From contig CAMAYR010000011.1 in the NCBI GenBank assembly GCA_945862355.1, forward strand, positions 1-38,455: 38,455 bases of DNA, given 5' to 3'. Below the pieces are notes generated by a model. It made no database searches and was not told where the DNA came from. It saw only the letters and a program-made list of their open reading frames with translations. A program made the position numbers and the translations under genes. Source of the DNA: Devosia equisanguinis. GTDB lineage: Bacteria > Pseudomonadota > Alphaproteobacteria > Rhizobiales > Hyphomicrobiaceae. This document shows positions 1 to 38,455 of this stretch, piece after piece (the first letter of the stretch is position 1; each line of letters begins with the position of its first letter).

Positions 1-50
1 CGGACGAAGCCTGAAACACAACCGGACGACGCCACCGAAAAATGATCGCA

Positions 51-92
51 GAACGTATGAAGGCCCCCGCGCGCGGGGGCCTTCATACGTTC
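51..92. terminator. Perfect 42-bp palindrome, probable bidirectional terminator
   Basis: Two 21-base arms are exact reverse complements with no spacer. The core is GGCCCCCGCG/CGCGGGGGCC, flanked by GAACGTATGAA and its complement. It is followed by AAGACTGA rather than a T run; an A-rich GAAAAATG lies just before it. It probably ends a gene left of the window and insulates the hydrolase gene. The arms are longer than in a usual intrinsic terminator. Confidence 0.6.
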
Positions 93-142
93 AAGACTGA
101 TGGATTATTGCTCCGGCTCGCCGATGGAAAATTACTCCGGCG

Positions 143-1135
143 TTGACACCGGGCTGCTTGCGGCTGCGGTCGCTTGGCGGTCTCACCGTCGCACTTGCAG
201 TGTCGATATTGCTTGCCACCAGCGGTCCGCTGGCCGGTCAACGTTACACGGAGGAGGTATTCAGCTTTGCCACCCGCGCCGATCCGGACGACGACGAGCC
301 GCCAGTGGAGGTCGAGGCCACAGCCTATATCCCTGCGCGTGTCAGGCGCCCGATGAGCGCGGTCATCATCGTGCCGTCGAGCGGGGGGGTGGAGGAGGAA
401 CGTGAAATCTACTACGCGCTGGAACTCGCTAAAGTGGGCATTGCCGCGATAGTCGTGGATAGCTTCACCGCGCGCGGCGTTGAGAATTCGCTGTACGACC
501 AGAGTGCTCTGGAATCCTCAGACATCGAGAATGACGCCTTTGCCGCGTTGCGCATGTTGGCCGCCGACCCGCGTTTCGATCGCAAGCGCATCGCCATCAT
601 GGGCGTCTCGAAAGGTGGCACGGTTGCCCGCGATACCGCGCTGGCAGTGCGACGCAAATTGCTGGGCCGGATGGATCTGCAATTCGCTGCCCACATCGCC
701 ATCGCGCCCGACTGCGTTTGGACCAACCGCTCCAGTGCGACGACTGGTGCGCCCATGCTCTTTCTGCTTGCCGAGCTCGACGATCAGACGCCACCCGGCC
801 CCTGTGTGGTGCAGGCTCGGCGGATGATTGCGGCTGGCAACGCAAAGGTTTCCTGGAAGACCTACATCGGGGCTCACCACGCCTGGGAGGAGCTGGGGGC
901 GAGCCCCCATTTTGATGCGCGGATCGAGAACTATTCCAAGTGCCGGGTCTGGATCGAGGACGACGGCTCGATGCACGCGGCTTCGACGGGCGATGTCGTC
1001 CCCGACGAGGGATGGCGCGACTGGGCCCGGACCAACTGCATGACGACTGGCGCGACCTGTTGCGGCGGTACGCCCGCGCTGAAGACGGCAGCCACCCGCG
1101 ATGTGATCGAGTTCCTTCGCCGGCAGGGGTTTTGA
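143..1135 (+). CDS. Exported dienelactone hydrolase-like alpha/beta hydrolase
   Basis: A 330-residue protein with an N-terminal hydrophobic segment (about residues 11-31, ending near LAGQ) that looks like a signal peptide, so it probably acts in the periplasm. The catalytic triad of the alpha/beta-hydrolase fold is visible: the nucleophile elbow GVSKGG with Ser156, an acid in ELDDQTP (Asp213 or Asp214), and GAHHAW with His245/246. This order and the overall length fit the dienelactone hydrolase family; the substrate cannot be read from the sequence. Several cysteines near the C terminus (CRVW, NCMTTGATCC) suggest disulfides. The start used is a TTG with no convincing ribosome site, so the true start may differ by some codons. 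The gene stands alone, between the palindrome at 51-92 and the CTAG palindromes that begin 50 bases after its stop. Confidence 0.82.
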   Translation: MTPGCLRLRSLGGLTVALAVSILLATSGPLAGQRYTEEVFSFATRADPDDDEPPVEVEATAYIPARVRRPMSAVIIVPSSGGVEEEREIYYALELAKVGIAAIVVDSFTARGVENSLYDQSALESSDIENDAFAALRMLAADPRFDRKRIAIMGVSKGGTVARDTALAVRRKLLGRMDLQFAAHIAIAPDCVWTNRSSATTGAPMLFLLAELDDQTPPGPCVVQARRMIAAGNAKVSWKTYIGAHHAWEELGASPHFDARIENYSKCRVWIEDDGSMHAASTGDVVPDEGWRDWARTNCMTTGATCCGGTPALKTAATRDVIEFLRRQGF

Positions 1136-1186
1136 CGGAAGGATCAGGCAGCGAAAATCCACGAGCCTTTCCGATTTGTAACCACC

Positions 1187-1263
1187 CTAGTGTTCCGGTT
1201 CTGACATTTGCTTCCCGTTGCGGCGAGGCTCGGTGCAAATGTCAGAACCGCAAGAAACACTAG
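1187..1263. repeat. CTAG-bounded palindromic element A
   Basis: A 77-bp inverted repeat beginning and ending in CTAG. The left arm is 1187-1211 (CTAGTGTT...CTGACATTTGC) and the right arm 1235-1263 (GCAAATGTCAG...AACACTAG). The 23-base loop, read on the minus strand, contains GAGCC..GCCGCAA.CGGG. Loop and ends match element B, while stem bases differ in pairs. It may also act as terminator of the hydrolase gene. Confidence 0.8.
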
Positions 1264-1276
1264 CAGGTCTATGATT

Positions 1277-1355
1277 CTAGTGTAGCTTCTTCATCTGACG
1301 TTTGGTTGAGAGCCCAGCCGCAAGCGGGTACCAAACGTCAGATGCGCTACACTCG
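1277..1355. repeat. CTAG-bounded palindromic element B
   Basis: A 79-bp inverted repeat with left arm 1277-1306 (CTAGTGTAGC...CTGACGTTTGGT) and right arm 1330-1355 (ACCAAACGTCAG...CTACACTCG). The final CTCG is a one-base variant of CTAG and is shared with the start of element C. The loop 1307-1329 contains GAGCCCAGCCGCAAGCGGG. Compared with A, two stem positions change on both arms so that pairing is kept. Confidence 0.8.
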
Positions 1356-1423
1356 TGGCCCGTCGCGCCTAAATCGTATCATAGCCGCAGCCACCGTCCG
1401 ATTTGCGCGCGACGGGCCGTTAG
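1352..1423. repeat. CTAG-type palindromic element C
   Basis: A 72-bp inverted repeat: left arm 1352-1376 (GGCCCGTCGCGCCTAAATCG) and right arm 1399-1423 (CGATTTGCGCGCGACGGGCC). The loop 1377-1398 holds AGCCGCAG and CCACCGTC. It shares its first four bases with the end of element B. The first 55 bases are almost identical to the element at 36500-36575, about 35 kb away, so this is a dispersed repeat. Confidence 0.82.
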
Positions 1424-1460
1424 AGCAGTTTCCGATCGACTGATCAGATGGATCTGCTCT
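1421..1460. repeat. Degenerate AGAGCA-type intergenic palindrome
   Basis: AGAGCAG at 1422-1428 pairs with CTGCTCT at 1454-1460, around TTTCCGATC and GATCAGATGGATC. The pattern recalls AGAGCA...TGCTCT palindromes with a TCCGATC core that I recall as common between genes in Hyphomicrobiales; that is memory, not a search. It abuts element C. Confidence 0.45.
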
Positions 1461-1627
1461 GGACATGAATTGAGCCTCTCCGGGTGCCGCACGTCCGATT
1501 CTTTGCTTGCGGCCAGTGCCTACGATAGCGGCGCGATGAACCGGCCTGCTGACCAACGACGAGTTGGAACTCACCCGCGGGCGGGGCGCGCATCTACCGG
1601 ATTGTTCTGATGGATCAGAGAGGTAGA

Positions 1628-1704
<77 letters not shown>

Positions 1705-2163
1705 ATCTAGCGACGCGCCGGCACCGCCAGCGGGTCATCACAGGAGCGTGGGGATACGTGCTGACCGGTGAGAAGTCAAGGTCGTTGCGCGGCTATTGTG
1801 AAGTTTACATGCTGGTTCGTGTGCCGACGACAGCCCTGGAGCCTTGGACGGGCCACTGACGTTGCGGCAGGGATGCCTGACGGCTCGCCGCCACGGTCCG
1901 GTTGCCGGTGCCTGTTGCTTTTACCTGCTGGTTGACGCGTGGGGTGGCCGGATTGAGCGGGCGTGGCTCGTGTCCCCTCGGACCACGCCCGTCGCCCTTG
2001 CGGGCTCCCCCAAAACCGTCCAGGCGAGCCCGGGCGGCAGGCGCTTGCAGATCGCAGTTAGCCGAAGTAATTGCGGTGACTTATGGGCAGGATTGGGAAG
2101 TATTGGGGACAGCACTTCAATTTGCAGATATAATCTGAGATAATTCCCAGCCCGCCAGCCCCG
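1705..2163. other. Intergenic region without recognisable gene
   Basis: About 460 bases between tRNA-Asp and the rhodanese gene. Short open frames exist (for example 1844-2143 on the plus strand) but their translations are compositionally odd, have no ribosome site and match no family I know. An AT-richer stretch at about 2060-2145 could hold a promoter or be the tail of a decayed gene. Nothing firmer can be said. Confidence 0.5.
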
Positions 2164-2571
2164 TCAGGTCTTCGGGCTGATAGCCTCGACCGGGCCGCCT
2201 GCGGCTTTCCACGCAGCGAACCCGCCCTCGATATGTGCGACGGGCGCGAGCCCCATATCCTGCAGTGTCTTTGTAGTGAGCGCCGAGCGCAGGCCTCCGG
2301 CACAGAAAAACACGAACGTCTTATCCTCGCCGAACACGGGCTTGTAGTACTTGCTTTGCGGATCGATCCAGAACTCGAGCATGCCGCGCGGGGCGTGCAG
2401 CGCGCCGGGGATCTTGCCCTCGCGGGCGAGCTCGCGCGGGTCGCGAATATCCACAAGCAGCATCTTGGGGTCCCCGGCGAGCGCGATTGCTTCACCGGCC
2501 GAGTATTCCTTGATCTCGCGTCGGGCGGTCTCGACCATCGTATCCACGCTCACCTTCAAGGGCTTTGCCAC
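2164..2571 (-). CDS. Single-domain rhodanese-like sulfurtransferase
   Basis: A 135-residue cytoplasmic protein with one rhodanese domain. The fold signature LLVDIRDPRELAREGKIPGA is followed by the active-site loop FFCAGGLRSA, whose Cys would carry the persulfide, and by the closing motif HIEGGFAAWKAAGGP. The family moves sulfane sulfur to cyanide, thioredoxin or biosynthetic acceptors; the partner is not indicated. I chose the GTG at 2571 because AACGAGGTGG lies just upstream of it. A TTG at 2598 would add nine poorly conserved residues. It stands alone on the minus strand, with about 145 bases to the divergent lipoprotein gene. Confidence 0.88.
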   Translation of the reverse strand: MAKPLKVSVDTMVETARREIKEYSAGEAIALAGDPKMLLVDIRDPRELAREGKIPGALHAPRGMLEFWIDPQSKYYKPVFGEDKTFVFFCAGGLRSALTTKTLQDMGLAPVAHIEGGFAAWKAAGGPVEAISPKT

Positions 2572-2715
2572 GTTCCACCTCGTTCCTTTTTGCCACAACT
2601 TTTCACTACCCCATCCTGGCCCGCTGCAGCAAATGCTACGGGGGGCCGTACTTCCGCCGTGAATGTGCCGCTACCGAAAGGCGCGTAACCAGCCGTGTCG
2701 GCCTAGGGTTCCGAG

Positions 2716-3186
2716 GTGATCGTGTACCGTTCCTGCCTGGCAATGCTCGCAGCCTCGCTTTCGGCGTGCGCTGCCGAAACGGGGGGATCCTCGCCCGCGG
2801 TATATCTGCCGGTGGCGACGGGCCCGGCAGCAACCGCTGGAGCGGGGGCAGCCAGCGTGCGCGCCGCTCCAGGCGGATACAAGCTGACCGAGGCCGAGAG
2901 CCGGCTCGACTGTCCAAAGTTGACCGGTCAGATGAAAGTCCGCATCGCCAACATGCGGGCAGCCTACGGTCAACGGAGCGGCACGAACGTCAGCCAGTCG
3001 ATCCAGGCCGTGGTGACGCCGGTGTTTGGTGGAACCACACGTGGGCTCGATCCCGATGCCGATCTGCAACTCGACCGTGCGAAGATGGAGGCCTTCAATC
3101 GGCGTCTCGCCGAGAAGAAGTGCAAGACGCTCGATCTCGACGCTGAGTTGCGCGGCGAGCCAAGCGGGCCGCGTGTTCGGAAATAA
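2716..3186 (+). CDS. Small putative lipoprotein of unknown function
   Basis: A 156-residue protein. The N terminus is hydrophobic and ends in LAASLSAC, a good lipobox, so the mature protein probably starts at Cys18 and is membrane-anchored. An Ala/Gly-rich linker follows (about residues 28-52), then a charged segment (YKLTEAESRLDCPKLTGQ) with a second Cys, and a Lys/Arg-rich C terminus with another Cys that may form a disulfide. No catalytic motif is visible. GTG at 2716 is taken as start, with GTG at 2722 as alternative. It has no co-oriented close neighbour. Confidence 0.72.
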   Translation: MIVYRSCLAMLAASLSACAAETGGSSPAVYLPVATGPAATAGAGAASVRAAPGGYKLTEAESRLDCPKLTGQMKVRIANMRAAYGQRSGTNVSQSIQAVVTPVFGGTTRGLDPDADLQLDRAKMEAFNRRLAEKKCKTLDLDAELRGEPSGPRVRK

Positions 3187-3469
3187 ACGTCGATATAACA
3201 ATGTTGTGGGGGTAATGTTGAGGCAGACGGCACCATCTGATTAACCAGGAAGTCGGGTAGCGTTCTGCGCGAGGCAGGTGCTCGGTTAGTCAACGTCTCC
3301 CGGGTAGCGGCACCACGCCCCAATGGACAGGAGGTAGCGCGCGGGGTTACCTCGGACATCGTCATTCGGGGGATCTGATCCACGCCGAGCGGTTGTGCCT
3401 TTCGATCTGGCCGGCCGAGGCCCTGTGCGGGGCCTGACCGGCTCGAGGCGGAGAGCTGCTGCGGCAAGC
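3187..3469. other. Intergenic leader region upstream of P450, no gene seen
   Basis: This stretch, with the 14-bp repeats that follow, separates the lipoprotein from the P450 gene. No coding potential is convincing. A GC hairpin, AGGCCCTG-TGC-GGGGCCT like, lies at about 3418-3434. An AT-richer segment at 3187-3245 just after the lipoprotein stop might hold a promoter. Confidence 0.4.
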
Positions 3470-3525
3470 CGATTGCCAGCCGCCGATTGCCAGCCGCCGA
3501 TTGCCAGCCACCGTTTGCCAGCCAA
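3470..3525. repeat. Short tandem repeat, 14-bp unit, about four copies
   Basis: The unit GATTGCCAGCCGCC is repeated three times almost exactly, and a fourth, diverged copy (GTTTGCCAGCC) ends at about 3525, 37 bases before the P450 start. The period of 14 is not a multiple of three and the array is not coding. It could be replication slippage or a set of protein-binding sites in the P450 leader. Confidence 0.75.
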
Positions 3526-3561
3526 GGGGCACATGTCGCCCGCCGAAGTGTGACCACGACC

Positions 3562-4947
3562 ATGACCATGACCGAACTCACCACGCCATCTACCGCGCAA
3601 GGCCTCGGCGAGGAGTCGAGCATCTGGTTCAAGCTGACCACGCTTCTGCGCGGCAATCCGCACAACCCGATGGCGACACTGCTCGACATGACGCAACGCT
3701 ACGCCCCTCGCACGGGCGGCGTGATCTCTGTTACGATGGCCAACCAGCGCGTGGTGTTCCTCACCGAGCCCGACCAGTTCAAGCACGTGCTCGTCACCAA
3801 GGTCGACTCGTACATCAAGTACTTCGACGGCCTGAAGCCGATCTTCGGCAAATCGATGATCACCCACGACGGCGCGGTCTGGAACAAGATCCGGATGCCC
3901 CAGCAGCCGGCGTTCCACCCGGATATGTTCGCCGAGTACGTGCCTTATTTCCTTTCCGCGATCCGCGCGAAGATGGACCGCTGGGCCGAGCTGGCGCGGT
4001 CGGGGGAAGAGATCGAGATGGTCGAGCAGACCTGGACGCTCGCCGCCGACATGATCTGCAAGGCGTTGTTCGATCGGGACATGCCGTTCAACCCACACGT
4101 CGTCTTCAAGTGCGTGAAGACTTACACGGATGTGATGAACCACAAGTCGATCCGCTTGCGTCGACAGGCCGGTGAGCTGGTCGAGATGCATGACGAGGAC
4201 GCTGCCAAAGCGATCGAGGCGTGGTGGGCCGTTCCCCCTGCGGTCTTCGCGGCCGATCCGCGCGAGGAGCGTGAGCGCACGCTGCTCAAGATGATCGAAG
4301 CCTGCGCCGCCGACCCGTCGATCCCGGAATTCGACCAGCAGCAGGCGCTCGACGAGATCAAGCAGTATCTGTGGGCTGGCACTGAAACGACGGCGCTGAC
4401 GCTCGCCTGGGCGCTCTACCTGACGGACAAGCACGGTGAGGCTGCCGAGCGCATTCGCCGCGAGGGCGAGGAGGTTTACGGCGACCGCGAGCCGACGGCG
4501 GCGGACTACTCCGCGCTCGCCTACACCCGTGCCGTGATCCAGGAGACGATGCGGATATATCCGCCGATCTGGGGCCTCATTCGCGTCGCCACCGAGAGCG
4601 ATACGATCGGCGGCAACGAGATCCGGCCCGGTGACCGCGTCGCGCTGTTCGCCTACGGCGTCCATCACAGTCCGAAATACTGGGACGAGCCCGAGGAGTT
4701 CCGCCCTGAGCGCTGGTTGGGCGATGCCGCAAAGAAGCGCAAGCCTTATACGTACATCCCCTTCGGCGGCGGCAAGCGCAGCTGCATCGGCGGCGCGATG
4801 AGTCAGGTGGAGAACACGCTGGCGCTGTCGATGCTGCTGCGTCGCTTCCGCCCCGAGTACGTCGGCACGGAGCCGCCAGGCATCCACGCCACGGTCACGC
4901 TGTGCCCGAAGGGCGGGCTGCCTTTCCGCATCCGCGGGCTGAGCTGA
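3562..4947 (+). CDS. Cytochrome P450
   Basis: A soluble bacterial P450 of 461 residues that would oxidise an unidentified substrate using O2 and electrons from a ferredoxin/reductase pair encoded elsewhere. The heme-binding loop FGGGKRSCIGG places the thiolate ligand at Cys408. The oxygen-activating I helix is WAGTETTAL (271-279) with the acid/threonine pair, and the K-helix ExxR is ETMR (328-331). There is no membrane anchor, reductase domain or fused ferredoxin. I chose ATG 3562 (MTMTMTELTTP); ATG 3568 is equally possible. The next gene on the right is convergent and encodes a hydroxycinnamoyl-CoA lyase-like enzyme, so a role in aromatic breakdown is conceivable but not shown. Confidence 0.93.
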   Translation: MTMTELTTPSTAQGLGEESSIWFKLTTLLRGNPHNPMATLLDMTQRYAPRTGGVISVTMANQRVVFLTEPDQFKHVLVTKVDSYIKYFDGLKPIFGKSMITHDGAVWNKIRMPQQPAFHPDMFAEYVPYFLSAIRAKMDRWAELARSGEEIEMVEQTWTLAADMICKALFDRDMPFNPHVVFKCVKTYTDVMNHKSIRLRRQAGELVEMHDEDAAKAIEAWWAVPPAVFAADPREERERTLLKMIEACAADPSIPEFDQQQALDEIKQYLWAGTETTALTLAWALYLTDKHGEAAERIRREGEEVYGDREPTAADYSALAYTRAVIQETMRIYPPIWGLIRVATESDTIGGNEIRPGDRVALFAYGVHHSPKYWDEPEEFRPERWLGDAAKKRKPYTYIPFGGGKRSCIGGAMSQVENTLALSMLLRRFRPEYVGTEPPGIHATVTLCPKGGLPFRIRGLS

Positions 4948-5001
4948 GCTGAGCTGAGAGAAGGCGGGTGGGCCTGGACCGCCTGCTTGGTGCATTCCAC
5001 T

Positions 5002-5019
5002 CGCGCGTTCCAACGCGCG
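5002..5019. terminator. GC-rich hairpin between convergent genes
   Basis: CGCGCGTT and AACGCGCG form a perfect inverted repeat around CC, midway between the convergent P450 and lyase stops. No T run follows on either strand, so this is only a candidate bidirectional terminator. Confidence 0.3.
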
Positions 5020-5066
5020 CAGACGTCGTGCGGGCGCCGCTCGACCGCGGCACCCGCCGGCTCTTG

Positions 5067-5894
5067 TCAGCTCCCGCGCTGGTACGGCCCGAGGCCCGGG
5101 CGGTAGCTCTTTTTGTCGAGGAACTCCGTCATGCCGACGCGGTCGCCGATTTCCTTGTCGAGACGCATCAGGCTGTCCTGCTTGACGGCCAGATAATCCT
5201 TCGCGTCCTCGACGTTCATGCCGCGCACGACGCGTACGGCCTCCTTCGTGTAGCGCAACACGTTGGGATTGAGCTTGGTGAGCTTGCTCGCAAATTCGAC
5301 GGTGCGGGACCGCAGGTCCTTGGCCGGCACAGCGAAATTGGCAAGGCCGAGCTCGACTGCACGCTTGCCGTCGAACGGCTCGCCGGTTGCCGCGTAGTAG
5401 AGCGCGTGCCGCGGTAGCATCATTTCGGCGAGGTTCCACGACACGATGCCGCCAGGGATGATGCCCCAGTTGACCTCCGACAAGCCGAAGGTCGCATCCT
5501 CGGCGACGATTGCGAAGTCACATGCGCAAAGCTGTGTGAACGCGCCACCGAATGCGAAGCCATGCACCATTGCGATCGTCGGCTTGGGAAACTTCGACAG
5601 CAGCTCCCAGCGCCAGCGATGGCTGTCGTTGCTGGCCTTTCGCCGCAAGGCGGGGTCCTTGGCGCCTTCGCGGAAATAGAGCTTGAGGTCCTGGCCGGCG
5701 CACCATGCCGGCCCGTTGCCGCCTATGATGAGCACACGCGTCGCCGCGTCCACCGATAGCGCTTCCAGGGCGTCGCACATGTCCGCGTGCAGACCCGGGC
5801 TCATTGCATTGCGTTTGTCTGGTCGATTGAGCATCAGGAAGGTGAGGGCACCTTCCCGTTTGATTTCGATGTTCTCGTATTTTTTGTCTGTCAT
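5067..5894 (-). CDS. p-Hydroxycinnamoyl-CoA hydratase/lyase-like crotonase
   Basis: A 275-residue crotonase-fold enzyme. The family adds water to feruloyl- or coumaroyl-CoA and cleaves it to vanillin or 4-hydroxybenzaldehyde plus acetyl-CoA. Features typical of that subgroup rather than generic enoyl-CoA hydratases are the NRPDKRNAMSP start, CAGQDLKLYFREG (67-77), the W.WELL..FPKPTIAMV segment, GLSEVNWGIIPGG with Glu140 at the position of the catalytic Glu, the DYLxxKxD segment with a conserved Tyr, and the ending FLDKKSYRPGLGPYQR. CoA-ester substrates of related structure cannot be excluded. The ATG at 5894 has GGAGG just upstream. No feruloyl-CoA synthetase or vanillin dehydrogenase gene lies nearby. 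It follows queC on the same strand after 111 bases. Confidence 0.85.
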   Translation of the reverse strand: MTDKKYENIEIKREGALTFLMLNRPDKRNAMSPGLHADMCDALEALSVDAATRVLIIGGNGPAWCAGQDLKLYFREGAKDPALRRKASNDSHRWRWELLSKFPKPTIAMVHGFAFGGAFTQLCACDFAIVAEDATFGLSEVNWGIIPGGIVSWNLAEMMLPRHALYYAATGEPFDGKRAVELGLANFAVPAKDLRSRTVEFASKLTKLNPNVLRYTKEAVRVVRGMNVEDAKDYLAVKQDSLMRLDKEIGDRVGMTEFLDKKSYRPGLGPYQRGS

Positions 5895-6005
5895 GGCGCA
5901 TCCTCCGGTGAAATGCTGTTTCAGAAGCTACGCCGAAAAATCGGGGTGGGCAATCGGGCGTGGTCGGGACGCCGGATGGCACGAAACGGCGGCGCTGGAA
6001 TACGT

Positions 6006-6734
6006 TCAGCGCTGGTGTTCGAAGAAGCGTGCATAGCCGACCTTGCGGAGGTCGCAGGCCGGGCAGGTGCCGCAGCCATAGCCCCAATCGTGCAGGGTTG
6101 TCCGATCGCCGAGGTAGCAGGTGTGCGTGCGCTCCCGCACGATGTCGACCAGCATGTCGCCGCCGAGCTCCTTCGCAAGGGCCCACGTGGTCGCCTTGTC
6201 GATCCACATCAGCGGCGTGTGCAGCACGAAGCGTTGGTCCATGCCGAGGTTGAGCGTGACCTGCAGCGCTTTGAGTGTGTCATCGCGGCAATCGGGGTAG
6301 CCCGAGTAGTCCGTCTCGCACATGCCGCCGACGAGGTGCTTGAGGCCGCGACGGTAGGCGAGGGCTGCCGCGAACGTGAAGAAGAGCAGGTTGCGGCCGG
6401 GCACGAACGTGTTGGGCAGCCCGTTCGCCGCAAACGTGATCGTCATGTCCTGGGTCATTGCGGTTTCGCTGATTGCTGGAATCACCGGCAGATCGAGCAC
6501 GTGGTCGGCGCCGAGCCGTTGTGCCCAGGCGGGGAACGCCGCGCGCAAGCCCTCGAGAACCGGGCCGCGGCAGTCGAGTTCGACCTTGTGGCGCTGGCGA
6601 TAGTCGAAGCCGATCGTCTCCACATGCTCGAAGCGCTCGAGCGCCCAGGCGAGGCAAACGGTGGAATCCTGGCCGCCCGAGAACAGTACCAGTGCGCGGC
6701 CGCCGCCGGACGTCTCCGTTGCTGGAACCGGCAC
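6006..6734 (-). CDS. queC: 7-cyano-7-deazaguanine synthase QueC
   Basis: A 242-residue ATP-dependent enzyme that turns 7-carboxy-7-deazaguanine into preQ0 in queuosine biosynthesis. The N-terminal PP-loop is [18 protein letters not shown] (ATP pyrophosphatase). The segment FDYRQRH is typical of QueC, and the C-terminal zinc site is visible as C.LGDRTT...[10 protein letters not shown]. The GTG start at 6734 sits five bases after the apt stop, with GAGG overlapping that stop, so it is translationally coupled to apt. No queD, queE or queF is present in the window. Confidence 0.96.
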
Positions 6735-6739
6735 TTGCC

Positions 6740-7270
6740 TCAGTGCCCCTCGAACGACATGAGTGACCGCACCTTGATGCCCTGCAACTCGAGCAGTTTC
6801 GTCCCGCCGAGCTCGGGTAGATCGATCACGAAGGCAGCACCGACGATGTCGCCGCCGGTGCGCCGGATAAGCTTTGCTGCGGCTTCCGCCGTGCCCCCTG
6901 TCGCAATGAGGTCGTCGATGATCAGAATCCGCTGGCCCTGGGTGATTGCATCGGCGTGAACCTCGATCTGATCGACGCCATATTCGAGTGTGTATTCCTG
7001 CCCGATCGTTTTCCAGGGCAGCTTGCCCTTCTTGCGGATCGGGACGAACCCGCAGCCGAGCCGGTCGGCGACCGCCCCACCCAGGATGAAGCCGCGCGCC
7101 TCGATCCCAGCGACGGCGTCCACCGGCTCCGTGCGGTAGGGCTCCGCCAGCCGGGTAATGGCTGCTTTCAAGCCTTGCGAATCACCAAGCAGTGTCGTGA
7201 TGTCCCGAAACATTATGCCGGGCTTGGGATAATCCGGGATCGTCCGTATAAGCTTCTTGAGATTTTCCAC
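6740..7270 (-). CDS. apt: Adenine phosphoribosyltransferase
   Basis: A 176-residue purine salvage enzyme making AMP from adenine and PRPP. The PRPP-binding motif [17 protein letters not shown] is clear, as are the N-terminal [19 protein letters not shown] signature and [15 protein letters not shown] chose GTG at 7270 because GGAGG lies about eight bases upstream and the next residues match the usual APT start; the open frame runs further upstream without support. It is the first gene of a two-gene unit with queC, and divergent from the small membrane protein gene. Confidence 0.95.
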
Positions 7271-7388
7271 ACCTGCCTCCGTGCCCGCCAAAATCGTGGC
7301 GCAAAATAGCAATAGTAGGAAGGCTCCGGTAGGACAAACGGAAGCGCCCCGGCCGGTTGGTCGAGCGGATTGCGAAGGAGCGAGCGCG

Positions 7389-7763
7389 ATGCCGGCATTG
7401 GACAGGAATGGAGGCGGGCCGGGCGTCATGCCGATGTCCGACGATCTGCCTCGGACCCTGCGACGCGAGCGCGAGGCGCGTGAGCGCTCCGGTCTGGCGG
7501 GCCTGCCGCATGGGGCACCGCCGTCGATTTCATCGAGCTACGGACCAGAGCCTGGCATGTCGGATGGATTGGTGGTTTCGGGCACCACCGTAACCGACGT
7601 GAGGATACCATTCCTGCGCTTGATGATCATTTCCATCAAGCTGGTGCTCGCGTCCATTCCAGCGCTGTTCCTGCTTGGCACCATCTTGTGGCTCGGGGGG
7701 CATCTGCTGATGACGTTCTTCCCCTGGCTGGTGAAGCTGCAGATCCTGATCAGGGTGCCCTGA
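7389..7763 (+). CDS. Small single-pass membrane protein, unknown
   Basis: A 124-residue protein. The first 75 residues are polar and rich in Gly, Pro and Arg, including TLRREREARERSG. A hydrophobic stretch at about residues 78-110 (LRLMIISIKLVLASIPALFL and following) spans the membrane once or, as a hairpin, twice. The ATG at 7389 is preceded by AAGGAG at good spacing; an in-frame ATG at about 7430 is possible. I do not recognise the family. It is divergent from apt and convergent with the peptide-binding protein gene. Confidence 0.65.
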   Translation: MPALDRNGGGPGVMPMSDDLPRTLRREREARERSGLAGLPHGAPPSISSSYGPEPGMSDGLVVSGTTVTDVRIPFLRLMIISIKLVLASIPALFLLGTILWLGGHLLMTFFPWLVKLQILIRVP

Positions 7764-7812
7764 TCTTTGTCGCAGATTGCCGGCCACGCTTCTTAACGAA
7801 GACACTCCGATA

Positions 7813-9639
7813 CTATTTGACGGCCCACCATGTGTCGAACGCCATGCCGTTGAGGCTGGGCTTCGCCGGGAAATTCACGCGCGCGCGCCACGCCAACCAC
7901 TGACCTGGCGCATGGAACAACGGAATTACGTAGTCGCCGCTCAGCAGTACCCGGTCGAGGGCGCGCACAGCCGAGACGAAGTCTTCGCGCCGTTCGGCTG
8001 CCAGCAAGGCGTTGATCATGGCGTCGGCGGCCGGGGTATGCACGCCGGCATAGTTGAAGGAGCCCTGCGCATCGGCCGCTGCTGCCGACCATCGGTTGAA
8101 CTGCTCGTTGCCGGGCGAGAGTGATGCCGGCCACAGCACCTGGGCCATATCGAAGTCGAACGACTTCATGCGTGCGGAATATTGTGCGCTGTCTACCTGG
8201 CGAAGGCGCAGCGCTATGCCGAGCCGCTTGAGGGTGTCGGCATAGGACAGTACCAGTCGTTCCTGGGTCCGGCTGGAGGCGAGGAATTCGATGGCGATCT
8301 GCCGCCCGGTGCGCTGATGGACCATGCGTCCATCCGATAGCGCGTAGCCGGCCTGGGCGAGCAGATCGTGTGCGCGTTTGAGTGCCTTCCGATTGTTACC
8401 GCTGCCGTCGGAGATGGGCAGATGCGGGCGGCCATCGAGGATGTCGGCCCGCACAGCGGCCGGGAACGGGGCCAGCAGGGCGCGCTCGCGTGGATCTGCC
8501 GGCCGTCCGGTCGATGCGAGCTCGGAGCGCGCGAAGTAGCTCGTCGAGCGCCGGTAGAGCCCATGAAAGAGGCTTCGGTTGAGCCATTCCGCGTCGAGGA
8601 GTTCGATCAGTGCTCGGCGCACGCGGATGTCGTCGAAGGGTGCGCGACGCGCATTGAAGACGAGTGCGGACATCCCAGATGGAAGGCCGATTTCGACTTC
8701 CCGCCGCAGTGCATGGCCGTCGAGCATGGCGGGAAAACCGTAGCCTTCCGCCCATCGCGTCGGGTCGTCCTCGGTGCGCGCGTCGAGCTCGCCCGACTTA
8801 AAGGCTTCGAACATCGCACTGTGGTCACGGAAGAACTCGAACGTCACCTCGTCGAAATTGTAGCGTCCGCGCTGTAGCGGCAAGTCCCTTCCCCAGTAGT
8901 CGGGATTGCGCCGGTATGTGATCGAGCGGCCTGCGTCGACCTTTGCGACGACATAGGGACCGCTGCCGACTACGGGGGCCAGCGTCGTACGATCGATTGT
9001 TTCGATGGAGACCTTGTGGCGGGGGATGATCGGCATCAGGCCGAGGATGAGCGGCAGCTCGCGGTCGCCCTTGGTCTTGAAGGTGAAGCGCACGGCTCTC
9101 GGCCCCACTGCCTCTGCCTTGGCCACTTTTCCGTAGTGCAGCCTGTGGAACGGCCAACCGTTCTGGGCCAGGGCACGGTGCGAGAACAGCACGTCGTCCA
9201 CGGTGACCGGCTGGCCATCCGAGAAGCGGGCTTCACCCCGCAGATGAAACGTGACCGCGCTGCGGTCGGCCGGCGTCTCGATCCCGCTGGCGATCAGTCC
9301 ATAGAGCGCAAAAGGCTCGCCAGCCGATCGCGCCATCAGGCTCTCGAACACGTATTCGCGGAGGCCCTGGGGCGTGCTCCCCTTGATGGTGAAGGGGTTG
9401 AGGTTGTCGAACGAGCCGGCAGCGCCGAGCTTGAGCTGACCACCTTTCGGGGCATCCGGGTTCACGTAGGGAAGATGGGCGAAATCTCTCGGCAGCGCCG
9501 GTTCGCCGTGCATGGCAATGCCGTGGGCCGGTGCTTGCGCATAAGCCTTCGACGCCGGCACGGACGGCAGCATGGCCATCAGCAGAAGCACGGCGGCCGA
9601 TGCCGGTTTCGATAAGATGATGTGCCGGATCGGCTGCAT
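7813..9639 (-). CDS. YejA-like extracellular solute-binding protein (family 5)
   Basis: A 608-residue periplasmic binding protein for an ABC importer. A signal peptide is visible (residues 1-35, ending near SKAYAQA). The mature protein opens with HGIAMHGEPALPRDFAHLPY and carries the family 5 signature around GSFDNLNPFTIKG, followed by a long two-lobed domain to FDTWWAVK. Sequence style fits the YejA/microcin C peptide-binding subgroup rather than DppA or NikA. ATG at 9639 is chosen because it begins the signal peptide; the frame stays open further upstream. The cognate permease and ATPase genes (yejB, yejE, yejF) are not adjacent, so this is an orphan receptor or its transporter lies elsewhere. 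Confidence 0.9.
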   Translation of the reverse strand: MQPIRHIILSKPASAAVLLLMAMLPSVPASKAYAQAPAHGIAMHGEPALPRDFAHLPYVNPDAPKGGQLKLGAAGSFDNLNPFTIKGSTPQGLREYVFESLMARSAGEPFALYGLIASGIETPADRSAVTFHLRGEARFSDGQPVTVDDVLFSHRALAQNGWPFHRLHYGKVAKAEAVGPRAVRFTFKTKGDRELPLILGLMPIIPRHKVSIETIDRTTLAPVVGSGPYVVAKVDAGRSITYRRNPDYWGRDLPLQRGRYNFDEVTFEFFRDHSAMFEAFKSGELDARTEDDPTRWAEGYGFPAMLDGHALRREVEIGLPSGMSALVFNARRAPFDDIRVRRALIELLDAEWLNRSLFHGLYRRSTSYFARSELASTGRPADPRERALLAPFPAAVRADILDGRPHLPISDGSGNNRKALKRAHDLLAQAGYALSDGRMVHQRTGRQIAIEFLASSRTQERLVLSYADTLKRLGIALRLRQVDSAQYSARMKSFDFDMAQVLWPASLSPGNEQFNRWSAAAADAQGSFNYAGVHTPAADAMINALLAAERREDFVSAVRALDRVLLSGDYVIPLFHAPGQWLAWRARVNFPAKPSLNGMAFDTWWAVK

Positions 9640-10025
9640 TGCGAGGTGAATTCCCCATTTCAGGTGACCGAGCGAGGCCATGGCGCTGCACGCGGCGATC
9701 CTACCACCCTGCGGCACTGGTCCACAGCGGCTGCTGACGACCTCGGCCGACGAGCGTTGCCACCTTGCCACGGCTGGGCTTGTTAACAGCGGTGTCGTTC
9801 GGCTGCAGGGGCTCGGCCACGGGAATGCCTCAATCACGCTCTTACTCCGCAAGCCATGCGCGATACCCAACGTTCGCGCCAATTGTATCCACTGTGCCTC
9901 GTGTCTGTCTTTGTTCGGGGTGGCGCAGGGCAATGGCCGTGTCCAAGCCTTCGGTGGATGAGGGGCATGGCACGAGATTGCGGAGCGGGCGCGGCTCGCA
10001 TTGACAACGAAAGGTCCTGAATCAC
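9640..10025. other. Divergent intergenic region, probable promoters
   Basis: About 390 bases between two divergent genes for exported proteins. No coding frame is convincing. It should hold promoters in both directions; I see AAAGGTCC as the ribosome site of the IalB-type gene at the right edge but no clear -35/-10 pair. Confidence 0.4.
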
Positions 10026-10856
10026 ATGGCGGAGCGGTTTTCAAGAGCGCGCGGCGCTGGGTTTGTTGCGACTGGTGCTGCCATCGCACTGGCAGCGGTA
10101 GTCACAATGCCGGCGGGAGCCCAACAGGCCAAGCAACCTGCCAAGCAGCCGGCCAAACAAGCCGCACCGGCCGGAGCCCAGCAGCAGAGCGCGTGGGTTA
10201 AGCTGTGCGAGAAGGCGCCCTACAACAAGATGGGACCCGACGGTAAGCCCCAGTTGGCCGACGGCAAGCCGGTCATGGAGGAGAAGATGCTCTGCCTCAC
10301 TCACCATGAGCAGATGACCAATGTCGGCGTGACGATGATCTCTGCGGCCATCCAGCAGCTCGATGGCATCGACAAGCTGCACATGATGGTCATGGTGCCG
10401 CCCACGACCGGCATCGTCATGCCGGCTGGCATGAGCGTCGTGGTCTACGACAAAGAGCAGGTCGCAAAGCTCGAAAAGAAAGAGCAGCTCGATCAGAAGA
10501 CCCTGGTCGGCCAGAAGCTGATGTTCACGATCTGCCACCAGAACGGTTGCACTGCCGAGAATGAGGCGACGCCTCAACTCGTCGAGGCGATGAAGAAGGG
10601 CGTGGTGATGGTCGCCTATGCGACGCACGTCTCGGGCCAGCCGATTCCCTATCAGGTGCCGCTCGTCGGCTTCAAGGGAACGCTCGAGGGCAAGGCCGTC
10701 GACAATCAGGCTTACCAGGAGCAGCGCAAGAATTTGCAGCAGACGTTCATGGCCAATCGCCTGGAGGCTCTGAAGCAGATGCAGGGCGGTGGTCAGGCTG
10801 CCGCGGGGGCTCCTGCGGCTGGTGGCCCGGCGGCGAAGGCTCCAGCCAAGAAGTAG
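10026..10856 (+). CDS. Invasion-associated locus B (IalB) family protein
   Basis: A 276-residue exported protein. The signal peptide (about residues 1-33, ending near AGAQQ) is followed by a low-complexity linker of repeated KQPA units, then the IalB domain (about 57-230): WVKLCEKAPY, CLTHHEQM, ISAAIQQLDG, a TGIVMPAGMSVVVYD segment and FTICHQNGCTAE, with Cys pairs likely to form disulfides. The C terminus is Ala/Gly/Lys-rich. The family is common in Hyphomicrobiales, including free-living species, and despite its name does not imply pathogenicity; its molecular role is unclear. It is a single-gene unit with a terminator-like hairpin downstream. Confidence 0.93.
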   Translation: MAERFSRARGAGFVATGAAIALAAVVTMPAGAQQAKQPAKQPAKQAAPAGAQQQSAWVKLCEKAPYNKMGPDGKPQLADGKPVMEEKMLCLTHHEQMTNVGVTMISAAIQQLDGIDKLHMMVMVPPTTGIVMPAGMSVVVYDKEQVAKLEKKEQLDQKTLVGQKLMFTICHQNGCTAENEATPQLVEAMKKGVVMVAYATHVSGQPIPYQVPLVGFKGTLEGKAVDNQAYQEQRKNLQQTFMANRLEALKQMQGGGQAAAGAPAAGGPAAKAPAKK

Positions 10857-10902
10857 ATGGTCGGTCATCTGCCCCGTGGCGGTGCGGAGCTTGAAAGCGA
10901 GA

Positions 10903-10930
10903 ACGCCCGGTCCAAGCGGCCGGGCGTCGT
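10903..10930 (+). terminator. Hairpin downstream of the IalB-family gene
   Basis: ACGCCCGG (10903-10910) pairs with CCGGGCGT (10920-10927) around TCCAAGCGG, followed by CGTCATT. It lies 46 bases after the stop and between convergent genes. The weak T content lowers certainty. Confidence 0.6.
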
Positions 10931-10965
10931 CATTCGCGTCGAGGCTGCAGCTTGCCGGAGGCGGC

Positions 10966-12270
10966 TCAGGCGTGCGCGGGCGCAGGCGCCGCCGATGGCG
11001 TGAGGTTCGGCAGTCGAGCCGGCAGGCAGGCCGCCGCGAGCAGCATGCCGACCGCGGCTACTGCGAGCAGGTAGAACAGCGAATCGAACCCCCAGTTCGC
11101 ATACACGTAGGAGATCATCGGTAGCGCCAGTGCCAGGGTCGTGAAGCTCACGACATAGCGCGCGCCATAGATCCGCGAGCGGAACTCGCCCGTCGCCATC
11201 TTGCCGATCATGTAGTCGGTGATCGGGATCTGGCCGAACGCGCCGAGCATGAAGCCGAGCGCCACGACGACGGCCCATCCTTCGCTAGCGCCGGGCATCA
11301 GCGAGAAGAATACAATCTGCACGGCGGCCGCCACCACGAACACTGACCTGGGGCCGTATCTATCGAGCAGCCCACCGACGATGAGCTGCGCGAATGATGC
11401 CACCGAGAAGACGATGAAGGTGAACACGCCGACCATCGTGGCGAGGTCGGCGCGGCCTGCCAGGCCCGTGGCCTTCAGCCAGGTGAGGATGTCCTGGGAG
11501 AGGACCGGGAGCCGCTCGTCGAACAGCTTGGGGATAGAGAACGAGGTCGACTGGAAGATCAGGCTCGACAGCGCTGCCGTGATGAACGCGATTACGGAGA
11601 TCCGCTTCAGCATCGCCTTCGCCTCGGGGGGCAGTTTACCCCCCTGTACCGGCCCCTCGGATGTGGACTTTACCAGTGGCGGGGCGGTCAACTCGGGCCA
11701 GCGCAATAGAGCGTATGCAAGGCCGACGAGGATCGATACGACACCTGGCACGATGAAGGCCGCCCGCCAGCTCACGAGGTCGATCAGGTACCCGGTGACG
11801 AGCGCTGCGCCGGCCACGCCGAAGTTGCCCCACACCCCGTTCACGGCAAGCCGCATGCCGGTGTTCTTCCACTTGCTCGTGACGATGGCGAGCCCGACGG
11901 GATGGTAGATCGCCGCCATCATGCCGACCACGAACAGCCCGAACCCGATCTGCAGTGGCGATTGGGCAAAGCCGGTTGCGATCGAGGCGAGCCCGACGCC
12001 GACGAAGAACACCACCATCATGCCCTCGCGGTTCCACCGGTCGGCAGCCCAGCCCATAGGCAGGGAGAACAGTCCGAATGCCAGAAAGCCCGGTGTGGCG
12101 TACTTCAAGAGGTCGGCGTAGCCCATGCCCCATTCGCGCGTCAGCGTGAGGGCGGCCACCGTGGCGAATATCAGCGTGAACATGTGGTCGAGCAGATGCC
12201 CGATGTTCAGCAGCAGGAAGTGGATGCGGTCGCGGCGCGTTTCGGTTTGGGCAGACAGCGTAGGCGTCAT
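10966..12270 (-). CDS. Major facilitator superfamily transporter
   Basis: A 434-residue inner-membrane protein with about twelve predicted transmembrane helices. The loop between helices 2 and 3 has the MFS signature in the form GWAADRWNREGMM. IYHPVGLAIVTSKWKNTGMRLAVNGVWGN resembles the NNP/oxalate-like or fosmidomycin-resistance-type part of MFS. A polar central loop (about 205-235) separates the two six-helix halves. Substrate is unknown. ATG 12270 is preceded by GAGG at good spacing. It is divergent from the TPP-riboswitch transcript; a thiamin-related substrate is possible but has no direct support. Confidence 0.88.
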   Translation of the reverse strand: MTPTLSAQTETRRDRIHFLLLNIGHLLDHMFTLIFATVAALTLTREWGMGYADLLKYATPGFLAFGLFSLPMGWAADRWNREGMMVVFFVGVGLASIATGFAQSPLQIGFGLFVVGMMAAIYHPVGLAIVTSKWKNTGMRLAVNGVWGNFGVAGAALVTGYLIDLVSWRAAFIVPGVVSILVGLAYALLRWPELTAPPLVKSTSEGPVQGGKLPPEAKAMLKRISVIAFITAALSSLIFQSTSFSIPKLFDERLPVLSQDILTWLKATGLAGRADLATMVGVFTFIVFSVASFAQLIVGGLLDRYGPRSVFVVAAAVQIVFFSLMPGASEGWAVVVALGFMLGAFGQIPITDYMIGKMATGEFRSRIYGARYVVSFTTLALALPMISYVYANWGFDSLFYLLAVAAVGMLLAAACLPARLPNLTPSAAPAPAHA

Positions 12271-12433
12271 GGGGCCTCGGGGAGATACGTCATGGCGGCA
12301 CAACCCAACCAAGAATGCCCAAATCTAGCATCGGCACATTCCCGCGTCTGCCATCTCTTACTTGACCGCCTTGTCACGCAACAGTCGTTTGCGCTCTTGC
12401 AATGCCAGCGGCTTCATCGCACATTGGCCTGAT

Positions 12434-12531
12434 ATCCGAGGGGTGCCGGCGGCAGCCGGCTGAGATCGCACTGCACTCCGTGCGAGCCACCCTTAGAACC
12501 TGATCCGGGTCATGCCGGCGAAGGGACGGGA
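12434..12531 (+). promoter_or_regulatory. TPP riboswitch (THI box)
   Basis: The conserved parts of the thiamin pyrophosphate aptamer are present in order: GAGGGGTGCC (P2/P1 side), GGCTGAGATCGCA with the CTGAGA T-loop, then ACCCTTAGAACCTGATC, CGGGTCATGCCGGCG and AAGGGA. Binding of TPP would repress the downstream genes. It lies about 87 bases before the start of the YjbR gene and more than 500 before thiC, so both genes should be under its control. Whether control acts on transcription or translation is not obvious from the short expression platform. Confidence 0.95.
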
Positions 12532-12617
12532 GCCGATGTGAGCAATTGTTTCCACAAATACCGTTGGTGCCGCTGCACGTGCTCAGCCGATCGCGCTGCG
12601 CGATGGGAAGGCGCGCG

Positions 12618-13034
12618 GTGAGCCCTGCCGCCTACAACTCGTTCTGCAGCGCTCTGCCCCACACGAGCCATGTGGTGCAGTGGGGCGGCTGTGATGTCTG
12701 GAAGGTCGGGGGCAAGGTTTTCGCCATCGGCGGGTGGAACGACGCCGATCAGGATATGTTCGTCACGTTCAAGTGCACCGGGATCGCGTTCGAGATCCTG
12801 AAAGACATGCCGGGGCTGAGGCCGGCGCCCTATCTGGCCTCGCGCGGGCTGAAGTGGATACAGCGTACGGGCCCGGAAAGCATGAGCGATGCAGTCCTGC
12901 GCGAGTACCTCCGCGGGAGCCATAGCCTCGTCACACTGGGCCTGCCCAAGAAATTGCAGCGGGAGCTTGGTCTGATCCCGCCCACCAGCGCCGCTGACGC
13001 CGCCAACGCCAACGCCAACGCCTTTCAATCCTGA
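12618..13034 (+). CDS. MmcQ/YjbR family protein
   Basis: A 138-residue cytoplasmic protein of the MmcQ/YjbR family (CyaY-like fold, described as DNA-binding; function poorly known). Visible family features are AYNSFCSALPHTSHVVQWGG, DVWKVGGKVFAIGGW, the central FKCTGIAFEIL, LASRGLKWI and the helix YLRGSHSLVTLGLPKKLQREL. I chose GTG at 12618 because GGAAGG lies just upstream and it gives the usual family start; ATG 12603 would add five residues. The C terminus ends in a low-complexity run of Ala-Asn repeats (GCCAAC codons). Its position between a TPP riboswitch and thiC, with 43 bases to thiC, suggests co-transcription and thiamin control. Confidence 0.88.
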   Translation: MSPAAYNSFCSALPHTSHVVQWGGCDVWKVGGKVFAIGGWNDADQDMFVTFKCTGIAFEILKDMPGLRPAPYLASRGLKWIQRTGPESMSDAVLREYLRGSHSLVTLGLPKKLQRELGLIPPTSAADAANANANAFQS

Positions 13035-13047
13035 GCAGCCGTTTTAA

Positions 13048-15587
<2,540 letters not shown>

Positions 15588-15650
15588 GCGGATCGTGCTC
15601 GCACTATTGATTGGGGACCCAAACTGGCGACGTGACGTGGATGGCCCCGG

Positions 15651-16055
15651 CTATCTTACCCAATTCTCGACCTTCAATCCGCTCACCCGCCTGAACTCCC
15701 GCACGTTGTCTGTGACGAGAACCATGCCGAGAGCGATCGCGTGTGCGGCGATCAGAAGATCGTTCGCGCCGATAGGTGTGCCTTTGGCTTCGAGTGCGAC
15801 GCGCACCTTGGCGTATGCTTCATCGGCCGAAGCCTCGAGCGGCAGGATGCTCAGCGCTGCGAGGATGGTCTCGAGCTGCATCGTCAGCCTGGCCGAGCCC
15901 TTCTTTGCCGCGCCGAAGCGTATTTCGGCTGCCACCACGAGGCTCGTCGCGATCGAGTGCTCGCCGACCTCGGCAATCCGCTTCGCGACCTTTCCCTGCG
16001 GATTACGGACGAGATCCGAGATGGTTGGCGTGTCGAGCAGGTAGCGTGCCGTCAC
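15651..16055 (-). CDS. vapC: VapC-type PIN-domain toxin
   Basis: A 134-residue PIN-domain ribonuclease, toxin of a type II system. The acidic residues expected to bind Mg2+ are present: Asp8 (YLLDTPTISDL), Glu44 (AAEIRFG), Asp99 (GANDLLIAAHA) and Asp116 (LVTDNVREF). Length is typical and no residue is missing, so it looks active. Its start overlaps the end of vapB by four bases. RNA target is not predictable. Confidence 0.93.
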   Translation of the reverse strand: MTARYLLDTPTISDLVRNPQGKVAKRIAEVGEHSIATSLVVAAEIRFGAAKKGSARLTMQLETILAALSILPLEASADEAYAKVRVALEAKGTPIGANDLLIAAHAIALGMVLVTDNVREFRRVSGLKVENWVR

Positions 16056-16282
16056 AGTCGCACCGGCTCCGGCGCCAGATCGTGAATGGGTGGGAAGTCC
16101 TCATCCAACGGCTTCAAGGTAGCGAGGACATCGAGAAGAGAGCGAGGTGCTACGGGTTCTATGATCAGGCAGGCGCCTTCCTGGCGCATCACGGCTTCAT
16201 CGCCGGGAAGCTCGAACTCGCGGGGAATGCGAACAGCCTGATTGCGGCCGTTCTTGAACAATCTCACGCGGCGCTCCGCCAT
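16052..16282 (-). CDS. vapB: VapB-type antitoxin (AbrB/SpoVT fold)
   Basis: A 76-residue antitoxin with an N-terminal swapped-hairpin DNA-binding domain: RVRLFKNGRNQAVRIPREFELPG is the VagC/VapB pattern. The C-terminal half (about 45-76) is acidic and Pro-rich and should wrap around and block VapC. It is the promoter-proximal gene of the pair and, as usual for the family, probably represses its own operon together with the toxin. Confidence 0.92.
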   Translation of the reverse strand: MAERRVRLFKNGRNQAVRIPREFELPGDEAVMRQEGACLIIEPVAPRSLLDVLATLKPLDEDFPPIHDLAPEPVRL

Positions 16283-16379
16283 CGGTCAGGCTCCTCACAA
16301 GCAGGCGTATGCCATAGCATAGGCTGGCTGCCTCGGCAATGCCGGGGCCGTGGCACAAACCCACCCCGCGCCCTCCCCC

Positions 16380-17378
16380 TCAGAACATCGCCGGATGGAC
16401 GCGGTCGGGCGGGGTGTGGCCGTCGAGGAAGGTCTTGATGTTGATGATCACCTTGTCACCCATGTCGTGCCGGCCCTCTAGCGTGGCCGAGCCCATGTGG
16501 GGCGTGGCGACGACGCGCGGCGAGGCGAGCAGTTTGGGATTGATCGCGGGCTCGTTCTCGAACACGTCGAGACCCGCGCCGGCGATTGCACCCGCCTCGA
16601 GCAGCCGCGCCAGCTCGTTCTCGTCGATCACCTCGCCGCGCGATGTGTTGACGATGTAGGCGGTGGGCTTCAGCAGCTTCAGTCGGCGGGCGGAGAGCAG
16701 GTGATACGTCGCCGGCGTGTGGGGACAGTTCACCGACACGATGTCCATGCGCGCGATCATCTGGTCGAGGCTGTCCCAGTACGTCGCTTCCAGCTCCTCC
16801 TCGACGCCCTCTGCAACGCGACGGCGGTTGTGGTAGTGGATCTGCAACCCGAACGCGCGGGCGCGCCGCGCAACGGCCTGCCCGATGCGGCCCATGCCGA
16901 TGATTCCGAGCCGCTTGCCCCAGATGCGATGGCCCAGCATCCACGTCGGCGACCAGCCCGCCCAGTTGTGGCGCGGTTCGCGAAGCAGTGCGGCGCCTTC
17001 GGCAAGCCGGCGCGGGACGGCCAGGATGAGCGCCATCGTGAAATCGGCGGTGTCCTCGGTCAGCACGGTGGGCGTGTTGGTCACGACAATGCCCTTGGCC
17101 CGAGCAGCGTCGAGGTCGATGTTGTCGACGCCGTTGCCGAAGTTCGCGATCAGGCGGAGCTGGGGACCGGCCTCGCTGATCACTCCGGCGTCGATGCGGT
17201 CCGTTACCGTGGGCACCAGCACTTCGGCAGTCTTGAGCGCGGCGACCAGATCGGCGCGCGACATCGGCTTGTCCTCGACGTTCAGGCGTGCGTCGAACAA
17301 TTCGCGCATCCGCGTCTCCGTCGAATCCGGCAGGCGCCGGGTGACGATGACGAGGGGCTTTTTCGCCGAGTTCGGCAT
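16380..17378 (-). CDS. D-2-hydroxyacid dehydrogenase (glyoxylate/hydroxypyruvate reductase type)
   Basis: A 332-residue NAD(P)-dependent enzyme interconverting 2-ketoacids and D-2-hydroxyacids. The Rossmann motif is LGIIGMGRIGQAVARRARAFG, the conserved Arg lies in VNTSRGEVIDE, the Glu in AGLDVFENEP, and the His in ATPHMGSAT. The substrate-domain loop ANFGNGVDNIDLDAA and the overall style fit glyoxylate reductase/D-glycerate dehydrogenase rather than D-3-phosphoglycerate dehydrogenase; no ACT domain is present. ATG 17378 (MPNSAKKP) is chosen; the frame continues upstream without support. It is convergent to nothing close and lies about 100 bases from vapB. Confidence 0.92.
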   Translation of the reverse strand: MPNSAKKPLVIVTRRLPDSTETRMRELFDARLNVEDKPMSRADLVAALKTAEVLVPTVTDRIDAGVISEAGPQLRLIANFGNGVDNIDLDAARAKGIVVTNTPTVLTEDTADFTMALILAVPRRLAEGAALLREPRHNWAGWSPTWMLGHRIWGKRLGIIGMGRIGQAVARRARAFGLQIHYHNRRRVAEGVEEELEATYWDSLDQMIARMDIVSVNCPHTPATYHLLSARRLKLLKPTAYIVNTSRGEVIDENELARLLEAGAIAGAGLDVFENEPAINPKLLASPRVVATPHMGSATLEGRHDMGDKVIINIKTFLDGHTPPDRVHPAMF

Positions 17379-17631
17379 GGGGCTCGGGCTCTTTCTGGCA
17401 GGGGGGAGGCGGGCGGCCCCCGATGTTGGTCGGCAATTGCCAATCATCACATCTGCAGGCCAGCGCGGCTTTCCCAAGTGTTTAGCAGAGGCCGCGGTGC
17501 CGACAAAGCGGGGTGTTCGTCTAGGGATGCTGGTGGGGCCGGTACTGTACGCGATGCAAGCAACGCAATTGTGCCGGAGACCTCTCGAACTGCCATTGAC
17601 GTGCCATGTGTTTTCGGCAAACTAGCCAACC

Positions 17632-18180
17632 ATGCGCTATCAAACAGCACTGATTCTCGTCACATCGGGCTTGTCCCTGCTCATCGCCGGTTGCGGCGCG
17701 GGCAGCTCGCTGTCCACTGGCTCGCTGATGGGCGGCTCCAGCGCCACTCAGCCAACCGCCGAGAAGCCGATTACCCCAACCGACAGGGCGCTCCACGTGG
17801 GGGCGACGGTCGCGCGGGCCCAGCGCTGTGGCTTCGTCTTCGAGCCCGAGCAGGTCCGCGGCAATTTCCTCGCCGCCGAGCAGCAGGCAGGGACTGCGCC
17901 GGATGCGCTGCAGAAGGCGCAGAAGGAGTTCGACTTCACGCGCCAGACGATTCTTGCGGCCATCGCCAAGGATGATGCGTATTGCACCGAAGGGCGCAAT
18001 CGCGAGGTCAAGGCCGCGCTCAATCGGCACCTCGTCGGCGACTTCAATCCGCCGCGCGCCCGTGCGCAGGTGAATGTCGGCTTATTCGAGCACCAGAAGC
18101 GCAACGATACTTTCGATGGCAACAAGGTGTTCGATACGAGCGACAAGAAGCCCGGTATTCTGGGCGGCGGCGAGGAGTGA
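17632..18180 (+). CDS. Putative lipoprotein of unknown function
   Basis: A 182-residue protein with a lipoprotein signal peptide ending in LLIAGC (Cys21). A Ser/Gly/Thr-rich linker follows, then a conserved-looking domain from about residue 45: TDRALHVGATVARAQRCGF..EP, a region with predicted helices (ALQKAQKEFDFTRQTILAAI) and DDAYCTEGRNREVKAALNRHLVGDF. The two Cys in RCGF and YCTEG may form a disulfide. No enzymatic motif is visible. It is a single gene, divergent from the dehydrogenase with about 250 bases between them. Confidence 0.78.
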   Translation: MRYQTALILVTSGLSLLIAGCGAGSSLSTGSLMGGSSATQPTAEKPITPTDRALHVGATVARAQRCGFVFEPEQVRGNFLAAEQQAGTAPDALQKAQKEFDFTRQTILAAIAKDDAYCTEGRNREVKAALNRHLVGDFNPPRARAQVNVGLFEHQKRNDTFDGNKVFDTSDKKPGILGGGEE

Positions 18181-18201
18181 TCGGGTATTCCTGAGCAAAT
18201 T

Positions 18202-18476
18202 GGCACAATTTCCGGCCCGCAGGGCCGAGACCGCTGACGTCGGCTTGCGCCGCGCTGGGGCGAAGCATGTCCGGATCGCGTCGAGCTGTTCGGCGCCAGT
18301 GCGCCGCACCGAAGGCAGCCGCCTGCAAAGGACACCACTTCCGGCCCGCAGGGCCGAGACCGCGAATGCGGTCCGGCGCTAGTGCGCCGCACCGAAGGCA
18401 GCCTCCCGCAATTGGCACAACTTCCGGCCCGCAGGGCCGAGACCGCGAACGCGGTCCGGCGCCAGTGCGCCGCACT
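18202..18476. repeat. Tandem GC-rich hairpin repeats beside rnpB, three copies
   Basis: The 25-base core starting TTCCGGCCCGCAGGG and ending CCGAGACCGC occurs exactly three times, at 18210-18234, 18339-18363 and 18422-18446. Each is followed by a shared tail with GCGGTCCGGCGC and AGTGCGCCGCAC. The first copy carries about 45 extra bases between core and tail. Each unit can fold into two hairpins (GGCCC.GCAGGGCC and the GCGC tail). The array fills the space between the lipoprotein stop and the 3' end of rnpB. Confidence 0.85.
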
Positions 18477-18488
18477 TTCAAACAATGT

Positions 18489-18895
<407 letters not shown>

Positions 18896-18957
18896 AACCG
18901 TGGAGTAAGGGGGGCTCGCCGACAAGGCAAGCCCGATTTCAAGCTCGAGTTCCGGGA

Positions 18958-19743
18958 TCACGAACGGCGGGCGCCCGCCGCGTTAGCGATGTTGCGGCGA
19001 GCAGCACCAGGTAACCCCTTGCGCACTTGCACCGTGGCGCCCACGCCGACCAGGCCGGCAAGGTGAGTGACGTGGTTGTTGGTCATGCGGAAGCAACCGG
19101 ACGAAGATGCGGTGCCGATGCTGCGTGCGTCGTTGGTGCCGTGAATGCGGTACAGCGTGGAGCCCAGATAAATTGCCTTGGCGCCGAGAGGATTGCGAAC
19201 ACCGCCGGTCATCTTGATCGGCAGGCCCGGCTGGCGCTGGCGCATCTCTGCGGGGGGATGCCAATCCGGCCAGGAGGCGATGCGCGAGACGCGCTGCGTG
19301 CCCGTCCAGCTGAAACCGATGCGGCCGACGGCGATCGGGTAGCGGTATGCCCTGCCGCCCGACAGCACAAAATAGAGTGCGCGCCCGCTGGTGTCGATCA
19401 CGATGGTTCCGGGTGCCTGGCTGCCGCGGAAGGGAACGATCGGCGGGGCGGCGGCGGAGATCGCCGGGCGTCCACCACCGTCCATTACGGCTGGTCCCTT
19501 GGCTGCGGGCGCGCGCCGGGGTGGCGCGTTGCGCACCTGTGGGCGGACATCGTCGTCGTCGTCGTCGTCCTCCAGCATCCACCACGGCTGAGCGGGACGG
19601 CGCGGCGCCTGGCGGCTCTGGGCACGCGGGCCCGCCTGTCGCTGGGGTGCGCCCCAGCCGTCGCTGGAGAAGAATTGTGCCTGTACTGGCGTCGCCAACA
19701 GGGCGGCGGCGCAGAGCAGGGTGGCGCGCAGTGCTGCAGACAT
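18958..19743 (-). CDS. L,D-transpeptidase (ErfK/YbiS/YcfS/YnhG family)
   Basis: A 261-residue periplasmic enzyme that forms 3-3 peptidoglycan cross-links or attaches proteins to peptidoglycan. The signal peptide covers residues 1-22 (MSAALRATLLCAAALLATPV, cut after AQA/AQ). A disordered Arg/Pro/Gln-rich region follows with a run of seven Asp after WMLE. The catalytic YkuD domain (about 110-245) has IVIDTSGRALYFV, PIAVGR and the active site IHGTND...SIGTASSSGCFRM with His201 and Cys217. ATG 19743 begins the signal peptide; the frame stays open upstream. It lies 62 bases from the rnpB 5' end, both on the minus strand. Confidence 0.93.
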   Translation of the reverse strand: MSAALRATLLCAAALLATPVQAQFFSSDGWGAPQRQAGPRAQSRQAPRRPAQPWWMLEDDDDDDDVRPQVRNAPPRRAPAAKGPAVMDGGGRPAISAAAPPIVPFRGSQAPGTIVIDTSGRALYFVLSGGRAYRYPIAVGRIGFSWTGTQRVSRIASWPDWHPPAEMRQRQPGLPIKMTGGVRNPLGAKAIYLGSTLYRIHGTNDARSIGTASSSGCFRMTNNHVTHLAGLVGVGATVQVRKGLPGAARRNIANAAGARRS

Positions 19744-19867
19744 TCTATTGAACTCCACACTTCGAGTAGGTTTGGGGGATGGGCTGTTGGCGCGGTCTAT
19801 GATCTTTGAGTCGACATGGCTAACGCATGCCACGATTAGCGTTAACCTCGTGTGCCTTTCCGTGGCC

Positions 19868-20527
19868 TCATGGCTTCACTCGTGTCAGCATTTGCCAGAC
19901 GCCGTCGGCGCCGATCGACAGCCGCCAACCTTCGTAGACCCGCTTCTCCAACATGTCCCGCGCGGCCTCCTCTCCCACCAGTTCGGCGAGCGCGGCCCTG
20001 TCGATGTCGTCGGGGCCAACGGGCGCCAGCTCAGCGAAGCGCGGCCAGACGTAGATGCGGTTGTTCTCGATATCGCGACCGCCGGGGATGGCAGCCCACG
20101 TCCCATCCAACAGCTTGCCGATTGCAATCAGCACATCTTTGCCGGAGCCATCGTTCGACAGGCTGCGGAGGTGCTGGATTGGATCCGCGCCGGGATCTGC
20201 GCCGACATTCGGCGGCAGCTCGTTGAGATCCATGGCGCCCTTGATCTCTGTGATGTCGCCGGTCTCGACCGCGGCCAGAATTGCGGCACGCATATCGGCC
20301 ACGGCAGGAGGGAGCCCCTCGGGATCGCGGCCGGAAAGGATGGCCGCTGCTGCATCAGACGTCACGCCAGAGGGGTTTACCCGGCTGGCCTTGGCTCGTG
20401 CCGACTGGGCTCGCCCAAGCGCGGGGACCGCAGCAACGTGGACAAGCACTGCCACTGCCCATAACAATACGCGCCTTGTCGGATCGCGTAGGGAGGCGGC
20501 GTCGCGCGTAACGGGGGGCTCGGTCAT
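19868..20527 (-). CDS. Exported protein of unknown function
   Basis: A 219-residue protein. After a basic start (RDPTRRVLL) a hydrophobic segment (about 21-41, LLWAVAVLVHVAAVPALG) acts as signal peptide or anchor. The remainder has a recurrent theme of single-residue spaced acidic positions and ends with YVWPRFAELAPVGPDDIDRA, LEKRVYEGWRLSIGADGVWQ. The last segment resembles proteins of Hyphomicrobiales that I recall only as conserved hypotheticals. No catalytic motif is visible. ATG 20527 is followed directly by the signal. It is divergent from the LysE-type gene. Confidence 0.72.
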   Translation of the reverse strand: MTEPPVTRDAASLRDPTRRVLLWAVAVLVHVAAVPALGRAQSARAKASRVNPSGVTSDAAAAILSGRDPEGLPPAVADMRAAILAAVETGDITEIKGAMDLNELPPNVGADPGADPIQHLRSLSNDGSGKDVLIAIGKLLDGTWAAIPGGRDIENNRIYVWPRFAELAPVGPDDIDRAALAELVGEEAARDMLEKRVYEGWRLSIGADGVWQMLTRVKP

Positions 20528-20694
20528 GTATTCCCATCGCGTGAGCGACTGCGGCGGGTGGTCTCTCTTTGCAGAGGCTCGATTAGACCCTATTTCCGTA
20601 AAGAGCCCGTTTCGTGGTCTGGTGCAAGTACGTTGCGCGCCCGGCAGCGCCATCTGAATGACGGCCTCTTCGGTGGGGCGAGGGGCCGGCCCAA

Positions 20695-21378
20695 TTGCTC
20701 GAGCTGATACCACATCCTTTGATATTGCCGGTCGGCCTCGCGGTCGGGGTGCTGATCGCTGCGCCGGTCGGCCCGGTGAACATCCTGTGCATACAGCGAG
20801 CGATCGAGCGAGGTTTCTTTGCCGGCATCTTCGCCGGTTTGGGTGCGGTGCTCGGTGACGGATTGATCGCACTTCTGGCCGCGCTTGGGGTTGGCCAGAT
20901 CACCGGAGCGATCTCCCGCTACCGGGACGTGGTCCAGATGATCGGTGGCCTCGTGCTGGCCGGCTTCGGGGTGATGCTGTCGCGTTCCAAGCCTCGGTTC
21001 CAGACCGCGGAGCCCTCGCGGGCGGAATGGTCGAGCCTGAAGGACCACATCTGGGATATTCCCAAGACGTTCTTACTGACGATCACCAATCCGGGTGCGG
21101 TGCTCGGCCTCGTGGCCATCTTCGGTGGCGTCTCGAGCTTCGTCGGTGTGAGCTCCACCATCCAGGCGCTCTGGCTGGTCGCGGCGATCGTCGTCGGGAG
21201 CCTGGCTTGGTGGGTGTTCCTGTCGGCGATGGTAGCGCGGATCCGGCACAAGCTGACCGAGCAGCGGCTAGCTGGAATGAACTACTGGGCCGGCCTTGTT
21301 CTGGTCGCTTTCGGTGCCGTCCTGATGGCTGAGCTGGCCATCAAGGCAATCGTCAAGTCCTGGCATCTGCTCGGATAG
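20695..21378 (+). CDS. LysE/RhtB-family exporter
   Basis: A 227-residue inner-membrane protein with about six hydrophobic segments. The family signature GLAVGVLIAAPVGPVNILCIQRAIERGFFAG (abridged: APVGPVN..C..RA...G) is at residues 15-44, and GAVLGDG lies near residue 50. Members export amino acids or related small molecules; the substrate is not predictable. The start used is TTG at 20695 with AGGGG upstream. No LysR/ArgP-type regulator is adjacent. Confidence 0.85.
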   Translation: MLELIPHPLILPVGLAVGVLIAAPVGPVNILCIQRAIERGFFAGIFAGLGAVLGDGLIALLAALGVGQITGAISRYRDVVQMIGGLVLAGFGVMLSRSKPRFQTAEPSRAEWSSLKDHIWDIPKTFLLTITNPGAVLGLVAIFGGVSSFVGVSSTIQALWLVAAIVVGSLAWWVFLSAMVARIRHKLTEQRLAGMNYWAGLVLVAFGAVLMAELAIKAIVKSWHLLG

Positions 21379-21526
21379 CGCTGCTGGGGCGCTCGAGTTG
21401 AAATGCGCTCAAGATTTGTGGCTCAATGCTGGAGGCAGTGTCAGGCGGGGCTTGCTCAATGTGGGCCACGGGGAACGTGAAAGCTCGCCTCGTGTCGGGG
21501 TGGCTGCTCGCCGCATGAGGGCACAT

Positions 21527-21721
21527 CTACTTGCGACGCGCTGCCCAGGCGTCGCGCTCGCGCTCCAGGTCGATGACGGGAGGTGCATCATCAGGGCCCG
21601 GCCTGCGCGTTTCGCGCGAGACCCGGTCTTTTGCGATCTCGGCTCTTATCGCCTCGTCGACTCGATCGCGAAGTGCGAGCAGCTCCGGAACCGTCAGATA
21701 TTCAAGATCACGATCATCCAT
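21527..21721 (-). CDS. Small protein of unknown function, 64 residues
   Basis: A short protein opening MDDRDLEYLTVPELLALRDR, followed by VDEAIRAEIAKDRV and a Pro/Arg-rich tail with ERERDAWAARRK. The first half looks like an amphipathic coiled-coil of the kind that begins H-NS-like regulators, but the DNA-binding C-terminal part of that family is absent. It could be a small regulator or a truncated gene. Codon use and absence of a competing gene on the other strand support it as coding. Confidence 0.55.
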   Translation of the reverse strand: MDDRDLEYLTVPELLALRDRVDEAIRAEIAKDRVSRETRRPGPDDAPPVIDLERERDAWAARRK

Positions 21722-22010
21722 TCCGCAGTCCGTCTCGAATTCGTGAATTGATCAACCCGAAGGCCTGTACCAGAGCATAGTCACTGCAGAAATGACACAG
21801 CAGGAAATGGCCGATGGCTGATGCCGGTTCCCTGAAGGCCGAGGCCCAGCCGGGATGGGGACCATTCTTTCCCACGCTGGATCGTGCGTTCTTGCCGCGT
21901 CACACCTCTACGGCCAGGGCGCGTCTGCCGACGTCCGAACAGAAGTAGTTCCAACCGATTGGGTCGTCGCAGAAGAGTGGTCGTCGAAGAAGTTTCGTCG
22001 TCAAAGAAAT

Positions 22011-22087
22011 TGGTCGGAGCGGCGAGATTCGAACTCGCGACCCCTTGCTCCCGAAGCAAGTGCGCTACCAGGCTGCGCTACGCTCCG
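22011..22087 (-). tRNA. tRNA-Pro (anticodon CGG)
   Basis: On the minus strand the acceptor CGGAGCG pairs with CGCTCCG. The D arm reads GCGCAGCCTGGTAGCGC, the anticodon stem-loop CTTGCTTCGGGAGCAAG gives anticodon CGG, and the T arm contains GAGTTCGAATCTC. The discriminator is A and CCA is encoded at 22011-22013. Length is 77 nt. Confidence 0.97.
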
Positions 22088-22395
22088 CCCGACCTTAGTT
22101 CTTCCGGCAGGCACGGCGGAAGACCGGCACGGCGAGGAAGGCTGGCGGGTCTATAGACCGAAAGCTGCCGCAGGCGCAAGCGCCGTCCTTTGCGCTTTCC
22201 ATCGGTTCGGTCGGATGCCTACAGAAACCTGCATGGCCTTGTTCTGCCTTGTTGCAGTCCTGAATTGGATTATAGTCGGCCCCGCTCGTTCGATCGCATG
22301 GTGGCGGTGGCATGGTGGCGCTGGGAGCGGGAAGCGCCCTTTCTGGTTCGGCGCGGGGCTGGGTTGCCGCATCGGACGTTTCAGGGGAAGACATC
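22088..22395. other. Region upstream of the polysaccharide genes, no gene seen
   Basis: About 310 bases between tRNA-Pro and the GTG start of the CapD-like gene. Open frames here have no family resemblance. The region must hold the promoter of the polysaccharide block; an AT-richer patch TGGATTATAGTCGG at about 22265-22280 is the only candidate I noticed. Confidence 0.35.
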
Positions 22396-24399
22396 GTGGA
22401 AGCCACGCAGGCGATGGCTGGAACGCTGGCGCGGCTGCGCACCTGGGCGATAGATCTGCCGCGCTTCTGGAAGCGTTTCGTCCTCGCTGCCAGCGATTTC
22501 TTCCTGCTGACATTGGCCGTTTGGCTCGCCATATCGGTTCGCTACAGCACGCCTTTCTTGCCGCCGAGCGCTGGCGACGTCGTGCTTTTGCTGGCGGCTC
22601 CTGCGATTGGTGTTGCAACTTTCGCATGGTTCGGGCTGTACCGGCTCGTCACGCGGTACATCACCATCCGCGGCTCCGGCCGCTTGCTCAAGTGCATCGC
22701 CATCTCGGTGTTGATCTGGGCCGTGTTGGCACTTCTGCTCGATGCCAAGTGGCTGCCCAGATCTGTCATCCTGGTGCTTTATCCGATCCTGGGCGGAGGT
22801 CTCATCTTTCTGAGCCGGCAGGTCTACTCATCGGCGCTTCGGTCTTTCGGCGTGCCGCTCCTAGATCCGGGCCGGGAGCCGCGTCCGGTGGTGATCTATG
22901 GCGCCGGCCGCACCGCCGTTCAACTGCTCGACGGTCTTCATTCGAGTGGCGAGGCGCGCGTGGTCGGCATTCTCGACGATACGTCCTCCATGGCCGGCCA
23001 GTACGCGGGCGGAGTGAAAATCTACAAGTCCGACAAGCTCGAGCGCTTGATAGAGCGGGAGGGCGTCAAGGAGGTGATCCTGGCGCTGCCGGAGTCTCGG
23101 CGGCGCGAGCGGCGCGAGATACTCAAGCGGCTTCAGCTCTATCCCGTGCGAGTGAAAACCCTTCCAGACATGGAGGATTTCGCGACCGGCCGCGCCGGGG
23201 TGAGCGACCTCAGGCCGATCGAGGTGGAGGATCTCCTGGGTCGCGATCCGGTGCCGGCTGACCCGGGTTTGCTGGCACTCGCCATCCGCGGCAAGGCCGT
23301 GTTGGTGACCGGCGCCGGGGGCTCGATCGGCTCCGAGCTCGTGCGCCAGATTTTACGTCAGGCGCCTGCGCGCCTCGTGTTGCTGGACGCCTCCGAGGTT
23401 GCTCTCTACGAGATCGACATCGAGGTTGCAGACATCATTGCAGCCAGCCCCGAGCGATTGGGAGCAACCGAGGTGGTTGCTGTCCTCGGCTCTGTCACCG
23501 ATCGCAAACTTGCCCGCAGCGTGATCCAGCGCCATGCCGTCGCGACCATTTTTCATGCCGCAGCCTACAAGCACGTGCCGATCGTCGAGGCGAACCCGGT
23601 GGCTGGATTGACGAACAACACCATCGGCACCGAGGTGATGGCGGAGGCCGCACGCGGTCTCGGGGTGGAGCGTTTCGTGCTGGTCTCCACCGACAAGGCC
23701 GTGCGCCCGACCAACATCATGGGTGCTTCCAAGCGACTGGCCGAGTTGATCCTGCAGTCCCACGCAGCCGATCCCGCGTGCCGAACCGTCTTTACGATGG
23801 TCCGCTTCGGCAATGTGCTGGACAGCTCCGGCAGCGTCGTGCGGCGGTTCCGAAAGCAGATCCAAGCTGGCGGGCCTTTGACGGTGACGCACAAGGATGT
23901 CGTGCGCTACTTCATGTCGATACCCGAGGCGGCAAGTCTGGTGCTGCAGGCCGGCGCGATGGCGACGGGCGGCGAGGTATTCGTGCTGGATATGGGCGAG
24001 CCCGTTAAAATCGACGAGTTGGCCCGATCAATGGTTCGGCTGCTGGGGCTCGATGTCCGCGACGAAGGGAGCCCCGATGGTGACATCGCGATCGCGTATG
24101 TCGGCCTTCGGCCCGGCGAGAAGCTCTATGAGGAGTTGCTGATCGGCGAGAACACTATGCCGACGGATCATCCGCTGATCCGCCGCTCTTGCGAGCCGCA
24201 ACTGCCGGCCGAGAGGTTGGAGCGCGAGCTCGTGGTGTTGCGCTCGGCAATGGAGAAGGGCGGGGTCGATGACATCGTTGCGGTGCTGGAGCGAACCGTC
24301 GAAGGATATGTGGCGCACTTGGGCGGCCGCGGGATGGACCAGGGACAGGGACAGGGACAGCTGATGACGACCGAGGCGCCGTCGCGGATGCTCCATTGA
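22396..24399 (+). CDS. CapD/WbpM-like nucleoside-diphosphate-sugar 4,6-dehydratase
   Basis: A 667-residue membrane-anchored short-chain dehydrogenase of the WbpM/FlaA1/CapD group, which makes UDP-4-keto-6-deoxy sugars for surface polysaccharides. Four hydrophobic helices (about residues 25-140) are followed by a first nucleotide-binding-like domain (VVIYGAGRTAVQLLD). The catalytic Rossmann domain starts at about 300 with VTGAGGSIGSEL; the segments STDKAV (431-436) and MGASK, with Met442 in place of the usual Tyr and Lys446, are typical of this group. GTG 22396 is chosen because AGGGGA precedes it. Near the C terminus a hexanucleotide run encodes GQGQGQ. It is the first gene of a four-gene block; the next gene starts 14 bases after it. 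Confidence 0.93.
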   Translation: MEATQAMAGTLARLRTWAIDLPRFWKRFVLAASDFFLLTLAVWLAISVRYSTPFLPPSAGDVVLLLAAPAIGVATFAWFGLYRLVTRYITIRGSGRLLKCIAISVLIWAVLALLLDAKWLPRSVILVLYPILGGGLIFLSRQVYSSALRSFGVPLLDPGREPRPVVIYGAGRTAVQLLDGLHSSGEARVVGILDDTSSMAGQYAGGVKIYKSDKLERLIEREGVKEVILALPESRRRERREILKRLQLYPVRVKTLPDMEDFATGRAGVSDLRPIEVEDLLGRDPVPADPGLLALAIRGKAVLVTGAGGSIGSELVRQILRQAPARLVLLDASEVALYEIDIEVADIIAASPERLGATEVVAVLGSVTDRKLARSVIQRHAVATIFHAAAYKHVPIVEANPVAGLTNNTIGTEVMAEAARGLGVERFVLVSTDKAVRPTNIMGASKRLAELILQSHAADPACRTVFTMVRFGNVLDSSGSVVRRFRKQIQAGGPLTVTHKDVVRYFMSIPEAASLVLQAGAMATGGEVFVLDMGEPVKIDELARSMVRLLGLDVRDEGSPDGDIAIAYVGLRPGEKLYEELLIGENTMPTDHPLIRRSCEPQLPAERLERELVVLRSAMEKGGVDDIVAVLERTVEGYVAHLGGRGMDQGQGQGQLMTTEAPSRMLH

Positions 24400-24413
24400 T
24401 CTGAATTCGAGAA

Positions 24414-25559
24414 ATGACCGAGCAGCCAACACTGCCCGCAGGCGCGCGGAGGCGCGTCGTTGTCGTCGCTGCGGATGCCGCAGTGCTGGCGCGTCAGCGC
24501 ACGCCGTTGCTCACCGCGATCACGGCGCGTGGACACAAGCTGCACTGCCTCGTGGGCGAGACCGACGAAGCAGCGTCCGCCAGTCTGGCCGCCCTTGGTG
24601 CCGAGGTCGAGACCTTCGATCTAGGCCCGCCCCAACTACGCGCCTACGCCGACCGTCGCGTATTCGATGCGGTCGCGGCCCGGCTGCTCGCGTGGAAGCC
24701 ATACGCCGTGCTCGGGATCGGTGTGAAGCCGATGGTCGCTGCCGCGCTGGCCTCCCGCCGGGCGCCCGCAGGCCGCGTCGTGCTCGTGGCCTCGTCGCTT
24801 GAAGCGCTGGGCGGCAACCAGGGCGAACGTCCGGGGCTTGCCGTGCGTTGGCTCATGCGCCGTGCGTTGCGATCGGCCGATGCACTCGTGGTGCACAATG
24901 GTGAACATCGACGGCGTTTAGCCGCGCTTTCTATTCTGCCCGAGCCGCTGGAGATCACCATTCAGCCGGGCGCCGGCGTGGACCTGTTGGCATACGCGCC
25001 GCTACCGATGCCCGATACGGCACGAGGACTGACTTTCGGGCTGGTTTCCCGTCCCGATCGTGCGGGGGACATCGCCGATTTCGCCGAGGCGGCCCGGCTC
25101 GCAACGGCCCGGATGCTTCCCGCCCGCTTCGTGATGGTGCCGTTGCCGGTCGGACCAGGCGTGGCAGGCGCCGATGCTTCGGCCGCGAGGCTGCCCGTGG
25201 GTATCGAGGTTATCGAGCCTCGGAGGGGGCTCGCCGATGCCCTGGCGGGTTGCCACGTGGTGGTGCAACTGAGCGATGCCGATGGGTTTTCGCACGAGGC
25301 TGCCGAGGCGCTTGCCTGTGGTCGACCGGTCATTACGATCGATGCCGCCGGCTGCCGCGAGGCGATCGACGAGCGCGTCAACGGCGTGCTCGTGCCGCCG
25401 CACGATCCCGTCGCGCTGGCACGCGCCATGGAGAGCTTCCTTCGCCGGCCCGATCAGCTCGATTGGATGGGACGGGCCAGCCGCCGCAAGGCGGAGCGAC
25501 GGTTCGACGCCAACCCGATCAGCCAGGAGCTGCTCGGCCTGATGGGGTTGACGGGGTAG
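24414..25559 (+). CDS. Family 4-type glycosyltransferase (GT-B fold)
   Basis: A 381-residue cytoplasmic glycosyltransferase, probably adding a sugar to the lipid-linked polysaccharide precursor. The N-terminal half has the Rossmann start VVVVAADAAVLARQRTPLL. The donor-binding C-terminal half carries the group-1 signature LSDADGFSHEAAEALACGRP (E-x7-E type) followed by VITIDAAGCREAIDERVNGV and LVPPHDPVALA. Sugar and acceptor cannot be predicted. It is tightly spaced after the CapD-like gene; no strong ribosome site is seen, so translation may depend on the upstream gene. Confidence 0.88.
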   Translation: MTEQPTLPAGARRRVVVVAADAAVLARQRTPLLTAITARGHKLHCLVGETDEAASASLAALGAEVETFDLGPPQLRAYADRRVFDAVAARLLAWKPYAVLGIGVKPMVAAALASRRAPAGRVVLVASSLEALGGNQGERPGLAVRWLMRRALRSADALVVHNGEHRRRLAALSILPEPLEITIQPGAGVDLLAYAPLPMPDTARGLTFGLVSRPDRAGDIADFAEAARLATARMLPARFVMVPLPVGPGVAGADASAARLPVGIEVIEPRRGLADALAGCHVVVQLSDADGFSHEAAEALACGRPVITIDAAGCREAIDERVNGVLVPPHDPVALARAMESFLRRPDQLDWMGRASRRKAERRFDANPISQELLGLMGLTG

Positions 25560-25750
25560 ATGTGGGCACAGGGCTTGATCGGGCGGTCTCGCCGTGCTCG
25601 ACGACACGTCGCAGGAGCCGGTGGGTAGCCCTTCGCTCCAAACCCAGTGAACCAATCACGGTGTAGCCATCACATTGAACCAGTCGTAGGAAGCCGGTAG
25701 CGACGACCGTCGCACGCGCGATGGGCGCGGCACGGTGAGGCAGGAGGCGA

Positions 25751-26794
25751 ATGCAGCGCTTTTTCGATCCGGTTTACGCTTGCGCACTGTTGGCCGCTTC
25801 GACCGTGGCTACGGCGCTGCTGGTCTGGGTGCTCCATCCGTTACTGGTGCGCTACGCGCTGGCTCGCCCCAACGCACGCTCGAGCCACACCACGCCGACG
25901 CCGCAGGGTGGCGGTATCGCCGTCGTCGCGACGGTCGTCACGGTCGGAGCGGCAAGTGCGTTCTTCGGCGCGCCGGGTTTCAATGCGCCGTGGGCCGTAA
26001 TTGTTCTGGTCGCCCTGGTTGTTCTGGCAGTCGTCGGCGCCATCGACGACATCCGACCGATGCCGGTGGTTCCGCGGCTGGTCATGCAGTTCGCGGTCGC
26101 TGCTGCGCTGGTGTGGGCATTGCAGCTCGATGGCCGCATCGTCCCGTTCATTCCAGCGCCCCTGGAAACCGCCTTACTCGTGGTCGGCCTCGTTTGGTTC
26201 ATCAATCTTACCAACTTCATGGACGGTATCGACCTGATGACGGTGGTGGAAGTCGTGCCGATCGCCCTGTGTCTGGTCGTGATCGGATACCTCGGCTTCG
26301 TTCCCCAGATAACCGCGCTGATGCCTTTGTCGTTGGCGCTCGCTGGTGCGATGCTCGGGTTCGCTCCCTACAATCGGCATGTCGCGCGGCTGTTTCTGGG
26401 CGACGTCGGCAGCCTGCCTATCGGCGCGCTGGTTGGCTGGCTGCTGATCGTACTGGCGCTCGCTGGCCAGCTCGTTGCTGCGCTGATCCTGCCACTCTAC
26501 TATCTCGCCGACGCTACGATCACGCTTGCCCGCCGCTGGCGCAACGGCGAGCGCATCAGCCAAGCGCACCGCAGCCACTTCTACCAGCGCGCGGTGATCG
26601 CGGGCATGACCGTGCCACAGGTGACGCGCGAAGTGCTTTTGCTCAACGTTTGTCTCGGCGCACTTGCTGTCGCCTCGATCCGCTGGCCCCGGCCGGAGCA
26701 TCAGTTGCTTTGTCTGGCAGCCGCGCTGGCCTTGACTGCACTGCTGCTGTGGCGGTTCGAGAACGCCCGTGCTTCTACGAGGGTTGCGCCATGA
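25751..26794 (+). CDS. WecA/MraY-type undecaprenyl-phosphate sugar-1-phosphate transferase
   Basis: A 347-residue polytopic membrane enzyme with about ten to eleven helices that starts polysaccharide synthesis by moving a sugar-1-phosphate from a UDP-sugar to undecaprenyl phosphate. Family motifs are all present: GAIDDIRP with Asp99/Asp100, NLTNFMDGIDLM (Asp158, Asp161), LFLGDVGSLPIG (Asp218) and the HIH-like loop HRSHFYQR (273-280). It resembles WbpL/WecA partners of O-antigen clusters more than MraY. AGGAGGCGA directly precedes ATG 25751. Its stop overlaps the next start as ATGA. Confidence 0.94.
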   Translation: MQRFFDPVYACALLAASTVATALLVWVLHPLLVRYALARPNARSSHTTPTPQGGGIAVVATVVTVGAASAFFGAPGFNAPWAVIVLVALVVLAVVGAIDDIRPMPVVPRLVMQFAVAAALVWALQLDGRIVPFIPAPLETALLVVGLVWFINLTNFMDGIDLMTVVEVVPIALCLVVIGYLGFVPQITALMPLSLALAGAMLGFAPYNRHVARLFLGDVGSLPIGALVGWLLIVLALAGQLVAALILPLYYLADATITLARRWRNGERISQAHRSHFYQRAVIAGMTVPQVTREVLLLNVCLGALAVASIRWPRPEHQLLCLAAALALTALLLWRFENARASTRVAP

Positions 26795-27732
26795 CGGCTG
26801 GCGGCGTGCTCGTAACCGGGGCAAGTGGTTTCATCGGTCGCGATCTCGTGCGCCGGCTGGCCGCCGCGGGCTGGCATGTTAGGGCTGCCGCGCGCGATCC
26901 CGCCACCGTTCAGACGGGCCCGCGCGTCGAGACCGCGGTGCTGCCTGACCTGTCCCGTCCGGTCGAGTGGGCACCCCTCCTCGGCGGCATGACGCACGTT
27001 GTGCATCTGGCCGGTATCGCGCATGCGACGCGTTCGATCCCCGAAGCGACCTATCGTGCCGTGAACGCCGAGGCCGTGGGCACGCTGGCCGCCGCGTCGA
27101 AGTCAGCCGGCATCGAGCGGGTGGTGATGGTCTCCTCGATCCGTGCACAGTGCGGCGCTTGTGCTGAAGGCGTCGTCACGGAGGCCGACGCGCCCCGACC
27201 CGACGACGCTTACGGACGTGCGAAACTCGCCGGCGAGCAGTATCTGGCCGAGGCGTTAGCCGGCAGCGACACCGGTTGGTGCGTGCTCCGGCCGGTGCTC
27301 GTCTACGGTCCCGGCGTGAAGGGCAACATGGCAGCCCTCGCGCGGCTGGCACGGTTGCCGCTGCCGTTACCGCTGGGCGCGCTGGGCGCGCGCCGTTCGC
27401 TGCTGGGGCTTGCCAATCTCGCAGCGGCGGTCGAGCACGCGCTGGTGAGCCCGGCCGCCTCCCGCCGTGTCTTTCTGCTCGCCGATCCCGATCCGATGAC
27501 AGTGCCGGCGATCGTGACGGCGATGCGCGTCGGGCTCGGCCGCGCGCGGGGCATCGTTCCGGTGCCTCTGGCCCCATTGCGCTTCGCCGCGCGGCTCGCC
27601 GGCCGCGCTGCCGCCTGGCAGCGGATTGCCGGCGATCTCGTCGTGTCCACCGCAGCTCTGGAGGCGAGCGGGTGGATACCCGTCGAGAACGCCTGCGACG
27701 GGATCGTCGGCTGGATGCGCGAGGCCCGTTGA
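26791..27732 (+). CDS. NAD-dependent epimerase/dehydratase (extended SDR)
   Basis: A 313-residue enzyme of the extended short-chain dehydrogenase family, likely a nucleotide-sugar 4-epimerase or reductase (WbpV-like). The NAD motif is VTGASGFIG (8-16), the Ser lies in MVSSIRAQ, and the catalytic pair is YGRAK (Tyr141, Lys145). VLRPVLVYGPGVKGNM is the usual downstream loop. It is translationally coupled to the WecA-like gene by the ATGA overlap. In O-antigen clusters this type of epimerase commonly accompanies a WecA-like transferase, which supports a joint role. Confidence 0.92.
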   Translation: MTAGGVLVTGASGFIGRDLVRRLAAAGWHVRAAARDPATVQTGPRVETAVLPDLSRPVEWAPLLGGMTHVVHLAGIAHATRSIPEATYRAVNAEAVGTLAAASKSAGIERVVMVSSIRAQCGACAEGVVTEADAPRPDDAYGRAKLAGEQYLAEALAGSDTGWCVLRPVLVYGPGVKGNMAALARLARLPLPLPLGALGARRSLLGLANLAAAVEHALVSPAASRRVFLLADPDPMTVPAIVTAMRVGLGRARGIVPVPLAPLRFAARLAGRAAAWQRIAGDLVVSTAALEASGWIPVENACDGIVGWMREAR

Positions 27733-28713
27733 TCAGTTGGGCTTCAGGCCCGCTGCCGTCACGATCTTCTCGATGCGCACGGCCTCCAATGCGAGAAGCT
27801 TACCCAAGGCGTCCGCACCGGTCACCGCTGGCTCGATGCCCATGGTGCCGAACCTTGCAAGGATGTCGGGCATCGCCACGACCTCGGCCATCGCCGCCGT
27901 CATGCGCTGGGAGACCGCCGCCGGGGTTCCCCGCCGGGCGTAGAGGCTCTGTGTAACTGCTAGATCGAAGCCGGGGATGGTTTCCCCGATGGTCGGCACG
28001 TCGGGCGCCTGCTTGGCTAGCGTCGCGCCGTTGACTGCGAGAAGTCGTGCCTGTTCCGTCTTGATGGCGGGCTGGAGGCCGGCAAACGATGCGAACACCA
28101 GCATGATGTGGCCGGCCCTGAGCGCGGTCACGGATTCGCCCGAGCCTTTGTAGGGGATGTGGTTCAACTTGATCGCCATTTCCACCTGCACGGCTTCCAT
28201 CGACAGGTGGTGGAAGCTGCCGATACCGATCGAGCCATAGTTGATTTTGCCGGGGTTGGCCTTCGCGTGATCGACCATCTCCTTGAACGTCTTCACGGGT
28301 AGGCTGGTGTTGGCTGCCAGGAAGATCGGTGCGCGCGCTATCATCGTGACCGGCTGCAGCTCCTTCCTGTCGAAGGGAAGCTGCGCGTTGAGGTGGTGGC
28401 TGATGTTGATGACGGCGCTGTCGCTGACGAGGAAGGTGTAGCCGTCGGGTTTGGACGCTGTGACCGCTGCGGCTCCGATGCCGGCATTGGCGCCAGGACG
28501 GTTCTCGACGATGACGGGTTGGCCGAGCTTGTCGCGCAGCTTGTCGGCGACGATGCGGCTCAGTACGTCGGGCAGACCGCCCGGCGGGTTGGGCACGATG
28601 AATTTGATGGTCTGGGTGGGATATTTGGCCTGGGCCAGTGCCGATGTCGCGCCGAAAACTATTCCAGCCATCAGTCCCGCGGTCAGCAGGCTCCGAGTTT
28701 TTTCAATGTTCAT
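27733..28713 (-). CDS. Bug-type tripartite tricarboxylate transporter substrate-binding protein
   Basis: A 326-residue periplasmic binding protein. The signal peptide spans residues 1-28 (ending SALAQA). Family hallmarks are YPTQTIKFIVPNPPGG, GQPVIVENRPGANAGIGAA, KPDGYTFLV, the PGKINYGSIGIGSFHH segment, HIPYKGSGESVTAL and VPTIGETIPGFD. Ligands of Bug proteins are usually carboxylates or aromatic acids; this one is not assignable. GAGAGGA precedes ATG 28713. TctA/TctB membrane genes are not adjacent, as is common for the large orphan Bug sets. Its stop is immediately next to the stop of the convergent epimerase gene. Confidence 0.93.
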   Translation of the reverse strand: MNIEKTRSLLTAGLMAGIVFGATSALAQAKYPTQTIKFIVPNPPGGLPDVLSRIVADKLRDKLGQPVIVENRPGANAGIGAAAVTASKPDGYTFLVSDSAVINISHHLNAQLPFDRKELQPVTMIARAPIFLAANTSLPVKTFKEMVDHAKANPGKINYGSIGIGSFHHLSMEAVQVEMAIKLNHIPYKGSGESVTALRAGHIMLVFASFAGLQPAIKTEQARLLAVNGATLAKQAPDVPTIGETIPGFDLAVTQSLYARRGTPAAVSQRMTAAMAEVVAMPDILARFGTMGIEPAVTGADALGKLLALEAVRIEKIVTAAGLKPN

Positions 28714-29049
28714 AAATTCCTCTCTTTGAAATATGCCTCACACTACAGCGGCCGAGGTTGGCACGCCAGGGATGTGCCTTGCCACCTATGCTTGCATCAG
28801 TGAAGCTTTGCGTCCGGCCGTGGTGGACGCCCGCACGGGCCCTGCAGGTACTCTTCGTAGTTGGCATGTCGCCTCATCTGGCGTGGCGCCTCATCTTGCC
28901 TCCCGTCACGATCCGGTCGAGATTACGGCTTCTCGAAGCCCGTTGCTGGCGACAGCGGGCAGCACGCACCATATGAATTCACAGCAGGGCGGATGCGCAG
29001 CGCCCATTTCCGGGCCGCGCTGCGCCCGGCTGCAAGCAAGGCGAGAACG
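28714..29049. other. Divergent intergenic region between Bug and IOR genes
   Basis: About 335 bases with no convincing gene. AT-rich bases next to the Bug start (TTTGAAATATG) fit a leftward promoter. The frame of the oxidoreductase stays open leftward across much of the region, but no start there has a ribosome site. Confidence 0.4.
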
Positions 29050-32000
29050 ATGGCCAAGCGCGCCCACACACTCGACGAGAAATTCGACCTCGATGTTCCG
29101 GCTCAGTTGCTGACCGGCACGCAGGCGATCGTGCGTCTCATGCTGATGCAGAAGGTGCGCGATCGCGCGGCCGGGCTCGATACTGCCGGCTACGTTACAG
29201 GCTATCGCGGCTCGCCGATCGCCACGCTGGAGATGGCGCTCGAACGCGCAGCCGATGTGTGCGCTGCCAACGACATCGTATTCCATCCCGGCCTCAACGA
29301 GGATCTCGCCGCGACTGCTATCTGGGGCACGCAGCAGGCCGAGCTTCGCGGCGAGGGCCGATACGACGGAGTGTTCGGTCTCTGGTACGGCAAGGGCCCT
29401 GGCATCGATCGCTCGGGCGATGCTTTCCGCCACGCCAATCACGCCGGCACCTCGAAGCATGGCGGGGTCCTTGCCCTGCTCGGTGACGACCACACCTGCG
29501 AGAGTTCGACGAGCGCCCATCAGTCCGAGTTTGCGATGATGGACGCCATGATCCCCATACTGAACCCGGCCGGCGTGCAGGAGGTGCTCGACTTCGGCCT
29601 GCTCGGGTATGGCCTGTCGCGCTACGCAGGCGTCTGGGTCGGACTGAAATGCGTGAAGGACAACATCGAGTCGACGGCGACAGTGGACGGCCGCATGGAT
29701 CGCGTCAGGATCGTCACCCCCGGTGACGACGAATACGCGATGCCGCCCGGCGGGCTGAACATTCGCCTCAATGATCCCCCGCTCGAAAAGGAGCGGCGTC
29801 TACACGATCACAAGCGGCGCGCTATCGCCGCTTTCGCGCGCGCCAACAGGCTCGATCGCATCGTGACGAGCGGCGGCGACCGCCCGCGCATCGGCATCGT
29901 CACCACTGGCAAGAGCTATCTGGACACGCGCGCGGCGATGGACGCGCTCGGGATCGACGAGGTGAAGGCCAACGCCCTCGGCATCCGTCTCTACAAGGTC
30001 GGTATGACCTGGCCGCTCGAGCCGCGCGGCATCATGGAGTTCGCTCGCGGCCTCGAGCTTATCCTGGTGATCGAGGAGAAGCGCTCGCTCGTCGAGACGC
30101 AGGTGAAGGAGCAGCTGTTCGATCTGCCCGAACGCCCGCTCGTGCTGGGCAAGCGTGGTGAGCGCGACGACTTCCGCAAGAGGGACTGGCTGTTTCCGGC
30201 CTACGGCGCGCTGGAGCCCGGCGACATCTCGCGGGCTATCGGCGCGAGGCTCATCGAGCGCGGTCTCGGTGGCGATGATCTCAAGGCCCGCGTCGGACGG
30301 CTCGAGGAGCAGAAAGGCAATCAGCCGAAGCCCGCCGACATCTTCCCGCGGACGGCCTATTTCTGCGCGGGCTGCCCGCACAACTCATCGACCAAGGTGC
30401 CCGAGGGCTCGCGCGCTTACGCGGGCATCGGCTGCCACTACATGGTCCAGTGGATGGACCGCAACACCGAGGGCTTCACGCAGATGGGTGGGGAGGGCGC
30501 CAACTGGATCGGAGAGGCGCCGTTCTCCAAACGCGGCCACGTGTTCCAGAACATCGGCGACGGCACCTACATCCACTCCGGATCGCTTGCGATCCGTGCC
30601 GCCGTCGTCGCGGACACGACGATGACCTTCAAGCTGCTTTACAACGACGCCGTGGCCATGACCGGCGGCCAGAACCTCGAAGGCGGCATGACCGTGCAGC
30701 AGATGGTCGGGCAGATGCTGGCTGAGGGCGTCCGCCGCATCGTCGTCGTCGCCGAGGAGCCCGCGCGGTTTGGTCTCGACGCAGCACTGCCCGCCGGCGT
30801 GGACGTCAAGCACCGCCGCGATCTCATGGCGGTGCAGAAAGAGCTTGCCGCGACCCAAGGCGTCACCGTTCTCGTCTACGACCAGACCTGTGCGGCCGAG
30901 AAGCGCCGTCGCCGCAAGCGTGGCAAGCTGCCCGATCCCGACAAGCGCGTCATGATCAATGCCGCCGTCTGCGAAGGTTGCGGCGACTGCGGCGTGAAGT
31001 CGAATTGCGTGGCGGTCCTGCCGTTCGAGACCGACTTCGGCCGCAAGCGCCGGATCGATCAGTCCGCCTGCAACAAGGATTTTTCGTGCGTGGAGGGCTT
31101 CTGCCCGAGCTTCGTCACGTTGCATGGCGCAACGCCGAAGAAGGCGGATCAGAACGTGTCCTCGCAGGCCTCGCGGGATGGCGTTGCGGCAATGCTCGCG
31201 GCCTTGCCGGAGCCGCGCCTGCCTGTGCTCGGCATCGCTCCCTATTCGATGATCGTCACCGGGATCGGGGGCACCGGCGTCGTCACGATCAGCGCGGTGC
31301 TGGCCCAGGCCGCCCACAACGCCGGCCTGGGTTTCGGCTCGATCGACATGACCGGCATCGCCCAGAAAGGCGGCGCGGTGGCCTGCCACATGCGCATAGC
31401 GGCCGAGCCTGAGCACATCCATGCGATCCGCGTCGGCGTGGGCATGGCCGACGTGATCCTCGGCGGCGATCTCGTGGTCACGGCATCGGCGAAGATTCTC
31501 GAGACGGTGAAGACCGACGAGACGGCGATCGTCTATTCCACCTATGAGATGACGACGGGCGATTTCACGCGCAAACCGGACCTGCAGGTGCCCGGCGCCG
31601 CCCTGCGCGCCGCCATAGCAGAGCGCGTTCGTGGCGGGCCCAGCCACACGGTCGATGCACATGGTCTGGCCGAGCGGCTGTTCGGCGACAGCATCTATGC
31701 CAACATGCTGTTGCTCGGTCTTGCCTGGCAGCTAGGCCATGTGCCGATACCGGCAACCGCGATCGAGGAGGCGATCGAGCTCAACGGCGCGCAGGTTGAA
31801 ACCAACAGGCAGGCCTTCCGCTTTGGCCGTCTTGCCGGCCACGACCGCCAGGCGCTGGAGCGTCTTCTTGGTCAGGCGGGCAAGGTTGAGGCTGCTGCAA
31901 TCCCCTCGTTCGAGGATGTAGTGCGGACGCGTGCGGGCCATCTCGTCAAGTATCAGGACGGTGCGCTCGCCGGGCGATACTACGCGCGGGTGGAGCGCAT

Positions 32001-32595
32001 CGCCGCGCTCGAGCAAGCCAAGGCACCTGGCAGCACGCGCCTCGCCGAGGCCGTAGCGAAGGGCTATCACTCGCTGCTTGCCTACAAGGACGAGTACGAG
32101 GTGGCGCGGCTATATACCGATGGTGCATTCGCCGATCAGGTTGCCGAGCAGTTCGACAGCGTGAAGCGCGTCGATTTCCACCTCGCGCCGCCGTTGCTGG
32201 GCGCGCTGCACCGCGACAAGGCGACGGGGCCTCCCCGCAAGGTGCGTCTGCCGGGCTGGCTGGTGATGCCGATATTCCGGGTGCTCGCGCCGATGCGGCG
32301 CTTCCGGGGTACCGCGTTCGATCTGTTCGGCTATTCCGCAGAGCGCCGCCGCGAGCGCGCGATGATCGCCGACTACGAGCGCGTTCTGGACGAGATCGAG
32401 CAACGGCTCACTGCCGGCAAATTCGACACGGCCGTTGGGCTGGCATCGCTCCCCCTCGAGATCAAGGGCTTCGGCCACGTGAAACAGGCCAATCACGACA
32501 AGGCGCGAGAGCGGCAGACTGCTCTGCTCGCCCTGCTGCGTTCCCCCGAGCGATCAGTGAATGGGGCAACCCGATCGGCGCGCGCAACGGCGTGA
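29050..32595 (+). CDS. Fused indolepyruvate ferredoxin oxidoreductase family protein
   Basis: A 1181-residue cytoplasmic enzyme combining the alpha and beta/gamma parts of 2-ketoacid:ferredoxin oxidoreductases; members decarboxylate aryl pyruvates to acyl-CoA. In order: pyrimidine-binding domain with GYVTGYRGSPIATLE (near residue 55), a transketolase-C-like region to about 420, FCAGCPHNSS (about 438), the TPP-binding segment MGGEGANWIGEAPF (about 478), a ferredoxin-like part with CEGCGDCGVKSNC and CNKDFSCVEGFCP (about 640-690), and the gamma domain starting GIGGTGVVTISAVLAQAA (about 737). A C-terminal alpha-helical domain from about 950 is the DUF6537-type tail. ATG 29050 has AAGGCGAG upstream. 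It stands alone, divergent from the Bug gene. Confidence 0.94.
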   Translation: MAKRAHTLDEKFDLDVPAQLLTGTQAIVRLMLMQKVRDRAAGLDTAGYVTGYRGSPIATLEMALERAADVCAANDIVFHPGLNEDLAATAIWGTQQAELRGEGRYDGVFGLWYGKGPGIDRSGDAFRHANHAGTSKHGGVLALLGDDHTCESSTSAHQSEFAMMDAMIPILNPAGVQEVLDFGLLGYGLSRYAGVWVGLKCVKDNIESTATVDGRMDRVRIVTPGDDEYAMPPGGLNIRLNDPPLEKERRLHDHKRRAIAAFARANRLDRIVTSGGDRPRIGIVTTGKSYLDTRAAMDALGIDEVKANALGIRLYKVGMTWPLEPRGIMEFARGLELILVIEEKRSLVETQVKEQLFDLPERPLVLGKRGERDDFRKRDWLFPAYGALEPGDISRAIGARLIERGLGGDDLKARVGRLEEQKGNQPKPADIFPRTAYFCAGCPHNSSTKVPEGSRAYAGIGCHYMVQWMDRNTEGFTQMGGEGANWIGEAPFSKRGHVFQNIGDGTYIHSGSLAIRAAVVADTTMTFKLLYNDAVAMTGGQNLEGGMTVQQMVGQMLAEGVRRIVVVAEEPARFGLDAALPAGVDVKHRRDLMAVQKELAATQGVTVLVYDQTCAAEKRRRRKRGKLPDPDKRVMINAAVCEGCGDCGVKSNCVAVLPFETDFGRKRRIDQSACNKDFSCVEGFCPSFVTLHGATPKKADQNVSSQASRDGVAAMLAALPEPRLPVLGIAPYSMIVTGIGGTGVVTISAVLAQAAHNAGLGFGSIDMTGIAQKGGAVACHMRIAAEPEHIHAIRVGVGMADVILGGDLVVTASAKILETVKTDETAIVYSTYEMTTGDFTRKPDLQVPGAALRAAIAERVRGGPSHTVDAHGLAERLFGDSIYANMLLLGLAWQLGHVPIPATAIEEAIELNGAQVETNRQAFRFGRLAGHDRQALERLLGQAGKVEAAAIPSFEDVVRTRAGHLVKYQDGALAGRYYARVERIAALEQAKAPGSTRLAEAVAKGYHSLLAYKDEYEVARLYTDGAFADQVAEQFDSVKRVDFHLAPPLLGALHRDKATGPPRKVRLPGWLVMPIFRVLAPMRRFRGTAFDLFGYSAERRRERAMIADYERVLDEIEQRLTAGKFDTAVGLASLPLEIKGFGHVKQANHDKARERQTALLALLRSPERSVNGATRSARATA

Positions 32596-32644
32596 GGGGC
32601 GCATGCCCTCGCTGCCTCTTGCGCTGCCAGCCTGGTGATGGCGC

Positions 32645-32680
32645 GTGAGGCATCGCGCCTTAGTTGACCGACGGTGCGGC
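32645..32680. repeat. Broken half-copy of the CTAG-type palindrome D
   Basis: Bases 32645-32680 (GTGAGGCATCGCGCCTTAGT, then TGACCGACGGTGCGGC) match the reverse complement of the right half of the element at 36589-36666 with about three differences. The other half is missing; the sequence passes directly into the remnant of a sigma-factor gene at about 32680. Confidence 0.75.
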
Positions 32681-33229
32681 TCGCCCATCCCTACGGGCTG
32701 AGCCGGGAAGACCTTGCTGCCTGGTTCGGTCACCCGTCCGGTACGATCACGACCTGGCTGCATCGCAGCATGAGGCAACTCGAGGACATCGACGCCCTGG
32801 CAGCCGAGTTCGTGCTCGTTACTCTCGATGCGCGCAAGCGTGTCGAGGTGGTGGCGCGCCGTGCGCGCGAGCCGACACGGACGCCGCCAAGGGCAAGCCG
32901 CCGCGGGTGACTGCAGGCGCCTATACCAACAGCTTCGATGGCACCAAGGCTACGACGCTATATGATATTGACGGCAAGGCCGGAACGTTGTTGCGACAGG
33001 TGCTGCCGAACGACGGGTTTTCAATACGATCGGAAGACTGGGCGTGAAACTCGGTGGCGAGGTTGCCTTCGACGTCTGGTCGGACGGCAAGGGCGGCAAC
33101 GCGGCCTGGTTGCTGAGCGGCGGTGCGCTGCACGCGGTTGATCTTGCGACCGGTACGGCCAGGAAGGTCGGGGCTATCGCTGGCCTGCAGGGCCGGATCA
33201 CGGACTTTGCGGTGCTCCCCACGAAGTAG
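32674..33229 (+). pseudogene. Remnant of an ECF sigma, anti-sigma and DUF4394 locus
   Basis: Three protein fragments lie in one direction. First, AHPYGLSREDLAAWFGHPSG and TITTWLHRSMRQL match the region 4 helix-turn-helix that ends ECF sigma factors. It runs in frame into EDIDALAAEFVLVTLDAR and VEVVARRAREP, the usual N terminus of RskA-type anti-sigma factors, with the normal stop and start between them lost. From about 32883, in another frame, TAGAYTNSFDGTKATTLYDI and GTLLRQVLPNDG match a DUF4394 beta-propeller-like protein. A further frame change after PNDGF continues as NTIGRLGVKLGGEVAFDVWS and ends AWLLSGGALHAVDLATG...TDFAVLPTK at 33229. The order sigma, anti-sigma, DUF4394 is known from intact operons. 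None of the pieces is complete. Confidence 0.75.
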
Positions 33230-33383
33230 CCGGGGCGTTCGCAGACCGGTGCCGGCTGATCATGCCTGGAGTTGGTTGCCAGGCGTGCTGTGCGGGTGAC
33301 CTTGCGAGGTTCAACTTGCCTTCGTGCGCTTGCTTGGCACTGGGCTTCACCGGTCTGTCAAACCGTGCGTGACCAATAGAGCC

Positions 33384-33506
33384 TGCAAAACGGCTATGGC
33401 GCCGTTTCGACGACGAAAAAGGCTCCGTTAGCGAACCGCAGGACGCCAATGCTATCCCTTTGCGGGGGACTGACGGCCGCAGACCACAAACGACGGAGCC
33501 TTCATC
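33384..33506 (-). ncRNA. Candidate small RNA or double terminator
   Basis: On the minus strand AAGGCTCCGT (33502-33493) pairs with ACGGAGCCTT (33428-33419), closing a 64-base internal region and followed by TTTTTCG. Directly after it, AAACGGC (33407-33401) pairs with GCCGTTT (33394-33388), followed by TTTTGC. The two stacked hairpins with T runs could end the monooxygenase transcript, or the first could be a short structured RNA. It does not match SRP RNA or any RNA I can name. Confidence 0.4.
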
Positions 33507-33677
33507 GCGCCCGTTACGCAACTTCGAAACGCAATACGCACTGACGCAACACAACGCATACAAATTCAGGGCATCCACAACTTAGACCGAACGCTGCATG
33601 TTGTCGCCACGAATCAGTCAAGTGCCATGACGGCTCTGTGGATAAGTCGGACAGTGACAGTTGTGCGACGTTAGGAT
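33507..33677. other. Intergenic region with repeated ACGCAA motifs
   Basis: ACGCA is iterated at 33516, 33529, 33536, 33544 and 33554, three times as ACGCAA. Spacings are 13, 7, 8 and 10 bases. No gene is seen. The stretch is AT-richer than its surroundings and could be the promoter region for the candidate RNA on the minus strand. Confidence 0.35.
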
Positions 33678-34754
33678 TTACCCCGGGCGCCGCGTCAGGT
33701 GCTTGCCCTGGAACGCTGGCGCTACGGTGGCCATGAACTTGTCCATCTGCTCCAGCACCATTCCATGCGGCTTTCCACCGACGTTGAAGTAGAGGATCAC
33801 CTCGTCGATGCCGGCCGCCTCGATCTTCCGCAATTGGTCGGTGATCTCGGCCGGCGAGCCGAGCAGGATCGACTTGTCGGACAGGTTTTCCTTGCGCATT
33901 CCCGCAAGGATCTCGTTGATCTTGTTGAAGTAGAGCATCGTCGGCGGTGTCTTGCCCGGTTCCTGCTTGAAGGCTGGCTTCACCGCGTGGTCGAAGTACC
34001 GCATCAGTGTCTCGCGGCCATAGTCGTCCTCCGCCGGCGTCTCGGCGATGTGAACGAAGTAGGAGCACATCGCACGGCCGGGCCCTTTCCCGAACTTGGC
34101 GCAGGTGGCGCGGTATTGGCCGACCGCTTCGGCGAGACCGCCGAACATCATGCTGGCGGCGAATGGCGCGAAGATGATGTTGAGGCCGAGCCGGCCCGCG
34201 ATGTCCATGGACGACTGCGAGAAGCAGGCCATGTAAAAAGGGATCGGTCGTTGGACGGGGCGCGGGGTAAGTGTCATTTCGGGAATGTCGAAGAACTGGC
34301 CCTTGTGCGACCAGGGCCCAGGTGATCCCCAAGCCTTGAGGATCACCTGGCAGCTTTCGTCGAGGCGCTCCAGGCTCGTCATGTAGTCCGCCCCGAACGG
34401 CAGATACTCACGGCGGTCGTAGCCGCGGCCTGCTGCGAAGTCGACGCGGCCGCCCGATAGCAGGTCGAGAGTGGCGTATTCCTCCGCAACGCGCAGGGGA
34501 TGCTGCAACGGCAGCACGGCGACGGCCGGCGCAAATCGGATGTGCCGGGTTTGGGGAATGATGCTGGCCAGCAGGATGTGCGGGCAGGAGTTGACGCCAA
34601 GGCTGTCGAAATGGTGCTCGCCGATCCAGGCGGAGTTGAGCCCGATGCGGTCGGCGTGGACCGCCTGCTCGCGGATCTCGACGATGAATTCCTCAGGTGT
34701 CCGTCCGACGCTCGGATAGGCGTTGTCGGACAGCGTGAAGTAGCCGAACTCCAT
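33678..34754 (-). CDS. LLM-class flavin-dependent oxidoreductase
   Basis: A 358-residue TIM-barrel protein of the bacterial luciferase-like monooxygenase family, using reduced FMN (or F420 in some groups) and O2 on an unknown substrate. Features: ADRIGLNSAWIGEHHFDSLG near the N terminus, RFAPAVAVLPLQHPLRVAEE, LDLLSGGRVDFAAGRGYDRRE, and LLGSPAEITDQLRKIEAAGI in the C-terminal part. The EHHF motif groups it with luciferase/alkanal-type enzymes rather than nitrilotriacetate monooxygenases. ATG 34754 starts MEFGYF, as usual for the family. It is divergent from the MarR gene with 129 bases between. Confidence 0.92.
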   Translation of the reverse strand: MEFGYFTLSDNAYPSVGRTPEEFIVEIREQAVHADRIGLNSAWIGEHHFDSLGVNSCPHILLASIIPQTRHIRFAPAVAVLPLQHPLRVAEEYATLDLLSGGRVDFAAGRGYDRREYLPFGADYMTSLERLDESCQVILKAWGSPGPWSHKGQFFDIPEMTLTPRPVQRPIPFYMACFSQSSMDIAGRLGLNIIFAPFAASMMFGGLAEAVGQYRATCAKFGKGPGRAMCSYFVHIAETPAEDDYGRETLMRYFDHAVKPAFKQEPGKTPPTMLYFNKINEILAGMRKENLSDKSILLGSPAEITDQLRKIEAAGIDEVILYFNVGGKPHGMVLEQMDKFMATVAPAFQGKHLTRRPG

Positions 34755-34883
34755 GACGAACCTCCCGGCGCTTGGCGCCTGTGTGTGGTCGCTTGGCGCG
34801 ACGATCCGGCCAGGGTAATTGCATCAGAAATACTTGTAAACGCAAATCTTGTGAATGCCCCGAGTCGCGACTATCGTCTGCAT
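34755..34883. promoter_or_regulatory. Shared divergent promoter region of LLM and MarR genes
   Basis: A 129-base region with a distinctly AT-richer centre at 34816-34853. It includes TTGTAAACGCAA, an imperfect TTG-N6-CAA dyad of the size bound by MarR proteins, and a second CTTGTG further right. The regulator may bind here to control both genes. No experimentally known site is recognised. Confidence 0.35.
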
Positions 34884-35447
34884 ATGAACGAGATCATCTC
34901 CATGCCTGTGTTTCTCGAAGGCCCCGGCGGCTACCGGCTGACGACGTCGTTTCCCTACCTCGTGCGCCGCGTCGGCATCAGGGTCGGCGAGCTCTTCGAC
35001 CGTGCCGTGGCATCCTACGGTGTCGATGTCTCAATGTATCGGGTGCTGGCTGCCTTGGCCGAGCAGGACTGTCAGCAACTCGGCCAGTTGAGCGCGATGA
35101 CCGCGATCGAGCTGTCGACGTTGTCCCGGCTCATCGGCGCGATGGCCGGCAAGGGGTTGGTCACGCGCCGTCGGCCGCGCGGCAATGGCCGCATCGTCGA
35201 GATCAGCCTGTCGGCCAAGGGCCGCAAGCTCGTGGTCGAGTTGATGCCGGTCGCGGTGCATTTCGAGGAGATCGCGCTGGCTGGCTTCAGCGCAGGCGAG
35301 GTGTCCCGGCTCAAGGGCCAGCTCGAGACCGCCTGTCGCCAACTCGAAGCGCTCGAGCGAGAATTGGATGCGGAAGCGATGACGGGCAAGCCGGTTCGCC
35401 GCAAGCGCCGGTCTCTCGCCCGCGGAAGTACAGACGTGACGCCATGA
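34884..35447 (+). CDS. MarR-family transcriptional regulator
   Basis: A 187-residue winged helix-turn-helix protein. The dimerisation part covers residues 1-40, then MYRVLAALAEQDCQQLGQLS, the recognition helix region ELSTLSRLIGAMAGKGLVTR and the wing RRPRGNGRIVEISLSAKGRKLV. A C-terminal dimerisation helix and an Arg-rich tail follow. It is divergent from the luciferase-like monooxygenase, the typical layout for a ligand-responsive repressor of a neighbouring enzyme. Its stop overlaps the start of the methyltransferase gene (ATGA). ATG 34884 is chosen because the domain begins there; the frame is open far upstream. Confidence 0.9.
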   Translation: MNEIISMPVFLEGPGGYRLTTSFPYLVRRVGIRVGELFDRAVASYGVDVSMYRVLAALAEQDCQQLGQLSAMTAIELSTLSRLIGAMAGKGLVTRRRPRGNGRIVEISLSAKGRKLVVELMPVAVHFEEIALAGFSAGEVSRLKGQLETACRQLEALERELDAEAMTGKPVRRKRRSLARGSTDVTP

Positions 35448-36400
35448 AGACCGCACTTGAAAAGAGCAGTGAGCCCTGCAGGCTCGAGCTGATCGTCACA
35501 CCGGGGCCGGCAAGCTACGAGCTTGTCGACAGCGGCAACGGCCGCAAGCTGGAGCGGTTTGGCGGCATTATCGTCGACCGCCCCGAGCCACAGGCGATGT
35601 GGCAGCCGGGCTTGGCCCGCTCCGAATGGGGCAAGGCTCACGCGGTGTTCTCCGCATCCGCCGAGGACGAGGAGAAAGGTCGCTGGCGGCTCGACCAACT
35701 GGTCCCCGAGGCCTGGCCCATCGAGGTCGAGCAGGTGACGATGAAACTGCGCCTCGCCGGGCTCTGGCACCTGGGGCTGTTTCCCGAGCAATTGCCGCAT
35801 TGGCAGTGGATGCGCACCTTGCTCGAGGGCGGGGGAGCCACTGGCGGGAGCCGTCCGCCGGCTGCCGAGCGCAAGCGTGTACTGAATTTGTTCGGCTACA
35901 CCGGCGCGGCATCGCTGATTGCGGCGCGCGCTGGCGCCGAGGTGGTCCATGTCGATGCATCGAAGAAAGCGATAGCCTGGGCGCGGGAGAACGCAGCCGC
36001 TTCTGGGCTTGCCGAGGCCCCCGTTCGCTGGATCTGCGAGGACGCACGCCGGTTCGTCTCCCGCGAGGTACGGAGGGGGCGGACCTACCACGCCATTCTC
36101 GTCGATCCCCCGAAGTTCGGACGCGGCCCCGACGGCGAGGTGTGGGAGTTGTTCGAGCACCTGCCGGTGCTACTTGGCGAATGCGAGCGGTTGCTTGCGC
36201 CGGAGGGTGCCCATCTCATCCTGACGGCCTATGCGATCCGGGCTTCGGCATTGTCGCTCGAGGGCCTGATGCGCGAAGCCTTTGCCGCGAGAGGTGGAAG
36301 GTTAGAGACCGGCGAGCTCGCCTTGCGAGAGGCAAGTGGAAGGCGTCTGATTGGTACGTCGCTTTTTTCGCGATGGACGAGCGAGCCCTTGCGGCCGTAG
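35444..36400 (+). CDS. Class I SAM-dependent methyltransferase, RlmI/RlmK-like
   Basis: A 318-residue protein with the domain style of 23S rRNA methyltransferases of the YccW/RlmI group. An N-terminal part (1-140) of mixed fold includes a PUA-like or beta-rich segment. Then comes SAM motif I VLNLFGYTGAASLIAARAGA, the acidic loop VVHVDASKKAIAWARENA, the DARRF segment, and the motif IV-like VDPPKFGRGPDGEVWELF. The fit to rRNA as substrate is by family only. It is translationally coupled to the MarR gene. Its stop is followed by the second palindrome cluster. Confidence 0.87.
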   Translation: MKTALEKSSEPCRLELIVTPGPASYELVDSGNGRKLERFGGIIVDRPEPQAMWQPGLARSEWGKAHAVFSASAEDEEKGRWRLDQLVPEAWPIEVEQVTMKLRLAGLWHLGLFPEQLPHWQWMRTLLEGGGATGGSRPPAAERKRVLNLFGYTGAASLIAARAGAEVVHVDASKKAIAWARENAAASGLAEAPVRWICEDARRFVSREVRRGRTYHAILVDPPKFGRGPDGEVWELFEHLPVLLGECERLLAPEGAHLILTAYAIRASALSLEGLMREAFAARGGRLETGELALREASGRRLIGTSLFSRWTSEPLRP

Positions 36401-36499
36401 CCGGTTCAGCCCCGCAACGCGGTGTTACTGGCAAGTGCCATTTCGCATCCGACCGTTCGACGACAATGACCGACCGCCCTGGTAGCGCAGACGCGATCA

Positions 36500-36575
36500 C
36501 TAGTGGCCCGTCGCGCCTAAATCGTAACATAGCCGCAACCACCGTCCGATTTAGGCACGACATGAGGGCCACTAG
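36500..36575. repeat. CTAG-bounded palindromic element C, second copy
   Basis: A 76-bp inverted repeat with perfect CTAG ends (36500-36503 and 36572-36575). The left arm continues GTGGCCCGTCGCGCC and TAAATCG; the right arm reads CGATTTAGGCACGACATGAG then GGCCACTAG. The loop 36525-36546 contains AGCCGCAACCACCGTC. It is nearly identical to the copy at 1352-1423 over the left arm and loop. Confidence 0.85.
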
Positions 36576-36588
36576 AATCAACAATGGC

Positions 36589-36666
36589 TTAGTGATGCGT
36601 TCATCGCGCCTTAGTTGACAGAACCTTCGTCGCACCGTCGGTCAACTAAGGCGCGACGCTCACTAG
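36589..36666. repeat. CTAG-type palindromic element D
   Basis: A 78-bp inverted repeat. Stem TCGCGCCTTAGTTGAC (36604-36619) pairs with GTCAACTAAGGCGCGA (36641-36656); the outer ends are TTAGTGA and CTCACTAG. The loop 36620-36640 ends GCACCGTCG, like the loop of element C. The base of the stem (TCGCGCC/GGCGCGA) equals that of C, but the upper stem differs on both arms. Confidence 0.82.
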
Positions 36667-36700
36667 GACCGGCCTACACAAACGGGGTACATATCGACAA

Positions 36701-36763
36701 GTGGCGGGCTATCGGTTATGAGCCAGCCATCTTCTTCCCCATTCGTGGGTGCATGAGCCCGCC
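36701..36763 (+). promoter_or_regulatory. Candidate structured leader of rplS
   Basis: GGCGGGCT (36703-36710) pairs with AGCCCGCC (36756-36763), enclosing a tetraloop hairpin CCCA-TTCG-TGGG at 36738-36749. It sits about 75 bases before the rplS start. Ribosomal protein genes often have autoregulatory leaders, but I know no named leader with this shape. Confidence 0.3.
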
Positions 36764-36838
36764 GTGCTTCAGGATCTCGTATCCGGATCGGTCGTGGCTC
36801 CTCTGCGTTGATGTCAAAAAAAATCAAGGAAATCAACA

Positions 36839-37543
36839 ATGAACATCATCGAGCAGATCGAGAAAGAGCAGATGGCGGCGATTACCGCCAAGCGCATCGT
36901 TCCCGATTTCTCCCCTGGTGACACCGTCAAGGTCATGGTTCGCGTGGCCGAGGAGACCGACACGAGCGCCAAGGGCAAGGCCAAGGCCGCCAAGAAGGAT
37001 GTCCCCAAGGTCGCGTTCCGCCTCCAGGCCTACGAGGGCGTGGTGATCGCGCGCGACGGTTCCGGTCTGAACGAGAGCTTCACGGTCCGCAAGATTTCCT
37101 ACGGCGAGGGCGTGGAGCGCGTGTTCCCGGTCTACTCACCGTTCATCGCCGACATCGAGGTGGTTCGCCGCGGCCGTGTTCGCCGCGCCAAGCTGTATTT
37201 CCTGCGCGGCCGTCGCGGCAAGTCCGCCCGTATCCTCGAGCGCTCGGATGCCCGCGCCAAGCGCCTCAACGCCGCTTTCAAGGGCTTCAAGCGGCCGAAG
37301 GGCTCGCCGGATGATCTCACCAGGATCGCCACCATCGGCAAGGACATGGAAACGCAGCTCAAGAAGTTCAACGTGCTGCGCTATGACCAGATCGCCGCGT
37401 TCTCTGACGATGACATCGCCAACCTCGACGATATACTGAAGCTCAAAGGTCGCATCGAGAAAGAGGACTGGCTGGGTCAGGCGCGCAACCTGGTGGCCGA
37501 GGCGGCAGCAGCCGAGGTGCCGGCCGAGGAAGCCAAGAGCTGA
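36839..37543 (+). CDS. rplS: 50S ribosomal protein L19 with C-terminal extension
   Basis: A 234-residue L19, about twice the usual 115-130. The L19 core covers residues 1-38 and 58-138: [53 protein letters not shown] and [20 protein letters not shown]. Residues 40-57 are a Lys/Ala-rich insertion ([16 protein letters not shown]). Residues 158-219 form an extra helical domain ([20 protein letters not shown], then [20 protein letters not shown] and [15 protein letters not shown]) of the kind attached to L21 in many Alphaproteobacteria. The usual GIGP hairpin of that domain is changed to IGKD. ATG 36839 has AAGGAAA upstream after a run of eight A. The trmD gene that often precedes rplS is absent. 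Confidence 0.95.
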
Positions 37544-37592
37544 TCGGTCAAGTCCCGATCGGCCGGATTTGCCACGACGATTGTAAGACGCG

Positions 37593-37626
37593 CAGCCTGC
37601 CGGGGAAAACCTGGCAGGCTGTTGTG
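37593..37626 (+). terminator. Probable intrinsic terminator of rplS
   Basis: CAGCCTGCC (37593-37601) pairs exactly with GGCAGGCTG (37613-37621) around GGGGAAAACCT, followed by TTGTGTATT. It lies 49 bases after the rplS stop on the same strand. Confidence 0.7.
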
Positions 37627-37828
37627 TATTCAATACCCACCGACGACGCCGCGACTGCCAGTGCTGCGTTGGCCATGGCCGCGTTGGGCATTGCCCGCGC
37701 GGGGTCATGGGGCAACGGCTTGGTCTCGACAGCCATCGCGATGGTGGCGCGAAGGCCTGCCTTGGCGTATTGACACAGCTCCAACAGGATGCCCCTCGGG
37801 GGCGGAAGCGAGAGAGCCGCAGCAGCCC

Positions 37829-38455
37829 ATGAACACGTCCAATCTGCAGCTTGGCCGCCAAACCTCGTCCGCCAGCGAGGCGGGTGGGGAAGGTCCGATT
37901 CGTCTGCATGGTGCGGAAGCCTTCGGTGCCATGCGAAAGGCTGGTCAGTTGGCAGCCCAGGCGCTCGATCTGCTGGTGCCCTATGTCAAGGCGGGGGTCA
38001 CCACCCAGCGCTTCGACGACCTCGTTCTCGAGTTCGCACTCGATCACAAGGCGGTGCCTGCTCCGCTGCATTATCGCGGCTTCCCTCGGGCTATTTGCAC
38101 CTCGATCAACCACGTCGTGTGTCATGGCATCCCCAATTCCAAGCCCCTGCGCGATGGCGATATCCTGAACATCGACGTGACGCTCATCGTGGACGGCTGG
38201 TACGGCGACACCAGCCGCATGTTCACGGTCGGCGCCGTCAATCGCCGGGCCGAGCGCCTGATCGAGGTGACCCACGAGGCACTGCTGCGCGGGATCGCGG
38301 CAGCCAAGCCGGGCAACACCGTCGGCCATATCGGCGCGGCGATTCAGACGTTCGCGGAGGCCGAGCGCTGCAGCGTGGTGCGCGAATTCTGCGGTCACGG
38401 TCTCGGCCGTGTGTTCCACGACCGGCCCAATATCCTGCACTATGGCGTGGCGGGT
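37829..38455 (+). CDS. map: Type I methionine aminopeptidase, 3' part outside the window
   Basis: The first 209 codons of a metallo-aminopeptidase that removes the starting Met from new proteins. The frame is open to the window end. The family's metal- and substrate-binding motifs appear in order: NHVVCHGIPN with the His, ILNIDVT with the first Asp, YGDTSRMF with the second Asp, and FCGHGLGR with the next His. The Glu ligands lie beyond the edge. A 25-residue polar leader precedes the domain; ATG 37829 is the likely start with GGAAGCGAGAG some distance upstream. About 285 bases separate it from rplS, with a terminator between, so it has its own promoter. Confidence 0.95.
   Translation, partial: MNTSNLQLGRQTSSASEAGGEGPIRLHGAEAFGAMRKAGQLAAQALDLLVPYVKAGVTTQRFDDLVLEFALDHKAVPAPLHYRGFPRAICTSINHVVCHGIPNSKPLRDGDILNIDVTLIVDGWYGDTSRMFTVGAVNRRAERLIEVTHEALLRGIAAAKPGNTVGHIGAAIQTFAEAERCSVVREFCGHGLGRVFHDRPNILHYGVAG

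Follow-up and report, generated by a model that had tools for sequence, protein, structure and literature searches.

Introduction

REPs are short palindromes located beside RAYT genes, and a GTAG-type tag is typical of them. An integron attC site is defined by R'/R'' boxes with an AAC/GTT core and by an integrase. RIME elements, reportedly described by Osteras in 1995, are intergenic repeat elements of rhizobia and consist of two large palindromes. The CIR elements of Caulobacter and Brucella are reportedly due to Chen and Shapiro in 2003, as relayed by a review. According to that review, these alphaproteobacterial, intergenic and highly conserved elements of about 110 bp are composed of two stem-loop arms with a linker and have TA termini (PMC2229807). 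In one arm, GANTC is situated at the terminal loop or partly within it, and the mechanism of mobility is given as unknown (PMC2229807).

In REPINs, the replicating form is a doublet of inverted palindromes, the singles are its remnants, and a trans-acting RAYT is proposed (PMC3116915). A study of REPs describes the GTAG-type tag and, alongside it, the CGTC-tagged REPs, which are predominantly alphaproteobacterial, 20–40 bp long and not associated with transposase genes (PMC3733652). Br-REP1 and Br-REP2 of Bradyrhizobium are intergenic palindromes, the former being flanked by two further palindromes (PMC5082802).

The window analysed in this work is the whole stretch of 38,455 nucleotides of the Devosia equisanguinis contig CAMAYR010000011.1. 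Its paired hairpins are closest, among the known kinds, to the CIR/RIME elements and to REPINs. The two arms with a linker, the intergenic position and the alphaproteobacterial host are all shared with CIR elements. The differences lie in the size of the pairs, which is 161–172 bp instead of about 110 bp, and in the stems, which here differ in sequence and stay paired. The size gap is narrowed by a compact form of 121 bp in another genome (G568), and the element may be a long branch of CIR/RIME. The likeness to RIME lies in the intergenic position and the two large palindromes. With REPINs, the element shares the inverted doublet as the apparent unit of movement, and by this analogy it would work like a REPIN. 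It differs in its large hairpins (73–81 nt), the nearly fixed 13-bp spacer, the CTAG at every end and the lack of a Y1 gene that tracks it. Because GANTC occurs in the loop of just 12 of 240 hairpins and Y1 does not track the copies, the element is filed under neither CIR nor REPIN. A short REP with a GTAG-type tag does not describe it either, given the hairpin length and the CTAG ends. The CGTC-tagged REPs resemble it in being alphaproteobacterial and without a transposase, but they are only 20–40 bp long and carry another tag. The two consensus sequences printed for Br-REP1 and Br-REP2 have no CTAGTG ends, unlike the hairpins considered here (PMC5082802). No description of CTAG-ended hairpin pairs with a 13-bp spacer was found in the open-licence literature; an earlier one may exist elsewhere.

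Architecture of the hairpins in the window

The original prediction described three adjacent palindromes, A, B and C. The conserved ends of A and B, their homologous loops in opposite orientation and the two compensated stem differences were all confirmed (Table 1). The two had been taken for separate elements and are instead one element, joined by the 13-bp spacer at 1264-1276. Both hairpins have an outer stem of about 10 bp, starting at CTAGTG, and an inner stem of about 15 bp; a short bulge separates the two stems, and the inner one closes a loop of about 23 nt. The mutual inversion of A and B makes both bulges point toward the spacer. A covariance model built on the family hairpins, with A and B in its training set, gives bit scores of 74.6 for A and 68.9 for B, each best on the opposite strand to the other.

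Table 1. Features of the two hairpin pairs and of the decayed hairpin in the window.
Feature	Position	Strand	Length	Remarks
Hairpin A, left hairpin of pair 1	1187-1263	(-)	77 bp	bulge on spacer-side arm
Spacer of pair 1, CAGGTCTATGATT, between A and B	1264-1276	(+)	13 bp	
Hairpin B, right hairpin of pair 1, inverted relative to A	1277-1355	(+)	79 bp	final CTAG is CTCG
Pair 1, complete paired-hairpin element A+B	1187-1355	(+)		left bound CTAG, right bound CTCG
Element C, decayed left hairpin of C subfamily, partner missing	1352-1423	(+)	72 bp	inverted repeat 1357-1376/1399-1418
Left hairpin of pair 2, complete C-subfamily pair	36500-36575	(+)		
Spacer of pair 2, AATCAACAATGGC	36576-36588	(+)	13 bp	
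Right hairpin of pair 2	36589-36666	(+)		TTAGTG...CACTAG

Element C had been regarded as a third sibling of A and B. It proved to be a decayed left hairpin of a different subfamily, which overlaps B at bases 1352-1355 and whose ends have decayed to CTCG and GTTAG. The whole copy of this subfamily lies at 36500-36666 and consists of a hairpin, a 13-bp spacer and a second hairpin. The C subfamily is not reached by the A/B-type covariance model (E up to 1), so the assignment of C relies on its ends, bulge and pairing and on the 13-bp spacer. Together, C and the 36500 pair represent a second subfamily, alike in design, in the genome of the window (G000; 5.05 Mb in 353 contigs).

The stem word CTGACNTTTG, with up to one mismatch, occurs 8 times in the window compared with 5.3 in shuffles, and it is not clearly enriched (11 of 100 shuffles are as high). 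CTAG is scarce, with 20 occurrences against the 126 expected from base composition, and 6 of these 20 are element ends. At the gathering thresholds, no Rfam family matches 1187-1423 or 36500-36666. Elsewhere in the window, Rfam matches a TPP riboswitch (12429-12543, +), a bacterial RNase P class A (18486-18894, -) and tRNAs at 1631-1704 (-) and 22014-22087 (-). A perfect 21-bp inverted repeat without a loop is present at 51-92.

The pair and its insertion sites

Constant ends around a variable stem had been proposed as the design of a single palindrome. The unit is instead an inverted hairpin pair whose spacer is fixed, a layout similar to that of REPINs and CIR/RIME elements. Between neighbouring hairpins that are distinct, the gap across the loci collected is 13 bp in 149 cases, 12 bp in 2 and 14 bp in 2; a CTAG is shared in 13, and two further gaps lie below 200 bp (134 and 145). 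These counts are biased toward 13, as a 13-bp pattern had been used to retrieve most of the loci. In a set free of this bias, 50 of the 108 palindrome places in G000, the gap is 13 in 10 of 11 neighbours and -4 in one. Over 126 pairs, the hairpins measure 73–81 nt and the pair 161–172 bp, with a median of 167 bp. The spacers collected with a free N13 agree with CAANNCTATGATT at most positions, e.g., A3 in 23 of 25 and G10 in 22 of 25.

The genome G009 is assembled in three contigs and is 100% complete. The covariance model lists at least 32 pairs and three apparent singles there, having scored 150 of 1460 candidates, so that weaker copies may be missing. The gaps in these pairs are 13 (26 pairs), 14 (3), 15 (2) and 16 (1), and all 32 listed pairs are inverted alike by the better-scoring strand, with a near tie in the hairpin at C2:490680. 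When the three singles were read, one had a partner with an internal deletion, one had a decayed partner and one was a fusion of two halves. Three complete pairs lie inside 3.7 kb at C2:1225002-1228635, and no transposase was recognised by eye among the open reading frames of that segment. Lone hairpins were also considered as halves of a longer autonomous element, and this was rejected, as almost all of those displayed have a damaged partner or are fusions; one lone hairpin near a contig end (L012) is without a recognisable partner. No gene-carrying form of the element was seen among the lone-hairpin loci read.

A trace of movement comes from the loci L178 (empty) and L179 (filled), the sole filled and empty comparison with nearly identical flanks (93.8% on the left and 99.2% on the right). 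Their 161-bp difference corresponds to one whole pair with one CTAG and is situated at a CTAG, which is an inner CTAG of an older pair. Further nested pairs, each at an inner CTAG of a second pair, occur in G000 (L219 and L220) and elsewhere (L050, L079, L098 and L175). Three relatives of the same genus (G001, G002 and G003) lack the pair L217:13176-13343 at the syntenic position; they are too diverged for the empty site to be defined at the level of bases. The CTAG at both ends may represent a duplication of all 4 bp, a duplication of the TA within it, or in part the element itself. Even the TG that follows CTAG appears changeable, as the left hairpin reads CTAGTCACCC...GGGTGACTAG in seven of nine copies on Roseibium/Labrenzia plasmids. 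In these plasmids (L212-L215 and L317-L321), a neighbouring SDR gene is annotated as ending at a stop codon formed by the TAG of the outer CTAG. A search for orthologous plasmid sites lacking the element found none.

The copies are intergenic. None of 93 clusters falls inside a predicted gene, and 82 of 93 are flanked on either side by a gene no more than 600 bp away, as judged with a rough GC3 gene finder and with the caveat that the presence of an element would in any case break up a reading frame. The orientation of the flanking genes shows no bias (12 convergent, 17 divergent and 53 tandem, against a background of 49, 58 and 183).

Stem pairing and covariation

The covariation alignment contains 64 distinct hairpins, of which 38 are right hairpins and 26 reversed left hairpins, and has 25 predicted pairs. 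In 19 of these 25 pairs, both sides have changed with the pair kept, and the copies are other than plain clonal repeats. Paired cells amount to 97.4%, the two-sided cells number 345 against 89.4 in shuffles, and the covariation score is 0.581, compared with 0.172 for shuffled and at most 0.131 for slid alignments. For each of these three measures, 0 of 500 shuffles are as high, counts which are not probabilities, because the alignment rows are related. The number of further standard pair types does not exceed that of the shuffles (48 against 44.8, with 50 of 500 as high). The prediction that pairing itself is maintained is borne out by the excess of two-sided cells.

Whether the pairing serves an RNA or a DNA hairpin had been left as an alternative. 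If RNA from one strand were under selection, G·U should be commoner than A·C. Across 13 core pairs in 240 distinct hairpins, there are 3011 Watson-Crick pairs, 30 G·T, 30 A·C and 44 other mismatches, the G·T frequency being judged against A·C only and broken hairpins being under-counted, since the hairpin finder requires 10 or more of 12 inner-stem positions to be complementary. The finder makes no distinction between G·T and A·C, and it accepted 56 of the 60 hairpins that had been identified through the junction only. G·T being as rare as A·C, pairing is apparently kept as DNA or on both strands equally. The alternative thus leans to DNA, and to judge from these counts the stem pairing looks to be kept as DNA rather than as one-strand RNA; RNA selection could yield the same equality of G·T and A·C if transcription ran equally in both directions.

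In 11 copies of one G009 subfamily, stem identity is 0.94 and loop identity 0.65, with five core cells showing two-sided changes and two showing mismatches. The bulge is retained as well, as all four of its alignment columns are filled in 222 of 240 hairpins and empty in one. A different behavior is found in a fixed insertion on nine Roseibium/Labrenzia plasmids, which comprise five distinct sequences. Of its seven variable positions, six fall in predicted pairs; each of these six stem changes affects one side only, and two lie in weak pairs inside the loop. These one-sided changes suggest that pairing is needed for moving and not for the host; in this small set, it seems that the resting copy decays freely while moving lineages remain foldable.

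Abundance and host range

A genome-wide collection of palindromes bounded by CTAGTG and CACTAG yielded further copies, as the prediction had anticipated. The exact pattern CTAGTG-N55..85-CACTAG is present at 108 places in G000, against 44 for the reversed pattern. The reversed control itself, GATCAC-N55..85-GTGATC, has tens of matches in many relatives, and another palindrome family may be hidden behind it. The junction between the two hairpins was counted as well: CACTAG-N13-CTAGTG with at most one mismatch has 80 matches in G000 against 14 for the reversed control, and the exact junction ACACTAG-N13-CTAGTGT has 26 against 0. Among 103 genomes of the family, the exact junction is present in 36, including G000, distributed over 17 of 25 genera and with up to 57 copies per genome, while the reversed control has one match in one genome. 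Near-identical copies are many in G000, G005 and G028, and hairpin places number 104 in G005, 43 in G009 and 21 in G016. In 25 of 80 loci (L069-L148), a hairpin lies no more than 250 bases from the end of the locus; repeats of this kind may break assemblies.

Over GTDB species, a 20-base pattern matches at least 108 stretches. Among the 80 matches listed, 76 have names that we take to be alphaproteobacterial and four are named just 'Proteobacteria'; named strains of Bradyrhizobium, Nitrobacter, Caulobacter and Hyphomicrobium are among the hosts, Hyphomicrobium sp. CS1BSMeth3 and Bradyrhizobium sp. LHD-71 being examples rich in the element. In a phylum sample of 398 genomes, the exact junction occurs in three: G000, G514, where the match is a decayed pair from the same order as G000, and G266, where the match is without hairpins and is taken as chance. 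Across the class, the covariance model finds the element at E 1e-6 in 13 of 190 genomes including G000, the other 12 spanning 10 families, under strict filters and with 25 candidates scored per genome. A compact form was read at nine loci (L362-L370) of G568, one of these 12 genomes; its hairpins measure about 55 nt, nearly lack a loop and are joined by a shortened spacer. The 121-bp pair of G568 is that of L362, and L368 belongs to another subfamily. The nearly loopless structure indicates that the 22-nt loop is dispensable. In plasmid DNA, the window element retrieves two records and a composite query 12, nine of which cover most of the query; a search with a Bradyrhizobium pair retrieved none.

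Search for the moving enzyme

A RAYT-like protein or another transposase with the same ends had been proposed as something to look for; none was found in the four families searched (Y1_Tnp, IS481, IS630 DDE_3 and DDE_Tnp_1), and in G009 none of the four has a match at E 0.001. Y1_Tnp (PF01797) is absent at E 0.001 from G005, G009 and G016, and is present in 9 of 35 genomes without a visible relation to copy number; its single strong match in G000 carries an internal stop. The IS481 model has matches below the cut-off in 11 of 14 element-rich genomes, none above it in these 14, and none at E 0.001 in G009, G016 and G022. IS630 DDE_3 is present in 33 of 102 genomes and has no match in G000, G009, G016, G022, G024 and G027. 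DDE_Tnp_1 occurs in 10 of 14 element-rich genomes, compared with 10 of 19 genomes without the exact junction, and is lacking in G009, G075, G079 and G115.

The IS481 and IS630 loci read have no hairpins at their ends, barring two neighbours taken as chance. IS630 genes near pairs in G028 (L257) and G011 (L229) were read and judged to be chance neighbours because IS630 is missing from many element-rich genomes. Among proteins recurring beside 111 loci, the largest cluster covers 10 loci. A Pfam scan of nine proteins from the recurring clusters found no transposase; three had no match, and the six matched ones are ordinary (kinases, SDR, ABC transporter, LysR and aminotransferase). The enzyme may have been lost after amplification, or may belong to another family.

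Proposed mechanism and alternative explanations

The A-B pair, about 167 bp long, is probably non-autonomous mobile DNA in which the pair is the moving unit, CTAG is the insertion site and foldability is needed for copying. In this mechanism, the two inverted hairpins, with the spacer between them and the bulges on the spacer side, would form one element. The pair rather than a single hairpin would move; its insertion at the tetranucleotide CTAG, with a CTAG left at each end, is shown by the one filled and empty comparison and by the nested pairs. A trans-acting enzyme would recognise only copies that can still fold, as extruded or single-stranded DNA, and would multiply these, whereas copies fixed in place would decay. 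A wider version, offered tentatively and held to be rather doubtful, regards the element as mobile DNA of the whole class whose only constants are CTAG, the inverted bulged hairpins and the 13-bp spacer; the mover would then be an uncharacterised enzyme, neither Y1 nor one of the tested DDE families, which reads the folded shape of the hairpin pair over its sequence.

The IS481 and IS630 elements of other bacteria prefer CTAG, which, together with the TGT...ACA ends between the CTAGs, the small size and the near-identical copies in G000, G005 and G028, speaks for a classical MITE. Such an element would be served in trans by the transposase of a CTAG-targeting DDE insertion sequence (IS481-, IS630- or IS5-like), since lost in some genomes. 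The fixed target or target-site duplication of a MITE is indeed seen in the CTAG at both ends, in L178/L179 and at the nested sites. This origin is nevertheless unlikely, as the three DDE families searched (IS481, IS630 DDE_3 and DDE_Tnp_1) fail to track the elements, the IS481/IS630 loci read have no hairpins at their ends apart from the two chance neighbours, no transposase is among the nine neighbour proteins scanned, and plain terminal inverted repeats are not expected to have covarying stems. The inverted doublet as replicating unit, the bulged hairpins and the conserved tetranucleotide follow the logic of REPINs (PMC3116915) and agree with a REPIN-like element moved by a Y1 (HUH) RAYT that cuts at CTAG beside the bulged hairpin. 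The distribution of PF01797, absent at E 0.001 from hairpin-rich G005, G009 and G016, without visible relation to copy number and interrupted by a stop in its one strong match in G000, makes this very improbable.

The original prediction had allowed that the arms are copied from each other, and template switching (quasipalindrome correction) would keep them alike without selection for folding. A few hairpins do look arm-copied: in G005, C11:75-148 and C40:68-141 have no bulge, C49:5674-5752 is bulged on both arms and C71:4207-4283 is a chimera, while L312 has CTGGCG/CGCCAG altered on both arms. The G005 hairpins are half-swapped, as if arms had been copied or exchanged at the loop. Copying is not seen in the one fixed orthologous insertion, where the six stem changes on nine plasmids are one-sided, in a test resting on seven variable positions, and correction would erase the bulge, yet it is kept. 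As a general cause of the pairing, template switching is accordingly thought improbable. The least credible explanation is a host-useful RNA or 3′-end structure, such as a terminator or an mRNA stabiliser, spread by selection. The location of the clusters outside predicted genes, often near gene ends, would suit it, but G·T is in no excess over A·C, gene orientation is like the background, no Rfam family matches the elements, and the occurrence is patchy (36 of 103 family genomes).

Significance

The non-autonomous mobile pair proposed here belongs to a large and cleanly structured family, in which the stem sequence varies and the pairing is kept. This combination makes the family a natural test of the recognition of mobile elements by DNA shape. 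As G009 is nearly complete, has 32 listed pairs and shows no match to the four common transposase families, the moving enzyme can be searched for directly in that genome.
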